Source of the DNA: Salipiger bermudensis HTCC2601
GTDB taxonomy: Bacteria; Pseudomonadota; Alphaproteobacteria; Rhodobacterales; Rhodobacteraceae
Assembly (NCBI RefSeq): GCF_000153725.1
Contig: NZ_DS022276.1
Span: forward strand, 2,497,690 to 2,561,689
Reading direction: 5' to 3'
DNA length: 64,000 bases
Part shown: positions 1-64,000 of the stretch, one piece after another
How positions within the stretch are numbered: position 1 is the first letter of the stretch
Layout of the letters: every line of letters starts with the position of its first letter
Translations under genes and position numbers: made by a program
The notes under the pieces: generated by a model
Database searches by the model: none
Seen by the model: the letters and a program-made list of their open reading frames with translations, nothing else
What the model was told of the DNA's origin: nothing

Positions 1-1
1 G

Positions 2-1564
2 ACGCGCCTCTGGACCTTCGTCCTCAGCATTGCGATCAACCTGCTGGCGCTGGCCGTTCCGCTGGCCTTGCTTCATGTCTACGACCGGATCCTGCCGAAC
101 CAGTCCATCGGCACGGCCTACGTGATCTTCTCGGTCGCCGCCGTCAGCGTCGTCGTCGCGGCTTTCCTGCGGTATGTTCGCTCGGCCAGTCTCGCGCGTT
201 CCGGCGCCGAGGCGGAGTATCGCCTCTGGATGAGGGTCGTCCACGGGGCTTTCTCGGACCCTGCAACGCGCAGCCTGAAGCCAGAACACCGCGAAATTCT
301 GTTCACTTCGCCAGCCCGCGCGCAGGACGCGCTTGTCGGGCAGTCGATGCTGCCGATCTTCGATGCGCCGTTCGGTTTGGTCTTCGTCTGGCTGGTCTGG
401 TTTCTTGGCGGACCGCTGGTCCTTGCGCCGCTGGGGGTCGCTGCATTGGCGATCGTCATCATCATGACGTCCGCCGGTGCGCATCCCGAGGCGCTGAAGA
501 CAGAGCTGCACCGCGAAGGCCGCGTCAGCGCGGTGTTCGCGGCGCTGGCGCGCACGGGTGGCGGGGCACTGATCAAGGGTGTGAGCGCACAACTCTACGC
601 CATGCTGTACCGCGAGCGCGGCACGATGGCCGCCGCGCAAGCCCGGCTCGACCGTATGGACGGGTTGCTGACAGACGTGACGCAGAGTGCGAGCCTGTTC
701 GTCATGCTCCTCCTGCTCGGTTTTGGCGCGGGGCAAGTGCTGTCCGGGGATCTCACTTCGGGCGGGCTTGCGGCCTGCACACTGCTCGGATCTCGCGGGA
801 CGCTGCAGCTTGTGGGGCTTGCCTCGGCACTGGTGCGGCGGCAGCGCGCGAAGGTGGCCTATGATGAGCTTGAGCGGCTGATCGAGACCGAGACGGTCGA
901 GGAGCGCCGGGAGGCGCCAGCGCTCGGCATGCCGCTTGGGGTCGAGCTTGAACTCGACGGGCATTTGGCGTCGATCGCGCCGGGTGAGATCGTGGCGGTG
1001 CAGGCGGGCGGTGCGGTGGCGAGCGGTCGTGCGCTGAAGCATATGGTCGACAGCCTCTGGAAGGAGCGCGCGTCGGTCTCGCTGCGCCTCGGCGGGCGGG
1101 CGGTGCGGTTTGCCGACGTCGAGCGTAGCGTGCGCTTCCTTGCTGCTCAGCCGGATCTTATCGACGGAAGCTTGCTCGACAACATCACCCGCTTCGACCC
1201 GTCGCTCACCGAGGAAGCGATGGCGCTTTCGCGGATGATCGGCCTCGACGCCGGGGTCGCGCGTCTCCCGCACGGGTACCAGACGCTGTGCGGCCCGAGC
1301 CAGACCACAGTGACCCCGGGCATGGCGAGCCGGGCCGCCATCATTCAGGTGCTTGTGGGCGGGCCCGGGCTGGTGCTGCTTCAACGCCCGGCCATTGGGC
1401 TCGACATCGCCGGGGTGCAGGCCCTCGCAGAGACGCTTTCAGCGCAGGCGGGCCACAAGACGATCATAATGGCCACCGAACGGGCTGAGTTGATCGCGAT
1501 TGCCGGGCAGACGCTGACCTTCTCCACGCCTGAGCAGATCGCAGCGGAGGAGGTGGTCGCATGA
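2..1564 (+). CDS. Type I secretion ABC half-transporter with degenerate ATPase (5' end outside window)
   Basis: The reading frame is open from base 2, so the start lies to the left; about 520 residues are visible. The first part holds hydrophobic spans of an ABC exporter membrane domain (for example the leucine/alanine-rich segment before LLHVYDRILPNQ, and FVMLLLLGFGAG). The C-terminal third aligns with an ATPase domain by its spacing and by QPDLIDGSLLDNI, but the motifs are broken. The Walker A position reads QAGGAVASGRA (about 1001-1033). The signature position reads VTPGM. Walker B reads GLVLLQRPAIGLD (about 1368-1406). The H-loop position reads MATERAE. It overlaps the next ABC gene by ATGA, so the two probably form a heterodimer exporting the large repeat protein downstream. 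Membership of the PrtD/LapB/RtxB exporter type is inferred. Confidence 0.85.
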   Translation, partial: TRLWTFVLSIAINLLALAVPLALLHVYDRILPNQSIGTAYVIFSVAAVSVVVAAFLRYVRSASLARSGAEAEYRLWMRVVHGAFSDPATRSLKPEHREILFTSPARAQDALVGQSMLPIFDAPFGLVFVWLVWFLGGPLVLAPLGVAALAIVIIMTSAGAHPEALKTELHREGRVSAVFAALARTGGGALIKGVSAQLYAMLYRERGTMAAAQARLDRMDGLLTDVTQSASLFVMLLLLGFGAGQVLSGDLTSGGLAACTLLGSRGTLQLVGLASALVRRQRAKVAYDELERLIETETVEERREAPALGMPLGVELELDGHLASIAPGEIVAVQAGGAVASGRALKHMVDSLWKERASVSLRLGGRAVRFADVERSVRFLAAQPDLIDGSLLDNITRFDPSLTEEAMALSRMIGLDAGVARLPHGYQTLCGPSQTTVTPGMASRAAIIQVLVGGPGLVLLQRPAIGLDIAGVQALAETLSAQAGHKTIIMATERAELIAIAGQTLTFSTPEQIAAEEVVA

Positions 1565-3570
1565 GCCCACATGACCAGTCTCTGCCAGCCACCGAGGCCA
1601 CCGAGACACGAGACACCGTGACCGCCACTGCACCGGACGCGCGGCTGCTTGCGCGCGCGATGACCGGTCTCGGTGGACGCAGAACCGAGGCCGTGATCGC
1701 CGAGGTCATCCCCGAGGGCGACCGGCTCCCGCTTCAGGATCTGGCCGAGGCTGCTCGACTGGCCGGGCTCTACGCCGATCTGCGCCATTCGGCACCGGCG
1801 GACTGGTCTGCCGGCATCGACGGCGCGCTGATTGCTGATGTCGACGGCAGGCGCTACGCTGTGGTCCGCCGGGACGGGGTGGGGCGGGTGCTCTCCGATG
1901 ACGGCGAGGAAGACGTCGCGATCGGGGCACGGGTCGCGGCGGCGCATCCGGTGCTGCATCTGCGGGCGCTAGCCGAAGAGGAAAGCGGTCACGCGATGTA
2001 CACGGCGCTTCGCAGCCGGGCGAGGCGCAACATGAGGGTGCTGTTCTTTCTCTCGCTGATGATCAACGCCGCCGCGCTGACGGTGCCGTTCTTCTCGATG
2101 GCGGTCTACGGCCAGGTGCTCGGCGCCGGCGCGGTCTCGAGCCTGCCCACGTTGATGTCCGGCGCCGCCATCGTGCTGCTGACCATGATGATCCTGCGCC
2201 ACATCCGCTCGCGCTACATGGCCGACGAGCATGCCCGCATCTCCGTATCCATCGACCGGATGCTGATGAACCGCCTGCTGCGCAAGCCGCCGGGCACGAC
2301 CCCACCGCAACTGCCCGAGGCGCTGCGCGCGCAGGCCCGGCAGGCCTCGGCCTCCGCCGATCTGTTTGCCCCGGCAAATGCCATGGCGATCTATGACGGC
2401 CCCTTTGTTGTGCTGACGTTGATCGCGCTCGTCTTCGTCGGCGGTGCGCTGGCACTGGTGCCGATGATCGTGCTGGGGCTCTTTGTGGTGACCGCGCATC
2501 TGGCAAGCGGCTCGTCGCACCCGGCGGATGTCGAGGTCACCCGCGCCGGCTCCGACCGGCGCAAGGCATTGGCCACACTGAAGGATCAGGCGACCAGCAT
2601 CCGCCGCCGCGGCCTGCAAGATGTCTGGATTGCGCGTTTCGACCAGCTTTCGCGGCTCGCGACGCAGGATGCGCTGCGGGTCCGCCGGCGTAGCGGCGGC
2701 ATGCAGGCGATCGGCTCCGCCGTCGGCACCGCGGCCGCGCTTTCGACGCTGGTGGTCGGGCTCGTCCTTGCGCTCGAGGGGCGGATCGCGCCCGGCGTCC
2801 TGATCGGGACGATGCTTTTGACGTGGCGCCTCACCGGTCCGGCGCAGGCGTTCTACATCGGCCTGCCGCGGATGCGCGCGCTGCAGGCGTCGTGGAAACG
2901 GCTGGAGCTGCTCCTCTTGCAGCCCACGGTCGCGAATGAGAACGTTGCCGCCCTGACGACACCGCGCGAGGCTCCGGGCGTCGAGGCCGCCGGGCTGTTC
3001 CTGCGCTACGACAAGGCGCCTTTTGCCGCGCTGTCAGGGATCTCGTTCAAGGTTGAGCCGGGGCAGGTCGTGGCGGTCATCGGGCCGAACGGTGCGGGCA
3101 AGTCGACGCTGATGCAGGTGCTCGCGGGACGGCTCAGACCCCAGTCCGGCAACCTGTTCCTGGGTGGTCGGCTGATGTCGCAATACGATCCCGACGACCT
3201 GTCGCTGACCATTGCCGCGACCGGGCTCTACCGCACGGATCTGGCGGAGGGCCCCGACGATATTAGCGAGGCCGAGCGCGAGCTCGAGGAGTGGCGCACC
3301 TTCAGCGCCCGGCCGGCGCCGCTCTATTTACTCGACAATCCGCTGGCGATCGGCGGCAGCGAGGCGCGGGACGAGATCGTGCGCTTCCTGCGCGCCACGC
3401 GCGGCAAGGCCACGGTGTTTTTTGCCACCCACGACACCGAGCTCGTTTCGGAGGCCGATCTGGCGATCGTCCTCGACAAGGGTGGGCTGGTGTATTTCGG
3501 GCCGGTTCAGGCCCCGGAACAGACCGAGGGACAAGCAATGGCGACTGTCACGACGGGAGACGCGACATGA
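1561..3570 (+). CDS. Type I secretion ABC half-transporter with intact Walker A but no signature motif
   Basis: 669 residues. An N-terminal soluble region (about residues 1-150) sits where bacteriocin/RTX exporters carry a C39 peptidase-like domain; no catalytic cysteine is evident. Hydrophobic spans follow from about residue 160 (VLFFLSLMINAAALTVPFFSM) to about 430. The ATPase domain has a perfect Walker A, GPNGAGKST, at about residues 508-516. The Walker B position reads LYLLDNPL, with Asn where the catalytic Glu belongs. The H-loop FFATHDTE is kept. No LSGGQ-like sequence lies before Walker B; the region reads DDISEAERELEEW. The ATPase can work, if at all, only as a composite with the upstream partner. 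The start overlaps the upstream stop (ATGA). Confidence 0.88.
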   Translation: MSPHDQSLPATEATETRDTVTATAPDARLLARAMTGLGGRRTEAVIAEVIPEGDRLPLQDLAEAARLAGLYADLRHSAPADWSAGIDGALIADVDGRRYAVVRRDGVGRVLSDDGEEDVAIGARVAAAHPVLHLRALAEEESGHAMYTALRSRARRNMRVLFFLSLMINAAALTVPFFSMAVYGQVLGAGAVSSLPTLMSGAAIVLLTMMILRHIRSRYMADEHARISVSIDRMLMNRLLRKPPGTTPPQLPEALRAQARQASASADLFAPANAMAIYDGPFVVLTLIALVFVGGALALVPMIVLGLFVVTAHLASGSSHPADVEVTRAGSDRRKALATLKDQATSIRRRGLQDVWIARFDQLSRLATQDALRVRRRSGGMQAIGSAVGTAAALSTLVVGLVLALEGRIAPGVLIGTMLLTWRLTGPAQAFYIGLPRMRALQASWKRLELLLLQPTVANENVAALTTPREAPGVEAAGLFLRYDKAPFAALSGISFKVEPGQVVAVIGPNGAGKSTLMQVLAGRLRPQSGNLFLGGRLMSQYDPDDLSLTIAATGLYRTDLAEGPDDISEAERELEEWRTFSARPAPLYLLDNPLAIGGSEARDEIVRFLRATRGKATVFFATHDTELVSEADLAIVLDKGGLVYFGPVQAPEQTEGQAMATVTTGDAT

Positions 3571-4862
3571 AACGCAAGAAACTCGATTTCGTGCTGCACG
3601 ATGGCCCCTCGGTGAAACTCGCCCGCCTCGCGGCGCTGGTCATCGTCATCGCCATCGCGGTGATCGTTGTCTGGAGCATCTTTGCCAATGTCTACGAGGT
3701 GGCCAAGGCCCACGGCGTGATCGAGCCGGTCGACCAGATCCGTCCGGTGGAGAGCCGGCAGGGCGGTCGTGTCGCGCTCGTTGCGGTCGAGCTTGGCGAA
3801 TACGTCGAAGAGGGGGAGCTTCTGGTCTCGCTGTCGCGCTCCGAGGTTGTGTCGCGCCGCGATGAGCTGCGGGCCCAGATCGCCGGTCTCGAGATCGAGA
3901 CCGAAATGCTCGACGCCCAAGTCTCGCAACGGCCGGCGGATTTCTCTCGCTGGGAAGATGAGTTCCCGACCCTCGTGGCGCGCGAAGAGGCCTCGCTCGA
4001 AGCGGCGCTGGCGCTGCTCGAGGTCCAGCGCCTTGAAGTGAAGGCCCGGATCGCGCAGCGCACCTCCGATATCGCCGCCGTGGGAGATCAGCTTCCGCTG
4101 ATTGCTGAAGAGCTCGCGATGCTTGAGCGCTCGCAATCGGTCACCGAAGATCTTCGCTCGCGCAACCTCGCAACGCAGCAACAGGCCGACGAACAGATGC
4201 AGCGGTTGGATGGCCTCAGGCTCCGACAGCAGGAACTGCGCGGCGAGCGCGAGCGGGCGACGCAGAATATCGAGGAGCTCGAGGCCACGCTGCGCCGCAT
4301 TGACCTCGATGCCGTGGCCGAGGCGCGCTCCCGGATCGCCGAGGCGCAGGCGCAATTGCGCGGCCTGAAAGCACGCGAGGCCGCGCTCGAGCAGGAGGTC
4401 GTCGAGGTCGACATCCGCGCCCCGGTCGCGGGCTTTGTCCAAAGCCTGCCCGACGAATCCACCGGCGACGTGATTGATCCGGGCGGGGTCGTGGCCACCA
4501 TCGTGCCGGGCAGCGGCGAACTGCGCTTTGCCGGGCGGCTGGCCCCGCGTGACATCGGCTTCGTGCGGCAGGATCAGCCGGTGCGGCTGAAGATCGACAG
4601 CTACGACTTTAGCCGCTACGGCGCGCTCGAGGGCAGAGTGGTCGAGATTTCGCCCACCTCGACCGTCGATCAGCGCGGCGAGAGTTTCTACGAGGTGCTC
4701 GTGGGTATCGAGCAGACCTTCTTTCGCAATGCCGATGACGGGCTCGACCTGATGCCTGGGATGACTGGCGAGGCCGATATCGTCACCGGTGCCAAGACCG
4801 TGTTCCAGTATGTCTGGAAGCCGGTCTACACCAATCTCGACCTAGCTCTGAGCGAACGCTGA
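3567..4862 (+). CDS. HlyD/PrtE-type membrane fusion protein of the type I secretion system
   Basis: 431 residues from the ATG at 3567, which overlaps the upstream TGA (ATGA); an open frame continues upstream but only inside the ABC gene. A short basic cytoplasmic tail is followed by one transmembrane span (about residues 17-37, LAALVIVIAIAVIVVWSIF) and the family's beta strand GVIEPVDQIRPVESRQGGRV. A long charged coiled-coil hairpin runs over about residues 95-270. The lipoyl half-motif VDIRAPVAGFVQSLP follows, and then a C-terminal beta-barrel. The protein would link the inner-membrane ABC dimer to an outer-membrane TolC-type channel. No TolC gene is in the window. Confidence 0.93.
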   Translation: MKRKKLDFVLHDGPSVKLARLAALVIVIAIAVIVVWSIFANVYEVAKAHGVIEPVDQIRPVESRQGGRVALVAVELGEYVEEGELLVSLSRSEVVSRRDELRAQIAGLEIETEMLDAQVSQRPADFSRWEDEFPTLVAREEASLEAALALLEVQRLEVKARIAQRTSDIAAVGDQLPLIAEELAMLERSQSVTEDLRSRNLATQQQADEQMQRLDGLRLRQQELRGERERATQNIEELEATLRRIDLDAVAEARSRIAEAQAQLRGLKAREAALEQEVVEVDIRAPVAGFVQSLPDESTGDVIDPGGVVATIVPGSGELRFAGRLAPRDIGFVRQDQPVRLKIDSYDFSRYGALEGRVVEISPTSTVDQRGESFYEVLVGIEQTFFRNADDGLDLMPGMTGEADIVTGAKTVFQYVWKPVYTNLDLALSER

Positions 4863-4872
4863 GGAGGACATC

Positions 4873-7800
4873 ATGGCTGGATCCGATCCCGACACACCGA
4901 TTGGCGTAACAAAGGGCGCGGGCTCGGAGCAGCAGGTCCGGGAAGAGATTTTCGGCTGGTTTTACCAGACACCGGAGGGCCTGGTTCCGGTGCCCGAAGA
5001 GGCTGGCGACGGCGCCGCTATGGGCGATACGGGCGAGGCACAGGATCCGGTCCGCTGTTTTGTTCTGCCTCATGCGGCCCTCGGTGGCGTGGCAACACAC
5101 GGACCCGGGGCAGGATCGTCGCTCACGCCTGCGCCTTTGCCGACCCCGTTGTCGCCAGATCTGCACCGTCCGCTGACCGATATCGGCGTCGAGGTGACGC
5201 AAAACCATCTTGTCGTTCCCGAGCACGTCCTGCCGCACCTGCCCGCGGTCCTGCCGTATCTTCCGCCCCTTGTCGCCACGCCCGGCCCCGGTGCCCATCT
5301 AGGGACGGGGCCGGAGACGCCCGATCAGGTCGAAACGCCGAGCGAAAAACCGGCCCCCGGAGCGATGCCGCCGCAGAGGGGCCCGGACGTGCCGCCGCCG
5401 ACGCTCGGCAATGACAAGACACCTCCGCTGACGCCGGATCCGCTGGTCGCACCGCCGCTCAAGGGCCCGGACGTATCGCCCCCGACGCTCGGCAATGACA
5501 AGACACCTCCGCTGACGCCAGATCCGCTGGTGGCACCGCCGCTCAAGGGCCCGGACGTGCCGCCGCCGACGCTGGGCAATGACAAGACGCCTCCGCGGAC
5601 GCCGGATCCGCTGGTGGCACCGCCGCAGAAGGGCCCGGACGTACCGCCTCCGACGCTGGGCAACGACAAGACGCCTCCGCTGACGCCGGACCCGATGGTC
5701 GTGCCGCCGCTCAAGGGCCCGGACGTACCGCCTCCGACGCTGGGCAACGACAAGACACCTCCGCTGACGCCAGATCCGCTGGTGGCACCGCCGCTCAAGG
5801 GCCCGGACGTGCCGCCGCCGACGCTGGGCAATGACAAGACGCCTCCGCGGACGCCGGATCCGCTGGTGGCACCGCCGCAGAAGGGCCCGGACGTACCGCC
5901 TCCGACGCTGGGCAACGACAAGACGCCTCCGCTGACGCCGGACCCGATGGTCGTGCCGCCGCTCAAGGGCCCGGACGTACCGCCTCCGACGCTGGGCAAC
6001 GACAAGACACCTCCGCTGACGCCAGATCCGCTGGTGGCACCGCCGCTCAAGGGCCCGGACGTGCCGCCGCCGACGCTGGGCAATGACAAGACGCCGCCGC
6101 TGACGCCGGATCCGCTGGTGGCACCGCCGCAGAAGGGCCCGGACGTGCCGCCGCCGACGCTGGGCAACGACAAGACGCCTCCGCTGACGCCGGACCCGAT
6201 GGTCGTGCCGCCGCTCAAGGGCCCGGACGTGCCGCCGCCGACGCTCGGCAATGACAAGACGCCGCCGCTGACGCCGGATCCGCTGGTGACACCGCCGCTC
6301 AAGGGCCCGGACGTGCCGCCGCCGACGCTCGGCAACGACAAGACGCCTCCGCTGACGCCGGATCCGCTCGTGGTGCCGCCGCAGAAGGGCCCGGACGTGC
6401 CGCCGCCGACGCTGGGCAATGACAAGACGCCGCCGCTGACGCCCGATCCGCTGGTGACACCGCCGCTCAAGGGCCCGGACGTGCCGCCGCCGACGCTGGG
6501 CAATGACAAGACCCCGCCGTTGACGCCGGATCCGCTGGTGACACCGCCGCTCAAGGGCCCGGACGTACCGCCTCCGACGCTGGGCAACGACAAGACACCT
6601 CCGCTGACGCCAGATCCGCTGGTGGCACCGCCGCTCAAGGGCCCGGACGTGCCGCCGCCGACGCTGGGCAATGACAAGACGCCGCCGCTGACGCCGGATC
6701 CGCTCGTGGTGCCGCCGCAGAAGGGCCCGGACGTGCCGCCGCCGACGCTGGGCAACGACAAGACGCCTCCGCTGACGCCGGACCCGATGGTCGTGCCGCC
6801 GCTCAAGGGCCCGGACGTGCCGCCGCCGACGCTCGGCAATGACAAGACGCCGCCGCTGACGCCGGATCCGCTGGTGACACCGCCGCTCAAGGGCCCGGAC
6901 GTGCCGCCGCCGACGCTCGGCAACGACAAGACGCCTCCGCTGACGCCGGATCCGCTCGTGGTGCCGCCGCAGAAGGGCCCGGACGTGCCGCCGCCGACGC
7001 TGGCCAATGACAAGACACCTCCGTTGACGCCGGATCCGCTGGTGACACCGCCGCTCAAGGGCCCGGACGTACCGCCTCCGACGCTGGGCAACGACAAGAC
7101 CCCGCCGTTGACGCCGGATCCGCTGGTGACACCGCCGCTCAAGGGCCCGGACGTACCGCCCCCGACGCTCGGCAACGACAAGACGCCTCCGCTGACGCCG
7201 GATCCGCTGGTGACACCGCCGCTCAAGGGCCCGGACGTACCGCCCCCGACGCTGGGCAACGACAAGACGCCTCCGCTGACGCCGGATCCGCTCGTGGTGC
7301 CGCCGCAGAAGGGCCCGGACGTGCCGCCGCCGACGCTGGGCAATGACAAGACGCCGCCGCTGACGCCGGATCCGCTGGTGACACCGCCGCTCAAGGGCCC
7401 GGACGTGCCGCCGCCGACGCTGGGCAATGACAAGTCCCCGCCGTTGACGCCGGATCCGCTGGTGGCACCGCCGCTCAAGGGCCCTGACGTGCCGCCGCCG
7501 ACGCTGGGCAACGACAAGACGCCTCCGCTGACGCCGGATCCGCAGGTGGTGCCGCCGCTCAAGGGCCCGGACGTGCCGCCGCCGACGCTGGGCAACGACA
7601 AGACGCCTCCGCTGACGCCGGACCCGATGGTCGTGCCGCCGCAGAAGGGCCCGGACGTACCGCCTCCGACGCTGGGCAACGACAAGACGCCGCCGCTGAC
7701 GCCAAACTACATTGCGCAGGTCTCCGGCGATGATACCGGGTCGGTGACCGAGGACACGGCCCAGACGACAGGCGGCAAGCTCGACGTGACCGACCCGGAC

Positions 7801-10458
7801 GAGGGCCAGGCGCAGTTCGTGCCGATGCCATCTGCGGCCGGCGCGCATGGCACGTTCGCGGTGCAGCCGGACGGGACCTGGACCTACACGCTCGACAACG
7901 ACCAGCCGGCGGTTCAGGCGCTGACCTCGGGCGGCCGGCAGCTCACCGATACGGTGACGGTCTCGACGATCGACGGGACGACGCAGCAGATCACCGTGAC
8001 GATCAACGGCACCGACGATGGTGCGCAGATCACCGGGACGGCGGTGGGGACGGTCACCGAAGACACCCATCTCACGACCTCCGGCAAACTCGATGTGACC
8101 GACCCGGATGCGGGGGAAGCGGCGTTTGTGCCGATGCCCTCCGCGGCAGGCGCGCACGGCACCTTCACCGTCGATGCGGACGGAACCTGGAGCTACCAGC
8201 TCGACAACAGCCAGGCAGCGGTTCAGGCGCTGGGGCCGAACAGCGCGCCGCTGACCGACACGCTGACGGTGACGAGTGTCGATGGGACCAGCCATGTGCT
8301 CACGGTGACCATCTCCGGCACCAATGATGCGCCGGGGCTGACGGCGACGACGGCCTCTGCGACGGAGGACGGCGCGCAGGTGACCGGCAGCTTGCCGGGC
8401 ACGGACGTGGATACGGGCGACAGTCTGAGCTACGCGGTGACCGGCGCGACGCCGGCGGGCTTCACGCTGGATCCGGATGGCAGCTGGAGCTTCGATCCTT
8501 CGAACGCAGCGTATCAGTCGCTTGCGGAGGGCCTGGGTCTTCCGGTGCAGATTGCGGTGAGCGTGACCGACAGCGCGGGGGCGACGACGGCCTCGACGCT
8601 TACGATCACGGTGACGGGTACGGACGACCAGCCGGTGGTGGCTGGCGCCGTGACGCTGCCGGGCGGACCTGAGGACCAGACGCAGGTGATCACGGCGGCA
8701 CAGCTTCTTGGCCGGACAACGGATGTGGACGCGGGCGATGTGCTGTCGGTGTCGGGCCTCCCGGTGGCGGATCACGGCACGTTCTCGCAGAACGCCGGCA
8801 GCAGCTTCACCTATCATCCCGAGCCGAACTACAACGGCCCGGTGGCGATCAGCTACGCGGTGACGGACGGCACGGGGCCGAGCGTTCCGGCGAGCGCGTC
8901 GATGGTGCTGAGCCCTGTGGGCGACCCGGCGGTGATCACCGGTGGCGCCGGAACGGTGACGGAGGATGTGCATGTCACCGGGGGCAACCTGACGACCGGC
9001 GGGACGCTTGGGATCACGGATCCGGATGCGGGCGAGGCGGCGTTCACGCCGGTGACGGCGGGTGCGGGGCGCTATGGCAGCTTCACGCTGGATGCTCACG
9101 GAGCCTGGACCTACACTGCCGACAACAGCCAGGCAGCGGTTCAGGCGCTGGGGCCGAACAGCGCGCCGCTGACCGACACGCTGACGGTGACGAGTGTCGA
9201 TGGGACCAGCCATGTGCTCACGGTGACCATCTCCGGCACCAATGATGCACCGGTCGTCAGCCACGGAGACCTAGGCAGCACCAATCAGGATCAGCCGCGA
9301 AGCTTTACCGAGACCGAGCTGCTACAGAGTGTGCAGGCCACCGATGTCGACACCGGGGATACGCTCAGCATCAGGTCGGTGAGCGTCGATCCGCAGTTTG
9401 GCTCGTTCAGCCAAGGGCAGGGCGGCGCGTGGGAGTTCCACCCGGTTGCAGGAGGCATGCATGACAACATCCCCGTGCAGATCGTGGTGCGTGACAGCAG
9501 CGGGGCGACCAGCACGGCGAGCGCAGATCTCAACGTCTCGCCGCTGCCACAGCCGACACAGGTGCAGGGCGTCGGTACGCAGCACCTGACGGGCAGTTTC
9601 TCCGGTACAGCCGGTGGCTGGCGGATCGCGACGCCCGGTGGCGGCAGCGTCGTGACGTTGCAGGGGCAGTATGGCACTCTGACGATCAATCCTCAGACCG
9701 GGCATTTCGATTACCACTACAACCCGGACACGGCGGTTATCAAACACGGCGGGAGCGAGGCGGTGCCCGGGCTGCATACCGATCCCTTCACTATCATGCG
9801 CCATGGCCAGATGGTCGGCGATGCCGAGGTCGTGGTGAAGATCGACGTGCAGAGCGTCCACGGCAATAGCGGACACCATATCGACCACACGACGCTTCAA
9901 GGCATCACCCTCGTGCCGGTCGCGCCCTCACAGCCGGACGAACCTGACGACTCCACGGTCGAGAGCGTGACCATCAGCCCAATTGCCGACGACGCGGCTG
10001 GCCTGCCGGATCATAACGGGCTCGATGCCGCCGCACTGGGCGTGGCGCAGGATGCGGTCGCGCCTGCCGAGCCTGATCACCTTGCAGCGGAGCCGGACGA
10101 CGCAGGTGCAGCGCCGCATCCGTCGCCGGGGCTTGCGGACCACGGCATAGGGGCGACATCGGAGCCAGAGCCGGACACAATGGCGCCTTACCTGCAAGCG
10201 GTCGGTGGCGGCGCCCCTCCGCCACAGGCCGACGTCGATCATGGCACGTCTGCCTATCTCGACAGCCTCGGCGTCAGCCCGGCCGATCTGCCCGACCCCG
10301 GCCAGAACGGCGTGCCCGACGATCCGGGGCTGCTGCCCGATCCGGCGGGGCTCGAGGCCGAGCACCACCCCGATCCCGAGGCGCATCACGATCTCCCAGT
10401 CGACGATCCGGTCGACGACCCAAGCCTGCCCGACCCCATGGACGACAGTTCCGGCTGA
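4873..10458 (+). CDS. Giant secreted repeat protein: proline-rich 28-residue repeats plus VCBS/cadherin-like domains
   Basis: 1861 residues, preceded by a strong ribosome site (GAGGAGG, 4861-4867). Residues 1-170 are a unique proline-rich head without a Sec signal. Residues about 170-942 are 28 tandem copies of a 28-residue unit of the type KGPDVPPPTLGNDKTPPLTP, about one third proline. Next come two VCBS domains (about 7709-8330), a cadherin-like pair (8331-8930), a third VCBS (8931-9250) and another cadherin-like unit. The last 300 residues are rich in Asp, Pro and His and contain PYLQAVGGG and AYLDSLGVSP. No RTX nonapeptides (GGxGxDxxx) and no LapA-type retention module are seen. As the last gene of the secretion operon it is almost certainly the cargo; an adhesin or matrix role is inferred from domain type. 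Confidence 0.9.
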   Translation: MAGSDPDTPIGVTKGAGSEQQVREEIFGWFYQTPEGLVPVPEEAGDGAAMGDTGEAQDPVRCFVLPHAALGGVATHGPGAGSSLTPAPLPTPLSPDLHRPLTDIGVEVTQNHLVVPEHVLPHLPAVLPYLPPLVATPGPGAHLGTGPETPDQVETPSEKPAPGAMPPQRGPDVPPPTLGNDKTPPLTPDPLVAPPLKGPDVSPPTLGNDKTPPLTPDPLVAPPLKGPDVPPPTLGNDKTPPRTPDPLVAPPQKGPDVPPPTLGNDKTPPLTPDPMVVPPLKGPDVPPPTLGNDKTPPLTPDPLVAPPLKGPDVPPPTLGNDKTPPRTPDPLVAPPQKGPDVPPPTLGNDKTPPLTPDPMVVPPLKGPDVPPPTLGNDKTPPLTPDPLVAPPLKGPDVPPPTLGNDKTPPLTPDPLVAPPQKGPDVPPPTLGNDKTPPLTPDPMVVPPLKGPDVPPPTLGNDKTPPLTPDPLVTPPLKGPDVPPPTLGNDKTPPLTPDPLVVPPQKGPDVPPPTLGNDKTPPLTPDPLVTPPLKGPDVPPPTLGNDKTPPLTPDPLVTPPLKGPDVPPPTLGNDKTPPLTPDPLVAPPLKGPDVPPPTLGNDKTPPLTPDPLVVPPQKGPDVPPPTLGNDKTPPLTPDPMVVPPLKGPDVPPPTLGNDKTPPLTPDPLVTPPLKGPDVPPPTLGNDKTPPLTPDPLVVPPQKGPDVPPPTLANDKTPPLTPDPLVTPPLKGPDVPPPTLGNDKTPPLTPDPLVTPPLKGPDVPPPTLGNDKTPPLTPDPLVTPPLKGPDVPPPTLGNDKTPPLTPDPLVVPPQKGPDVPPPTLGNDKTPPLTPDPLVTPPLKGPDVPPPTLGNDKSPPLTPDPLVAPPLKGPDVPPPTLGNDKTPPLTPDPQVVPPLKGPDVPPPTLGNDKTPPLTPDPMVVPPQKGPDVPPPTLGNDKTPPLTPNYIAQVSGDDTGSVTEDTAQTTGGKLDVTDPDEGQAQFVPMPSAAGAHGTFAVQPDGTWTYTLDNDQPAVQALTSGGRQLTDTVTVSTIDGTTQQITVTINGTDDGAQITGTAVGTVTEDTHLTTSGKLDVTDPDAGEAAFVPMPSAAGAHGTFTVDADGTWSYQLDNSQAAVQALGPNSAPLTDTLTVTSVDGTSHVLTVTISGTNDAPGLTATTASATEDGAQVTGSLPGTDVDTGDSLSYAVTGATPAGFTLDPDGSWSFDPSNAAYQSLAEGLGLPVQIAVSVTDSAGATTASTLTITVTGTDDQPVVAGAVTLPGGPEDQTQVITAAQLLGRTTDVDAGDVLSVSGLPVADHGTFSQNAGSSFTYHPEPNYNGPVAISYAVTDGTGPSVPASASMVLSPVGDPAVITGGAGTVTEDVHVTGGNLTTGGTLGITDPDAGEAAFTPVTAGAGRYGSFTLDAHGAWTYTADNSQAAVQALGPNSAPLTDTLTVTSVDGTSHVLTVTISGTNDAPVVSHGDLGSTNQDQPRSFTETELLQSVQATDVDTGDTLSIRSVSVDPQFGSFSQGQGGAWEFHPVAGGMHDNIPVQIVVRDSSGATSTASADLNVSPLPQPTQVQGVGTQHLTGSFSGTAGGWRIATPGGGSVVTLQGQYGTLTINPQTGHFDYHYNPDTAVIKHGGSEAVPGLHTDPFTIMRHGQMVGDAEVVVKIDVQSVHGNSGHHIDHTTLQGITLVPVAPSQPDEPDDSTVESVTISPIADDAAGLPDHNGLDAAALGVAQDAVAPAEPDHLAAEPDDAGAAPHPSPGLADHGIGATSEPEPDTMAPYLQAVGGGAPPPQADVDHGTSAYLDSLGVSPADLPDPGQNGVPDDPGLLPDPAGLEAEHHPDPEAHHDLPVDDPVDDPSLPDPMDDSSG
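5381..7699 (+). repeat. 28 tandem copies of an 84-bp coding repeat
   Basis: The GCCCGGACGT word recurs every 84 bp from 5381 to 7649, giving 28 in-register copies with only scattered substitutions (Lys or Arg; Leu/Arg/Met/Gln; Ala/Thr/Val at fixed columns). A higher-order period of 252 bp (three units) is visible: the block beginning at 5521 recurs base for base at 5773. This points to recent slippage or unequal recombination. The last copy breaks into unique sequence at TPPLTPNYIAQ. Confidence 0.97.
8203..8330 (+). repeat. 128-bp exact repeat, second copy at 9121-9248
   Basis: The second half of the second VCBS domain (from DNSQAAVQALGPNSAP to the TNDAP end) is repeated without a single difference, synonymous sites included, 918 bp downstream in the third VCBS domain. 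The identity ends where GCG becomes GCA. Confidence 0.9.
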
Positions 10459-10506
10459 ACCGCAAACCGGCGCGCAGCCATTGCGCCAACATTCCCAGGG
10501 TCAGGA

Positions 10507-10551
10507 CACGTTCTCGTTCTGCGCGTCACTCAGCCAGAAAAGATCAGTCAT
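10507..10551 (-). pseudogene. 5' stub of an IS5-type transposase gene
   Basis: Reading the minus strand from the ATG at 10551-10549 gives MTDLFWLSDAQ followed within a few codons by a stop. This start matches the typical beginning of IS5-family (IS427-like) transposases of alphaproteobacteria as I know them. Only about 15 codons remain. The stub lies between the secretion operon and the left end of the IS21-type element. The match is short and from memory. Confidence 0.45.
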
Positions 10552-10630
10552 GTTCACCGCTCGTTTTCGAGCCATGAATCACGCTGAGAGGCGTAAATTG
10601 TCAATCGGCAGCGAACTTTGACCCCCTTCC

Positions 10631-10651
10631 GGCGTCCAATAATGACCCCCT
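10631..10651. repeat. Subterminal transposase-binding repeat of the IS21-type element
   Basis: This 21-bp segment, starting GGCGTCCAA and ending TGACCCCCT, recurs inverted at 12987-13007 with one mismatch. The two copies lie 12 and 21 bp inside the element ends. Multiple end repeats of this kind are typical of IS21. Confidence 0.85.
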
Positions 10652-10716
10652 CGTTTGGCACAGCTTGCCCGGGGCGGCGTAGCCCCTAAGTCGCGCAGCC
10701 GGCTCGGGCAAGCTGA

Positions 10717-11418
10717 TCAGGCGCGTGTCTTAAAGCGCCAGCTCTCGTTGCCGGTTTCGATGATGTCGCAGTGGTGGGTGAGGCGATCCAGAAGCGCGGT
10801 TGTCATCTTTGCGTCGCTGAAGACGCTGGGCCATTCACCGAAGTCCAGATTGGTGGTGACGATGATCGAGGTGCGTTCGTAGAGGCGACTGATCAGGTGG
10901 AACAGCAGTTGCCCGCCTGTCTGGGCGAATGGCAGGTAGCCAAGCTCGTCGAGGATCACGAAGTCCATCCGACAGAGGAGATCGGCGATGCGCCCTTGCC
11001 TGTCGTCGCGTGCCTCGGCATCGAGCTTGTTCACCAGGTCGACGACGTTGAAGAAGCGGCCCCTCTTGCCGCTGCGGATGCAGGCCCGGGCAATCCCGAC
11101 AGCCAGATGCGACTTGCCGGTCCCGGTGCCACCGATGAGCACGACGTTGCGCTGCTGCTCGAGGAACTCCGCGCTGACGAGGACGCGCACCAGCGTCTCA
11201 TTGACCGGCGTCTCCTCAAAGTCGAACTCGTTGACTTCCTTGGCAAGTGGCAGCTTCGCGATGGTCATCTGGTATTTGATCGAGCGTGCCTGCTTCTCGT
11301 TGATCTCGGCATGCAGAAGGTCGCCCACGATCTGCTGAGGTTCGTGTTGACGCTTCACCGCGGTCGCGATGATCTCGTCATATGCCGCCCTCATTCCGTA
11401 GAGCTTGAGCTGGCCCAT
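10717..11418 (-). CDS. istB: IS21-family helper ATPase IstB
   Basis: 233 residues from the ATG at 11418 ([16 protein letters not shown]); a longer upstream frame exists but overlaps istA further. It is an AAA+ ATPase with Walker [12 protein letters not shown], Walker [13 protein letters not shown] and sensor region [12 protein letters not shown]. IstB helps the transposase choose and join targets. The reading frame is intact. Confidence 0.93.
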
Positions 11419-12937
11419 CGCGTCAGAACCTTTGATCTTTCCATGATCTCGTCTCCTGAGCTGTCGTAGCGGGTGCAATCGGCACCGGCTGGCAGCGTAG
11501 CGCAGCGCGTCCGCGTGGTGATTGTCAGGGGTGGCGCGGGTTCCCGACGGCGCGCCAGAATGTTGAGAACAACGGCGGAGGAATGCACGCCTTCCTCGAG
11601 CGCTTCAGCGCACGCTGCTTCGACAGCATCCAGCCCATCCGTCAGAACCGCGCTGAGAACATCCACCATCTGCCGATCGCCATTGGGTGCTCTCCCCAGC
11701 TTGCGCTGGACCCGCCGCATGGCAGGTGGCAGCTCCCACTCCTTGAAGGGGGCGCCATTCCGCAAGGCGCCGGGTTTCCGTGCGAGCACGGGGATGTAGT
11801 GCAGCGGGTCGTAGACATCTTTGCCACGTCTGAAGACGCGCGCATGCTCACCCACGAGCTTGCCATCCTGCCAGAGCTCGACGCGTTCAGCATAGGCGCG
11901 GATCTCGACGGGACGGCCGACGGCATGAGCCTCGACCGAGTAGCGGTTGTTGTCGAACCGGACGAGGCAGGTCTTCGAGACCGAGGCCGGCACCGCATGG
12001 TATCCGTCGAAGGGGCCAGCATAGGGCACAAGGCTTGGGCGCTCAGCCTCGAGACGTCCCAGGTCGATCGCTCGCGCAGCTCGGGGTGCGGGTGGGACTT
12101 GGCCCAGGCCAAGCAGCGATCTCGCAGCCAAGCATTCAGTTCGGCAAGGCTTTTGAAGCGCGGTCGCGGCACGAAGAAGCGCCGGCGCACGACACCGACC
12201 TGGTTCTCGACCTGGCCTTTCTCCCATCCCGATGCAGGCGTGCAGGCCACCGGATCGACAAGGTAGTGCCCGCACATCTGTTGGAAGCGGCGATTGTAGG
12301 CACGCTCCCGGCCAACGAAGATCGTCTCCACCGCTGTCTTCATATTGTCGTAGATGCCCCGCGCACAGGCGCCACCGAAGAACGCAAATGCCCGGTCGTG
12401 TGCGTCGAAGACCATCTCTTGCGTCTCGCGTGGATAGGCCCTGACGAAGAGCATTCGACTATGGCACAGCCGGACATGAGCGACCTTGACCGTCATACTC
12501 ACACCATCGATCAGGACGATCTCGTGGCTCCAGTCGAACTGGTAGGCTTCTCCAGGCGCGAAGGTCAGCGGCACATAGGCGGAGGCTGATGCCTCACGTT
12601 CCGACCTCGCCCACGCCGCAGCATAGCGCCGCACCGCATCGTATCCGCCTGCGTAGCCGAGGACCTGCAACTCCTCGAACAGACGGATGCGGGTGAGCCG
12701 GTCGCGCTTGGGCTTGCGCGCGTTCTCCTCAAGCATCCGATCAAGCTCGGCCTTCCAGGGACCGATCTTCGGCTGCGGCTGGACACTGCGCTCGTAGGTG
12801 AGTTCCGTCACACCAGAACGGATCACTTTCCGGACGGTGTTCCGCGAGACACGCAGGTCACGACAGATCTGCTTGATCGATTTGCCGTCCTGGAAATATG
12901 CCCGACGGATCTTCGCGATAGTCTCCACGACCAACAT
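11391..12937 (-). pseudogene. istA: IS21-family transposase IstA, frameshifted
   Basis: The start is taken at MLVVETIAKIRRAYF (12937), the usual IstA beginning. The first frame has the helix-turn-helix (IKQICRDLRVSRNTVRKVIRS) and the DDE-core pieces FDWSHE, GIYDNMKTAVE and WEKGQVENQ. Around 12050-12075 the homology jumps to another frame, continuing as IDLGRLEAERPSLVPYAGPF to the stop at 11391. A single-base indel is the simplest cause. A programmed frameshift is less likely because the break falls inside a conserved domain without an obvious slippery run. The C-terminal end overlaps istB. Confidence 0.85.
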
Positions 12938-13028
12938 CCCAAAATTGCTCCCGGTTGTTCCCAGGAGCATGATGACCATCAATGTAAGGGGGTCATTCTT
13001 GGACGCCGATCACCCCGCTACGGGGTCA

Positions 13029-14208
13029 GTTTTCCATGCCTGTTCACAGGCAGATGGTGAGATCGCTGGATCAGCCGATCGTGCTCGCACAGGATTTGCC
13101 CTTCCGCGGCGACCACGAGGCGATCGGGGTAAATCCGGAGGCTGATTGGTCTATTGGCGAAGGAGGCGCGGACGCTGTAGCGATTGCGCTCGAAGCTGAT
13201 CAAGCAGGTCGGTGACACGCGCTTGCTCTGCTCGACAAAGCCGTCGAAGGCGGGCGGCAATTGCATGAGCGCCGCTTGCTCCGAGCCCCAAGCATCCGCG
13301 ATGCTGCCGGAGAGGGTGCCATGGGGGATTTCGCGCCAGAACTCCATACAGCGCCGCTCCAGCCATGCGTTCAGCGAAGCAAGGTCGGGGAAGTTCGGCA
13401 TGGGGTTCCATAAGCGCGGGCGGGCGTCCTGGACGTTCTTTCCGACCTGACCCTTTTCCCAGCCCGCCGCCGGATTGCAGAACTCCGGCTCGAACACGTA
13501 GTGGTTTGCCATGGCCAGGAAGCGCATGTTCACCTGACGCTCTTTGCCACGGCCAACCCGGTCCACCGCCGTCTTCGCGTCCATTGTCCTCGGGCCAATG
13601 GCGGATCAATGAACGCTGTCGTAGATCCCACGCTCCGGAACGTCGCCTAAGACGCGGAAGCCGTGCCAGTGGGCATCGAACAGCATCTCGTGGGTCTGCA
13701 GCAAATAGGCTCGGACGAGGAAGGCGCGGCTGTGAGACAGCTTGATATGCGCGACCTGCAGCTTCTTGCGCTCTCCGCCAAGCACCGCATAGTCTTCGCT
13801 CCAGTCGAACTGGAAGGCCTCCCCGGGCCGGAACGACAAGGGGACGAAGATGCCGCGCCCGGTGGTCTGCTGTTCGCGCTGGCGTGCTACCCGCCATTTT
13901 CGGGCGAAGGCCGCAACCCGGTTGCAGGACCCCGTGTAGCCGAGCGCCACGAGGTCGCCATGCAACTGCTTCAGGGTTCGGCGCTGCTTGCGTGACTTTG
14001 CCGCCTCCGTCTTCAGCCACGCAGCAAGCTTTTCAGCGTAGGGGTCAAGCTTGCTCGACCGAGCCGGAACGTTGAACTTCGGCTCGATCGTCCCTGCTCT
14101 CAGATATTTCTTGATGGTGTTCCGCGACAGGCCGGTTCGGCGTGAGATCTCTCGGATCGGCAGCTTTTCCCGCAAGGCCATGCGGCGGATGACGTTCAAA
14201 AGTCCCAT
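13029..14208 (-). pseudogene. Second IS21-type IstA, truncated and with an in-frame stop
   Basis: It starts at MGLLNVIRRMALREKLPI (14208), with helix-turn-helix IREISRRTGLSRNTIKKYL and core piece FDWSEDY. After GIYD an insertion of about 36 bp containing TGA (13606-13608) precedes KTAVD, and the same frame then resumes with WEKGQVGKN and FDGF. The position that usually carries the catalytic Glu (QVEN) reads QVGK. The C-terminus ends abruptly at 13028/13029, the right end of the other IS21-type element. No matching istB remains. It belongs to a different subgroup from the neighbouring IstA. Confidence 0.88.
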
Positions 14209-14309
14209 GTGGATCACTCCGGAAACCCTCGCTGCAAGCTGCGTTGCGGGGAGGGTCACATCGGTCAATTCTCAATGGAAATTACGCGCTCTCCCGGCTC
14301 AGTTCTGGT

Positions 14310-14754
14310 TGGAAATCAACACGCCAGGCCCGCAGCGCGCCCCTCGTCGCCGAGTTTGGCAACTGGCTGCAGGCACAGCGCCTTCGGGTCTCGGCCAAGT
14401 CGCGCCTGGGCGAGAAGCTGACATACATCCATCGCCAGTGGGCCGGTCTGCAGACCTTCCTCCACGACGGCCGCGTCGAGATCGCCTCCAACGCCATCGA
14501 GAACCTGATCCGTCCCATCGCCCTGACGAGAAAGAACGCACTCTTCGCCAGACACGACGAGGGTGGCCGCACTTAGGCCCGCATCGCATTCCTGATCGCC
14601 ACCGCAAAGATCAACGGGGTGGAGCCCTTCGCCTATCTGAAGGCGACCCTCGAAGCCATCGCCGCCGGTCACCCGACCAGCACGATCGACGATCTGCTTC
14701 CTTGGAACTTCGCCCTGTCAAGCTGAACGGGCGTGGTGCGCAGACACCGCTTAC
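14310..14754 (+). pseudogene. 3' remnant of an IS66-family transposase with its right end
   Basis: The frame encodes the classic IS66 TnpC tail: APLVAEFGNWLQ, KLTYIHRQWAGLQTFL, NAIENLIRPIAL, then GGRT-stop-ARIAFLIATAKINGVEPF and IDDLLPWNF. The stop at 14574-14576 is TAG where the family has Trp (TGG), so it is a nonsense mutation. The coding part ends at 14726. Downstream, the sequence ending at 14754 is the inverse of GTAAGCGGTGTC, the typical IS66 terminal repeat start. Everything upstream of about residue 27 of this frame is missing. Confidence 0.87.
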
Positions 14755-14924
14755 CATGGTGAGACTGAGCGTTACATTGTGTCGAAGCGCTCGATCTGGC
14801 GGTGGACGCGCAACGGCATGGAACATGACCGTGTCGTCCTACATCAATCAGGGTAGCCTGCGGGCGCTTGCATCGGGTGACAGCTGGTCAGCCACGGCGC
14901 TGCGCGCGCCACCCGGCCGAGGGC

Positions 14925-15758
14925 TCAGCGCTCGATTTCCTGCGCGACCTGTCCGTAGGCGAGCAGGGCGAAGAGGCCAGTGCCGCCGAGGATGTTGCCC
15001 ATCAGCGTGGCGCCGAGCAGGGATGCCACGCCAAGCGGTCCGACCTCGCCGGTCAGCAGCAGCAGGAACATCTCGGCCGAGCCCGCGATGACGTGGGTGA
15101 AACCGCCCATCGCGATCAGGTAGGTGAACATCACGATCACCAGCACCGAGGCGCCGCGCGCCGAGGGCATCATCCAGACGATCGCCGCGACGTAGAACCC
15201 TGCGGGGACACCAAGCGTGAACGCCTCCCACGGGGTGTGCTCGGCGAAGTGGCGCGAGATCGCGATCATGCCCTGCACGTTCTCCGGCGGGATCGAGCCG
15301 CCCCACACCGCGAAGGCGATGGCAAGGAAGGTGCCGACGAAATTGGCCAGCAGGATCACCGCCCAGAGCCTGGCCGTACACCATAGCATCTTCGGCGTGC
15401 GCTGCACGAGCAGCGGCAGAATCGCGGTGAGCGTGTTCTCGGTGAACAGCTGCAGACGCCCGAGGATCACCAGCACGAAGCCCACGGAATAGCCGAGATT
15501 CTCGATGGCGGCCTGGTAGGGATGGCCTTCGAACATCGTGTGCAGGATGCCCTCGGCGAGGACCGAGGCGGTGATGCCCAGCCCCGCCGCCACGCCCGAC
15601 CACCAGAGCGAGGAGAGCGGGCGCTCGAGTTCCTCCACGCCCTCTTCGTGCACGATGCCGTAGACCGACACGGCGCTGAGCCCCTGATTGTCGGCGATGT
15701 CCCGCTTTTCCTGCTCGGACGGGTGGGGGGGCTTTTCGTGCGGGGCAGTTCTGGGCAT
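14925..15758 (-). CDS. Formate/nitrite transporter (FNT) family channel
   Basis: 277 residues if started at MPRTAPHEKPPHP (15758). A GTG at 15851 would add 31 Ala/Pro-rich residues unlike the family; neither start has a clear ribosome site. It has six hydrophobic spans with FNT landmarks: LFTENTLTAILPLL, LLANFVGTFLAIAF, GVPAGFYVAAIVWM and GATLMGNILGGTGLFALL. The N-terminal 40 residues are hydrophilic. Family members pass formate, nitrite, hydrosulfide or similar small anions; the substrate here is unknown. The 14755-14924 stretch after its stop holds nothing I recognise. Confidence 0.85.
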   Translation of the reverse strand: MPRTAPHEKPPHPSEQEKRDIADNQGLSAVSVYGIVHEEGVEELERPLSSLWWSGVAAGLGITASVLAEGILHTMFEGHPYQAAIENLGYSVGFVLVILGRLQLFTENTLTAILPLLVQRTPKMLWCTARLWAVILLANFVGTFLAIAFAVWGGSIPPENVQGMIAISRHFAEHTPWEAFTLGVPAGFYVAAIVWMMPSARGASVLVIVMFTYLIAMGGFTHVIAGSAEMFLLLLTGEVGPLGVASLLGATLMGNILGGTGLFALLAYGQVAQEIER

Positions 15759-16021
15759 CGGTGCGGGTCTTTCAATCTCTGGCGGGCCGCCATCGGCCCG
15801 TACGGCTGGCCTCGGTCGCGCCGCGGCGAGGTGAGGCAATGTTGCCGTCACAGGTAGGTCGGAGCGGGAGAAAGGGTATCGCTTATCGTGATGCAGATCG
15901 GTCTTTGCCCGGATTGAGACGGCAAGCGATAGGAGGGCCGCAGAAGCGGTAGCGTTTGGGGCCGTCGGTGCCCGAGCCGGGCCTGGGTCGTCTTCGGGCC
16001 CGCCCCGCAGGGTCGCGCCAT

Positions 16022-16040
16022 TGATGCGGCTGTCTCATGA
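16022..16040. promoter_or_regulatory. Predicted LysR box, site 6 (upstream of aldo-keto reductase)
   Basis: TGATGC-N7-TCATGA, one base off the dyad shared with five other promoters in 20-26 kb. It contains T-N11-A and ends 139 bp before the aldo-keto reductase start. The rest of the 15852-16178 intergenic stretch shows no gene. Confidence 0.5.
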
Positions 16041-16178
16041 GTGGATGTCGGAAGGCGCCGGTTATCGGCAGGGGGCAATGCTTCTAGATTGTGGCCAGAC
16101 GGTGCGGGCGCCCCCGGGCAAGTCCCCGTTCCGACCCGCGTTCAGGCCCGGCAGGGCCAGCAAGAAAAGGAGATCACC

Positions 16179-17039
16179 ATGATCCTGCAAGATACCGACA
16201 CCCTTCCGAATGGTGTGGCCGTCCCGAAACTGGCGCTCGGCACCTGGATGATCGACGACGACAAGGTCGCCGACGCGGTCGTCGCTGCCGTCAAGCTCGG
16301 CTATCGCCACATCGACACCGCTCAGGCCTATGGCAACGAGCGCGGCGTGGGCGAAGGCATCCGCGCCTGTGGCGTGGCCCGCGAAGACCTCTTCGTGCAG
16401 ACCAAGCTCGCCGCCGAGATCAAGGATTACGACGGTGCCAAGGCCGGCATCGAAGCCTCGCTCGAGACCCTCGGGCTCGACTATATCGACCTGATGATCA
16501 TCCACAGCCCGCAGCCCTGGGCCGACTGGGCCGGCGAAGACCGCTTCTTCGAGGGCAACCTCGCGGCGTGGAAAGCGCTGGAAGAGGCCGTCGAGGCCGG
16601 CAAGATCCGCGCCATCGGCGTGTCGAATTTCCAGAAGCAGGACCTTGACAACCTGCTGCAGAACGCCGCGACCAAGCCGATGATCAATCAGGTGCTGGCC
16701 CATGTCGGCAACACGCCGTTCGAGCTGATCGACTATGCCAAGTCGAACGGCATGCTGGTCGAGGCCTATTCGCCCATCGCCCACGGCAAGATCCTCGACA
16801 ATGAAGAGGTCGGTGCCATTGCTGCGAAATACGGCGTGAGCATTCCGCAGCTCTGCATCCGCTACGTGCTGCAGCTGGGCCTTCTGGCGCTGCCCAAGAC
16901 CGCCAATCCCGAGCACATGAAGACCAATGCCGACGTGGATTTCGAGATCACCGACGCGGATATGGACGTGCTGAAATCGCTCACCGCCAAGGATTACGGC
17001 GACGCAAGCGCCTTCCCGGTCTACAGCGGCAAGCAGTAA
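16179..17039 (+). CDS. Aldo/keto reductase
   Basis: 286 residues from the ATG at 16179, preceded by AAAGGAG; a longer upstream frame has no ribosome site. The catalytic tetrad is present: Asp and Tyr in DTAQAYGNE, Lys in VQTKLAAE and His in IIHSPQPW. The NADPH-binding tail is LPKTANPEHMKTNADV. Such enzymes reduce aldehydes and ketones with NADPH in the cytosol. The predicted LysR box upstream places it with the oxidoreductase genes at 17-28 kb although an intergenic terminator pair separates them. The substrate is unknown. Confidence 0.93.
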   Translation: MILQDTDTLPNGVAVPKLALGTWMIDDDKVADAVVAAVKLGYRHIDTAQAYGNERGVGEGIRACGVAREDLFVQTKLAAEIKDYDGAKAGIEASLETLGLDYIDLMIIHSPQPWADWAGEDRFFEGNLAAWKALEEAVEAGKIRAIGVSNFQKQDLDNLLQNAATKPMINQVLAHVGNTPFELIDYAKSNGMLVEAYSPIAHGKILDNEEVGAIAAKYGVSIPQLCIRYVLQLGLLALPKTANPEHMKTNADVDFEITDADMDVLKSLTAKDYGDASAFPVYSGKQ

Positions 17040-17062
17040 GCGTCACTTTGAAGACCTGGAAC

Positions 17063-17089
17063 CGGGGCCGCGCTGCGCGGCCCCGTTTT
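17063..17089 (+). terminator. Rho-independent terminator after aldo-keto reductase
   Basis: The 10-bp perfect stem CGGGGCCGCG / CGCGGCCCCG (17063-17072, 17076-17085) has a CTG loop and is followed by TTTT. Confidence 0.9.
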
Positions 17090-17260
17090 CATGTGGAGCG
17101 ATGGCTTCGGCCCGTGGATCGGTCCGCTGCGGATCAGCACGGGCGAAGAATGGTCACCGGCACCGCGCGCCGGGCGCCGGCTGTTTGTCCGCGCGGTCGC
17201 ACATCCGCGCATTGAGACGGGCCATCTTGCCCTCGGGCAGGTGGGCCTGACGCACAAAGA

Positions 17261-17290
17261 AACGGGGCGCGCCGGAAAGGCACGCCCCGT
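17261..17290 (-). terminator. Rho-independent terminator after the molybdenum oxidoreductase gene
   Basis: On the minus strand ACGGGGCG (17290-17283) pairs with CGCCCCGT (17269-17262) and is followed by TTCTTTG, just past the stop codon at 17313. Confidence 0.8.
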
Positions 17291-17312
17291 AAAGCTGGAT
17301 CTCAAGAGCGGA

Positions 17313-19508
17313 TCAGGCGCCGCCGAACTCGTGCTTCGACAGCGGCAGGCTGCGGATGCGCTCGCCGGTCAGCGTTGCCACCGCGTTGACGATGGCGGGG
17401 CCAACGGCCGGCAGGCCGGGTTCGCCGACGCCGCCCATGGGGGCGCCGCTCTCGATGATGCGCACATGCACCTCCGGCATCTGGTCGGGGCGCAGGATCG
17501 GGTAGAGATCGAAGTTGCGCGCCGTGGGCTCGCCGTCCTCGTAGGTCAGCTCTTCGACCAGCGTCTGCGACACGCCGAGCGCGACGGCGGATTGCACCTG
17601 CGCCTCGACGATGGCCGGGTTGACGATCTGGCCGGGGTCGATGGCGACCCAGACCTGATGCACCGCCACTTCGCCACCGTCGAGCGAGACCTCGGCGATC
17701 GCCGCCGCCTCGGAGCCGAAGGGCGAGGCCATGGCGATGCCGCGCGCGCGCTGGCTGCCGTCCTCGGCCTCGAACGGGCCGGGCTGCCAGCCGCCCGAGA
17801 GCTCGCCCACCGCCTCGAGCAGAGTGCTCAGGCGCTGGTTGTCGGTGAGCAGCGCGCGGCGCATCTCGAACGGGTCCTGACCGGCGGCGCCGGCGATCTC
17901 GTCGAGAAAGCCCTCGTACATGAAATCATGCATCGAGTGGCCGACCGCGCGCCAGTAGCCGATCACCGCCGGGTTGGGGTGGAAGATCTGGCCGACATGG
18001 CTGTTGGCGATGGCGTAGCTCTTGCCCGAGATGCCCTCGGTCGCCGAGGGGTCGCTGCCCACCGGCGCGTCGTACCAGCGCCCGGTCGGGCCCTCGCCAA
18101 CGACCTCGACCGACAGCGCGGTGGGGCCGTCGGGACCGATCGCGCCACGGAAGCGCGCAAGGCCCAGCGGGCGCGGTGCATCGCGCAGGAAGTCTTCCTC
18201 GCGGGTCCAGATCAGCTTGACGGGCTGGCCCACGGCCTTGGCCAGCGCGATGGCCTGCGGGAACGGGTTCGAAGTGGCGTAGAGGAAGTGCCGACCGAAG
18301 AAGCCGCCGAGCATCTGCGAGTGGATGCTGACCTGCGAGGGATCGAGCCCGGCGACCTGCGCCGCAGTGCCCTGGAACATCTCGGGTGCCTGACAGGAAG
18401 TCCAGACCTCGAGCGTGCCGTCGTCGTTGAAGCGCGCGGTGGCCGAGGGCGGCTCGAGCTGGCCATGCACCACGAAGGGCGCGTCGTAGATCGCCTCGAT
18501 CACCGTGTCGGCGCTTTCGAGGGCCGAGGCGGCATCGCCCTTGGCTTCGACCTCGACGATCTCGCCTTTCTTGCCGGCCAGCGTGTCGCGGAACACGTCG
18601 GTCGAGAAATCCGCCGGCATCGGCCATTGCGCCTCGCCCTCGGTCCATTCGACCTCGGCGGCCTCCACGGCGCGGCGGGCCTGCCAGAACTTGCCGGCCA
18701 CCACCGCGACGGCGCCGTCGAGCAGATGCACCGAGTGCACCCCGCGCATCGCCTCGATCTCGGAGAGGTTGCTGACCGAGGCCGGCGTCAGGCCAAGGCG
18801 CGGCGCGTGCTGCACCGCCGCCAGAAGCATTCCGTCGACCTCGACATCGATCGAGTACTTCGCCTGTCCGGTCGACTTGTCGCGCACGTCGAGACGCGGC
18901 ACCGGGGTCTTGATCCAGCGGAACTCGGACGGGTCGCGCAGCGTCACCTCGGCGGGCACCGGCAGGTCCATCGCCACCGCCGCAAGCTCGCCATAGCCGG
19001 CGCGGCGGCCGGAGGCCTCGTGCACGACCATGCCCGGCTCGGTGGTGAGCTCGGAGGCGTCAACGCCCCAGTCCTGCGCCGCGGCCTCGAGGAACATCGC
19101 CCGGGCCGAGGCCCCAAGTTGGCGCATCAGCTCGTAGGAGGTGCGGGTCGACATGCTGCCGCCGGTGATGCGGAAACCGCCCATGACGTCATAGGGCGGG
19201 CCTGCGGGGGCGATCTCGACCGAGAAGTTCTCGGGCGCCAGATCCAGCTCTTCGCCGACCACCTGCGCAAAGGTGGTGTAGATGCCCTGGCCGCCCTCGA
19301 TGAAGGGGCTGAGCAGCTTGGCGGTGCCGTCCTCGTGGATCTCGAGGAAGGCGGGCACGGCGGGACCGGCGGCGGCCTCGGCCTCCTGCGCCTTGGAGGG
19401 GCGCACGGGCAGGGTGGTGGACAGCACCAGCGCGCCGGTGCCGCTCAGGAAGCCGCGGCGCGAGACATTGACCGGCGCCTGCTTGAGGAGTTTCTGCATG
19501 AAGGTCAT
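17313..19508 (-). CDS. Molybdopterin-binding aldehyde/isoquinoline-type oxidoreductase large subunit
   Basis: 731 residues of the xanthine oxidase family, IorB-like. A twin-arginine signal, SRRGFLSGTGALVL (about residues 16-29), predicts export of the folded enzyme to the periplasm. Cofactor and active-site segments include GGFFGRHFLY, GYWRAVGHSMHDF, and GGVGEPGLPAVGP with the catalytic Glu near the C-terminus. It forms an operon with the [2Fe-2S] subunit, 3 bp upstream. No cytochrome subunit gene follows; the next feature is a terminator. Members hydroxylate aldehydes or N-heterocycles; the substrate cannot be read from sequence. Confidence 0.92.
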   Translation of the reverse strand: MTFMQKLLKQAPVNVSRRGFLSGTGALVLSTTLPVRPSKAQEAEAAAGPAVPAFLEIHEDGTAKLLSPFIEGGQGIYTTFAQVVGEELDLAPENFSVEIAPAGPPYDVMGGFRITGGSMSTRTSYELMRQLGASARAMFLEAAAQDWGVDASELTTEPGMVVHEASGRRAGYGELAAVAMDLPVPAEVTLRDPSEFRWIKTPVPRLDVRDKSTGQAKYSIDVEVDGMLLAAVQHAPRLGLTPASVSNLSEIEAMRGVHSVHLLDGAVAVVAGKFWQARRAVEAAEVEWTEGEAQWPMPADFSTDVFRDTLAGKKGEIVEVEAKGDAASALESADTVIEAIYDAPFVVHGQLEPPSATARFNDDGTLEVWTSCQAPEMFQGTAAQVAGLDPSQVSIHSQMLGGFFGRHFLYATSNPFPQAIALAKAVGQPVKLIWTREEDFLRDAPRPLGLARFRGAIGPDGPTALSVEVVGEGPTGRWYDAPVGSDPSATEGISGKSYAIANSHVGQIFHPNPAVIGYWRAVGHSMHDFMYEGFLDEIAGAAGQDPFEMRRALLTDNQRLSTLLEAVGELSGGWQPGPFEAEDGSQRARGIAMASPFGSEAAAIAEVSLDGGEVAVHQVWVAIDPGQIVNPAIVEAQVQSAVALGVSQTLVEELTYEDGEPTARNFDLYPILRPDQMPEVHVRIIESGAPMGGVGEPGLPAVGPAIVNAVATLTGERIRSLPLSKHEFGGA

Positions 19509-19511
19509 GGA

Positions 19512-19958
19512 TCAGGCCTCCGACGCGTCGCGCACGGCGGCGCGGATCTTGTTGTAGGTCCCGCAGCGGCAGAGGTTCACCATCGCGTACTCGATATCCT
19601 CGTCGGTGGGGTTCGGCGTCTCGGTCAGCAGCGCGGTGGCGGCAAGCACCTGGCCCGACTGGCAGTAGCCGCATTGCGGCACCTGGTTGGCGACCCAGGC
19701 CTCGACAACGCGGCGGCCGGTCTCGGTCTCCTCGACGGTCTCGATGGTCTTGATCTCGGCGCCGGTGACGCTTTCTGCCGGGGTCTGGCAGGAGCGGGTG
19801 GGGTAGCCGTCGACAAGCACGGTGCAGGCGCCGCACTGCGCGATGCCGCAGCCATATTTGGTGCCGGTCAGTCCGAGTTCTTCTCGGATGACCCAGAGAA
19901 GCGGGGTGTCGGGATCGACGTCAACGTCGCGGCTTTCGCCGTTGATGGTCAGCTGCAT
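19512..19958 (-). CDS. [2Fe-2S] subunit of the molybdenum oxidoreductase
   Basis: 148 residues from MQLTINGESRDVDV (19958), preceded by AAGGAG; an ATG 16 codons upstream lacks a ribosome site. Both clusters are complete: the plant-type KYGCGIAQCGACTVLVDG and the four-helix-bundle CGYCQSGQV with LCRCGTY. It passes electrons from the molybdenum site to an unknown acceptor. It has no signal of its own, so export would be by hitch-hiking on the twin-arginine large subunit, which is known for this family. Confidence 0.95.
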   Translation of the reverse strand: MQLTINGESRDVDVDPDTPLLWVIREELGLTGTKYGCGIAQCGACTVLVDGYPTRSCQTPAESVTGAEIKTIETVEETETGRRVVEAWVANQVPQCGYCQSGQVLAATALLTETPNPTDEDIEYAMVNLCRCGTYNKIRAAVRDASEA

Positions 19959-20004
19959 GGCTTGGCTCCTTGTCGGACAAAGGACTGCGTGGCTCGGCAT
20001 AATC

Positions 20005-20029
20005 ACCGCTGCCGGGAACCGGCAGCGGT
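20005..20029. other. Perfect 11-bp inverted repeat in the leader of the [2Fe-2S] subunit gene
   Basis: ACCGCTGCCGG-GAA-CCGGCAGCGGT lies about 47 bp before the start codon. It lacks a T-tract on either strand, so it is more likely a leader structure or operator than a terminator. Confidence 0.5.
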
Positions 20030-20106
20030 CAAAATACGTATCTTGAGTATAGCATAATCATCGCTTCATTGGTGCAGCATGGCTATACCGTGATCCGAGA
20101 TAGCCT

Positions 20107-20125
20107 TCATGACAGGCGCTCATGA
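20107..20125. promoter_or_regulatory. Predicted LysR box, site 1 (upstream of [2Fe-2S] subunit)
   Basis: TCATGA-N7-TCATGA, containing TGA-N7-TCA (T-N11-A). It lies 149 bp before the start at 19958. The remaining 20007-20311 stretch shows no gene. Confidence 0.6.
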
Positions 20126-20311
20126 ATGCGCTCCGGCGCGCGCCCAGGCAAGCGAGGCGGAGCCACGATTGACCCTGGGACGGCGAGACGCGATCCGGGA
20201 AAGGCGCAGCCTTCACCGTCGATCATTGCCCCGCCCTGCCGGCACGGCCTCCACCGTCGTGATGGCCGCGGGCGGGAGCCGGGTGGCTCTCGGACCCGCC
20301 GGCTGTGACGG

Positions 20312-21013
20312 TCATTGCGGGGCCAGCGCGTCCGCGCGCGGCAGCACCCGGTGGCGGAGCCAGACGGTGCCGGTGGCCAGCGTTTCGCTTGAGATCAGTT
20401 CGAGCCGGCGCGCAGCGATGGGGCCGTCATGGTCGTAGATCGATGCAACGCCGCTCTGGCCGTCGACCACCGGGTAGATCAGCGTGCTGGTCTCGTCGAT
20501 CAGGTCGGCGGCGAGAAACGCGCCGTTCATCCGGCCCCCGCCCTCGAGCAGCAGGCGGCTCACGCCAAATGCCTCTCCGATGCGGATGAGCGCATCCTCG
20601 AGCTGGTCGCCCTCGGGGCCGGCAAAGATCACCGACACCCCGCGGGCGATCAGCATTTCGACATGCGCGTCCGGGACCTGCTCCGAGAGCACCAGAACGA
20701 GGTGTTCGCCGTCGAGCTCGCCGCTCTCGGGGTGCAGCGTGCCGTGGCGGTCGACGCAGATCGCGAGGGTGGCGCCGGCATGGCTGGCCACGTGGTCGGT
20801 GCGGGACGGCGCGGCGGGCCCGGGCACCGGCGTTTGCGAGGCGATGTAATGCTCCATCGTCCGACGGCCGACGATCCATCCATAGGCCCCAAGCTGGTCG
20901 GCGGCACCGTCGTAGATCTCGAGCAGGCTGTGCGCAGAGCAGGGCCAGCGCTCTGCCAGAAGCCGTCCGTCGAGAGACGTGATCATGTGGCAGATGATGT
21001 GGGGGCGTTGCAT
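20312..21013 (-). CDS. RibD/dihydrofolate reductase-fold NAD(P)H reductase
   Basis: 233 residues with the family opening HIICHMITSLDGRLL, the middle motif GWIVGRRTMEHYI, and the nucleotide-binding part FGVSRLLLEGGGRMNGAFL. Stand-alone RibD C-terminal domains of this size reduce flavin-pathway or other small substrates with NADPH. There are no riboflavin genes nearby. It has its own predicted LysR box 114 bp upstream, which ties it to the oxidoreductase regulon rather than to riboflavin synthesis. Confidence 0.88.
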   Translation of the reverse strand: MQRPHIICHMITSLDGRLLAERWPCSAHSLLEIYDGAADQLGAYGWIVGRRTMEHYIASQTPVPGPAAPSRTDHVASHAGATLAICVDRHGTLHPESGELDGEHLVLVLSEQVPDAHVEMLIARGVSVIFAGPEGDQLEDALIRIGEAFGVSRLLLEGGGRMNGAFLAADLIDETSTLIYPVVDGQSGVASIYDHDGPIAARRLELISSETLATGTVWLRHRVLPRADALAPQ

Positions 21014-21126
21014 TCTGGCGGCCTCTGATCCTGTGGCAGTGTGGGCGTCCGCGTGATGATGCGGCGGCTCGGGCGGACCATAGGCTGTTCCGCGCCCCGC
21101 AGGTATGCCCGACCGGTCGCAGGCAG

Positions 21127-21145
21127 CGATGAACAGGGTTCATCA
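21127..21145. promoter_or_regulatory. Predicted LysR box, site 2 (upstream of RibD-like reductase)
   Basis: CGATGA-N7-TCATCA, containing TGA-N7-TCA. It lies 114 bp before the start at 21013. The 21014-21249 gap has no gene. Confidence 0.55.
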
Positions 21146-21249
21146 AACACGGGCGCAGGGGTTGTGCAGGCAGGGGGGGCGTGGCTCCGGGCCGCCCTCT
21201 GGCGCCCCGGAGCCGGTCTTGGGTCTTTCGCGACCTTCGGGCGGCAGGC

Positions 21250-21645
21250 TCAGCCGTCGTACTGTTCGTCCGAGACCTTCTCCATCCAGGTCACCGGCGA
21301 GCCGTCGATGCTTTCCTGAATGGCGATGTGCGACATCGCGTTCTCCGGCGAGGCGCCGTGCCAGTGCTTTTCACCGGCGGGGAAGAACACCACGTCGCCC
21401 ATGGTCACTTCCTCGATCGGGCCGCCTTCGCGCTGCACCCGGCCGCGGCCGTAGGTGATGATGATGGTCTGGCCGGCGGGGTGGGTGTGCCACGCGGTGC
21501 GGGCGCCGGGCTCAAAGGTTACATGGGCGCCCGAGGTGCGGCCGGGCTCGTCGGCCTGGAACATCATCTCGAGACGGACGGTGCCGGAAAAGGTCTCTTC
21601 CGGGCCCTGTTGCGACGGGTTGCTTCCGCAGCGAATGATTTTCAT
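21250..21645 (-). CDS. Small cytoplasmic cupin
   Basis: 131 residues, a single cupin barrel. Metal ligands are visible in [10 protein letters not shown] (two His) and in the second motif [11 protein letters not shown] related cupin with a signal peptide lies at 25242-25703; both carry HWHGA and end in similar VTWxExVSDExY tails, so they are paralogues. It follows the NAD-binding gene by 29 bp in the same direction. It could be a quercetinase/auxin-binding-type enzyme or a sensor; no specific substrate is indicated. Confidence 0.88.
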
Positions 21646-21674
21646 GGGAGGTCTCCTTCTTCTGGGTCTGCGCC

Positions 21675-22310
21675 TTAGCGCAGTTTATCGAAACGGTAGG
21701 TCAGTGCGGGGCCGCCGGGCTGGACATAGGCCAGTTCGACCGTGGCCATAGCGAAAGGCTCGACATAGCGGCCATTGCGCAGGCCGCCGCAGTCGAGCGG
21801 CTCGAAGCCGATGTCGCGGATCAGGCCGCCGGCGATCTGCTTGGCGCCGTCATCGTCGGCATAGGTCAGCACCTGCGGCACGGGATCCTGCCCCTTGCGG
21901 GCATAGACCGGGGCAAAGCTCTCGGAAGGCGTGGTGTTGAAGCACGAGACCCAGCGCGTCTTGGGCCGCATCCGGGCCAGCTCCTCGGCGCCGGAGGAGG
22001 TGGTGCCGACCACGAGGTCGCGGTCGGAGGTGTCGAGCGGCACGCAGCAGTTCAGCACCACCTTGCCGTTCAGCGGCCCGGCCTGCTCAAGCACATCTTC
22101 GACCCGGCTCCAGTGCACCGCCAGCAGCAGCACGTCGCCGTGGCCCACGGCCTCGGAAACCGAGCCATGCTTGCCGCCGCAGTCCTTCGACAGCCGCTCG
22201 AGCTTGCTGTCGCTGCGCGAGTAGGAAAAGAGCACGTCATGTCCGGCGTCGGCCCAGTGCTTGCCAAGCTTGCCGCCCATCAGTCCCGATCCGAGAATGC
22301 CAATCTTCAT
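21675..22310 (-). CDS. NAD(P)-binding protein, F420-dependent oxidoreductase-like (NpdG type)
   Basis: 211 residues with an N-terminal Rossmann motif [15 protein letters not shown], followed by YSRSDSKLE at the 2'-phosphate-recognition position, which suggests NADPH. Other family segments are [14 protein letters not shown] and [11 protein letters not shown]. Despite the family name, F420 use is not implied in this taxon. It lies between the carboxymuconolactone decarboxylase-like gene (60-bp gap with a GC hairpin at about 22331-22354) and the cupin. Confidence 0.85.
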
Positions 22311-22370
22311 CGTCTGCTCCTTGAACTGCGAGAGGGGCGTCTCCGCCCCCCTCTGTCGTGTGTCCGCGAT

Positions 22371-23132
22371 TTACGAGCCGCGGTTCTCGAACACGTCCTT
22401 GGCAACCGGCATGGCCGAGAACACCTTCGGCCAGCCAGCGTAGAAGGCGAGGTGCGACAGCATCGCGCCGGCCTCTTCCTGGGTCATGCCGTTGTCCATG
22501 GCGCGGTTGAGGTGGAAGGTCATCTGCTCGGGCTGGCCGGCGGCGATGAGCGCCGCCACCGTCACCATGCTGCGGTCGCGCGGCTCGAGTGCCGGGCGGC
22601 GCCACAGGTCGAGGAAGAGCATCTGCTCGGTGGTGTCGACCACGCCCTGGCTCACGTCGCCATAGGTGCTCTGGACAAAGTCCTGACGGCTGGCCTCGGC
22701 CTCTTCGTCATAGCCCAGCAGCTCGGGGTCGACGGCCGGAAGGTCTTCGGCGGTGACACCGCGGGCCTCATAGACCGGGGCCATCGCTTCGGCCGCGGCG
22801 GTGGCGTTGCCCCAGCCGGTGTAGAAGGCGAGGTGGGTGATGGTCTCGGACAGCTCGGCCGGGGTCACGCCCGCATCGAGCGCCAGCTCGACATAGGAGC
22901 CGAGGTTCTCGGTCTCGTGCCGGGTCATCAGCGCCGCGAAGGTGACGAGCGCGCGGTCGCGCATCGACATCTGCTCACCGGACCAGACGTCGCCGATCAG
23001 ACCGTCCGTCGAGTAGGCTTCGAGCGCAGGTGCGACCTGGCCCACGGCGGAGGGCAGGGTGGTCGAGACATCCTGAGCGGAGGCGGTGGTGGCGGCAAGT
23101 GCGAACGCCGAAGCGGCGAAATAGGTCTTCAT
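22371..23132 (-). CDS. Exported tandem carboxymuconolactone decarboxylase-family protein
   Basis: 253 residues with a clear Sec signal (MKTYFAASAFALAATTASAQD). Two CMD domains follow, each with the helix pattern of the family: MRDRALVTFAALMTRHET ... LAFYTGWGNA and RDRSMVTVAALIAAGQPEQ ... LAFYAGWPKV. No CxxC of the AhpD peroxidase type is present, so peroxidase activity is unlikely. It is the first gene of the three-gene unit 23132-21250, with a LysR box 89 bp upstream. Confidence 0.9.
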   Translation of the reverse strand: MKTYFAASAFALAATTASAQDVSTTLPSAVGQVAPALEAYSTDGLIGDVWSGEQMSMRDRALVTFAALMTRHETENLGSYVELALDAGVTPAELSETITHLAFYTGWGNATAAAEAMAPVYEARGVTAEDLPAVDPELLGYDEEAEASRQDFVQSTYGDVSQGVVDTTEQMLFLDLWRRPALEPRDRSMVTVAALIAAGQPEQMTFHLNRAMDNGMTQEEAGAMLSHLAFYAGWPKVFSAMPVAKDVFENRGS

Positions 23133-23220
23133 GACATGGCTCCTCTGTCGGTTTGCAGTGTCTGCCTGACAGATGTGGCGCGCGCTGCCCTTAGGTTAAT
23201 GCCACGTCTGACGATCGCAC

Positions 23221-23239
23221 TCATGATGACGTCTCATCA
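23221..23239. promoter_or_regulatory. Predicted LysR box, site 3 (upstream of CMD-family gene)
   Basis: TCATGA-N7-TCATCA, containing TGA-N7-TCA. It lies 89 bp before the start at 23132 and ends five bases short of the LysR stop codon at 23244. Confidence 0.6.
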
Positions 23240-23243
23240 ATCC

Positions 23244-24140
23244 TCAGCGCCGCTCCCGCAGTGCCGCGAGCACCACCTCGAAGGCCGAGGACGGGCGCTG
23301 ACGGCTGGGATAATAGAGGTGAAAGCCCGGGAAGGAGGGGCAATAGTCGTCGAGGCAGGTCCTCAGCCGTCCGGCCTCGATATGGGGCTGCGCCAGCCGC
23401 TCCGGAACAAGCGCCAGTCCGTGCCCGTCCATTGCCGCGCGCAGCACCGGGTTGATGGTGTTGAAACAGGTCTGGCCCGAGACCTTCACGCGGATCTCGT
23501 TGCCGTCCGCATCCTCGAACTCCCAGGCGTAGAGCGCGCCATGCGTCGACAGCCGCAGGTTCACGCAGCGATGGTCGCTGAGCTCGGTCGGCTCCTGCGG
23601 CACCCCGGCGGCCTCGTAATAGCCCGGCGCGGCAACGCAGATCATGCGCTCGTCGGGGCCGATGCGCATCGAGATCATGCCCTCGCTCACCTGATCGCCG
23701 TAGCGCACCCCGGCGTCGCATTGCGACGAGGCGAGGTCGGTATAGCCGTAATCCATCACGAACTCGACATTCACCGCCGGATGCTCCTTCAGCACCGGCG
23801 AGAGCTTCGGCCAGAGGATCGACTCGATGGCGTATTCCACCGCCACGATGCGCACCGTGCCGGTGGGTTGATCGCGCGAGTCGTTCAGCGCCAGCAGCCG
23901 CGCCTCGATCTTCTCGAAGCACGGGTTGAGCGTGGCAAGCAGATCCTCGCCCTCGAGCGTCGGGGCGACGGAGCGTGTGGTGCGGGTGAGCAGCCGCAGC
24001 CCGAGCCGCTGCTCGAGCCCCTTGATGGCGTGGCTCAGCGCCGATTGCGACACGTTGAGCCGCGCCGCCGCCTTGGTGAAGCTGCGCTCCTCGGCAACCG
24101 CGGCCAGTGCGATGAGGTCGTTGATGTTTTCGCGGATCAT
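23244..24140 (-). CDS. LysR-type regulator of the oxidoreductase cluster
   Basis: 298 residues. The N-terminal winged helix is typical (EERSFTKAAARLNVSQSALSHAIKGLEQRLG), and a periplasmic-binding-type effector domain follows (VRIVAVEYAIESILWPKL ...). It lies in the middle of the gene set whose promoters share the TGA-N7-TCA dyad and is the only regulator gene among them, so it is the best candidate to bind those sites. The effector is unknown; redox or aldehyde signals would fit the target genes. Confidence 0.92.
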   Translation of the reverse strand: MIRENINDLIALAAVAEERSFTKAAARLNVSQSALSHAIKGLEQRLGLRLLTRTTRSVAPTLEGEDLLATLNPCFEKIEARLLALNDSRDQPTGTVRIVAVEYAIESILWPKLSPVLKEHPAVNVEFVMDYGYTDLASSQCDAGVRYGDQVSEGMISMRIGPDERMICVAAPGYYEAAGVPQEPTELSDHRCVNLRLSTHGALYAWEFEDADGNEIRVKVSGQTCFNTINPVLRAAMDGHGLALVPERLAQPHIEAGRLRTCLDDYCPSFPGFHLYYPSRQRPSSAFEVVLAALRERR

Positions 24141-24233
24141 GGTGGAGGGGTCACTGCTGAGGGTCGGAATGGGTGTGTCTCCCCTTACCTATATATGTGC
24201 GAGTTTCATCAAGTCCATTGATTGTCCAATGCC

Positions 24234-25252
24234 CTAATCGAGACGGATCAGACGATCCCGCGAGGCCCCGTCGCGGCGCGGCGAGCGGTTGGTGGTGATG
24301 GCAAAGACGCCGCTTTCCGTAACCAGAACGTCGCGCATCCGTCGCCCGCATCGAAGGCGGTCGAGACGGTGCCATCGGCGTCGACCCCGAGCACGGCACC
24401 GGCGCGCAGACCGGCGAGCAGCAGGCGTTGTCCATCCCAGGCCAGCCCCGACGGCGCCCATGTGCTGCGCCCGGAATGGGCCAGCGGAGCGTGCATCCCG
24501 TCGCCGGTCTCGTCGCCCTGGATCAGTGGCCAGCCGTGGTTGCCGCCCGCCTCGACGCGGTTCAGCTCGTCATGGCCGGACTGGCCGTGCTCGGCGGCAA
24601 AGAGCTGGCCGTCGCTGTCCCACGCGATCCCCTGCGGGTTGCGGTGGCCCAGCGAATAGACCGGCGAGCCGGGGAAGGGGTTGTCGTCGGGGATGGCGCC
24701 ATCGGGCGTCAGGCGCAGGATCTTTCCCGCGAGGCTCTGCATGTCCTGCGGCCGGTCGCGGTTCTCGGTCCAGCCGGTGGTGACGTAGAGCATTCCGTCC
24801 GGGCCAAAGGCCACGCGGCCGCCATTGTAGAGCGGGTGGCCGGGAATGCCGTCCAGCAGAACGCGGGTCTCGACCCAGGCATCACCGCGCCGTTCCACCT
24901 CGATCACCCGGTTCACGCGCGCCTCGGGGGTACCGGTGTGCTGATAGAGCACGACGCGCCCGGTCTCGGCGAAGTCGGGCCGCAGCGCCAGGCCGAGCAG
25001 CCCGCCGCCGCGATGGTTCAGGATCGGCGCGCTTGTCTCGACCGGCAGGCGGGTGAAATCGCCGTCGGCGAAGAGGCCCAGCGTGCCGGCCTTCTCGGTG
25101 ACGTAGAGCGCGCCCGCATGGGCCTCGATGTCCCACGGGTAGTCGAGCCCGTCGAGAACGGTTTCGGCCGCCGCCGCGGGAAACGCGGTGACGGCCGTGA
25201 TCAGCGCGGCCCCGAGGAGGCCGCGCAGTCCGGTGGCGCGATTACTCGCCAT
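24234..25252 (-). pseudogene. Exported PQQ-dependent sugar (glucose/sorbosone) dehydrogenase-like protein, frameshifted near the C-terminus
   Basis: A signal peptide (GAALITAVTAFPAAAA) precedes a six-bladed propeller with family motifs HRGGGLLGLAL, YSLGHRNPQGIAWD and AAEHGQSGHDELN. In the starting frame, homology ends after AFDAG. The expected tail, RMRDVLVTESGVFAI ... DRLIRLD, continues in another frame to 24234. Restoring one G in the G-run at 24344-24346 (C-run on the plus strand) rejoins the frames as DAGRRMRDVL. The cause may be a real mutation or a homopolymer sequencing error. The start overlaps the end of the cupin gene by 11 bp. Confidence 0.85.
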
Positions 25253-25703
25253 TGTACTCTTCGTCGGAGACCAGCTCGCCCCAGGTCACGGCGGAGCCGT
25301 CTTCATTGGCTTGGATGGCGTAGTGTGTGACCGAGGTGGTGTCGGTGGCACCGTGCCAGTGATTGACGCCTTCGGGCGCGAAGACCACGTCGCCGGTGCG
25401 CATGATCTGCTTGGGCTGGCCTTCTTCCTGGTACCATCCGGTGCCGGCGGTCACGACGAGATACTGACCGATCGGGTGGGTGTGCCAAGCCGAGCGCGCG
25501 CCGGGCATGAAGGTGACCTCGCCGGCGCTGACATCGTTCATGTTGGGGCCGAAGACCGGCGCCACGAAGACGGTGCCGGTGAAGGTTTCCTCGCTGCCGA
25601 TCTGGCCGCCGCGCTCGAGTCCGGTGGTCTGGGACATCTCCTGCGCGAACGCGGCAGGGGCGGTTGCGAGCACGAGGGCGGCTGCGGTGAGGGTGCGTGT
25701 CAT
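25242..25703 (-). CDS. Exported cupin-domain protein
   Basis: 153 residues with a Sec signal (TLTAAALVLATAPAAFAQE). The cupin motifs are ARSAWHTHPIGQYLVV and EGVNHWHGATDTT. It is first in a two-gene unit with the sugar dehydrogenase gene, whose ATG lies inside its last codons. Two notable promoter elements lie upstream: an 18-bp palindrome (25770-25787) and LysR box 4. Its paralogue at 21250-21645 lacks a signal, so the cluster has a periplasmic and a cytoplasmic version. Confidence 0.9.
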   Translation of the reverse strand: MTRTLTAAALVLATAPAAFAQEMSQTTGLERGGQIGSEETFTGTVFVAPVFGPNMNDVSAGEVTFMPGARSAWHTHPIGQYLVVTAGTGWYQEEGQPKQIMRTGDVVFAPEGVNHWHGATDTTSVTHYAIQANEDGSAVTWGELVSDEEYNGE

Positions 25704-25769
25704 GTCTGGTCGTCTCCGTATGGTTGCGAGAGGCGGCCGGCTGGCCTGGAGCCGGGCAGCACCCGGTCT

Positions 25770-25787
25770 CTTACCTTAGGAGGTAAG
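25770..25787. promoter_or_regulatory. 18-bp perfect palindrome, possible second operator
   Basis: CTTACCT-TAGG-AGGTAAG lies 67 bp upstream of the exported cupin start, between it and LysR box 4. The short-spaced dyad resembles MerR-type operators in form; no MerR gene is in the window. Confidence 0.45.
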
Positions 25788-25827
25788 TGAGGATGGCGAC
25801 AGGATAATGCCGATCAGGCGGTAACGC

Positions 25828-25846
25828 TCATGAGGCCCCCTCATGA
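25828..25846. promoter_or_regulatory. Predicted LysR box, site 4 (upstream of exported cupin)
   Basis: TCATGA-N7-TCATGA, 125 bp before the start at 25703. Confidence 0.6.
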
Positions 25847-25919
25847 GCCGGCGTCGTGAGCCGGAGGCGAGGAGAGGCGCGCCGCAACGCGCGCTGTGCT
25901 AGGATGGTTCCTGCGGGAT

Positions 25920-25938
25920 TGATGATCACCGCTCATGG
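25920..25938. promoter_or_regulatory. Predicted LysR box, site 5 (upstream of the cyclophilin-like gene)
   Basis: TGATGA-N7-TCATGG, 119 bp before the start at 26057. The divergent intergenic region 25704-26056 thus carries two boxes, one facing each transcription unit, and no gene. Confidence 0.58.
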
Positions 25939-26056
25939 GAGGGAGAAATATGCAGGGGCTAAAGATTCTGCGCCGCCCGGTTAGATATCGTCTCATTCAA
26001 GGGGCGGGACCGCCGCCTCACCCGTGCAAGACCGCCTCGCAAGGAGGACGACCGCA

Positions 26057-26410
26057 ATGACGAAGATCACCGTAACCGTCGGAGAAACGCAGCTTCAGGC
26101 CACGCTCGACGACACGCCCGCCGGGCGCGATTTCGCAGCGATGCTGCCGCTGGAGCTGCGCCTCAGCGATTATCACGGCATCGAGAAGGTCGCGGACCTG
26201 CCGCGCAAGCTCGACACCACCGATGCGCCAGCGCGCTATGCCGCCAAGGCTGGCGACATCACGCTCTACGCGCCGTGGGGCAACATGGCGATCTTCTACA
26301 AGCCGTTCCAGGCGGCCAGCGGGCTGGTGCGTCTGGGGGCCTTCGACGGCCCGATCGACGCCCTGCTGCAGGACGGCGCCTTCCCGGCGCGCTTCGCACT
26401 GGCGGACTGA
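26057..26410 (+). CDS. Cyclophilin-like fold protein
   Basis: 117 residues from the ATG at 26057, preceded by AAGGAGG. The sequence ITVTVGETQLQATLDDTPAGRDFAAMLPLELRLSDYHG and the ITLYAPWGNMAIFYKPF segment match the bacterial cyclophilin-like family often found beside aldo-keto reductases and SDRs. It lacks the residues of a proline isomerase active site as far as I can tell, so catalysis is doubtful. It is first of the plus-strand set 26057-28340. Confidence 0.82.
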   Translation: MTKITVTVGETQLQATLDDTPAGRDFAAMLPLELRLSDYHGIEKVADLPRKLDTTDAPARYAAKAGDITLYAPWGNMAIFYKPFQAASGLVRLGAFDGPIDALLQDGAFPARFALAD

Positions 26411-26524
26411 CAGCGCGGCAACATCACGGAACCGATCCCCGGCCCAATGCGCTTTCCCGACCGAAAACGCCAGAGGCCGACCCGCCCAATCTGGGCGCGG
26501 ACAGCAAAGACAAGGAGCTACTCC

Positions 26525-27271
26525 ATGACCGAGAACATCGCAGGAAAAGTCGTCGTCATCACCGGTGCCTCGAGCGGCATGGGCGAAGCCACCGCCCGCT
26601 CGCTGGCCGAGCAGGGCGCCAAGGTGGTGCTGGGCGCGCGCCGGGCCGACCGGCTCGAGAGCATCGTCGCGGACATCAAGGCCGAGGGTGGCGAGGCCAT
26701 CGCCAAGGCCACCGACGTGACCAAGCGCGAAGAGGTGCAGGCGCTGGTCGACACCGCCAAGCAGACCTTCGGCACCGTCGACGTGATCTTCAACAATGCC
26801 GGCCTGATGCCGCTGTCGATGCTGGCGAGCCAGAAGGTCGACGAGTGGGAGCAGATGATCGACGTGAACCTCAAGGGCACGCTCTACGGCATTTCGGCCG
26901 TTCTGCCGATTTTCCAAGAGCAGAAATCCGGCCAGGTGATCAACGTCTCGTCGGTCTACGGGCACAAGACGGTGCCCACGGGCGCAGTCTACTGCGCCAC
27001 CAAGTACGCCGTGCGCTCGCTCTCCGAGGGGCTGCGCCAGGAGGTGAAGGATTACAACGTGCGCGTCGCCGTGCTGTCACCGGGCGCCGTCAACACCGAG
27101 CTGACCAGCCACATCACCGAGGAAGGCACCGGCGACCAGGTTCGTGACTTCGTCAAGCAGATCGCCATCCCGGCCTCGACCATGGCAGACATGGTGAGCT
27201 TCGCGATCTCGCAGCCCGAGAATGTCGACGTGAACGAGATCCTGTTCCGCCCGACCGTCCAGCCCGAGTAA
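26525..27271 (+). CDS. Short-chain dehydrogenase/reductase
   Basis: 248 residues from the ATG at 26525 (AAGGAG nearby). It is a classical SDR: cofactor motif [16 protein letters not shown] in [10 protein letters not shown], catalytic Ser in VINVSSVYG and YxxxK in YCATKYA. ARRADR after the second strand favours NADPH. It is closest in style to YdfG/COG4221 oxidoreductases. The gap to the preceding gene is 114 bp with no promoter dyad seen, so co-transcription from site 5 is likely. Confidence 0.93.
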
Positions 27272-27305
27272 CCCGGCCTTCACCGGCCTGTTTCACCGCC
27301 CGCCC

Positions 27306-27324
27306 GGGCGCCTTCGCGGCGCCC
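27306..27324 (+). terminator. GC hairpin between SDR and hydrolase genes
   Basis: The stem GGGCGCC / GGCGCCC with loop TTCGC is followed by a C-run then TTTCC. It is a weak or partial terminator at best. Confidence 0.4.
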
Positions 27325-27389
27325 CCCCCTTTCCTGCGGCCTGGGCCTAGCCGGGGCCGCCCCCAAGATCATATCCAAGGATTCAAGAC

Positions 27390-28340
27390 ATGCCTGCCAA
27401 CGACTACATCTTCGAGCTTTCTGAAAACGTCACTCGCACCCCGGTCTCGTTCGAGACCCGCTATGGTCTCGGCCTTTCCGCCGACCTCTACCGCCCGGCG
27501 GATTTCGACGAGAGCAAGCAGTACCCGGCGCTCATCGTCGGCGCGCCCTATGGCGGCGTCAAGGAGCAGGGCCCCGGCATCTATGCCAATGAACTGGCCC
27601 AGAAGGGTTATGTCGTGCTCACTTTCGATCCGGCCTATAACGGTGCCTCGGAAGGCTACCCGCATCACCTCTCCTCGCCCGACCAGATGGTCGAGGACTT
27701 CATGGCCGGCGTCGACTTCCTCGGCACCCGCCCCTTCGTCTCGCGCGAGAAGATCGGCGCGATCGGCATCTGCGGCTCGGGCGGCTTCGCGCTGTCGGCG
27801 GCCAAGGTCGACCCGCGCATCAAGGCCGTGGCCACCGTCTCGATGTACGACATCAGCCGGATGCAGAAGAACGGCATGAACGACAGCATGAGCGATGAAG
27901 ATCGCCTTGCCACGCTCAAGACCCTCGCCGAACAGCGCTGGGCGGATTTCGAGACCGGCGAGCCGGCGCTCACCGGTCGCGGCGCGCCGCTCGAGTGGGA
28001 TGCCGAGGCGAACCCTGTGGGTGCGGAATTCGGCTCGTTCTACTCGCGTCCGCGTGGCTATCACCCGCGCTCGATCACGCAGTTCACCATGACCTCCACG
28101 CCGAGCTGGATGAACTTTGCGCTGCTGCAGGACCTCGACTGGCTCGCGGGCCGTCCGATCCTGCTGGTTGCCGGCGACGAGGCGCACTCGCTGTATTTCT
28201 CGGAAGACGTCTACAAGGACGCGCCCGAGCCGAAGGAACTCTACCTCGTCGAGGGCTCGAACCACGTCGATCTCTACGACAAGGTCGAGAAGATTCCCTT
28301 CGCCAAGATCGAGAGCTTCTTCGCCGACGCGCTGAAGTAA
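27390..28340 (+). CDS. Alpha/beta hydrolase (YcjY/dienelactone hydrolase-like)
   Basis: 316 residues. The nucleophile elbow reads IGICGSGGFAL; either the Cys (as in dienelactone hydrolase) or the Ser could be the nucleophile. The C-terminal half offers LLVAGDEAHS (acid region) and EGSNHVDLYD (His). No signal peptide is present. It closes the plus-strand set and is followed by a strong terminator. The substrate is unknown. Confidence 0.9.
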   Translation: MPANDYIFELSENVTRTPVSFETRYGLGLSADLYRPADFDESKQYPALIVGAPYGGVKEQGPGIYANELAQKGYVVLTFDPAYNGASEGYPHHLSSPDQMVEDFMAGVDFLGTRPFVSREKIGAIGICGSGGFALSAAKVDPRIKAVATVSMYDISRMQKNGMNDSMSDEDRLATLKTLAEQRWADFETGEPALTGRGAPLEWDAEANPVGAEFGSFYSRPRGYHPRSITQFTMTSTPSWMNFALLQDLDWLAGRPILLVAGDEAHSLYFSEDVYKDAPEPKELYLVEGSNHVDLYDKVEKIPFAKIESFFADALK

Positions 28341-28359
28341 ACGCGTTCGTGTGAAAGCT

Positions 28360-28393
28360 GGGCCCCGTCACCTTTGCGTGGCGGGGCCCTTTT
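28360..28393 (+). terminator. Rho-independent terminator between hydrolase and LysR
   Basis: GGGCCCCG (28360-28367) pairs with CGGGGCCC (28382-28389), with a CAC/GTG inner stem, and TTTT follows. It lies between convergent genes. Confidence 0.85.
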
Positions 28394-28397
28394 CGCG

Positions 28398-29288
28398 TCA
28401 GGGCCGGCGCGGCAAACCGTGCTCGCCGCAGAGCTCTGCCAGCACCGCGTGCAGCCGGGCGATGATTTCCTCGCGGGGCGAGACGGTGCGCTCGACGAGG
28501 CCGATCTGACGCTTGATCTGCGGGCGCCCGAAGGGCAGCCGCAGCAGGTTGAGGTCCTCGGGCTCCTGAAGGGCCTTGTGCGGTACGACCGAGATGCCGA
28601 GCCCTTGCCGCACGCAGGTGACGATGGCGCCGATGGTGTCGATCTCGGCGATGTCCTGCGTCACCACGCCAAGGCGCGAGATCTCGGTATCGATCAGGTT
28701 GGCCAGCGGCACCGCGCTGCGGAAGCGCACGTAGGGCAGGGTGCGCATCAGGGCCATCGGCTCGCGCGCCCGCGTGCCCGGCGGCGCGATCAGCCAGAGC
28801 GGCTCGCGCAGGAACGGACTCCAGCGCAGCGCCTGCGGAAAGCCCACATGCTCGGCGACCACCGCCGCGTCGAGCCGCCCCGCCGCCACGTCTGCAATCA
28901 GGGTGGCGGAAAGCGACACCCGCAGGCTCGTCTTCAGCGCCGGATATTGCTGGCGCATCTGCACGATGGCCTGCGGCAGCAGATTGAGCGCGCTCGACCG
29001 CACCGACCCCAGCATCAGCGTACCCGAGATCTGGTCGCCGCGCAGCGCCGCCTTGGTGTCCTCTTCGCGGCGCAGGATGTCCTTGGCCATCTCGAGCACC
29101 TGCAAACCTTGCGGCGTGAGCTTCGGCGGTCGCGCGCTGCGGTCGAAGAGCTGTATCCCAAGCTCTTGTTCCAGCGCCTGAATTTGCTGGCTCACCGCCG
29201 AGGGTGTCAGCCGCACAACATCCGCCGCATGGGCAAAGGTGCCATGGGTGTCGATGGCGATCAGGGTCTTGAGCTGACGGGTGTCCAT
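28398..29288 (-). CDS. LysR-type regulator of the hydroxy-acid transport operon
   Basis: 296 residues. The winged helix is GTFAHAADVVRLTPSAVSQQIQALEQELG; the effector-domain end is GLGISVVPHKALQEPEDLNLLRLP. It diverges from the 29477-38043 operon, the usual arrangement for a LysR gene and its target. A T-N11-A dyad lies 23 bp upstream of its start. The effector is probably a substrate or intermediate of that operon. Confidence 0.92.
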   Translation of the reverse strand: MDTRQLKTLIAIDTHGTFAHAADVVRLTPSAVSQQIQALEQELGIQLFDRSARPPKLTPQGLQVLEMAKDILRREEDTKAALRGDQISGTLMLGSVRSSALNLLPQAIVQMRQQYPALKTSLRVSLSATLIADVAAGRLDAAVVAEHVGFPQALRWSPFLREPLWLIAPPGTRAREPMALMRTLPYVRFRSAVPLANLIDTEISRLGVVTQDIAEIDTIGAIVTCVRQGLGISVVPHKALQEPEDLNLLRLPFGRPQIKRQIGLVERTVSPREEIIARLHAVLAELCGEHGLPRRP

Positions 29289-29310
29289 GTGAAGATCCAG
29301 TTTTTCTTAA

Positions 29311-29323
29311 TCTGATAACCAGA
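29311..29323. promoter_or_regulatory. Predicted LysR box in the divergent promoter region
   Basis: AAT-CTGATAACCAG-AATT is a near-symmetric T-N11-A element in an AT-rich patch of the 29289-29476 intergenic region. Confidence 0.5.
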
Positions 29324-29436
29324 ATTACGCGCTGTCGTGAAGCAAAAGTTTTCGATATCACATTTCGACAGGAGGAATGCCGCACCCCGCTGGGAGGCTG
29401 GGCGCGTGCTTCACAGACACAGAATGATCAAAACCA

Positions 29437-29460
29437 GCGTCCCGCCGTCTTTCGGGACGC
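29437..29460 (+). other. Leader hairpin before the hydroxyacid dehydrogenase
   Basis: GCGTCCCG pairs with CGGGACGC around an 8-base loop and ends four bases before the likely ribosome site (AGGAG). It could modulate translation of the operon's first gene. Confidence 0.45.
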
Positions 29461-29476
29461 GCAGGAGACATGCGCG

Positions 29477-30484
29477 ATGAGCAAGACCATCCTCGTAACG
29501 GGCCCCGATCTCGATCCCGCGGCAGTGGCGCTGGCGACGGAGCATGGCTTCGATCTCGTTCACACCCCCGCCTATGCCGAGAGCGCGGTGATCTCCGAGC
29601 ATCTCGAAGCCTGCAAGGCGGTGGGCATCGTCTCGCGCATGGGTCGCATCGACGCCGACGTGATGGATGCGGCGCCGCAGCTCAAGGTGATCTCGAAGCA
29701 TGGTGTGGGGGTCGACAATATCGACCTCACCGCCGCCGCCGAGCGCGGCATCCCGGTGCTGGTGGCCACGGGCGCCAACGCGGTCTCGGTGGCCGAGCAC
29801 GCCATCGCGCTGATGCTGGCGGCGGTGAAACGGGTGCTGCCGCTGGATGCCGGGCTGCGCGCCGGGCGCTGGGAAAAGCCCGGCTTTGCCGGCCGCGAGC
29901 TCGACGGCGCGATCATGGGCCTGATGGGCATGGGCGCCATCGCGCAGGCGACCGGGCGCATGGCGAAGGGTCTGGGCCTGAAGCTGGTGGGCTTCGACCC
30001 CTACGCGCCGGACAGCGTCTTCGAAGAGCTCGGCGCCGTGCGCTGCGACAGCGTCGATGCGCTGCTGGCGCAGTCGGACGTGCTTAGCCTGCACTGCCCG
30101 CTGACGCCGGAAACCCGCGAGATGCTCAATGCCGAGAGCATCGCCCGGATGCCCAAGGGCGCCTACGTGGTCAACACCGCCCGTGGCGGCCTGATCAATG
30201 AGCCGGCGCTGGTGGCCGCGATCCGCAGCGGGCAGCTGGCCGGGGCAGGGCTCGACACCTTCGCCTCCGAGCCACCCGCCGCCGACCATATCTTCTTTGA
30301 CGAGCCCGCCATCGTCCTCACCCCGCATATCGGCGGCGTCACCCGCGAGGCCGGTGCCCGCGTCGGCGTCGAGGCGGTGCGCGGCATCATCCAGATCGTC
30401 GAGGGGCAGGAGGTGCCGCAGACGCGCATCGCCAACCGCAAGCTGCTGGCTGCGGCCCCGACGCTTGAAAACGTGGAGAAATGA
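29477..30484 (+). CDS. D-2-hydroxyacid dehydrogenase (phosphoglycerate dehydrogenase-like)
   Basis: 335 residues. The NAD-binding motif is GLMGMGAIAQATG (from about residue 141). Catalytic Arg in NTARGGLINEPAL and His in TPHIGGVTREAG are present, with the Glu between them (FASEPPAADHIFF). There is no C-terminal ACT regulatory domain, unlike biosynthetic SerA, so a catabolic role fits better. It overlaps the RraA-like gene (ATGA). It probably oxidises or reduces a 2-hydroxy/2-oxo acid brought in by the operon's transporters. Confidence 0.92.
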   Translation: MSKTILVTGPDLDPAAVALATEHGFDLVHTPAYAESAVISEHLEACKAVGIVSRMGRIDADVMDAAPQLKVISKHGVGVDNIDLTAAAERGIPVLVATGANAVSVAEHAIALMLAAVKRVLPLDAGLRAGRWEKPGFAGRELDGAIMGLMGMGAIAQATGRMAKGLGLKLVGFDPYAPDSVFEELGAVRCDSVDALLAQSDVLSLHCPLTPETREMLNAESIARMPKGAYVVNTARGGLINEPALVAAIRSGQLAGAGLDTFASEPPAADHIFFDEPAIVLTPHIGGVTREAGARVGVEAVRGIIQIVEGQEVPQTRIANRKLLAAAPTLENVEK

Positions 30485-31167
30485 ACATGACCATCGGTTT
30501 CCGGATCCTGAACCGCGAGCGCACCGCTTCCAAGGAGCTGGTCGACGCCTTCGCCAAGCTGCCGGTGGCGAATGTCTCGGACAGCATGTCGCGCATGACC
30601 GCGGCCGGCCCGACCCTGCGCCCGATGCATGCCTCGGGCGGCATGGCCGGCGTGGCGCTGACCGTGAAGGCGCGCCCGGGTGACAACCTGATGCTGCACA
30701 AGGCCATCGACATGGCGGTGCCCGGCGACGTGATCGTCGTCGATGCGGGTGGCGATCTGGCCAACGCGCTGATGGGCGAGCTGATGCTGGCCTACGCGAT
30801 CAAGAAGGGCGTGGTGGGCTTCGTGCTGAACGGCGCGATCCGCGACGCGGACAACTTCATCGAGACCAATCTGCCGACCTTTGCCGCGGGCATCACCCAT
30901 CGCGGCCCCTACAAGGACGGCCCCGGCGAGATCAACGTGCCGATCGCCATCGACGGCATGGTGATCCACCCCGGCGACATCATGATCGGCGACAGTGACG
31001 GCGTGCTTTGCGTGCCGATCGACGAGGCAGAGGATATCCTCGCCCGTACGGAGGCGAAATCCGACGCCGAGATCAAGCAGATGGCGGCCATCGAGGCCGG
31101 CACCAACGACCGCAGCTGGGTCGACCGCGCGCTCAAGGAGCGTGGTTGTACCTTTCCGGCGGACTGA
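30481..31167 (+). CDS. RraA-like / 4-hydroxy-4-methyl-2-oxoglutarate aldolase-family protein
   Basis: 228 residues. The family core is present: VIVVDAGGDLANALMGELM, then KKGVVGFVLNGAIRDAD with the conserved Arg-Asp pair, and VIHPGDIMIGDSDGV. Family members either cleave oxo-acids to pyruvate (HMG/CHA aldolase, metal-dependent) or act as RraA. The catabolic neighbours favour an aldolase or oxaloacetate-decarboxylase role. It overlaps the dehydrogenase by 4 bp; the binding-protein gene follows 30 bp later. Confidence 0.85.
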   Translation: MNMTIGFRILNRERTASKELVDAFAKLPVANVSDSMSRMTAAGPTLRPMHASGGMAGVALTVKARPGDNLMLHKAIDMAVPGDVIVVDAGGDLANALMGELMLAYAIKKGVVGFVLNGAIRDADNFIETNLPTFAAGITHRGPYKDGPGEINVPIAIDGMVIHPGDIMIGDSDGVLCVPIDEAEDILARTEAKSDAEIKQMAAIEAGTNDRSWVDRALKERGCTFPAD

Positions 31168-31197
31168 ATGACAAGCGTGTAAAGAGGAGGAGAACAC

Positions 31198-32154
31198 ATG
31201 CTCAAGCTCATCAAATCGGCGACCATCGCCGGCACCATGGCCCTGGTGGCGGGCGCGGCCTTTGCGCAGGACTACCCGAGCAAGCCGATCGAGGTGATCG
31301 TCGGCTATTCCGCGGGCGGCGGCACCGACGTGATGGCCCGCACCGCGGCGCCCTTCATCGAGAAGTATCTCGGCGACGGTTCCAGCCTCGTGGTCAAGAA
31401 CATGCCCGGCGCCAGCGGCCAGATCGGTGTCACCGAGGCGGCCACTGCCGATGCCGACGGCTACACGCTCGGCACCTTCAACCTGCCGGGCATGATGGCG
31501 CGGACCATCGACCGTGAAGCCGCCTATGACCGCGACAGCTTCACCTATCTCGCCAACGTGGTGAACGACCCCAACGTGATCGTCACCACCAAGGGCGGCG
31601 GGCTCGACAGCATCGACAAGCTGGTGGAAGAGGCCAAGGCCAACCCCGGCGCGGTGACCGTCGGCATGTCGAGCCTCGGCGGTGACGACCACTTCATGCT
31701 GATCAAGCTGCAGGAACTGACCGGCGCCGAGTTCACCATCGTGCCGTTCAAGGGGTCGGCCCCGGCGCGCACCGCGCTGATGGGCGGCCACGTGGCGATG
31801 GGCATCCTGAACATCTCGGAAGTGGCCGAGTTCCAGGAAGAGCTCAACGTGCTGGGCGTCGCCACCGAGGAGCGCTCGGACTTCGCACCGGACCTCGCGA
31901 CCTTCAAGGAACAGGGCTACGACCTGATCAATGGCTCGATGCGCGGCTTCATCGCACCGGCGGGCCTGCCCGAGGATGTCCGGGCCAAGCTGCTCGACGC
32001 CTTCGCGCAACTCGAGACCGACGAGGAGTTCCTCGCCGCGATGAAGGCCACCGCGAACCCGGTCGAAGTCGTCACCGGCGACGATTTCAAGACGCTGACC
32101 AGCGATCTCTACGACCTCGCCAAGAGTGTGTGGGAAACCACGCCCTGGAACTGA
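31198..32154 (+). CDS. tctC: Tripartite tricarboxylate transporter binding protein, TctC family
   Basis: 318 residues with a Sec signal ending AGAAFAQD. Typical TctC/Bug opening: YPSKPIEVIVGYSAGGGTDVMAR, then VVKNMPGASGQIGVTEAA. The periplasmic protein captures a carboxylate and delivers it to TctAB encoded next. Strong ribosome site GAGGAGG. Confidence 0.93.
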   Translation: MLKLIKSATIAGTMALVAGAAFAQDYPSKPIEVIVGYSAGGGTDVMARTAAPFIEKYLGDGSSLVVKNMPGASGQIGVTEAATADADGYTLGTFNLPGMMARTIDREAAYDRDSFTYLANVVNDPNVIVTTKGGGLDSIDKLVEEAKANPGAVTVGMSSLGGDDHFMLIKLQELTGAEFTIVPFKGSAPARTALMGGHVAMGILNISEVAEFQEELNVLGVATEERSDFAPDLATFKEQGYDLINGSMRGFIAPAGLPEDVRAKLLDAFAQLETDEEFLAAMKATANPVEVVTGDDFKTLTSDLYDLAKSVWETTPWN

Positions 32155-32218
32155 GGCTGTCCGGCGCGGGGGCCCACCCCCCGCGCCACCCTTTCCCCCT
32201 GATCCCGGAGCCAGTGCC

Positions 32219-32668
32219 ATGTCCAATCGCCTGACCCGTCCCGAGACCCTTACGGCGCTCGGCATCGTCGTGGTCGCCGCGGGTTTTCTCGTTCCCGCCG
32301 CCGCGCTGCGGCCGATCTCGGCCCTGCTGCCCGTCGCCATGCTGATCGGCCTGATCGTCCTGTCGGTGGTGCTGCTGATCTCCGACCAGCGCAAGGCCGC
32401 CGCCGGAGAGGCCGCGCAGCCGATGACCAAGTCGCCCAAGCGCGTCTTCGGTGCCTTCGCCCTGATCGTGGCCTATGCCCTGGCCGCCGATTTCATCGGC
32501 TTCTACGTCAGCACCGTCGTCGCGGTGCCGCTGACCGCCTTCCTGTTCGGTTTCCGCAACCCGCTGGGCCTCGCCCTTGCCACGGTGATCGTGGTGGGCG
32601 CGATCTGGTTGATCTTCGATTTCGGCATGTCGCAGGATTTCCCTGCCGGCCGCCTCTGGGCCGCGTGA
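32219..32668 (+). CDS. tctB: Small membrane subunit TctB
   Basis: 149 residues from the ATG at 32219; the open frame upstream crosses the intergenic spacer. It has four hydrophobic spans in two pairs separated by a polar linker (SDQRKAAAGEAAQPMTKSPKR), as in TctB. It ends with FDFGMSQDFPAGRLW, a typical TctB tail. The TctA gene starts 7 bp downstream. Confidence 0.88.
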   Translation: MSNRLTRPETLTALGIVVVAAGFLVPAAALRPISALLPVAMLIGLIVLSVVLLISDQRKAAAGEAAQPMTKSPKRVFGAFALIVAYALAADFIGFYVSTVVAVPLTAFLFGFRNPLGLALATVIVVGAIWLIFDFGMSQDFPAGRLWAA

Positions 32669-32675
32669 GGGCACC

Positions 32676-34181
32676 ATGTATTCCGATCTTCTCAGCGCCC
32701 TTCCCGAAGTCATCGGCTTCAGCAACTTCGCCGCCGTTATCATCGGCGTGATCGCCGGCATCGTGGTCGGCGCCATGCCCGGCCTCAGCGCCACCATGGC
32801 GATCTCGGTCCTAGTGCCCTTCACCTTCGGCCTCGAGCCGCTTGTCGCGCTTGGCCTGATGGCGGGCATCTACAACGGCGCCATGTATGGCGGCGCCATT
32901 CCGGCGGTCCTGCTGCGCATCCCCGGCACGCCGGCGGCAGTGGCCACCACCTTCGACGGCTACCCGATGGCCCAGAAGGGCGAGGGCGGCTTCGCGCTGC
33001 AGGTCGCCGTGGTCTCCTCGGCCATCGGCGGCATCGCATCCGCCTTCGCGCTGATGCTGCTGGCGCCGCCGCTCTCAAAGGTCACCCTGCTCTTCGGCCC
33101 GTCCGAGGTGTTCTGGGTCGCCGTCTTCGGCCTGGCCTCGATCATCTTCCTGCTCGGCGGCAACCCGGTGAAGGGCCTGATCTCGGCCTGTTTCGGGGTC
33201 TTCGTCTCGGTCATCGGGGCGGATCCGATCTACGGGACCGACCGCTTCACCTTCGGCCAGCTCGAGATGCTGGACGGCATCTCCATCGTGATCCTGCTCG
33301 TCGGTCTCTACGCCCTGCCGCCGGTGATCGACTTGCTCGAGACGCCGCTCAAGACCGACGGCGTGGAAAGCTCCAAGCTCGGCACCGAGCCGATCTGGAA
33401 GGCGATGCCGCGCATGAAGGGCTTCTGGAAGACCTGGCTGCGGTCGTCGGTAATCGGCATCTGGATCGGCATCCTGCCCGGCGCCGGCGGCTCCATGGCG
33501 GCCTTCATGTCCTACAACGAGGCGCGCCGCAGCTCGAAGAACCCCGAGAAATGGGGCGAGGGCGAGCCCGAGGGCGTGGCCGCGTCGGAGACCGCCAACA
33601 ACGCCGACACCGCCTCGGCCCTGATCCCGGCGCTGACTCTGGGCATCCCGGGCACCGCGGTGGCCGCGGTGATGCTGGGCGGCCTGCTGGTGCATGGCCT
33701 GCAACCGGGCCCGATGCTCTTCCGCGAGAACCCGGACGTGGTCTTCGGCTTCATGTGGCAGTTCCTGTTCGGTGCGATCCTGCTGATCCTGCTCGGCGGC
33801 TCGCTGGCCACCAACAGCTTTGCCCGGCTGCTGAACCTGCCGCGCCCGCTGCTCGGCTCGGTGATCATCGTGCTGATGCTGATCGGGGTCTATTCGATCC
33901 ACGGCCGGATGTTTGACGTCTACCTGATGCTGGGCTTCGGTGCCGTCGGCTGGGTGATGGACAAGCTGAAGTTCCCGCTGCCGCCGGTAGTGCTCGGGCT
34001 GATCCTCGGCGGCTTTGCCGAAGAGAACCTGCGCCTTGCCCTGCGCATCGGACGTGGCGACTGGGGCGTGCTGTTCCAGAACACCACCAGTCTGATCCTC
34101 GTGGCGCTGACCGTCGCGGTGATCGTCGGCCCGATCGTCAAGCGCCGCATTCTCGACCGTCGCAAGCAAGCCGAAAGCTGA
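32676..34181 (+). CDS. tctA: Large membrane subunit TctA
   Basis: 501 residues and about 11-12 hydrophobic spans. Signature segments include GIVVGAMPGLSATMAISVLVP, GIYNGAMYGGAIPAVLLRIPG and the mirrored half GILPGAGGSMAAFMSYNEA ... ESANNADTASALIPALTLGIPG-like sequence. This is the sodium- or proton-coupled permease of the TTT system. It ends in a short basic tail. Confidence 0.94.
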   Translation: MYSDLLSALPEVIGFSNFAAVIIGVIAGIVVGAMPGLSATMAISVLVPFTFGLEPLVALGLMAGIYNGAMYGGAIPAVLLRIPGTPAAVATTFDGYPMAQKGEGGFALQVAVVSSAIGGIASAFALMLLAPPLSKVTLLFGPSEVFWVAVFGLASIIFLLGGNPVKGLISACFGVFVSVIGADPIYGTDRFTFGQLEMLDGISIVILLVGLYALPPVIDLLETPLKTDGVESSKLGTEPIWKAMPRMKGFWKTWLRSSVIGIWIGILPGAGGSMAAFMSYNEARRSSKNPEKWGEGEPEGVAASETANNADTASALIPALTLGIPGTAVAAVMLGGLLVHGLQPGPMLFRENPDVVFGFMWQFLFGAILLILLGGSLATNSFARLLNLPRPLLGSVIIVLMLIGVYSIHGRMFDVYLMLGFGAVGWVMDKLKFPLPPVVLGLILGGFAEENLRLALRIGRGDWGVLFQNTTSLILVALTVAVIVGPIVKRRILDRRKQAES

Positions 34182-34198
34182 CGGCATCGGACAAGTAC

Positions 34199-34231
34199 CC
34201 GGAGGGGCGGCTCAGTAGACCGGCCCTCCGG
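34199..34231 (+). other. Intercistronic hairpin between tctA and dctP
   Basis: CCGGAGGG pairs with CCCTCCGG around a 17-base loop; no T-run follows. The same stem core appears beside the other tctC gene (43767-43798). It probably affects transcript stability or read-through between the two transporter cassettes. Confidence 0.6.
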
Positions 34232-34305
34232 CCCGGAGATCGGCGCATCCCGCGCCGGACATTCGCAAAGCGAGGCACCCCAAAGGTGCAAAGGAGGAAA
34301 ACGCG

Positions 34306-35280
34306 ATGAAACTCATGACACTCGGCGCCTCGGCGCTTCTTCTGGCCTCCACGGCCGTAGCCCAGGCCGACAACTGGACCGCCTACACCTACTCCTCGGT
34401 CTCCACGACCTCGGCCGTGAAGGGCATGAACCGCATCGCCGACCGCGTCGCGGAAGAGACCGGCGGCGATCTCGAGATCACCCTGCACCTGGGCAAGACC
34501 CTGCAGATCGCCTCGGCCGACATCACCCAGGCGGTGGGTGACGGCATCGTCGACATGGCAGCCGATTTCTTCTTCTCGGGCAACGTTCCGATCGCGCGGG
34601 TGCTGAACCTGCCGATGCTGATCGAGAACGACGAGGAATGGGACAAGGCCTATGCCGCCATCGAGCCCACCCTGGTCGAGGCCTTCGCCGAGCAGGGTGT
34701 GGTGCTGCTGGGCGGCTACCGCTACCCCGAGCAGACCATCTTCACCACCTTCGAGATCAATGACCTTGCCGACCTCGAAGGCCACAAGATCCGCGTGACC
34801 TCGCCCGAGCAGGGCCACTTCATCGAGGAGTTCGGCGGCGCGCCGATCACGCTGTCGGGTTCGGAAGTGCCGACCTCGCTTGAGCGCGGCGTGATCGAGG
34901 GCGTGCTGACCGCCAGCGCCGGCGGCGCCAAGAACTGGCACGAGTTCCTGCCCTACAACTACCGCTTCGCGGTGAACTACGGCAACTCGATGATCATCGC
35001 CAACGCCGATGCCTTCGAGGCTCTGTCGGAAGAGAGCCAGCAGGCACTGCGCGACATCGTTGCCGAGGAAGGCCCCGCGACCACCGCTGCCTTCCTCGAG
35101 GACGAGGAGGCGCAGAAGGCGTCGCAGTCCGAGGCCGGCATGACGCTGATCGAGGCTGCCGAGGGCGATGCCGAGATGGCGGGCGAGCAGCTGGCGCCGT
35201 TCTGGGAAGAGTGGGCCGAGCAGAACGGCCCGGATTATGTCACCGCGCTTCAGACCGTGCGCGACGCGATCGGAAAGTGA
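34306..35280 (+). CDS. dctP: TRAP transporter binding protein, DctP family
   Basis: 324 residues with a Sec signal (ASALLLASTAVAQAD). Family parts are visible: ADITQAVGDGIVDMA, DLEGHKIRVTSPEQGHFIEEFGGAP (with the conserved Arg that binds the carboxylate), and NSMIIANADAFEALSEESQQAL. Ribosome site AAAGGAGG. This is the second binding-protein/transporter set in the same operon. Confidence 0.93.
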   Translation: MKLMTLGASALLLASTAVAQADNWTAYTYSSVSTTSAVKGMNRIADRVAEETGGDLEITLHLGKTLQIASADITQAVGDGIVDMAADFFFSGNVPIARVLNLPMLIENDEEWDKAYAAIEPTLVEAFAEQGVVLLGGYRYPEQTIFTTFEINDLADLEGHKIRVTSPEQGHFIEEFGGAPITLSGSEVPTSLERGVIEGVLTASAGGAKNWHEFLPYNYRFAVNYGNSMIIANADAFEALSEESQQALRDIVAEEGPATTAAFLEDEEAQKASQSEAGMTLIEAAEGDAEMAGEQLAPFWEEWAEQNGPDYVTALQTVRDAIGK

Positions 35281-35288
35281 GCCTTTGA

Positions 35289-35804
35289 ATGATGGACGAA
35301 CGTAATAGCGGACCGGCGTCAGCCGGTCCCGTCTTCGACGCGGCGGCGCTGGCCACCCGGGTGCTCAGCGGCGCGGTTCTCGCGGCGCTGGTCGGGCTGG
35401 TCTGCCTCGAGGCTTTCCTGCGGGGCGCCTTCAACTACTCGCTCGGCTTTGCCGAGGAGCTGACGGGCTATTGCGTCGTCCTTCTCACCTTCTTCGGAGC
35501 CGCGCTCGCCCTTCGGGCGAACGCGCTCTTCCAGGTGCATTTCCTGTTCGACAGCTACTCTCCCAATGTCCGGGTCTGGGTGCAGCGCATCTTTGTCATC
35601 GTGGCGCTGATCGTCTGCGTCATCCTCGCCTGGAAGGCCAAGGACCTGACCCTCAGCTCGTTCTCGCGCAACCGCTTTGCCGCGACCGTGCTGCGCACGC
35701 CGCTGTGGATCCCGCAACTCATTCCGCCGGTCGGCTTCTGCGTCATCGGCATTTTCCTGGTCGAGCAGTTCCTGCTGACCTTCCGCAAAAAGGACACCGC
35801 CTGA
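35289..35804 (+). CDS. dctQ: TRAP transporter small membrane subunit, DctQ family
   Basis: 171 residues with four hydrophobic spans. DctQ landmarks are LRGAFNYSLGFAEELTGYCVVLLTFFGAALALR and the last span before the stop. Its stop overlaps the dctM start (TGATG). Confidence 0.92.
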   Translation: MMDERNSGPASAGPVFDAAALATRVLSGAVLAALVGLVCLEAFLRGAFNYSLGFAEELTGYCVVLLTFFGAALALRANALFQVHFLFDSYSPNVRVWVQRIFVIVALIVCVILAWKAKDLTLSSFSRNRFAATVLRTPLWIPQLIPPVGFCVIGIFLVEQFLLTFRKKDTA

Positions 35805-37096
35805 TGGAAGCGCTTCTCGCATTCGGCCTGCTGATCGGGCTGATCCTCGGCGGCATGTGGGTGCAGTTTGCCGTCGCCGGCGCCGGGCTGGTCTATATCT
35901 ACCTGCTGGGCGGCTTCGGCGGTTTCCGCGCCCTCGGCATGGTAAGCTGGGGCGCCGCCAACAGCTTCACCCTCGCCGCCATCCCGCTCTTCGTCCTGAT
36001 GGCCGAGATCCTGCTGGGCTCGGGCCTTGCCGGCCGGCTCTATAACGGCGTGGCGCCCTTCATGCGTCGGCTGCCGGGCGGGCTGATGCACACCAACATC
36101 GCCGGCAGCGGCATCTTCGCGGCGATCTCGGGCGGCTCGGCCCCCACCGCCGCCGCCATGTCCACCGTGGCCCTGCCGGAGCTGACCAAGCGCGGCTACG
36201 ACAAGCGCCTCGTGGCGGGCTCGCTCGCCGCCGGCGGCACGCTGGGCATCCTGATCCCGCCGTCGATCACCATGATCATCTACGCCACCTTCACCGAGAC
36301 CTCGATCGCGCGCCTCTTTGCCGCCGGCCTGTTGCCGGGCATCCTGCTGGCGCTGTGCTACATGGGATTCATCGTCGCCCGTGTGCTGCTCAACCCGAAG
36401 CTGGCGCCGAAATCCGACGAGCGCGCCTCGCTCGGCGATCTCGGCCGTGCGCTGCTCGACATCGTGCCGTTCCTCCTGCTCATCGTCATCGTACTGGGCA
36501 GCATCTACGGCGGCTTTGCCACCCCGACCGAGGCCGGCGCGGTGGGCACCATCGGCGCCATCGTGATCGCCGGGATCTATGGCAAGCTGAGCCTGAAACT
36601 GGTGACCGACGCGCTGTCGCGCACCGTGCGGATGAGCGGCAACATCCTGTTCATCGTGTTCACCTCGATGATCTTCGCCTATGCCACCGCGCTCTCGGGT
36701 GTCGGCGAGGATCTCGTGGGGATGCTGGAAGAGGCCAACGTCTCGCGCACCACCTTCCTTCTGATCATCATGGTGGTCTTCGCCATCCTCGGCTGCTTCA
36801 TGGAAGGGCTGGGCATGATCGCGATCATCGTGCCGGTGATCTTCCCGGCGCTGCTCGCGCTCGAGGTCGATCCGATCTGGTTCGGGGTTTTCGTGGTGAT
36901 CCTTGTCGAGCTCGGCCAGCTGACGCCGCCTCTGGGGGTGATCCTCTTCGTGGTCGCCAGTTCCTCCGACAAGGTGCGGGTCGAGGACGTGATCATGGGC
37001 ACGCTGCCGTTCTTCATCATCATCCTCGCCTTCATGCTGCTGCTGATCGGCTTCCCGCAGATCGCGCTCTTCCTGCCGGAGTTCACGTTCGGATGA
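35804..37096 (+). CDS. dctM: TRAP transporter large membrane subunit, DctM family
   Basis: 430 residues from the ATG at 35804. About 12 spans; family segments are GSGIFAAISGGSAPTAAAMSTVALPEL, GTLGILIPPSITMIIYATFTETSIARLFAAG, and LVELGQLTPPLGVILFVV. It is the ion-coupled permease partner of DctPQ. It overlaps the lactonase gene by ATGA. Confidence 0.94.
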   Translation: MEALLAFGLLIGLILGGMWVQFAVAGAGLVYIYLLGGFGGFRALGMVSWGAANSFTLAAIPLFVLMAEILLGSGLAGRLYNGVAPFMRRLPGGLMHTNIAGSGIFAAISGGSAPTAAAMSTVALPELTKRGYDKRLVAGSLAAGGTLGILIPPSITMIIYATFTETSIARLFAAGLLPGILLALCYMGFIVARVLLNPKLAPKSDERASLGDLGRALLDIVPFLLLIVIVLGSIYGGFATPTEAGAVGTIGAIVIAGIYGKLSLKLVTDALSRTVRMSGNILFIVFTSMIFAYATALSGVGEDLVGMLEEANVSRTTFLLIIMVVFAILGCFMEGLGMIAIIVPVIFPALLALEVDPIWFGVFVVILVELGQLTPPLGVILFVVASSSDKVRVEDVIMGTLPFFIIILAFMLLLIGFPQIALFLPEFTFG

Positions 37097-38043
37097 CCGT
37101 CTCGACCTATCCCTTTCCCGAACCCGTCGTCATCGACGCCACCGTGTTCACCGAGCTGCCCGCCGCGCTTCGCCGGCCCGGTATCTCCTCCTACTGGGCC
37201 GAGAAGAACCGGCGCGGGCAGCCGGTGGACAGCTTCCTCGAGGGGCCGTCCTTCGACCGCGAGGGCAACCTCTACTTCGTTGACATCCCCTTCGGGCGGG
37301 TGTTCCGGGCGACGCCGTCGGGCGAGGTGAGCCAGATTGCCGAGTATGACGGTCAGCCCAACGGGCTGAAGATCCACGCCGACGGGCGCATCTTCCTGGC
37401 CGACTACCAGAATGGCATCATGCAGCTCGACCCCGAGACCGGCGCGGTGACCACGGCGCTGGGGGACGCGGATACCGAAGCCTTCAAGGGTTGCAACGAC
37501 CTGCACTTCGGCCGCGACGGGGCGCTCTATTTCACCGACCAGGGGCAGACCGGGCTTCAGGATCCGAGCGGCCGCGTCTGGCGCTGGCAGATGGAGACCG
37601 GGGCGCTGAGCTGCCTGATCGACAAGGTGCCGAGCCCGAATGGCCTCGTGCTCGATCTGGCCGAGCACGTGCTGTTTCTTGCCGTGACGCGGGCCAACGC
37701 GGTCTGGCGTCTGCCGATGGCGGCCAGTGGCCGGGTCAACAAGGCCGGGCTGTTCATCCAGTTCTCGGGCGGGCGCGCCGGGCCCGACGGTCTGGCGCTG
37801 ACCGATGCGGGTGGGGTGGTGGTCTGCCAGACCGGCATGGGGCTCGTCTGGGTGCACAACGCGCTTGGCCAGCCCATCGCGGTGGTGCGGTCGCCGCGCG
37901 GCCTCGGCACCACGAACTGCGCCTTCGGCGGCGAGGGCGGTCGCACGCTCTACATCACCGAAAGCGACAGCGGCAGCATCCTGCAGGCGGAGTTCCCGCC
38001 GGAGCTTGGGATCGCCGGGGCCCCGATCTTCGGGCTGAGCTAG
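37093..38043 (+). CDS. SMP-30/gluconolactonase-family lactonase
   Basis: 316 residues, no signal peptide. Propeller motifs are EGPSFDREGNLYFVDIPFGRVFR, DGQPNGLKIHADGRIFLAD, KGCNDLHFGRDGALYFTD and SPNGLVLDLAEHVLFLAV; Glu, Asn and Asp residues in these serve as metal ligands in the family. It would open sugar-acid or similar lactones in the cytosol. As last gene of the operon it suggests that the substrate is a lactone-forming hydroxy acid. Confidence 0.9.
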   Translation: MTVSTYPFPEPVVIDATVFTELPAALRRPGISSYWAEKNRRGQPVDSFLEGPSFDREGNLYFVDIPFGRVFRATPSGEVSQIAEYDGQPNGLKIHADGRIFLADYQNGIMQLDPETGAVTTALGDADTEAFKGCNDLHFGRDGALYFTDQGQTGLQDPSGRVWRWQMETGALSCLIDKVPSPNGLVLDLAEHVLFLAVTRANAVWRLPMAASGRVNKAGLFIQFSGGRAGPDGLALTDAGGVVVCQTGMGLVWVHNALGQPIAVVRSPRGLGTTNCAFGGEGGRTLYITESDSGSILQAEFPPELGIAGAPIFGLS

Positions 38044-38458
38044 GATCAACGCGCCGGGCGCGCGCCCGGCACGCAGCATGCGCTTCCGCGGCCCGTTGCC
38101 GAGCCAGCGCAAGGGCCGCGCGCGGGCCGCCGGTCTCAGACGTTGCCGCGCTGCAGAATCGCTGGCCCGAATGCCTCGGCCCGGCGGCCCCGTTCCCCTC
38201 TCTTCGCGGTGCGCCATTGCGTCGCAAATCTGCCGAACCGTCGCGCATGGCGACATTTTTTCCGCATCGACAGCCAGCAGGCGACGAGAAATGGCTCCGG
38301 GAGGTTGACCTCGGAAGCTGGGGCGATCAGTGAGCGCACGGACGTATTTGCTGCCCGCCCCGCACGCGCCGATGAGGCCGTACGGGCCGGGCGCCGTCCC
38401 CTCATTTTTCCCTGCGGCGGTTCTCCCCAAGCCCGCCGGATCCTCAATGGAGAGAGAC
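38044..38458. other. Intergenic region, no gene seen
   Basis: 415 bp. It starts with a perfect GC palindrome (GCCGGGCGC/GCGCCCGGC, 38053-38070) that may end the upstream operon. A short dyad TTGCG-T-CGCAA (38217-38227) could be an operator for the peroxiredoxin gene. No convincing coding frame or RNA was found. Confidence 0.6.
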
Positions 38459-39004
<546 letters not shown>

Positions 39005-39026
39005 TCGCGGCATCGCACGTGACAGC

Positions 39027-39055
39027 AAAGGCCCCGCCGGATCGGCGGGGCCTTT
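39027..39055. terminator. Bidirectional terminator between peroxiredoxin and DoxX genes
   Basis: The 13-bp perfect stem AAAGGCCCCGCCG / CGGCGGGGCCTTT has T-runs readable on both strands. Confidence 0.93.
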
Positions 39056-39111
39056 TTCGTTTGCAGGGGCAGTGCAGGGGCGGCGCTTTCGGTCGCCTCT
39101 GCGGATGGTGA

Positions 39112-39531
39112 TCAGGCGGTGATCGCGAAGGCGCCGCCGCCGATCAGCGAGAGGGCGAAGAGCGCGATGGCCCAGAACACCGGGTACTCCCAGCCGCCGC
39201 CCTGCCTGTCGAACCAGAACCCGTTCTTGAAGTGGGCAAAGATGGCGGCGCCGAGGATCACCGGGATCAGGCCGAGCGCGACGAGGCTGGTCTGCACGCC
39301 GAGGATCAGAAGCACGCCGCCGACGGTTTCGGCGGCAATGGTGGCGTAGGCGAACCAGCCGGGCAGGCCGAGCGAGCGGAAGAACCCGGCGGCGCCCGCG
39401 GGGGTGAAGACGAAGTATTTCAGGCCCGCATGAGCGAGGAAGAGCCCGCCCAGAGACAGGCGCAGGACGAGGGCGGCGAGGTCGATTGCGGTGTCGGAGC
39501 CAAAGCCAAGGAACGCGAGAAGGTTGGTCAT
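39112..39531 (-). CDS. DoxX-family membrane protein
   Basis: 139 residues with four hydrophobic spans. DoxX pattern: LVLRLSLGGLFLAHAGLKYFVFTPAG, LGLPGWFAYATIAAETVGGVLLILG and AHFKNGFWF. DoxX proteins are small quinone-linked or redox-associated membrane proteins of mostly unknown function. It converges with the peroxiredoxin gene, which may be functional company or chance. Confidence 0.9.
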   Translation of the reverse strand: MTNLLAFLGFGSDTAIDLAALVLRLSLGGLFLAHAGLKYFVFTPAGAAGFFRSLGLPGWFAYATIAAETVGGVLLILGVQTSLVALGLIPVILGAAIFAHFKNGFWFDRQGGGWEYPVFWAIALFALSLIGGGAFAITA

Positions 39532-39711
39532 GTCATTTCCCTTTCAGAGGAAGGCGCCGCGGCGGCGCGGTGTGTCGATGACACAGAGATGCGCTTCCCG
39601 GACGAGGAATGAAATGACGAAGGTCGGGAATGACTTTCCTTGAATTGTTCCTTATTGAGCGGCTGCGGGCGAGCGGGGGCCGGTGGATTTCCGGTCCCCG
39701 ATGCAGGCGCG

Positions 39712-40491
39712 TCAGTCGCCGTCGTAGGTCCAGCGATATGCCGGCGGGGTCGGGCCCTTGTTGCGGCCGCCCTGCTCGGTCTGCTCCCAGGCGTGGGCAA
39801 GGATGCCGACCGAGCGCGACAGGCCGAAGAAGCCGCGCGCCAGCGGCGGCGGGCAGCCCAGCTCGGCATAGATCACCGCCGTGGCGCCATCGATGTTCAT
39901 CGGCACCGGCTTGCCGCGCTCTTCCGCCAGATGGGCTTCGATGCCGCGCCCGATCTGCGCGTAGACGCCGCTGACCGCACCGGCCTCGGCGGCCTCGTCG
40001 ACCAGCCCCAGCAGGCGCGGCGCGCGCGGGTCCACCGGCTTGTGGAAGCGGTGGCCGAAACCGGGAATGAACTTGCCATGCTCGGCTCGCCAGTCGTTGA
40101 GCACCCGGGGCAGGGCGTCGAGCCCCGCCGCCTCGATCTGCCGGTAGAGCGCGACCGCCTGCTCGCCGGCGCCGCCATGCACGTCGCCCAGCATGTTGAG
40201 CCCGGTCGCCATCGCCGATTGCAGCCCGATGCCACAGGTTGCCGCCATCCGCGCGGCGGCGATCGACGGCGCCTGCGGGCCGTGATCCACCGCCGAGACC
40301 AGCGCCGCCTCGAACAGCGTCGCGCGCGGGCCCTCGATCTGCTCGCCGGTGACCATCAGCCAGATCATCCGGGCAAAGCTCACATTGCCGATCAGCTCTT
40401 CGACCGGCGTGCCGCGCAGCGCGATGCGCCCGGGCTCCATGTCGATGATGCTGGTGCGCCACCAGTCCTTGACGTCATTGCACTCGGTCAT
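39712..40491 (-). CDS. Citrate-synthase-like citryl-CoA lyase
   Basis: 259 residues from MTECNDVKDWWRTSI (40491), overlapping the CoA-transferase stop by ATGA. Much shorter than citrate synthase (about 430) but keeps core segments: GVHGGAGEQAVAL-like HGGAGEQ with His, IPGFGHRFHKPVDPRAPRLL with the second His, and a C-terminal ...LGAIAHA-like GILAHAWEQ. Short members of this fold act as citryl-CoA lyases, cleaving citryl-CoA to acetyl-CoA and oxaloacetate. The upstream CoA-transferase would make the CoA ester. Citramalyl-CoA or another tertiary hydroxyacyl-CoA are alternative substrates. Confidence 0.82.
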   Translation of the reverse strand: MTECNDVKDWWRTSIIDMEPGRIALRGTPVEELIGNVSFARMIWLMVTGEQIEGPRATLFEAALVSAVDHGPQAPSIAAARMAATCGIGLQSAMATGLNMLGDVHGGAGEQAVALYRQIEAAGLDALPRVLNDWRAEHGKFIPGFGHRFHKPVDPRAPRLLGLVDEAAEAGAVSGVYAQIGRGIEAHLAEERGKPVPMNIDGATAVIYAELGCPPPLARGFFGLSRSVGILAHAWEQTEQGGRNKGPTPPAYRWTYDGD

Positions 40492-41702
40492 GTCACGCCC
40501 TCGCTTTGCATCTCGTCGATCTCTGCCTCGGTGTAGCCCAGTTCGGCGAGGATCGCCGTGGTGTCGACGCCGAGCGCCGGGGGAGGGGTGTCCACCGAGG
40601 GGCGGGCACCGTCGATCATCGCGCCGATGCGCATCAGGTCGATGGCCCGGTCGAGCCCCGGCGTGTCGTCGAACCGGGCCAGCAGCCCACGCTCGGTGAT
40701 CTGCGGATGGGCCAGCACCTCGGGCAGGCTCAGCACCGCGCCCGAGGGCACGCCGATGCGGTTGAGCTCGTCCTCCCAGTCCTGCGCGGGCCGCGTGGTG
40801 AGCACGGTTTCGAGTTCGGCCTTCAGGCGCAAGCGGTTGGCCTTGCGCAGCTCGCGGGTGGCGAAGTCGGGGTGCTCGAGCAGGTCGTCGCGGCCAAGAT
40901 GGTGGGCGAGGAGCTGCCACTGCTCGTCCTTGTTGGCGGCGATGTTGATCAGCTTGTCGGCGCACTGGAACGCCCCCGAGGGGGCAGAGGTCGGGTTCTC
41001 GTTGCCCTGGGGCTGCGGATCGACCCCGCCGACAAGGTAGTTCGAGACCACCCAGCCCATCGTCGCCAGCACCGAGTCGAGCATCGACACGTCGATGAAA
41101 GCGCCACGCTCGGGCGCGTTCAGCGCCGCAGAGATCGCCATGGCGGCGGTCAGCCCGCCGACCGTGTCGGCCAGCGGGTAGCCCACGCGAAGGGGCGCGC
41201 TCGCGGTGTCGCCGGTGACGGACATGACGCCCGAGGCACCCTGGATAATCTGGTCATAGGCCGGGCGGTGGGCCCACGGCCCGTCCTGCCCGAAGCCCGA
41301 GATGGCGCAGTAGATCAGCGCCGGGTTCTCGGCCTTCAGCGTCTCGTAGCCGAGCCCGAGCCGGTCCATCACGCCGGGGCGGAAATTCTCGACCAGCACG
41401 TCGGCGCTGGCCACGAGGCGCTTGAGCACCGCCTTGCCCTTGGGCGCCTTGAGGTTGAGCGTCAGTGAGGTCTTGCCGGCGTTCTGCGCGAGGAAGGAGA
41501 TCCCCATGCCCTGTTTCGACAGCTCCGCATCGGCACCGAGATTGCGGGCAAGATCGCCGCGGCCGACCGCCTCGACCTTGATCACCTCGGCACCCAGATG
41601 GGCGAGCTGGTGACAGGCGAAGGGGCCGGCCAGGACGTTGGTCAGATCAAGCACGCGAAGGCCCGCAAGGGGCCTCCGCCTGTCTTTGGGATCAATCGCC
41701 AT
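40488..41702 (-). CDS. Class III CoA-transferase (CaiB/BaiF)
   Basis: 404 residues. CaiB family opening: LAGLRVLDLTNVLAGPFACHQLAHLGAEVIKVE, then ENFRPGVMDRLGLGYETL and the DQIIQGASGVMSVTG segment with the catalytic Asp. These cytosolic enzymes move CoA between carboxylic acids. Gene order with the lyase (overlap) and TctABC suggests activation of an imported tri- or dicarboxylate. Its start overlaps the tctA stop. Confidence 0.92.
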   Translation of the reverse strand: MAIDPKDRRRPLAGLRVLDLTNVLAGPFACHQLAHLGAEVIKVEAVGRGDLARNLGADAELSKQGMGISFLAQNAGKTSLTLNLKAPKGKAVLKRLVASADVLVENFRPGVMDRLGLGYETLKAENPALIYCAISGFGQDGPWAHRPAYDQIIQGASGVMSVTGDTASAPLRVGYPLADTVGGLTAAMAISAALNAPERGAFIDVSMLDSVLATMGWVVSNYLVGGVDPQPQGNENPTSAPSGAFQCADKLINIAANKDEQWQLLAHHLGRDDLLEHPDFATRELRKANRLRLKAELETVLTTRPAQDWEDELNRIGVPSGAVLSLPEVLAHPQITERGLLARFDDTPGLDRAIDLMRIGAMIDGARPSVDTPPPALGVDTTAILAELGYTEAEIDEMQSEGVT

Positions 41703-43215
41703 CGGCGACCCCCTTGGCCCGGGCGCGGGCGCGGCGGGCGCGGAAGCTCGGCAGCAGCACCAGCACCGCGGCGAGGATCAGCAGGCCCATCGTCATCGGG
41801 CGCTCGAGGATGAAGTCGAGACCGCGATAGAGCTGCATAGACCGGGCGAAGTTGTCCTCGAGCATGGTGCCGAGAATGAACCCGATCAGCGCCGGGGCCA
41901 GCGGGTAGTCGGCAAAGCGCAGGATCGTCGCCAGCACCCCGAGCCCGACGAGCATGAGCAGCTCGGTGGCATTGTTCTGGCCGATATAAGCCCCCATCAG
42001 GGTGAAGAACAGGATGAACGGGATCAGGTAGTTGCGCGGGATCGCGAGAATCTTGGCGATGTAGGGGATGAGCGGCAGGTTCAGCACCAAGAGCACCAGG
42101 TTGCCGATATACATCGAGATGATCACCGCCCAGAAGATATCCGGCTCGTCGACCATCAGGCGCGGGCCCGGGGTCACGTTGAGCGCGATCAGCGCGCCGA
42201 GCAGGATCGCCGTGGTGCCCGAGCCGGGAATGCCCAGCGTCAGCAGCGGCACGAACGAGCCGGTGCAGGCAGCGTTGTTGGCGGTCTCGGGGGCGGCAAG
42301 GCCCTTGACCGAGCCCTTGCCGAACTCCTTCTGCTCTTCCTCGCTGGCGATGTTGCGCTCGACCGCGTAGCCGAGGAACGAGGCGATGGTGGCCCCGGCG
42401 CCGGGCAGCACGCCGATGAAGAAGCCCTGCACCGATTGCCGGCCGATCACCGGGATCATGCTGCGGCCCTCTTCGCGGGTGAAGCGCAGGTTGGTGATCT
42501 TGCCCGAGCCGCCGCCCTCGCCCTGGCTCGAGCGAGCGGGGTTGAGCACGAGGAAGATCGCCTCGGGCAGGGCGAACATCGCCATGGCGAGGGTGATGAA
42601 CGAGATGCCGGACTGCAGGTCCATCAGGCCAAGCGTGAAGCGCGGCATGTTGAACAGCGCGCCTTCGCCCACGGTGGCGAGGATCAGGCCGAGCAGCGTC
42701 ATCATCAGCGCCTTGGCCACCTGTCCGGTGCCGGCGAAGGCGGCGATGGCCGAAAGGCCCACCACCATCAGCGCGAAATACTCGGCCGAGTGGAACAGCA
42801 GCGCCACCGAGGACAGGGCGGGCGCGAAGATCGCCAGCAGCACCGCACCGATGGTGCCGCCGCAGAAGCTCGAGACCGCGGCGATGGTGAGCGCCTTGCC
42901 GGCCTGGCCCTTGCGGGCCATGGGGTAGCCGTCGAAGGCGGTGGCCACGGTGCCCGCCACGCCCGGCGCGTTGAGCAGGATCGACGAGGTCGAGCCGCCG
43001 AAGATGGCGCCGTAGTAGACCCCCGCGAGCAGGATGAGGGCGGCGGTCGGGTCGCCCATCGAGATGGCGACCGGGATCATGATGGCGATGATCGACATCG
43101 GGCCGAGGCCCGGCAGCATGCCGATGAAGGTGCCGATCAGGCAGCCCGCGACGACCATCAGGAGGTTCTGGAACGAGAAGGCGGCGTCGAGGCCGATCAG
43201 GATACCGTCAAGCAT
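41692..43215 (-). CDS. tctA: Large membrane subunit TctA (second set)
   Basis: 507 residues, about 12 spans, with GTFIGMLPGLGPMSIIAIMIPV, GVYYGAIFGGSTSSILLNAPG, GVLPGAGATIASFLGYAVE and LTLGIPGSGTTAILLGALI. The C-terminus is strongly basic (RARRARARAKG). It overlaps the CoA-transferase start by 11 bp and follows tctB by 1 bp. Confidence 0.94.
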   Translation of the reverse strand: MLDGILIGLDAAFSFQNLLMVVAGCLIGTFIGMLPGLGPMSIIAIMIPVAISMGDPTAALILLAGVYYGAIFGGSTSSILLNAPGVAGTVATAFDGYPMARKGQAGKALTIAAVSSFCGGTIGAVLLAIFAPALSSVALLFHSAEYFALMVVGLSAIAAFAGTGQVAKALMMTLLGLILATVGEGALFNMPRFTLGLMDLQSGISFITLAMAMFALPEAIFLVLNPARSSQGEGGGSGKITNLRFTREEGRSMIPVIGRQSVQGFFIGVLPGAGATIASFLGYAVERNIASEEEQKEFGKGSVKGLAAPETANNAACTGSFVPLLTLGIPGSGTTAILLGALIALNVTPGPRLMVDEPDIFWAVIISMYIGNLVLLVLNLPLIPYIAKILAIPRNYLIPFILFFTLMGAYIGQNNATELLMLVGLGVLATILRFADYPLAPALIGFILGTMLEDNFARSMQLYRGLDFILERPMTMGLLILAAVLVLLPSFRARRARARAKGVADGD

Positions 43216-43216
43216 G

Positions 43217-43714
43217 TCAAAGTCCCATCACGTAGGGCAGCGGCCGCAGGAAGATGCCAAGCACCTCCTGCACCAGGTACCAGACGAAGCCGGAGGCGAT
43301 GAGCGAGACCGGCAGCATGATGTGCCACTTGCGCTCGCCGAGAATGGCGCTGCCGCCGGCAAGGAAGATCGTGGTGGCGAGCAGGAAGCCCGCCGGGCGC
43401 AGCGCGAAGGCATAGACCACCATCAGCCCCAGCAGGGCGAGCGCTTGGCCGAGATTGTACTCGTGCAGGCGGCGGTAGTTGATCTCGGCGGCGTCGGGCT
43501 CGGAGTCCTTGGTCTCGTGATGCTCGAGACCGAACAGTACGATCAGCCCGACGACGATGCCCATGATCGAGAGGATCTTGGGGAAGGTCGATGGCCAGAC
43601 CGGGTTGCGCTGCATGAACGGGGGCAGCAGCTCGTCCATGGTGAAGAAGGCCAGATAGCCGTAGGCGGCACAGAATGCGATGAAGACAAGCGCGATCCAG
43701 CGGTCGAGCGCCAT
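43217..43714 (-). CDS. tctB: Small membrane subunit TctB (second set)
   Basis: 165 residues with four hydrophobic spans in two pairs, and a cytoplasmic-type linker (HHETKDSEPDAAEINYRRLHEYN). It opens with MALDRWIALVFIAFCAAYGY, a usual TctB start. The paired last spans include ATTIFLAGGSAILGERKW. It precedes tctA on the minus strand. Confidence 0.9.
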   Translation of the reverse strand: MALDRWIALVFIAFCAAYGYLAFFTMDELLPPFMQRNPVWPSTFPKILSIMGIVVGLIVLFGLEHHETKDSEPDAAEINYRRLHEYNLGQALALLGLMVVYAFALRPAGFLLATTIFLAGGSAILGERKWHIMLPVSLIASGFVWYLVQEVLGIFLRPLPYVMGL

Positions 43715-43766
43715 GACGTCCCCTCCCTTGAGTTCTTGGCGGTGATCTTGCGGTGTGAAACCGGTG

Positions 43767-43798
43767 TCCGGAGGGCCGGTGGTGGTCGGCCCTCCGGA
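43767..43798 (-). other. Intercistronic hairpin between tctC and tctB
   Basis: The 11-bp perfect stem TCCGGAGGGCC / GGCCCTCCGGA has a 10-base loop and no T-run. It sits 3' of the binding-protein gene, a position where hairpins often protect the abundant binding-protein mRNA. It shares the CCGGAGGG core with 34199-34231. Confidence 0.65.
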
Positions 43799-43829
43799 GT
43801 GGCTTAGGTCAGTCGATGGGTTGGGGAGA

Positions 43830-44813
43830 TCAGAGGAAACCCAAAGTCTTCATCAGGTCGCCGATTTCCTTTTCCTGCTCTTCGAGGAAGCTGCGGAAAT
43901 CGTCGCCCGGATTCCAGATGTTGACCCAGCCGTTCCGGGCGCGGACTTCTTCCCAGGCCTCGGTATCGTACATCTTCTCAAGTGCAGAGATGTACTCGGC
44001 GACCTTCTCGTCGGAGGTGCCGGGGGCCGCGAAGAAGCCGCGCCAGTTCACGAATGTGGTGTCGATGCCCTGCTCGGCAAAGGTCGCCGCGCTGTCATAG
44101 GCGGGCACGCGATCAGGGGCGGAGACGCCCAGCACGCGGACCTCACCCTGCTCGGCCAGCGCGATGGCTTCCGAGAAGCCGGTCGACAGGGCGTCGATCT
44201 CGCCCGAGAGCAGGCCGGCCATGGCTTCGCCGCCGGCATCGTAGGGGATGTAGTTCAGCGCGATCGGGTCTTCGCCCGCCGCCTGCATCACCATCGCCGC
44301 GACGAGGTGGTCCATGCCGCCCGGCACCGAACCGCCGCCGATGGCAAAGTCGGGGCCCTGCTCGGCATAGGAGGCGAGCAGGCCTTCCATGTCGGTGATC
44401 TCGCTGTCGGCAGGGACCACGAGTGCCGCGTAATCGCCGATTGTGCCGGCCACCAGCGTCAGGTCGCGGAAGCTCTGCGGGAATACGCCGGTGAGCGAGC
44501 GGATGACGATCGGTGTCGAGTTCACCATCAGCGTGTTGTCGAGGCTGGCGGCGTTCTCGATCATGTAGCCGATGGCCTTGCCGCCGCCGCCGCCGGACAT
44601 GTTCTCGTAGCTGGCATTGCCCACGAGGCCCGACTTGGTCAGCGCCTCGCCGGTGCCGCGCGCGGTGCCGTCCCAGCCGCCGCCGGCGCCGCCGGGAACG
44701 ACGAAGTGAAGCTGCTCGAGCACCTGCTCTTCCTGAGCATTGGCCGCACCGGAGAGTGCGAGCGTCGCGGCGGCCGCAGCCATCACGACCCGACGGGTCA
44801 TGTTCGTTTTCAT
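43830..44813 (-). CDS. tctC: Tripartite tricarboxylate transporter binding protein TctC (second set)
   Basis: 327 residues from MKTNMTRRVVMAAAA (44813), preceded by GGGAGGAA; a longer frame into the intergenic region lacks a ribosome site. The signal peptide ends GAANAQE. Family text: LHFVVPGGAGGGWDGTARGTGEAL, YENMSGGGGGKAIGYMI, and DFAIGGGSVPGGMDHLVAAM. This style (GGGWDGTAR) is close to TctC proteins of citrate-type systems regulated by TctDE. Confidence 0.93.
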   Translation of the reverse strand: MKTNMTRRVVMAAAAATLALSGAANAQEEQVLEQLHFVVPGGAGGGWDGTARGTGEALTKSGLVGNASYENMSGGGGGKAIGYMIENAASLDNTLMVNSTPIVIRSLTGVFPQSFRDLTLVAGTIGDYAALVVPADSEITDMEGLLASYAEQGPDFAIGGGSVPGGMDHLVAAMVMQAAGEDPIALNYIPYDAGGEAMAGLLSGEIDALSTGFSEAIALAEQGEVRVLGVSAPDRVPAYDSAATFAEQGIDTTFVNWRGFFAAPGTSDEKVAEYISALEKMYDTEAWEEVRARNGWVNIWNPGDDFRSFLEEQEKEIGDLMKTLGFL

Positions 44814-44875
44814 CTGGATTCCTCCCATTTGACAGGCGGCCCTCTTCCGCCCATGCTTTGATTGACCACACAAAG

Positions 44876-44894
44876 CTGACACGGGCCTGACACG
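44876..44894 (+). promoter_or_regulatory. Direct repeat CTGACACG spaced 11 bp, predicted response-regulator site
   Basis: CTGACACG at 44876-44883 is repeated at 44887-44894; a further TGAC lies at 44863-44866. It sits in the 124-bp divergent region between tctC and the two-component genes. OmpR/PhoB-type regulators bind direct repeats one helical turn apart. Confidence 0.5.
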
Positions 44895-44937
44895 TCTCGC
44901 CCCGTCGCTCGGGAAGGTTAACGGGAGTGATGAGGGC

Positions 44938-45606
44938 GTGCGGTTCCTTCTGGTTGAAGACAATGGCGAGCTGGCCGAGGCGGTCAGCAACCGGCTCGCG
45001 CTGGATGGCCATGCTGTCGACCACGCCGGCAGCCTCGCCGAGGCCGAACATTGCCTCGCGGCGACCTCCTACGACCTGATCCTGCTCGACGTCATGTTGC
45101 CGGATGGGGACGGGCGCGACTTCCTCGCCCGCTCTCGGGCACATCTCGAGACCCCTGTGATCGTGCTCACAGCGCGCGCCCGCGTCACCGACCGGGTGGG
45201 GGCGCTGGATCAGGGCGCCGACGACTACATCACCAAACCGTTTGATTTCTCCGAGCTCGAGGCGCGGGTGCGCGCGGTGCTGCGCCGTCGCGGCGGCTCG
45301 GCCCGCAACGAGATTCCGCTCGGCGAGGCGCTGTTCGATCCGATGTCGGGCACCCTGCGCGCGGGCGGCGAAAGCGTCACGCTGCGCAACCGCGAGACCC
45401 GGCTGCTCGAGGTCTTTGCCCGCCATCCCGGGCAGACTTTCTCGAAGGGGCAGCTGCTCGACCGGCTGTTCTCCTTCGATGCCGAGGTCACCGAGAACGC
45501 AATCGAGGTCTATGTCGGGCGGCTGCGCAGGCGCATCGGCCCGCTGGGCCTGCGCATCGAGACGGTGCGCGGCCTCGGCTACCGGCTCGAGACCGCGCCG
45601 GCATGA
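44938..45606 (+). CDS. tctD: OmpR-type response regulator, TctD-like
   Basis: 222 residues, GTG start. The receiver domain has the acidic pair in MRFLLVEDNGELAEAV, the phospho-acceptor Asp in DLILLDVMLPDGDG, the Thr/Ser switch in VIVLTARAR and Lys in DYITKPFDFSELEAR. The winged helix ends with NAIEVYVGRLRRRIG and TVRGLGYRLE. Divergent from tctC, it most likely activates the tct operon. It overlaps the kinase gene by 4 bp. Confidence 0.94.
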   Translation: MRFLLVEDNGELAEAVSNRLALDGHAVDHAGSLAEAEHCLAATSYDLILLDVMLPDGDGRDFLARSRAHLETPVIVLTARARVTDRVGALDQGADDYITKPFDFSELEARVRAVLRRRGGSARNEIPLGEALFDPMSGTLRAGGESVTLRNRETRLLEVFARHPGQTFSKGQLLDRLFSFDAEVTENAIEVYVGRLRRRIGPLGLRIETVRGLGYRLETAPA

Positions 45607-46973
45607 TCGCCCGTCTGTCGATCGGCCATCGCCTCACGGTCCTGCTGGCCGGGGTGGCGGCGCTGCTGTCGCTGCTGTCGTGGTGGATGGTCTCCGAACT
45701 GGCCCGGCAGGCGGCGGCGCGCTCGCAGGACAACGTGCTCGCCGCCTCGGCCACCACCATCGCCGAGACCATCCGCAGTGAACAGGGCGAGGTGCGGCTC
45801 GAGCTGCCCTACTCGGCGCTGTCGATGCTGGGCGCAATCAGCGAGGACCGGGTGTTCTACAAGGTCGTCGCGGGCGAGCGGGTGCTGACCGGCTACGACG
45901 ATCTTCCGGTTCCGACCGATGCGGCCACCGGCGCGCGGGTGGCCTTTGAGACCGGGCAGTATTCCGGCGAGGCGATCCGCATGGCCTCGGTGCGCCGCAC
46001 GGTGCTGGCGGGCGCCGGGCCGGTTCCGGTGGTGGTGACCGTGGCGCAGACCCTGAGCGGGGTCGATGCGGTCTCGGGGCAGCTGTCGCGCCTGGCGGCG
46101 GCCCTGTCGCTGGCTTTCTTTCTTGTGGCGGTGGGGCTGTCGGTCTTTGCCGCGCGCGCCTCGCTGCGCCCGCTCAACGCCTTCGCGCAGGCGGTGTCGC
46201 GGCGTGGACCCTCCGACCTGCGCCCGCTGCGCCGCGACGCCCCGCCCGAGCTTGCCCCGCTGCGCGGCGCGCTCAACCGCCTGATGGACCGGCTGGGCCA
46301 ATCGATCCGGCGCTCGGAGGATTTCATCGCCGAGGCCGCGCACCGGGTGCGCACGCCGCTGGCCACGGTGCGCGCGCAGGCCGAGATCGCCCTGCGCAGC
46401 GCCGAGAGCGAGGAGTCACGCCAGCGCCTGCGGCGGATCATCCGGGCAGTGGATGAAAGCTCGCGCTCGGCGGGGCAGTTGCTCGATCACGCCACCGTGG
46501 CCTACCGCGCCGAGGACCTGGCGCGTGACCGCATCGACCTTGGCGAGCTGGTGGCGCAGGCCGCCGCCGCGCTCGAGCCGACGGCAACGATGAAGGACAT
46601 CGCGTTCCACATCGCCACGTCGCAGGCGCGCGTGGTGGGCGACGCCGTGCTGCTCGAGTCGGCGCTGGGCAACGTGCTCGACAACGCGGTGAAGTACTCG
46701 CCCGACGAGACCACCGTGCATATCGCGGTGAGCGCCGAGGAGGGCGTCGCCCGCATCACCGTGACCGACGAGGGGCCGGGGCTTGGCGAGGGGCCGATCG
46801 AGACCCTGACCGAGCGCTTCCGGCGCGGCGGCAACACCGAGGGCGTGGTCGGCTCGGGGCTGGGCCTGACCATCGCCGCAGACGTGCTGGCCGCCCATGG
46901 CGGGCGGCTCGATCTTCGCAACGCAGCTGAGGGAGGTGGCGCATGCGTGACGCTCGTCTTGCCGGCGGACTGA
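45603..46973 (+). CDS. tctE: Sensor histidine kinase, TctE-like
   Basis: 456 residues. Two transmembrane spans (about residues 10-31 and 159-181) bracket a periplasmic domain of about 125 residues. The phospho-acceptor His is in FIAEAAHRVRTPLATVRAQAE. N box LGNVLDNAVKYSPDE, G1 box TDEGPGLGEG and G2 region GVVGSGLGLTIAADVL are complete. It has the domain order of TctE/QseC-type kinases. Its end overlaps the following binding-protein gene by 31 bp. Confidence 0.93.
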   Translation: MIARLSIGHRLTVLLAGVAALLSLLSWWMVSELARQAAARSQDNVLAASATTIAETIRSEQGEVRLELPYSALSMLGAISEDRVFYKVVAGERVLTGYDDLPVPTDAATGARVAFETGQYSGEAIRMASVRRTVLAGAGPVPVVVTVAQTLSGVDAVSGQLSRLAAALSLAFFLVAVGLSVFAARASLRPLNAFAQAVSRRGPSDLRPLRRDAPPELAPLRGALNRLMDRLGQSIRRSEDFIAEAAHRVRTPLATVRAQAEIALRSAESEESRQRLRRIIRAVDESSRSAGQLLDHATVAYRAEDLARDRIDLGELVAQAAAALEPTATMKDIAFHIATSQARVVGDAVLLESALGNVLDNAVKYSPDETTVHIAVSAEEGVARITVTDEGPGLGEGPIETLTERFRRGGNTEGVVGSGLGLTIAADVLAAHGGRLDLRNAAEGGGACVTLVLPAD

Positions 46974-48019
46974 GACTGGGTCTGAGGCTGGGCCTGAGGC
47001 TTGGGCTGGGTCTCTGTGTGGGGCTCTGGGCGACACTGGCCGCCGCGCTCGAGGTCGAGAACCGCAAGGTCTATCCCGGCACCACCGATCGTACCCTGAG
47101 CATCGTCTCGACCGCCGATCTCGAGGTGTTCGAGCCCTACATCCAGCGCTTCCAGCAAAGCCACCCTGAGCTGACCGTCGACTACACGGTGGCCTCCTCG
47201 GTCGAGCTCTACCGCGCGATCCGCGACGGCGCCGCGTTCGATCTGGCGATTTCCTCGGCGATGGACCTGCAGCTCAAGCTCGCCAATGACGGCCTTGCCC
47301 AGAGCCACCGCTCGGACCGGACCGACGCACTGCCCGACTGGGCCCGCTGGCGCGACCTGATATTCGCCTTCACCGCCGAGCCTGCGGTGGTGGTGATGTC
47401 GTCGCGGGCGCTGGACGGCGCGCCGCCTCCGGCCACGCGACAGGAGCTCATCACCCTGCTGCGCGACAACCCCGAGCGCTTCCGCAATGCCATCGGCACC
47501 TATGACGTGCGTGACAGCGGTCTGGGCTACCTGTTTGCCACGCAGGAGGCGCGCTCGACCGATGCCTACTGGCGGCTCAGCGAAATCATGGGGCGGCTCT
47601 CGCCCGAGCTTTATTGCTGCTCGGGGCAGATGGTCGACGCGGTGATCAGCGGCCGCCTCAGCCTCGCCTACAACGTGCTGGGCAGCTATGCCGCGCAGCG
47701 CATGGCGCAGGAGGACAGGCGCGATATCGAGATCGTGCAGATGCAGGATTTTGCCAACCTGATGCTGCGGACGGCGATCATCCCGGCCACGGCAACGCAA
47801 ACCACGGCGGCGGGCGCGCTGATCGACATGCTGCTCGAGCTGGGCCTGCGCGAGACGCCGGGCGACTGGCCGCTGCCGCCGCTGAGCCAGGGCACGTCGG
47901 ATTTCGGGCCGATCCGGCTTGGCCCGGCGCTGATGGTCTATCTCGATCCGTTCAACCGGCGCGCCTTTCTGGCAGAGTGGGAGAACGCGCTCGTGCAGGA
48001 CATCGTGATCGAGCCCTGA
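46943..48019 (+). CDS. Periplasmic substrate-binding protein of the Fe3+/phosphoglycerate-sensor type
   Basis: 358 residues. The signal peptide is odd: MRDARLAGG followed by repeated R/G-L-G-L units, encoded by a 12-bp tandem repeat at 46970-47005 that also crosses the kinase stop codon. The mature part has the AfuA/PgtC-like fold pattern LSIVSTADLEVFEPYIQRF ... VASSVELYRAIRDGAAFDLAISS. No ABC permease genes follow. Its overlap with the kinase gene suggests it is a sensory accessory protein, as PgtC is for PgtBA. A transport role with remote partners cannot be excluded. Confidence 0.85.
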   Translation: MRDARLAGGLRLGLRLGLRLGLGLCVGLWATLAAALEVENRKVYPGTTDRTLSIVSTADLEVFEPYIQRFQQSHPELTVDYTVASSVELYRAIRDGAAFDLAISSAMDLQLKLANDGLAQSHRSDRTDALPDWARWRDLIFAFTAEPAVVVMSSRALDGAPPPATRQELITLLRDNPERFRNAIGTYDVRDSGLGYLFATQEARSTDAYWRLSEIMGRLSPELYCCSGQMVDAVISGRLSLAYNVLGSYAAQRMAQEDRRDIEIVQMQDFANLMLRTAIIPATATQTTAAGALIDMLLELGLRETPGDWPLPPLSQGTSDFGPIRLGPALMVYLDPFNRRAFLAEWENALVQDIVIEP

Positions 48020-48200
48020 CGCGCGGCGGAGGCACCCCGGCAAAGCCGCCACACCTGCCGATAAAGTGACGCCTGGTCAACCGGCGCATCGACAGGATGT
48101 GCCTCGGTCGCTAAACTTAAGCGCGACTTGAGAAGCGCTCGTGCGCCCTAAAGCGAGGCTCCTCCGGCCACTCGGACGATGTCAGGCAAGGGAGGGAACG

Positions 48201-49175
48201 ATGCAAATGTCAGACTTTCAACGAGGGGCCCCGGCGGTCCTGAAGGGCGCGGCTCTCGGCGTCGCTCTCGGGCTTGCCAGTGGCGGCGCGGCTTTCGCGG
48301 CCGAGGGCGCGGCGGGCTTCTACCTGCTCGGCTCCAAGGGGCCCTTTGCCGGGGTGTTGCCGGCACCGGGCACCTATATCAACAATGACCTCTACCATTA
48401 CACCGGCTCGGCCTCGGCGGGGCGTGACCTCTCGTTCGGAGGCGAGATCATCGCCGATGTCGAGGCCACCGCCTGGATCGACGTGTTCACCGGCATGTGG
48501 GTGCTGCCCGATGAGGTGCTGGGTGGCAATCTGGCGCTGACGGTCTCGCTGCCCTTCGGCAGCAAGGCAATCGACGCGAGGGCCGCGCTGGACGGCGGCG
48601 GACTCGGGGCCTCGCTGGACGATGATATCTTCACGATGGGGGACCCGGTTCTGGGTGCGACGCTTGGCTGGCACGACGGCAACCTGCACTGGACGACCGG
48701 GGCCATGCTCAACGTCCCGATCGGCGATTACCACGAGGGGGACATCGCCAACGTCGCCTTCAACCGCTGGGGTCTCGATCTCAACGGCGCTTTGACATGG
48801 TTCGACCCGGCCAGCGGCTGGGAGGTTTCGGGCGCGGCGGGTTTCACCTTCAACGGCGAAAACCCCGAGACCGACTACAACACCGGCACCGAGTTCCACT
48901 TCGAGGGCGCGGTGACCAAGACCTTCTCGCCATCCTTCTCGGCCGGCCTCGTGGGCTACTACTACGAGCAGATCACCGGCGACAGCGGCGACGGCGCGAA
49001 CCTCGGCGACTTCAAGGGGCAGGTGAGCGCGCTTGGCGCGACCTTCGGCTACAATTTCCAGATGGGAGACACGCCGGTTTCGATGCGGGTCAAGGTGTTC
49101 GAGGAGTTCGACGCAAGGAACCGCCTCGAGGGCACGGCGGCCTACGTGACCTTCACCGTCCCGGTCGGCGGCTGA
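48201..49175 (+). CDS. Outer-membrane beta-barrel transporter candidate (SphA/phenol meta-pathway transport family)
   Basis: 324 residues from the ATG at 48201 (GGAGGG upstream). After a signal peptide (GVALGLASGGAAFAAE) come alternating strands rich in aromatic and Gly residues: LSFGGEIIADVEATAWIDVFTGMW, SAGLVGYYYEQITGDSG, and a final strand TAAYVTFTVPV without a terminal Phe. Family members are probable outer-membrane channels for hydrophobic or aromatic compounds. The 48020-48200 gap before it shows no gene. Confidence 0.78.
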   Translation: MQMSDFQRGAPAVLKGAALGVALGLASGGAAFAAEGAAGFYLLGSKGPFAGVLPAPGTYINNDLYHYTGSASAGRDLSFGGEIIADVEATAWIDVFTGMWVLPDEVLGGNLALTVSLPFGSKAIDARAALDGGGLGASLDDDIFTMGDPVLGATLGWHDGNLHWTTGAMLNVPIGDYHEGDIANVAFNRWGLDLNGALTWFDPASGWEVSGAAGFTFNGENPETDYNTGTEFHFEGAVTKTFSPSFSAGLVGYYYEQITGDSGDGANLGDFKGQVSALGATFGYNFQMGDTPVSMRVKVFEEFDARNRLEGTAAYVTFTVPVGG

Positions 49176-49182
49176 CCTGTCG

Positions 49183-49206
49183 GGGGGGCGCTTTCGGGCG
49201 CCCCCC
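49183..49206 (+). terminator. Terminator after the beta-barrel gene
   Basis: The 9-bp stem GGGGGGCGC / GCGCCCCCC is followed by GGTCTTCT. It separates convergent transcription units. Confidence 0.75.
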
Positions 49207-49239
49207 GGTCTTCTGGCGCAACCTTGTGCCGCCTAGCGC

Positions 49240-50040
49240 CTAGGCTGCCTCGACCTGCGCGAGGATACCTTTCGCGCGCAGCCGCACCGGGGCGTCGACC
49301 ATGGCACCATCCACCGAGACCGCGCCGTCCCCCGAGGCCATCACCCGGCGGGCCCAGTCGATCTCTGCCTCGGAGGGCAGGAAGGCGCGGCGCACCTCGG
49401 GGATCTGCACCGGGTGGATGCAGAGCTTGCCGGTCAGTCCCAAGGCACGGGCATGCACCGTGTCCTCGTAGGTTTCCGACAGGTCGTCGAGCCGCGCGGT
49501 CACCCCGTCGACAGGCGCGGCGATGCCGGCGAGGCGCGAGGCGAGCACCAGCTCGGAGCGCGCCGGCAGCAGCACCTCGCGCAGGTGCTCGCAGCCGAGA
49601 TCGGCGCAGTAGTCGATCGAGCCAAAGACCAGACGGCAGACCCCGGGCAGGGCGGCTATGGCGCGGCACTGGCCAAGGCCCAGCCCGCTTTCGATCAGCG
49701 CCATCACCGGTGTGGCCTCGCCAAGCACCTCGCTCACAGCGGCGACGCTGGTCGGATCCTCGGCCTTGGGCAGGATCACGGCGCTCAGGTTCAGGCCGCG
49801 CAGCGCGGCGAGGTCATCCTCGTGCCAAGGCGTGCCGGTGGCATTGATCCGCACCAGCACCGGCAGGTCGGTGAAATCGCTGCGCAGCGACGTGCGGGCG
49901 GCCTCTTTGCGGTCGTGGGCGACGGCATCCTCGAGATCGAGGATCACCGCATCGGCCCCCGAGGCCGCGGCCTTCTCGAAGCGGTCGGGCCGGTCGGCAG
50001 GAACGAAGAGCGGGGTCCGGAGGGTCTCGGGGCTCACCAT
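49240..50040 (-). CDS. CitE/HpcH-family lyase, likely citramalyl-CoA lyase
   Basis: 266 residues. TIM-barrel motifs of the malyl/citramalyl-CoA lyase group: LFVPADRPDRFEKA, AVILDLEDAVAHDRK, VLVRINATGTPW, MALIESGLGLGQ with the metal-binding Glu, and LVFGSIDYCADLG with the Asp. With the hydratase and CoA-transferase upstream it fits cleavage of citramalyl-CoA to pyruvate and acetyl-CoA. Malyl-CoA lyase is an alternative. Last gene of the minus-strand operon; it overlaps the hydratase gene. Confidence 0.85.
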   Translation of the reverse strand: MVSPETLRTPLFVPADRPDRFEKAAASGADAVILDLEDAVAHDRKEAARTSLRSDFTDLPVLVRINATGTPWHEDDLAALRGLNLSAVILPKAEDPTSVAAVSEVLGEATPVMALIESGLGLGQCRAIAALPGVCRLVFGSIDYCADLGCEHLREVLLPARSELVLASRLAGIAAPVDGVTARLDDLSETYEDTVHARALGLTGKLCIHPVQIPEVRRAFLPSEAEIDWARRVMASGDGAVSVDGAMVDAPVRLRAKGILAQVEAA

Positions 50041-50873
50041 TGCGCGCTCGCCTCCATCGCCACGGGGCCGCCGGGTGCGGCGCTCCAGAGTGTCATCTCG
50101 CCGTCCTCCTCGGTGGCGTGCAGCAACAGCGGGCTGCCGGAAAATGCCGGTGACAGGCCACGGAAGCGGAAGCGCGCGGGCGCCGCGCCGCGCAGATCGG
50201 TGGCGTATTGCACCAGCAGGGCAGCCTGAAGCGGCCCGTGCACCACGAGACCGGGATAGCCTTCCACACCCGTCACGTAGGGCAGGTCGTAGTGGATGCG
50301 GTGGCTGTTGAAGGTCAGTGCCGAGTAGCGGAACAGCAGCTCCGGCGAAGGATAGACCTCGCGCCGAGACGTGCCTTCGGGGGCGGGCGCCGGTGCTGTC
50401 GGCGTGGCACCGGCGGCGGGTGCGTCGCGATAGACGATGTCCTGCCGTTCGCTCAGCACGGCGCGCCCGTCGGCGGAGAAGTCATGCGTGACGGTGACGA
50501 AGCACAGCGTGCCGCTGCGGCCCTGCTTGATGCGCACGTCGTCGATCACCGAGTTGCGGGTGACGATCTCGCCGACACGCGGGGCACTGTGAAAGGCGAT
50601 CTCGCCACCGGCCCACATGCGCCGGGGCAGGGTGACGGGGGGCAGGAAGCCGCCGCGATGCGGGTGCCCGTCAGGGCCGAGCTCCGAGGTCGCGGCCACC
50701 GGGTGGCAGAGCGCGTGATGCAGCAGGAGCGGTGCCTCGGCGCCCGGGCCGCTCTCGCCGTCGCGGTCGAACGTGGCGAGGAAGCGCTCTGTGAGCACCG
50801 GGGTCAGCAGCTCGGAGGCGCTCTCCTCGCGGCCGATCCACCCCTTGAGATGGTCGAGGGTCATGTCCATCAC
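50034..50873 (-). CDS. MaoC-type double hot-dog hydratase, itaconyl-/mesaconyl-CoA hydratase-like
   Basis: 279 residues. The N-terminal hot dog lacks catalytic residues; the C-terminal one has the hydratase motif FRYSALTFNSHRIHYDLPYV followed by GLVVHGPLQAALL. This architecture is shared by mesaconyl-C4-CoA hydratase and itaconyl-CoA hydratase. It overlaps the CoA-transferase gene by ATGA and the lyase gene by 7 bp, so the three are strictly co-translated. Confidence 0.85.
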   Translation of the reverse strand: MMDMTLDHLKGWIGREESASELLTPVLTERFLATFDRDGESGPGAEAPLLLHHALCHPVAATSELGPDGHPHRGGFLPPVTLPRRMWAGGEIAFHSAPRVGEIVTRNSVIDDVRIKQGRSGTLCFVTVTHDFSADGRAVLSERQDIVYRDAPAAGATPTAPAPAPEGTSRREVYPSPELLFRYSALTFNSHRIHYDLPYVTGVEGYPGLVVHGPLQAALLVQYATDLRGAAPARFRFRGLSPAFSGSPLLLHATEEDGEMTLWSAAPGGPVAMEASAQW

Positions 50874-51970
50874 ACCACCTCTTCGAGCGGGGCGAGCCGG
50901 GGCACCGGGCCGAAGCGCGGGGTTTCGCCCTCCCAGACCGGGGCCGGAGCGGGGTAGGCGACCGGGCCGTTCGGGGTGTCGACGGTGATGCGCCGCAGGT
51001 GGGGGTGGCCCGAGAGCCCCTCCATGTCGTTGACCCGCGCCAGGGCCACGTCGGCGCGGAGCAGCGCGTCCTCTGCATCATCGGCGGAAAGTGCCGCGAA
51101 GCGGGCGGCGAGCACGGCATCGGTCTCGGCCCGGTTGGCAACCCGCGCCACGTTGGTGGCGAAGCGCGGATCGGTGGCGAGGCCGGGCAGGCCGAGGAAC
51201 ACGTCGCAGAGCTTCTTCCACTCCCGGTCGCTCTGGATCGAGAGCAGGATCTGCGTGCCGTCCTTCGCGGTGAAGACACCGTAGGGCGCGATCGAGGGAT
51301 GTGCGAGGCCAACCCGTTCGGGGCTCTTGCCGCCCTCGTGGTTCAGCAGCGGTACGGTGAGCCAGTCGGCCATGACGTCGAACATCGAGATCGAGATGTT
51401 GGCGCCCTTGCCGGTCACGCCGCGCCGGATCAGCGCCTCGAGGATCGCCGTCTGCGCCGTGGCGCCGGTGGCGATGTCGACGATCGAGATGCCGACGCGG
51501 GCCGGCTCGGAGGGCCCCCCGGTGATCGAGCAGAGCCCGGATTCCGCCTGCACCAGAAGGTCATAGGCCTTTCGGTCGGCCATCGGGCCACCCTCGCCAT
51601 AGCCCGAGATCGAGCAGGTGATGAGGCGCGGGAACTCGCGCGTCAGCCGCTCGAACGGAAAGCCGAGCCGGGCCAGCGCGCCGCGCTTGAGGTTCTGCAC
51701 AAGCACGTCGCTTTCGCCGAGCAGGCGCGCCAGCTCTTCGCGGCCCTGCTCGGACATGAGGTCGAGCGTGCGCGACTGCTTGCCCCGGTTGAGCCAGACG
51801 AAATAGCTCGACTGGCCGTTCGCCACCGCGTCGTAGCCGCGGGCGAAATCGCCCTCGGGGCGTTCGATTTTGATCACCTCGGCACCGGCATCGGCCAGCC
51901 GCGAGGTGCAGAAGGGGGCGGCCACCGCCTGTTCGATGGACACCACCCTCACGCCGTCGAGCGGGCGCAT
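50870..51970 (-). CDS. Class III CoA-transferase, itaconate/mesaconate CoA-transferase-like
   Basis: 366 residues. It opens LDGVRVVSIEQAVAAPFCTSRLADAGAEVIKIE, followed by DYFVWLNRGKQ-like SSYFVWLNRGKQSRTLDL and AYDLLVQAESGLCSITG, with the catalytic Asp in YDLL. This form (IEQAVAAP, YDLLVQAESG) is common in succinyl-CoA-dependent transferases of itaconate and mesaconate pathways. It differs clearly from the other CaiB at 40488-41702. Its start touches the acyl-CoA dehydrogenase stop. Confidence 0.87.
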   Translation of the reverse strand: MRPLDGVRVVSIEQAVAAPFCTSRLADAGAEVIKIERPEGDFARGYDAVANGQSSYFVWLNRGKQSRTLDLMSEQGREELARLLGESDVLVQNLKRGALARLGFPFERLTREFPRLITCSISGYGEGGPMADRKAYDLLVQAESGLCSITGGPSEPARVGISIVDIATGATAQTAILEALIRRGVTGKGANISISMFDVMADWLTVPLLNHEGGKSPERVGLAHPSIAPYGVFTAKDGTQILLSIQSDREWKKLCDVFLGLPGLATDPRFATNVARVANRAETDAVLAARFAALSADDAEDALLRADVALARVNDMEGLSGHPHLRRITVDTPNGPVAYPAPAPVWEGETPRFGPVPRLAPLEEVV

Positions 51971-53133
51971 CAGAACGACCTCGGCAGGCCCAGCACGTGC
52001 TCGGCGACGTAGGACAGGATCAGGTTGGTCGAGATCGGCGCCACCTGGTAGAGCCGGGTCTCACGGAACTTGCGCTCGACATCGTACTCGCAGGCGAAGC
52101 CGAAGCCGCCGTGGAACTGCAGGCACGAGTTGGCGGCCTCCCACGAGGCCTTGGCGGCGAGGTATTTCGCCATGTTGGCCTCGGCGCCGCAGGGCTGGCC
52201 GGCATCGTAGAGGCGGCTGGCCTTGCGGCACATCAGGTTGGCAGCCTCGACCTCGATATAGGCCTCGGCGATGGGGAACTGAACGCCCTGGTTCTGGCCG
52301 ATGGCGCGGCCGAAAACGTTGCGCTCGCTGACGTAATTCACCACGCGATCGGTGAACCAGTAGCCGTCGCCGATGCACTCGGCGGCGATCAGCGTGCGCT
52401 CGGCGTTGAGCCCGGTGAGGATGTACTTGAAGCCCTTGCCCTCCTCGCCGATCAGGTTCTCCTCGGGGATCTCGAGATTGTCGAAGAACAGCTCGTTGGT
52501 CTCGTGATTGACCATGTTGGGGATCGGCCGGACGGTCATGCCCGACTGCATCGCCTCCTTGATGTCCACGAGAAAGATCGACAGCCCCTCGGATTTCTTC
52601 TTCACCTCGGAGAGGGGCGTGGTGCGGGCGAGCAGGATCATCAGATCCGAGTGCTGCACCCGGCTGATCCAGACCTTCTGGCCATTGATGACGTACTTGT
52701 CACCCTTCTTGACGGCAGTGGTCTTGAGCTGGGTGGTGTCGGTGCCGGTGGTGGGCTCGGTCACGCCCATCGACTGCAGTCGCAGCTCTCCGCTGGCGAG
52801 CTTGGGCAGGATGCGCTGGCGCTGCTCCTCCGAGCCGTGCCGGACCAGCGTGTTCATGTTGTACATCTGGCCGTGGCAGGCGCCGGAATTGCCGCCGGCG
52901 CGGTTGATCTCTTCCATGATCACCGCCGCCTCGGTCAGCCCGAGCCCCGAGCCGCCGTATTCCTCGGGGATCAGCGCCGCCATCCAGCCCGCCTTGGTGA
53001 GCGCGTCGACAAAGGCCTCGGGATAGGCGCGGTCTTCGTCGATCTTGCGGTGATACTCGTCCGGGAAATCGGCGCAGAGCGCGCGGACGGCATCGCGGAT
53101 GTCTTGGAATTCGTCGCTGTCTTGGTCGTACAC
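51970..53133 (-). CDS. Acyl-CoA dehydrogenase with atypical active-site segment
   Basis: 387 residues, GTG start with GGGAGGAG upstream. Flavin-binding segments QSMGVTEPTTGTDTTQLKTTA and YVINGQKVWISRVQHSD are normal. The C-terminal stretch that usually holds the catalytic Glu (YEGT) reads LYQVAPISTNLILSY, so the general base must be elsewhere. A similar dehydrogenase accompanies the itaconate genes of Pseudomonas aeruginosa as I recall them. It heads the four-gene operon; its substrate may be a methyl-branched dicarboxyl-CoA such as methylsuccinyl-CoA, or a different side-chain acyl-CoA. Confidence 0.88.
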   Translation of the reverse strand: MYDQDSDEFQDIRDAVRALCADFPDEYHRKIDEDRAYPEAFVDALTKAGWMAALIPEEYGGSGLGLTEAAVIMEEINRAGGNSGACHGQMYNMNTLVRHGSEEQRQRILPKLASGELRLQSMGVTEPTTGTDTTQLKTTAVKKGDKYVINGQKVWISRVQHSDLMILLARTTPLSEVKKKSEGLSIFLVDIKEAMQSGMTVRPIPNMVNHETNELFFDNLEIPEENLIGEEGKGFKYILTGLNAERTLIAAECIGDGYWFTDRVVNYVSERNVFGRAIGQNQGVQFPIAEAYIEVEAANLMCRKASRLYDAGQPCGAEANMAKYLAAKASWEAANSCLQFHGGFGFACEYDVERKFRETRLYQVAPISTNLILSYVAEHVLGLPRSF

Positions 53134-53301
53134 GTGGGTCTCCTCCCGGTCTTTCGGGGATCATCCGACGCGGCGAGTCATAATTCAAATATCTAGGTGG
53201 TCTTTCAGAAATGCTTCTGAGGTATGGGTGAGTATGGTCTGTCGACTCCGTTTGGCTGTGCGATGCTCGAGCAAAGCGTTCGCGCGGAATTAAGCCCGCA
53301 G

Positions 53302-53449
53302 GGCGCCGCGCCATCGCCGGCCCGCGCCATCGGGCTGGCGATTTGGTGACGCCGGCGCTGCGTTTAGAGGTCCTTCGGATTTGGCCGGGATAAATCGCAA
53401 GGCTCGAAAGGAAGATCGCCATCCCGCGGACCGGCGATGGCGCGGCGCC
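53302..53449. repeat. 148-bp imperfect palindrome with 19-bp perfect terminal inverted repeats
   Basis: GGCGCCGCGCCATCGCCGG at 53302-53320 is repeated exactly inverted at 53431-53449. Inside, a second imperfect arm (CGGG(C/A)TGGCGAT) and an inner GCGATTT/AAATCGC pair continue the symmetry. It could be a non-autonomous MITE-like element or a large regulatory hairpin. It lies in the 395-bp gap 53134-53528, which has no gene. Confidence 0.75.
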
Positions 53450-53469
53450 GAGCCGACGGACGAACAATC

Positions 53470-53493
53470 GCGCCCGCAGTCTCCTGCGGGCGC
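53470..53493 (-). terminator. Hairpin downstream of the SDR gene
   Basis: The perfect 10-bp stem GCGCCCGCAG / CTGCGGGCGC has a 4-base loop, 36 bp past the SDR stop; on the minus strand it is followed by GATTGTT. A probable terminator. Confidence 0.65.
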
Positions 53494-53528
53494 GTCTCGA
53501 TCATCTAAGGCCGTGGAAGGTTGTGGCC

Positions 53529-54449
53529 CTACACCGGATCCCAGCAGAACACGTCGGCGGACACGTCGAGCGGCACGTAGCTCGCCTTCAGCGCCGGGAT
53601 CGCGTGGCTGGCAACGCTTTCCACGTCCCAGCCCTCGCCGCGATGCACCGAGCGGGTCGGGCGCGGCTGCGACATCAGGAAGATCTCGTTGTTGCGCACC
53701 GCGAAGATCTGGCCCGTGGTGTCGGCGCCCGCGTCGGAGGCGAGGTGAAGCGCCAGCGGGGCGATCTTCTCGGGTTTCATCTCTTTCATGCGGTTGACCC
53801 GCTCTTCCTGCTCCGGGCTGTCGACCTTGATCGACGAGGTCATCCGGCTCCAGGCGAAGGGGGCGATGCAGTTCGAACGGATGTTCCACCGCTGCAGGTC
53901 CAGCGCCAGCGACTTCGAGAGCGCCGCGACCCCGAGCTTTGCGGCGGAGTAGTTGGCCTGCGCGAGGTTGCCCACCAGCCCCGAGGTCGAGGTCATGTGG
54001 ATCAGGCTGCCCGAGCCCTGTTCGCGCATCACGTCGGCGGCGGCACGGCTGACGTTGAACGTGCCGTAGAGATGGACCTTCACCACCGCGTCGAAATTCT
54101 CGAAGGTCATCTTGTGGAAGAACTGGTCGCGCAGGATGCCGGCATTGTTGACCACCGCATCGAGCCGTCCGAACGCATCGGTGGCCTGCTTGACCATCGC
54201 CTTGGCGCCGTCCGGGTCCGAGACGTCATCGCCATTGGCGACCGCCTTGCCGCCGAGCTTCTCGATCTCGGCCACGGCCTCCTGCGCGGCGGCGCTGGAC
54301 TCGCGCTGACCGTCGAGCGAGGCGCCGATGTCGTTTACGACCACCGATGCCCCGGCGCGGGCCGCTTCCATGGCGATGGCGCGGCCGATGCCGCCGCCGG
54401 CGCCGGTCACCAGCATGACTTTTCCGTCGAGGGGTTTCATATCGGACAT
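53529..54449 (-). CDS. Short-chain dehydrogenase, FabG/multifunctional beta-oxidation type
   Basis: 306 residues, ribosome site GGAGGAGA. Cofactor motif VTGAGGGIGRAIA, then VVNDIG with Asp after the second strand, which favours NAD. NNAG in VVNNAGILRD, Ser in IHMTSTSGLVG, and YxxxK in NYSAAKLG. The extra C-terminal 50 residues (SQPRPTRSVHRGEGWDVESV) are typical of SDRs resembling the dehydrogenase part of peroxisomal multifunctional enzyme 2. It probably oxidises a 3-hydroxyacyl-CoA made by one of the MaoC or crotonase hydratases nearby. Confidence 0.9.
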   Translation of the reverse strand: MSDMKPLDGKVMLVTGAGGGIGRAIAMEAARAGASVVVNDIGASLDGQRESSAAAQEAVAEIEKLGGKAVANGDDVSDPDGAKAMVKQATDAFGRLDAVVNNAGILRDQFFHKMTFENFDAVVKVHLYGTFNVSRAAADVMREQGSGSLIHMTSTSGLVGNLAQANYSAAKLGVAALSKSLALDLQRWNIRSNCIAPFAWSRMTSSIKVDSPEQEERVNRMKEMKPEKIAPLALHLASDAGADTTGQIFAVRNNEIFLMSQPRPTRSVHRGEGWDVESVASHAIPALKASYVPLDVSADVFCWDPV

Positions 54450-54488
54450 GTCTCCTCCGTCTTGTCCTGAACGTGTTCCGTTTGTGTG

Positions 54489-55265
54489 TCAGTCACCGGC
54501 CCGCAGGCCGAAGACGCCGCGCTCGATCTGCCGCGCGGCCTGAGCCAGCGCCGCGCCGACCGTGTCGAGGCTTTCGTCGGTCTGCTGGCCAGTGATGGTG
54601 ATGCTGCTCATGCCGAGCCGAGGCACGCCGGCGGCGTCCACCGAAAGCGCCGCGACGATGTCGAGGCCGCGAAACAGATGGCCTCGGTCCTGCGCGGTGC
54701 CGCTGTCGCGCGCTGCCTGCACGTCGGCCCAGTAGGTTTCGAACTCCGGCTCATCCTGCCAGCGCACGCTGTCAAAGCCCTTGCGGGTCTGCGCCTTCGT
54801 AAGCCCCTGCCGGGCCGCGTAGACCCGCCCTACCGCACCGGCGAACACCGGCAGGCGGCTGCTGCGCGACATCACCGCCTGCACGATGTTGGGCGCGGTG
54901 AAGCGATCGATCAGCACGATGCGCTCGTTGGCGGTGATCTGCCAGAGCGCGATCGCCACCTGATGCTCCTGCGCGATTGCGGTGAGGGTGGGGCGGATCA
55001 GGTCGGCGGGGTTGGCGCCCAGCAGGGGGGCCGCGAACTCCATCAGACCCATGCCGATGACATAGGTCTTGGCCTCTGGATCGAAGCTCAGAAGCCCCTC
55101 GTGGCTCAGCGTGCGCAGGATGTTGAACGCCGAAGAGACGTTCAGCCCGGCCTCGCGGGCGATCTGCGTCGCGCCCATCGGGCGACCGCTCGCTGCCAGC
55201 AGGCGCATGATGATCATCGCGTTCTGAACTGCGGGTACGAGCTTCTGTCCGGTATCGTCGACCAT
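54489..55265 (-). CDS. IclR-family regulator
   Basis: 258 residues if started at MVDDTGQKLVPAVQNAM (55265), which has GAGGA 7 bp upstream; in-frame ATGs at 55277 and 55289 lack ribosome sites. The winged helix is MGATQIAREAGLNVSSAFNILRTLSHEGLL. The effector domain includes SRLPVFAGAVGRVYAARQGL. It sits between the two CoA-catabolic operons and diverges from the plus-strand one. It probably controls that operon and possibly both. Confidence 0.9.
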   Translation of the reverse strand: MVDDTGQKLVPAVQNAMIIMRLLAASGRPMGATQIAREAGLNVSSAFNILRTLSHEGLLSFDPEAKTYVIGMGLMEFAAPLLGANPADLIRPTLTAIAQEHQVAIALWQITANERIVLIDRFTAPNIVQAVMSRSSRLPVFAGAVGRVYAARQGLTKAQTRKGFDSVRWQDEPEFETYWADVQAARDSGTAQDRGHLFRGLDIVAALSVDAAGVPRLGMSSITITGQQTDESLDTVGAALAQAARQIERGVFGLRAGD

Positions 55266-55297
55266 ATCATTCCTCATGGAGAATTGCATTTACCATA

Positions 55298-55310
55298 CAG
55301 AATTGTTCTG
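55298..55310. promoter_or_regulatory. Dyad CAGAA-TTG-TTCTG, candidate IclR operator
   Basis: A perfect 5-bp dyad in the 89-bp divergent region between the IclR and acyl-CoA dehydrogenase genes. A second AGAATTG occurs 22 bp to the left. Confidence 0.45.
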
Positions 55311-55354
55311 CTAGAGCAAGGGCAGACTGAAGGCATCCCGAGGGAGGAACGAAG

Positions 55355-56521
55355 ATGGCGTCAGGTGTGGATAGCGATGTTTTCGAGCAGCTTGTGGCAA
55401 CCGTGGAGCGATTCGCCCGCGAGCGCCTGATCCCTGCCGAGCGGCAGGTCGAAGAGGAGGACGACATCCCCGAAGAGATCGTCGCCGAGATGAAGGAGAT
55501 GGGGCTTTTCGGGCTGTCGACGCCGGAGGAATATGGCGGCATCGGCCTCAGCGTGCCGCAGGAGGCGCGGCTGATCGAGACGCTGTGCTACGCCTCGCTG
55601 ACCTTCCGCTCGCTGATCGGCACCAATGTGGGCATCGGCTCGCAGGGCATCGTCATGGACGGCACGCCGGAGCAGAAGGAGCAGTGGCTGCCCGGGGTTG
55701 CGAGTGGCGACGTGGTCGCCTCCTTCGCGCTGACCGAGCCCGACAATGGCTCTGATGCCGGTGGCATCCGTACCTCGGCCAAGCGTGACGGCGGCGATTT
55801 CGTCATCAACGGGACCAAGCGCTACATCACCAACGCGGTGCGCGCCGGCGTCTTCACCGTCTTCGCCCGCACCGACGCGGACAAGCCCGGCGCCGATGGC
55901 GTCTCGGCCTTCATCGTGCCCGCCGACACGCCGGGCATCACCGTGGCCAAACCCGACCGCAAGCTGGGCCAGAAGGGCACCAAGACCTCGGACGTGATCT
56001 TCGAGAACGTGCGGGTGCCGGAAAGCGCCATCATCGGCGGGCCAAAGAACCTCCACAAGGGGTTCCGCACCGCGATGAAGGTGCTCGACCGGGGCCGCAT
56101 CCACGTGGGCGCCATGGCGGTGGGGCAGAGCCAGCGCATGCTCGACATCGCCACCGACTACGCGCTCGAGCGCAAGCAGTTCGGCAAGCCGATCGGCGAG
56201 CACCAGCTGGTGCAGGGCCTGATCGCCGACTGTCAGGCCGAGCTGCACGCCGCCCGGGCGCTGGTGCGCGCCAGCGCCGACACCTTCGATCGCGAGGGCA
56301 AGGCCATCATCGAGGCCTCCTGCACCAAGTATTTCTGCACCGAGGCCGCGGGCCGCATCGCCGACCGGGCGCTGCAGATCCACGGCGGCGCAGGCTACAT
56401 GGCGGAATACGATATCGAGCGGCTCTACCGCGATATCCGCCTGCTGCGCATCTACGAGGGCACCAGCCAGATCCAGCAGCTGGTCATCGCGCGCCGTACG
56501 CTGGCGCAGCGGGCGGCGTGA
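55355..56521 (+). CDS. Acyl-CoA dehydrogenase
   Basis: 388 residues, ribosome site GGAGGAA. Flavin motifs ASFALTEPDNGSDAGGIRT and FVINGTKRYITNAV; CoA-binding KQFGKPIGEHQLVQ. The catalytic Glu is present in RIYEGTSQIQ near the C-terminus, unlike the dehydrogenase at 51970-53133. It is first in a tightly overlapping eight-gene operon and would start oxidation of the CoA ester made by the ADP-forming synthetase. Confidence 0.94.
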   Translation: MASGVDSDVFEQLVATVERFARERLIPAERQVEEEDDIPEEIVAEMKEMGLFGLSTPEEYGGIGLSVPQEARLIETLCYASLTFRSLIGTNVGIGSQGIVMDGTPEQKEQWLPGVASGDVVASFALTEPDNGSDAGGIRTSAKRDGGDFVINGTKRYITNAVRAGVFTVFARTDADKPGADGVSAFIVPADTPGITVAKPDRKLGQKGTKTSDVIFENVRVPESAIIGGPKNLHKGFRTAMKVLDRGRIHVGAMAVGQSQRMLDIATDYALERKQFGKPIGEHQLVQGLIADCQAELHAARALVRASADTFDREGKAIIEASCTKYFCTEAAGRIADRALQIHGGAGYMAEYDIERLYRDIRLLRIYEGTSQIQQLVIARRTLAQRAA

Positions 56522-56943
56522 GCATGGGCGCGCGTCCGACCCGCAGCCTCGAGGAGATGCCGCCGCGCTCGGCCTTTGCCGCGCTTCTGGGCATCGAGGT
56601 CGAGACCTGCACCCCTGAGGAGGTGGTGTGCTCGATGCTCGTGACCGAGGCGATGGGCAATCGCAACGGCGTTCTGCATGGCGGCGCGCTGATGGCCATC
56701 GCCGACACTGCCGCCGGCACATCGGCCTTCATCAACAGCCCCGCCGAGGTGTCGAACACCACGGTCGAGGCCAAGACCAATTTCATCCGGCCGGTGCGGG
56801 TGGGCGACAGGCTCACCGCGCGCTGCGTCCCGGTCCATGTGGGCCGCATGACGCTGGTGCTGCAGGTGACGCTGACGCGCGGCGACGGGAAGGTCGTCGG
56901 CAGCACGTCGCAGACGCACCTGTTCCTGGGCTGGAAAGACTGA
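56518..56943 (+). CDS. PaaI-type hot-dog thioesterase
   Basis: 141 residues from the GTG at 56518 (GTGA overlap with the dehydrogenase stop) or 139 from the ATG at 56524. Family motif GNRNGVLHGGALMAIADTAAG, with the HGG and catalytic Asp, then VEAKTNFIRPVRVGD. Such enzymes release CoA from dead-end or phenylacetyl-type thioesters, protecting the CoA pool. Confidence 0.91.
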   Translation: MSMGARPTRSLEEMPPRSAFAALLGIEVETCTPEEVVCSMLVTEAMGNRNGVLHGGALMAIADTAAGTSAFINSPAEVSNTTVEAKTNFIRPVRVGDRLTARCVPVHVGRMTLVLQVTLTRGDGKVVGSTSQTHLFLGWKD

Positions 56944-56965
56944 GACAGAGAAAGGGAGGGGAAAG

Positions 56966-57346
56966 ATGAAAGACACCGATGTGTCGCAACTGGGACCGCA
57001 GGCCGCCTACGAGGCGTATCTTGCCGCGGGCTGGTTCATGATCCAGCGCGCCGCCAGCACCGGCGAGTACGTGTTCTGGCCCAAGGTCACGTCGCCCACC
57101 GGCGCCACCGATCTCGAGTGGGTCGAGGCGAAGGGCACTGGCACGGTCTACGCCATAACCGTCAACCGCGCCCGCTCGGGCGCCTACAACGTGGCGCTGG
57201 TCGAGCTCGACGAGGGCGTGCGCATGATGTCGACCCTTCCCGGGGTCGAAACCGCCGAGATCGGCGCGCGGGTCACGGCCCGCATCGAGGACACCGAGGA
57301 GGGCCCGCGCGTGGTCTTCGATCTGGCCGGGGAGGACGCGGCATGA
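56966..57346 (+). CDS. DUF35 OB-fold protein lacking its zinc-ribbon cysteines
   Basis: 126 residues. The layout is that of DUF35 proteins: an N-terminal helix (AAYEAYLAAGWFMIQRA), a ribbon region, then an OB fold (WVEAKGTGTVYAITVNRARSGAYNVALVELDEGVRMM). The ribbon that normally has two CxxC pairs reads ASTGEYVFWPKVTSPTGATD; no cysteine occurs in the whole protein. DUF35 proteins partner with thiolase-fold enzymes, and the next gene, overlapping by ATGA, encodes one. Confidence 0.88.
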   Translation: MKDTDVSQLGPQAAYEAYLAAGWFMIQRAASTGEYVFWPKVTSPTGATDLEWVEAKGTGTVYAITVNRARSGAYNVALVELDEGVRMMSTLPGVETAEIGARVTARIEDTEEGPRVVFDLAGEDAA

Positions 57347-58497
57347 GCATGGACAGCATGCGGGGAAAATCCGCCATCGTGGGCATGGCCACCGCCGGCG
57401 TCGGCGAGGCGCCGGGCTTTTCGGCGATGGAGCTTCTGGGGCAGGCGGCGGTCAAGGCGGTGAACGAGGCCGGGCTGAAGATGCAGGACATCGACGGCGT
57501 CTTCGCGGCCACCTCGAGCCACGCCTTCCCGACCATGAGCGTGGTCGAGTATCTTGGCCTCAAGCCGCGCTTCTTCGACGGCACCAATGTGGGCGGCTCG
57601 AGCTTCGAGATGCACCTGCTGCAGGCGACGCTGGCGCTCGAGGCCGGGCTCTGCGACGCGGCGCTGATCTGCTACGGCTCGAACCAGCGCACCGCCGGGG
57701 GCCGGCTGGTGTCGATGAGCGAGCCGCAATGGCACGAGACCCCCTACAAGCCGCGCCATCCGATCACCGCCTACGGTCTGGCGACCAGCCGGCACATGGC
57801 CGAATTCGGCACGACGCGCGAGGACCTCGCCGACGTGGCGCTGGCCGCGCGGGGCTGGGCCAATCTCAACCCCGAGGCCTTTGCCCGCGGCCCGCTCAGC
57901 AAGGACGAGGTTCTGTCGGCGCGGATGATCTCGGACCCGCTGACCAAGTCCGACTGCTGTCTCGTGACCGATGGCGCCGCCGCCTGCGTGCTGGTGCGCG
58001 CCGACCGTGCCAAGGACCTGCCGGGCAAGCCGGTCTACTTCATGGGGGCCGGTGGCGCGAACTATCACCGCTCGATCGTGGCGATGCCCGACCTCACCAC
58101 CACCGCCGCCGCCGAAAGCGGGCCGCGCGCGATGGAGATGGCGGGGGTCAGCCAGAAAGACATCGACGTGGTGATGCTCTACGACGCCTTCACCATCAAC
58201 ACGATCCTGTTCCTCGAGGATCTCGGCTTCTGCCCCAAGGGCGAGGGCGGGCGCTTCGTTCGGGACGGGCGTATCGCGCCGGGTGGCGAGCTGGCGGTCA
58301 ACACCAATGGCGGCGGGCTGTCCTGCGTGCATCCGGGCATGTACGGGCTATTCCTGATCGCCGAGGCCGTGGCGCAGATCCGTGGCGAGGCCGGCGAGCG
58401 CCAGCAGGACAACTGCAACATCGCGCTTTGTCACGGCAATGGCGGCACGCTGTCGAGCCAGTGCACCGCCATCCTCGGCTCGGAGGCCGCGCTATGA
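57343..58497 (+). CDS. Thiolase-fold lipid-transfer-type protein (Ltp2-like), possible retro-aldolase
   Basis: 384 residues from the ATG at 57343. It is thiolase-like in the SCP2/Ltp family: TNVGGSSFEMHLLQATLALEAG, VMLYDAFTINTILFLEDLGF, GGGLSCVHPGMYG and CHGNGG. The N-terminal nucleophilic Cys of true thiolases is replaced by Ser (about residue 86). Together with the partner DUF35 gene this resembles the Ltp2-DUF35 aldolase complex of steroid side-chain breakdown, where the cysteine is dispensable. Acyltransferase activity is therefore doubtful; retro-aldol cleavage is my inference. Confidence 0.86.
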   Translation: MSMDSMRGKSAIVGMATAGVGEAPGFSAMELLGQAAVKAVNEAGLKMQDIDGVFAATSSHAFPTMSVVEYLGLKPRFFDGTNVGGSSFEMHLLQATLALEAGLCDAALICYGSNQRTAGGRLVSMSEPQWHETPYKPRHPITAYGLATSRHMAEFGTTREDLADVALAARGWANLNPEAFARGPLSKDEVLSARMISDPLTKSDCCLVTDGAAACVLVRADRAKDLPGKPVYFMGAGGANYHRSIVAMPDLTTTAAAESGPRAMEMAGVSQKDIDVVMLYDAFTINTILFLEDLGFCPKGEGGRFVRDGRIAPGGELAVNTNGGGLSCVHPGMYGLFLIAEAVAQIRGEAGERQQDNCNIALCHGNGGTLSSQCTAILGSEAAL

Positions 58498-60614
58498 CCG
58501 ATCTGTCCCTCATCGACGGGCTCATTGCCCCCAAATCCGTGGCCATCATCGGCGCGTCGGAGGATCCGGGCCGCATCGGCGGGCGGCCCATCGCTGCGAT
58601 GCTCAAGGCCGGCTACGAGGGCCGCATCCTGCCGGTGAACCCCAAGCGTGACACGGTGCAGGGGCTGCCCTGCTATGCCAGCGTCGGCGATCTGCCCGAG
58701 GCGCCCGAGGCGGCGCTGATCGCGGTGCCCGCCAAGCTGGTGCCGCAGACCATCGAGGCGCTGGGCCGCAAGGGCTGCAAGGCCGCGACGCTGTTCTCGG
58801 CGGGCTTCGCCGAGACCGGTGCCGAGGGCGAGGCGGCGCAGCGCGAACTGGTGGCGCTCGCCGGAAAGCACGGCATGCGCCTGCTCGGGCCGAACACGCT
58901 CGGTGTTTACAACGTCGATATCGGCTATTACGGCACCTTCTCCTCGTCGCTCGACACCGGTTTTCCGCGCCCCGGCAATATCGGGATCGCCAGCCAGTCC
59001 GGTGCGTTCGGCGCGCATCTCGGCGCGCTGGCGCGGGATCAGGGTTTGGGCTGTTCGGTGCTCATCACCACCGGCAACGAGGCCGACATCACCGTGGCCG
59101 ACGCGATCCGCTGGATGGCCGAGAGCGACAGCATCGACGTGATCTGCACCTACATGGAGGCGGTCAACGACGCGCCTGCGCTGCTCGCCGCGCTCGACGT
59201 GGCGCGCGCCGCCGGCAAGCCGGTGCTGGCGCTGAAGTCGGGACGCTCGGCGGTCGGTGCGCGCGCGGCTGCCTCGCATACTGCCTCGCTCACCGGCGAT
59301 GCGGTGGTCGCCGACGCGGTGCTCACGGATCACGGCGCGATCATCCTGCGCGACCCGGAATCGATGATGGACATCGCCTATGCCGCGTCCAAGAAGGTGC
59401 TGCCGTCGCAGCATTCCCTCGGCGTGGTGACGGTCAGCGGCGGGGCGGGGATCGTCGCCAGCGACGAGGCCGAGCGCATCGGTTTGCCGATGCCCTCCAT
59501 GCCCGATGAAGCGCAGGCCAAGCTTCTCGAGGTGCTGCCCTATGCCTCGGCGGTCAATCCGCTCGACTGTACCGCGCAGGCGCTGAACGAACCGGCGCTG
59601 CTCGAGCAGTTCACCCGCGCCGGTCTCGAGGAGGGCGGCTATGGCGCCGTGCTCTGCTTCCTCACCTACGTGGCGGGCAGCGAGCGGCTCTCGAAGGTCA
59701 TCCTGGAGGCGATGGCCCCGCTGCGCGCCGCGTTCCCCGACCGCATCATCGCCTTCTGCGCGCTGGGCGACCCGGAGGTGCTGCGCCGCTACGACGAGGC
59801 AGGCATCCTGGTCTTCAACGATCCCTGCCGTGCGGTCCGCGCGCTCGACGCGGTGCTGCGGCTGGGCTCGGCGCAGGCCTCGAGCGTGAAAGCGGCGCTG
59901 CCCGAGCCCAAGCCGGTGTTGCTGCCCGCAACCAGCCCCGACGAGGCCGAGGCCAAGGCGCTTCTCGCCGAGGCGGGCATCAACGCCGCGCCCGAGCAGG
60001 CAGTGCAGAGCGCCGAGGAGGCGGTCGCTGCGGCCGAGGGCTTCGGCTACCCGGTGGTGATGAAGATCCTGTCGCCCGACATCCTGCACAAGTCCGACAT
60101 CGGCGCGGTCAAGCTCAACATCCGCGACGCCGATGGCGTGCGCGCGGCCCATGCCGATATCCTCTCCGCCGCCGCGACCCACGCTTCGCACGCCCGCGTC
60201 AGCGGCGTGCTGGTGGCCCGGCAGCTCTCGGGCGGGGTCGAGTGCCTGATGGGCATCAACCGCGACCCGACCTTCGGTCCGGTGGCGGTGTTCGGGCTTG
60301 GCGGCATCTTCGTCGAGCTCTTGAACGACGTGGCGCTGCGCGCCTGCCCCTTCGGCCCCGAGACGGCGCGCGAGATGATCCTGTCGATCCGCAGTGCGGC
60401 GATCCTGCAGGGGGCGCGCGGTGCCGCTCCGGCGGATATCGACGCGCTGGCCGAGATGCTCTCGAAGCTCTCGGTCTTTGCCGCCGGCGCTGGCGAGCGG
60501 CTGGTCTCGATCGACCTCAACCCGGTGCTCGCGATGCCCGAAGGGCAGGGTGCCTACGCGCTCGACGCGGTGATCGAGCTCGACGCGCAGGAGGTCGCCG
60601 CCGATGGCCATTGA
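58494..60614 (+). CDS. ADP-forming acyl-CoA synthetase (acetate-CoA ligase type), fused subunits
   Basis: 706 residues from the ATG at 58494. The alpha part has the CoA-binding KSVAIIGASEDPGRIGG, the ligase domain IGIASQSGAFGAHL and the phosphorylated His in AAASHTASLTGD. The beta part is an ATP-grasp domain (GYPVVMKILSPDILHKSDIG ... GVLVARQLSGGVECLMG). The reaction is acid + CoA + ATP to acyl-CoA + ADP + phosphate. It likely activates the operon's growth substrate or salvages a product. It overlaps its neighbours on both sides. Confidence 0.93.
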   Translation: MTDLSLIDGLIAPKSVAIIGASEDPGRIGGRPIAAMLKAGYEGRILPVNPKRDTVQGLPCYASVGDLPEAPEAALIAVPAKLVPQTIEALGRKGCKAATLFSAGFAETGAEGEAAQRELVALAGKHGMRLLGPNTLGVYNVDIGYYGTFSSSLDTGFPRPGNIGIASQSGAFGAHLGALARDQGLGCSVLITTGNEADITVADAIRWMAESDSIDVICTYMEAVNDAPALLAALDVARAAGKPVLALKSGRSAVGARAAASHTASLTGDAVVADAVLTDHGAIILRDPESMMDIAYAASKKVLPSQHSLGVVTVSGGAGIVASDEAERIGLPMPSMPDEAQAKLLEVLPYASAVNPLDCTAQALNEPALLEQFTRAGLEEGGYGAVLCFLTYVAGSERLSKVILEAMAPLRAAFPDRIIAFCALGDPEVLRRYDEAGILVFNDPCRAVRALDAVLRLGSAQASSVKAALPEPKPVLLPATSPDEAEAKALLAEAGINAAPEQAVQSAEEAVAAAEGFGYPVVMKILSPDILHKSDIGAVKLNIRDADGVRAAHADILSAAATHASHARVSGVLVARQLSGGVECLMGINRDPTFGPVAVFGLGGIFVELLNDVALRACPFGPETAREMILSIRSAAILQGARGAAPADIDALAEMLSKLSVFAAGAGERLVSIDLNPVLAMPEGQGAYALDAVIELDAQEVAADGH

Positions 60615-61467
60615 TTACGACCACCTGATGAATTTCGACATTCCCGAAGTCCGCCAGAGCTACGGCGCCGAGGAGGTGGCCCGCTTCGGGCTCACCGTGG
60701 GCATGGGGCAGGATCCGATGGACATGCGCCAGCTGCCTTACGTCGGTGCGCTGGCCGACGATGCGCGGGCGATGCCCGCCATCGTCAACGTGCTGGGGCA
60801 TCCGGGCTTCTGGCTCGGCAATCCCGAGACAGGTGTTGATGCGCTGAAGCTGGTGCATGGCGAGCAGGGCATCACCATCCACCACCCGATCCCGCCCGAG
60901 GCCACCATCGTGGGCAAGACCCGTGTCACCGGCCTTGTCGACAAGGGCGAGGGTCGCGGTGCGCTGCTGTACTACGAGAAAGAGATCCGCGACGCCTACA
61001 GCGGCCTGCATCTCGCGACCTGCCGTGGCACCACCTTCCTGCGCGGCGATGGCGGCTTCGGCGGGCCTGACGGTCCGGTGAAGCAGGCGCACACGCTGCC
61101 CGAGATCGAGCCGGATCATGTCTTCGACACGCCGACCCGGCCCGAGCAGGCGCTTTACTATCGCTGGAACGCCGACCCGAACCCGCTGCACCTCGACCCG
61201 CGTGTGGCTGAAAAGGCAGGCTTCGAGCGACCGATCCTGCACGGGCTCTGCACTTTCGGCTTCGCAGCGCATGCGCTGCTGGCGGTGATGTGCGAGTATG
61301 ACGCGACGCTTTTCGGCTCGATGGACGCGCGCTTTACCGCCTTCGTCTACCCGGGCGAGACGCTGCGCACCGAGATCTGGAACGATGGCAGCTTCCGCAC
61401 CCGGGTGCTTGAACGCGACAAGATCGCCATCGGCAACGGGCTGTTCAAGCGGAGGGAGAGCGCATGA
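60604..61467 (+). CDS. MaoC-type (R)-enoyl-CoA hydratase, double hot dog
   Basis: 287 residues. The C-terminal domain has hydratase-2 motif YYRWNADPNPLHLDP and FERPILHGLCTFGFAA; the N-terminal hot dog (MDMRQLPYVGALADDARAMPA) is non-catalytic. This matches the hydratase-2 part of multifunctional enzyme 2, and an SDR of the matching type lies at 53529-54449. It overlaps the synthetase gene by 11 bp and the crotonase gene by 4 bp. Confidence 0.92.
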   Translation: MAIDYDHLMNFDIPEVRQSYGAEEVARFGLTVGMGQDPMDMRQLPYVGALADDARAMPAIVNVLGHPGFWLGNPETGVDALKLVHGEQGITIHHPIPPEATIVGKTRVTGLVDKGEGRGALLYYEKEIRDAYSGLHLATCRGTTFLRGDGGFGGPDGPVKQAHTLPEIEPDHVFDTPTRPEQALYYRWNADPNPLHLDPRVAEKAGFERPILHGLCTFGFAAHALLAVMCEYDATLFGSMDARFTAFVYPGETLRTEIWNDGSFRTRVLERDKIAIGNGLFKRRESA

Positions 61468-62225
61468 GCATCGAGATCACGACAGACGGGGAGGGGCTCT
61501 GCACGCTCACCCTGAACGAGCCGGAACGCCGCAACCCGATCGGCCATGCAAGGCGGCAGGACCTGCGCGACGCGCTGGCGACGGCTGCCACCGATGATGC
61601 GGTGCGCGCCGTGGTGCTGACCGGTGCCGGCGGGCACTTCTCGGCCGGCGGAGACATCCGCGATCAGGGCGCGCGCAGCCTCGGCATTCACCGCGAGCGG
61701 TTTGCTGTCGTGAGTGACATGGTGACCCGCATGGCGCGCTTTCCCAAGCCGCTGGTCGCGGCGGTCGAGGGCTGGGCGGCGGGCGGCGGTCTGGCTTTGG
61801 CGATGGCTTGCCCGATGGTGGTGGCCTCGCGCGAGGCGCGCTTCGTCGCGGCCTTCACCAAGATCGGCCTGATCCCCGACATGGGGCTGCTGAGCACGCT
61901 GCCACCGCGCATCGGCGGGGCGCGGGCCCGGCGCCTGCTGCTCGACAACCGTGTGGTCGAGGCGGCAGAGGCGGAAGAGATCGGCCTTGTCGACACGCTG
62001 GCGGATCCCGGCGCGGCGGCCCGCGTGGCCGGGGAGCTGGCCCTGAAGGAGGCCGGGGAGGCGCCGCTGCCGCGGCAGTTCATCCTCGACTGGTTCGCCC
62101 GCGACATCTCGGAGGCGCTGGAGTACGAGGCCAGGCTTCAGCCGATGCTGATCAACAGCGCAGACGCCGCCGAGGGCCGCGCGGCCTTTGCCGAGAAGAG
62201 GCGGCCGCAGTTCCGCGGATGCTGA
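61464..62225 (+). CDS. Enoyl-CoA hydratase/isomerase (crotonase family)
   Basis: 253 residues. Oxyanion-hole segments are LTGAGGHFSAGGDIRDQG and VEGWAAGGGLALAMACPMVVAS; the active-site loop is FTKIGLIPDMGLLSTLPPRIG, with Asp at one of the usual Glu positions. The exact reaction (hydration, isomerisation or ring opening) is open. The last codons contain the ATG of the membrane-protein gene. Confidence 0.92.
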   Translation: MSIEITTDGEGLCTLTLNEPERRNPIGHARRQDLRDALATAATDDAVRAVVLTGAGGHFSAGGDIRDQGARSLGIHRERFAVVSDMVTRMARFPKPLVAAVEGWAAGGGLALAMACPMVVASREARFVAAFTKIGLIPDMGLLSTLPPRIGGARARRLLLDNRVVEAAEAEEIGLVDTLADPGAAARVAGELALKEAGEAPLPRQFILDWFARDISEALEYEARLQPMLINSADAAEGRAAFAEKRRPQFRGC

Positions 62226-63670
62226 GTGCCGGGGGGCGGCTGTCCCCCGGCGTGGCCGGGGAGGATGGCAGCGCCGCGCTGCGCCGTGGCCTGATGGCGG
62301 CGATCATGCTGGCGGCGCTGGTGCTGGTGTTCGTCGACTCGAAACTGGTGACTGGCGCGGCAGTGGCCGCGCTGGTGCTCTACCTCGCGCTGGCCCGCCG
62401 CCAGTTCGGCTTTGGCACATGGGTGCCGGTGCTGATGGCGCTGGTCGGGCTGGCCGCCGCGCTCTGGCGGGGTGTCGAGGCGTCGGTGCTCTGGCAGGGC
62501 GCCGATCGGATGCTGTTCCTCGCCGCGCTTATCGCCATGCTGGGCACGCTGCGCTCGGCCGCCGCCATCGCGCCCGAGGTGCATCGTGCCGGGCTCTTCG
62601 TCACCGGCCAGCCGGCCTCGCGGCGCTATCTGGCGATGACTGGCGGCGGGCACCTCTTCGGCGTGCTGATCAATTTCGGCGGGCTGGCGCTGCTCCTCGA
62701 CCTTGCCAAGCGCTCGATGGACAGCGCGGCGGCGGCAGAGCTGCCGCCCGAGGCGCGCGAGGCGCGGCTCAGGCGGATGACCATGGCGGTGGTGCGGGGC
62801 TTTTCGCTGATCTCGCTGTGGTCGCCCTTCGGCTTTGCCACCAACGCCATCCTGATCTCCGTGCCGGGGCTGAGCTATGCCAGCTTCGGCCCGCTGGGCT
62901 TTGCCATGTCTTTCGTCTTCATCGCGATTGGCTGGCTGTTCGACTTTCTCGACGGCCGGCGCTTCCGCCGCCTCGGCCTGCCGCGTCCGAGCCCGCCGCC
63001 GGGCAGCTGGACCGGCGCCGCGGCGCTGGTCGGCCACGTGCTGGCGCTGGGCACGGCGGTGTTCCTGCTCCACGAGGTGACGCCCCTGAGCTTCCAGCAA
63101 GGGCTGATCTGCGCGGTGCCGTGCTACGCGCTGCTCTGGGCCGCCGCCGCCACCCGCCAGGCGCCCGGCGGGCCGGCTTCCGGCGTGGCCGAGGCGGCGC
63201 GGACGACATGGGGTCGGCTCGGCGGGCTGGGGTCCGAGGTCGGGGTGTTCGCCTCGGCGGGGTTCCTGCCGGTGGTGCTGCTGGCGCTGATCCCCGCCGA
63301 GGAGCTGCGCGCGGTGATCTCGGGGCTTGGGCTCGGGCCGGTGGCGCTGGCCTGCGGCATTTCGCTCTCGATCTTCGGGCTGGCGCTGATCGGGGTGAAC
63401 CCGATCGTGGTGGCCTCGGTGCTGGGCGCCATCGCCTCGCAGCTGAACGTGCCGGGGCTCAGCGACACCGCCATCGCGCTGGCGATCACCGGTGGCTGGA
63501 CGGCGGTGATCGGGCTGTCGCCCTTCATCACCACGCTGGTGATCTGCTCGGCCATCGTCGGGCGCAGCACTTCGACCATCGGGCTGAGATGGAACGGAGC
63601 TTATTGCCTCGCCATCCTGACGGTCTGGTCGCTGATGCTGGCGGGGCTGATGTTGGGGGGGCTGATCTGA
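62219..63670 (+). CDS. Unrecognised polytopic membrane protein, probable transporter
   Basis: 483 residues from the ATG at 62219, overlapping the crotonase stop by 7 bp. It has about 11-12 hydrophobic spans and a central polar segment (ELPPEAREARLRRMTMAVV). Two repeated-looking segments, FSLISLWSPFGFATNAILIS and TGGWTAVIGLSPFITTLVI, each put a polar SPF triplet inside a span, as in inverted-repeat ion-coupled transporters. I cannot name its family. Position suggests uptake of the acid activated by the synthetase. Confidence 0.75.
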   Translation: MLSAGGRLSPGVAGEDGSAALRRGLMAAIMLAALVLVFVDSKLVTGAAVAALVLYLALARRQFGFGTWVPVLMALVGLAAALWRGVEASVLWQGADRMLFLAALIAMLGTLRSAAAIAPEVHRAGLFVTGQPASRRYLAMTGGGHLFGVLINFGGLALLLDLAKRSMDSAAAAELPPEAREARLRRMTMAVVRGFSLISLWSPFGFATNAILISVPGLSYASFGPLGFAMSFVFIAIGWLFDFLDGRRFRRLGLPRPSPPPGSWTGAAALVGHVLALGTAVFLLHEVTPLSFQQGLICAVPCYALLWAAAATRQAPGGPASGVAEAARTTWGRLGGLGSEVGVFASAGFLPVVLLALIPAEELRAVISGLGLGPVALACGISLSIFGLALIGVNPIVVASVLGAIASQLNVPGLSDTAIALAITGGWTAVIGLSPFITTLVICSAIVGRSTSTIGLRWNGAYCLAILTVWSLMLAGLMLGGLI

Positions 63671-63740
63671 CGTAGCCAGATTCATGCTTCCGTGGCATGT
63701 TCATAGTATCAGGAATGCCTCCTGAGCATTCCGATCGTAC

Positions 63741-64000
63741 TCAAAGCGTCGTCCCCGGCCACTGGCCGGAGGCCACCATCGCGTGCACCTCGGAGGTGAG
63801 GAAATCGGCGAAGCTGCTGGTGAGGCGCGAGCCGGGCCGGTTCAGCGGCGTCATCAGCACCAGCGTGCGGTCGATGGTGCGCCGGACGATAGGCCGGGCG
63901 ATCAGCCGGCCCTCGCGGACATGGTGGATCACGCTGACCAGCGGCAGGATCGTGGCGCCCAGCCCGCGTTCGACGAAAGCGAGCATCGTGGGCAGGATAT
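63741..64000 (-). CDS. C-terminal part of a LysR-type regulator (start outside window)
   Basis: The frame is open to the right edge, reading ILPTMLAFVERGLGATILPL and ending SGQWPGTTL. This is the end of a LysR effector domain (the TMLAxVExGLG motif). It converges with the membrane-protein gene; the 70 bp between them show no terminator. Confidence 0.85.
   Translation of the reverse strand, partial: ILPTMLAFVERGLGATILPLVSVIHHVREGRLIARPIVRRTIDRTLVLMTPLNRPGSRLTSSFADFLTSEVHAMVASGQWPGTTL

Follow-up and report, generated by a model that had tools for sequence, protein, structure and literature searches.

What regulates a group of genes when the same short dyad stands before one after another of them, and which protein reads it? 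This question is raised by the window studied here (the whole stretch of DNA that was analysed, 64,000 nucleotides), where an initial annotation had noticed six near-identical dyads of the type ATGA-N7-TCAT and had proposed that they define the regulon of a LysR protein encoded among them. The LysR-regulon reading is supported by the present analysis, because the exact sites are clustered and are retained in orthologous promoters; the sites are very probably, as judged from comparative sequence data, the operators of a LysR-type transcriptional regulator (LTTR), most likely of the one encoded at 23244-24140. The reading can also be extended by a seventh, probably autoregulatory site, by a common promoter layout and by three or four possible distal targets. 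A search of the literature, confined largely to papers outside subscription journals, found none on this regulon.

Table 1. Genes, predicted operators and promoter elements of the cluster (window coordinates).
Feature	Position	Strand	Basis
Operator before AKR, ATGC-N7-TCAT, one mismatch (predicted)	16022..16040	+	motif scan, matrix
AKR promoter (inferred): -35-region element GGTTATCGG; -10-like CTAGAT	16060-16068; 16084-16089	+	
Aldo-keto reductase (AKR), target	16179..17039	+	PF00248
Molybdopterin-binding oxidoreductase subunit, internal gene of target unit	17313..19508	-	PF02738/PF20256
[2Fe-2S] subunit (FeS), target, first gene	19512..19958	-	PF01799/PF00111
Operator before [2Fe-2S] subunit (predicted); TA at N23 after dyad	20107..20125	-	motif scan
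RibD C-terminal-domain reductase-like gene, target	20312..21013	-	PF01872
Operator before RibD-like gene (predicted); TA at N23	21127..21145	-	motif scan
Cupin, mandelonitrile-lyase type, third gene behind CMD	21250..21645	-	188.5 bits, cutoff 140
F420/NADP reductase-like gene, second behind CMD	21675..22310	-	PF03807
Carboxymuconolactone-decarboxylase-family (CMD) gene, target, first gene	22371..23132	-	PF02627
CMD promoter element GCATTAACC, 8/9 to GSATTATSC	23194-23202	-	
Operator before CMD (predicted)	23221..23239	-	motif scan, matrix
LysR-type regulator	23244..24140	-	PF00126, PF03466
lysR promoter (inferred): TGGACT 24212-24217, 16 bases, TATATA 24190-24195	24190..24217	-	
Degenerate seventh site, inside inferred lysR promoter	24193-24211	-	motif scan, alignments
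Element TGATTGTCC, 7/9 to GSATTATSC, 9 bases from lysR site	24219..24227	+	
Glucose/sorbosone dehydrogenase-like (GSDH-like) gene	24248..25252	-	PF07995
Exported cupin, mandelonitrile-lyase type, target	25242..25703	-	155.3 bits, cutoff 140
Operator before exported cupin (predicted); element GCATTATCC 25802-25810	25828..25846	-	motif scan
Operator before cyclophilin-like gene (predicted); TA at N23; -10-like TTAGAT 25981-25986	25920..25938	+	motif scan
Cyclophilin-like gene, target	26057..26410	+	PF18050
Short-chain dehydrogenase (SDR) behind cyclophilin-like gene	26525..27271	+	PF00106
Alpha/beta hydrolase (S15/DLH-like), possibly end of cyclophilin-like/SDR unit	27390..28340	+	PF02129, PF01738

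Results

The dyad sites in the window and in the genome

All six dyads were verified at the positions in Table 1. Five match ATGA-N7-TCAT exactly and the AKR site has one mismatch, as had been described, and all six contain T-N11-A. Their placement upstream of start codons also stood, with one correction: the gaps, for which 89-149 bp had been claimed, are by coordinates 88-148 bases (the AKR start being taken as 16179). Gene spacing suggests six site-bearing units, namely AKR alone; the [2Fe-2S] and molybdopterin subunits; the RibD-like gene alone; CMD, the F420-like gene and a cupin; the exported cupin, the GSDH-like gene and lysR; and the cyclophilin-like gene, SDR and hydrolase. As judged from the reading frames, the GSDH-like gene probably contains a frameshift close to the 3' end.

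The expectation that such dyads should be rarer than one in 64 kb by chance was borne out, since the window holds five exact copies against a mean of 0.39 and a maximum of 3 in 100 dinucleotide shuffles. Genome-wide (6 contigs, 5,479,341 bp) there are 19 exact dyads. Five of these fall into window positions 20109-25936, and if the remaining 14 are taken as background, at least five in 5.83 kb have a Poisson probability of 6e-12. Rather than being spread at random over the genome, a distribution that the initial annotation had considered fatal to its proposal, the exact dyads are clustered (5/19 within 5.8 kb). The longer pattern TSATGA-N7-TCATSA occurs, with at most one mismatch, 18 times in the genome, of which seven are in the cluster; with three mismatches allowed, the window shows no enrichment (33 found, 45.5 expected). 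The reversed pattern, a weak control, matches once in the genome. When the window was scanned with a matrix made solely from the sites of other species, the six sites took the top six ranks (24.1-31.5 bits; next 14.2), and the site upstream of lysR scored 11.8 bits. That site, a one-mismatch core, was absent from the initial annotation, as was a partial dyad copy at 25841-25859 that overlaps the site before the exported cupin.

It should be noted that raw genome-wide counts were dropped as a test of co-occurrence and are not diagnostic, because each of the other 148 genomes of the family sample holds 1 to 63 exact dyads. The signal lies in the clustering and in the promoter position of the dyads.

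Conservation in orthologous loci

A scan of genome contigs provided 55 loci, mostly from Rhodobacterales and 53 of them with a LysR of at least 53% identity; as the loci are related, their counts are non-independent events. Their 1.03 Mb contain 167 exact dyads, whereas none of 95 control dyads, built from these four letters around spacers of 4 to 11, exceeds 20. The 350 bp upstream of members of the 13 cluster families, stretches amounting to 11.1% of the DNA, account for 151 of the 167, and 16 lie elsewhere. In coding stretches of 350 bp taken as a control, exact sites were found in 0/339 and one-mismatch sites in 8/339.

The counts by gene (matches below 50% identity, starts past query residue 40 and upstream stretches below 150 bp being omitted) show that the sites track promoters, i.e. 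first genes rather than internal ones. Exact sites stand upstream of 33/34 genes of the cupin family cupX, of 38/43 CMD genes (6/6 when first, 32/37 when closely behind lysR), of 10/12 first FeS genes (internal 0/1), 8/8 first RibD-like genes (internal 0/4), 4/4 first F420-like genes (internal 1/39), 30/42 first cyclophilin-like genes (internal 0/1) and 15/26 first AKR genes (24 with one mismatch; internal 0/2). GSDH (1/16), SDR (0/9), the molybdopterin subunit (0/10) and the cupin family cupA (1/46) have few sites, as expected for genes that are mostly internal. Loss of the sites from orthologous promoters had been named as evidence that would speak against the regulon; across the 55 loci they are instead kept upstream of the orthologues. 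One locus has a LysR (75%) with neither an exact site nor other cluster genes, and a plasmid search with the FeS promoter DNA gave no match.

The sites also follow genes that are scattered. In the draft genome G138, lysR, CMD and cupA are on contig 3, AKR is on contig 1, and FeS/molybdopterin, RibD-like, GSDH/cupX and SDR genes are on contig 58; an exact site is present upstream of 7/7 units (lysR included), with TA at the expected distance in 5/7. On contig 22 the same genome has a LysR paralogue of 53% identity. Orthologues of CMD (E <= 1e-50) were found in 7/149 genomes, and in two of them (G128 and G137) CMD and both cupins are found behind a hydrolase gene, beside a LysR of 38-39% identity; there CMD and the cupins themselves lack exact dyads, one dyad being located between that lysR and the hydrolase gene.

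Promoter layout at the targets

Upstream regions aligned without site selection showed conserved half-sites, a freer spacer, a block about 20 bases further on and then a -10-like block. Among the 139 exact sites before targets (mismatched sites being omitted), TA follows at offsets 22-24 in 100 (82 at 24) and at offsets 45-47 in 72, and the nine-base element GSATTATSC is matched in at least 7/9 positions at offset 20 in 81, the next offset having 5. The element is found in 13/15 AKR, 27/38 CMD, 22/33 cupX and 16/30 cyclophilin-like sites; it is scarce at RibD (2/8), F420-like (1/5) and FeS (0/10) sites. Counted from the inferred -10, the target promoters would have the dyad centre near -65 and the element at about -35, which fits the layout of LysR-activated promoters with the start sites so placed.

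The positions of TA were also counted in 59 loci of the wider family (40 sites, 80 orientations; the loci with the orthologous regulon in G138 and in the same-genus genome G088, and the locus of the window's own genome, excluded). TA is at offset 23 in 25/80 orientations, against a mean of 3.1 at other offsets, and 28/40 sites carry it at 22-24 in one or both orientations. For the nine-base element, offset 20 does not rank among the five most frequent in these loci, so that a family-wide distribution is suggested for the TA positions alone and not for the whole element.

The promoter of lysR

When one mismatch is allowed, a site is present within 350 bp upstream of lysR in 49/53 genes (exact in 16/53), and at 20 to 85 bp in 44/53. 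In the window the degenerate site sits between the inferred -35 and -10, and for this reason autorepression of lysR through the predicted site is suggested. The nine-base element recurs here in reverse orientation, at offset 9 from the lysR site in 27/44 cases (next offset 3) and at offsets 8-10 in 30/44; it had first been read from target promoters and was counted at lysR promoters afterwards. It is not merely the -35 of a divergent promoter, because it is kept in 23/32 cases where the upstream neighbour runs in the same direction as lysR, nor is it simply the core -35 hexamer, because it lies upstream of lysR's own inferred -35. The distance from operator to element is thus 20 bases at the targets; at lysR, where the orientation is reversed, it is 9, shorter by 11.

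The LysR protein and its relatives

As the initial annotation had held, the gene at 23244-24140 is the sole regulator among the profiled genes of the stretch. Its product has an HTH_1 domain (78.6 bits) and a C-terminal substrate-binding domain (111.5 bits), and falls below every cutoff among the 25 NCBIfam models listed. The nearest named models among these are those of E. coli YafC (132.3 bits; equivalog NF040888 needs at least 470) and GcvA (129.5 bits; subfamily NF008352 needs at least 288), and neither is reached. The closest solved structure is that of a Neisseria LysR protein (PDB 3hhg, E 8.1e-25), presumably CrgA, which is only a distant relative. Relatives of the LysR turned up at E <= 1e-75 in 57 of the 398 genomes sampled from the phylum, and at E <= 1e-60 in 579 plasmid records.

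Ahead of 64 LysR genes with 40% identity or more, ATGA-N7-TCAT is the commonest of 2,816 dyads tried (24/64; composition shuffles, 0.3%), and ATTA-N7-TAAT comes next with 12. Among 62 wider relatives, 34 have neither dyad near the start, and neither occurs in 12.9 kb at a Sinorhizobium meliloti locus. Residue 37, in the recognition helix, is His in 19/19 proteins with ATGA dyads, including that of the window, and Gln in 4/6 relatives with ATTA dyads, few sequences in all; four proteins with both dyads and the 34 with neither were left out of this comparison.

Cysteines 74, 141, 168, 192 and 262 are invariant in 51/51 orthologues. These are close relatives, so that little weight is given to the invariance, and in the 62 wider relatives the only common cysteines are C192 (61) and C267 (47); conserved cysteines as proof of thiol sensing were consequently dropped.

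Candidate distal targets

The pattern ATGA-N7-TCAT-N23-TA occurs without mismatch eight times in the genome, four times in the cluster and four elsewhere, and with one mismatch 24 times, the reversed control giving 6. Those elsewhere face genes for an alpha/beta hydrolase (C6:331636), an SDR (C5:68540), a 2-hydroxyacid dehydrogenase (C5:75612) and an MFS transporter (C5:167448). For TA in four of 28 distal orientations the binomial probability is 1.7e-4 (TA frequency 1.0%), computed post hoc when the pattern had already been seen. Three or four of these genes are possible further members of the regulon. The weakest is the 2-hydroxyacid dehydrogenase, where a TTGACA-like promoter lies further downstream of the site, and the hydrolase and MFS sites may answer to paralogues of the LysR. 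Distal dyads inside predicted genes (L020 9672, L022, L024, L031, L032 and L037) were rejected as targets and assigned to the background.

Discussion

The gene set (AKR, SDR, Mo/FeS oxidoreductase, RibD-like, CMD and cupins) makes it plausible, with about even chances, that the regulon serves the removal of reactive carbonyls or other electrophiles. According to PMC4776306, AdhR/NmlR of Bacillus subtilis controls a carbonyl-responsive regulon that, like the present one, has a CMD-family gene and a dehydrogenase; its regulator, however, is of the MerR family and its other genes are different. RclX, a CMD-family-like protein, takes part in the hypochlorite response according to PMC7950407. Somewhat less probably, the same regulon would serve the breakdown of a particular compound, e.g. 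a cyanohydrin or an N-heterocycle, and not stress defence. Such a catabolic role has to be taken seriously because both cupins score above the mandelonitrile lyase cutoff, and the cluster includes a molybdopterin oxidoreductase pair; on the other hand, the profiled genes yielded no recognisable complete pathway, and the mix of several reductases resembles, in our judgement, a defence.

As to the direction of control, which is unreadable from sequence, it appears unlikely that the LysR mainly represses the cluster rather than activating it. At LTTR-activated promoters, as described in PMC5603801 and PMC12016517, the regulatory site with T-N11-A is near -65 and a second contact is near -35; the target dyads, centred near -65 of the inferred start, are in the place of that regulatory site, and a dyad between -35 and -10 is found only at lysR. 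Most LTTRs repress their own gene. PnpM/PnpR (PMC5603801) and BhbR1 (PMC12016517) would resemble the present system in the RBS/ABS layout at -65/-35, which is predicted here, and differ from it in that here one operator recurs before at least six separate units. A further difference is that the -35-region element has a conserved sequence here, whereas PMC5603801 states that no conserved motif had been identified for the ABS.

Slightly less probable still is that the sites are controlled by a LysR paralogue sharing this operator class, e.g. the one of 54% identity encoded at C5:168505 in the source genome, alone or with the LysR of the window. LysR relatives of 38-58% identity adjoin the same dyad, and since the operator is therefore common to relatives down to about 38% identity, the window's LysR may not be in exclusive control. 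Moreover, the 54% paralogue is encoded close to the distal MFS site, and in G088 the counterpart of the hydrolase site is close to a 52% LysR. Within the cluster, however, AKR orthologues (E <= 1e-110) follow the close LysR orthologue, being found in exactly the 4/149 genomes that have a LysR of at least 79% identity, though 15/149 hold some relative at E <= 1e-60; and 49 of the 53 lysR genes have retained the degenerate site in front of them. Chance or a dispersed repeat is a negligible explanation: exact dyads outside the cluster are indeed about as numerous as in other genomes, but the clustering, the shuffles, the other-species matrix and the tracking of promoters in 55 loci contradict chance, and the seven spacer letters vary between copies, unlike in a recent repeat.

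If the sites are read as operators of the window's LysR, the following mechanism may be envisaged. A LysR tetramer would hold the T-N11-A site near -65, its second dimer would contact the element over the -35 region, and an inducer would shift the complex so that transcription of the targets is activated; at lysR, binding to the weaker site between -35 and -10 would lead to self-repression. The one unusual feature of the regulon is the common second element together with its one-turn shift at lysR. Tentatively, this LysR clade might have a sequence-conserved activation site, the 11-base shift (about one helical turn) setting activation against autorepression.

An unnamed LysR thus becomes a predicted regulator: its proposed targets have names, its operator is defined and its promoter layout is open to test. 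With its fixed second element, the regulon would provide a natural set of promoters on spacing as a switch between activation and repression by LysR.

Predicted operators and neighbouring genes

The predicted operator of the exported-cupin gene is followed by a third half-site, with the seven-base spacing again (TCATGA-N7-TCATGA-N7-TCGTGA), so that the region may contain overlapping sites. In the same window, the GSDH-like (glucose/sorbosone dehydrogenase) gene has an apparent frameshift close to its 3' end, near 24345, where inspection of the reading frames showed that protein-like sequence is carried on in another frame; this is either a sequencing error or a real loss.

Upstream of some LysR relatives (L105, L117, L123, L128 and L145), dyads of the ATGA type are replaced by ATTA-N7-TAAT-like dyads. 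Recognition-helix residue 37 is Gln in four of the six ATTA-type LysR proteins and His in all 19 of 19 ATGA-type proteins.

A Mutator-family transposase gene adjoins the candidate distal hydrolase target in L020. The Salipiger abyssi plasmid pPABY4 (L163) carries LysR, CMD, reductase-like and cupin genes, adjoined by an IS30 transposase, together with three exact sites (ATGA-N7-TCAT).

Exact sites away from the cluster families

No listed cluster family lies downstream of 16 of the 167 exact sites. Two of these dyads flank a 39% LysR relative in L044, and a hydrolase gene adjoins that LysR. Those of the 16 in L044, L049, L070 and L090 possibly mark further regulon targets.

Coordinates of the features discussed
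Location	Feature	Position
L044	exact sites outside listed-family upstream stretches	5766-6737
L049	same	14111, 15393
L070	same	4868, 5932
L090	same	2184, 5354
Window	GSDH-like gene	24248-25252
Window	three half-sites	25828-25859
L020	Mutator-family transposase gene	5068-6276
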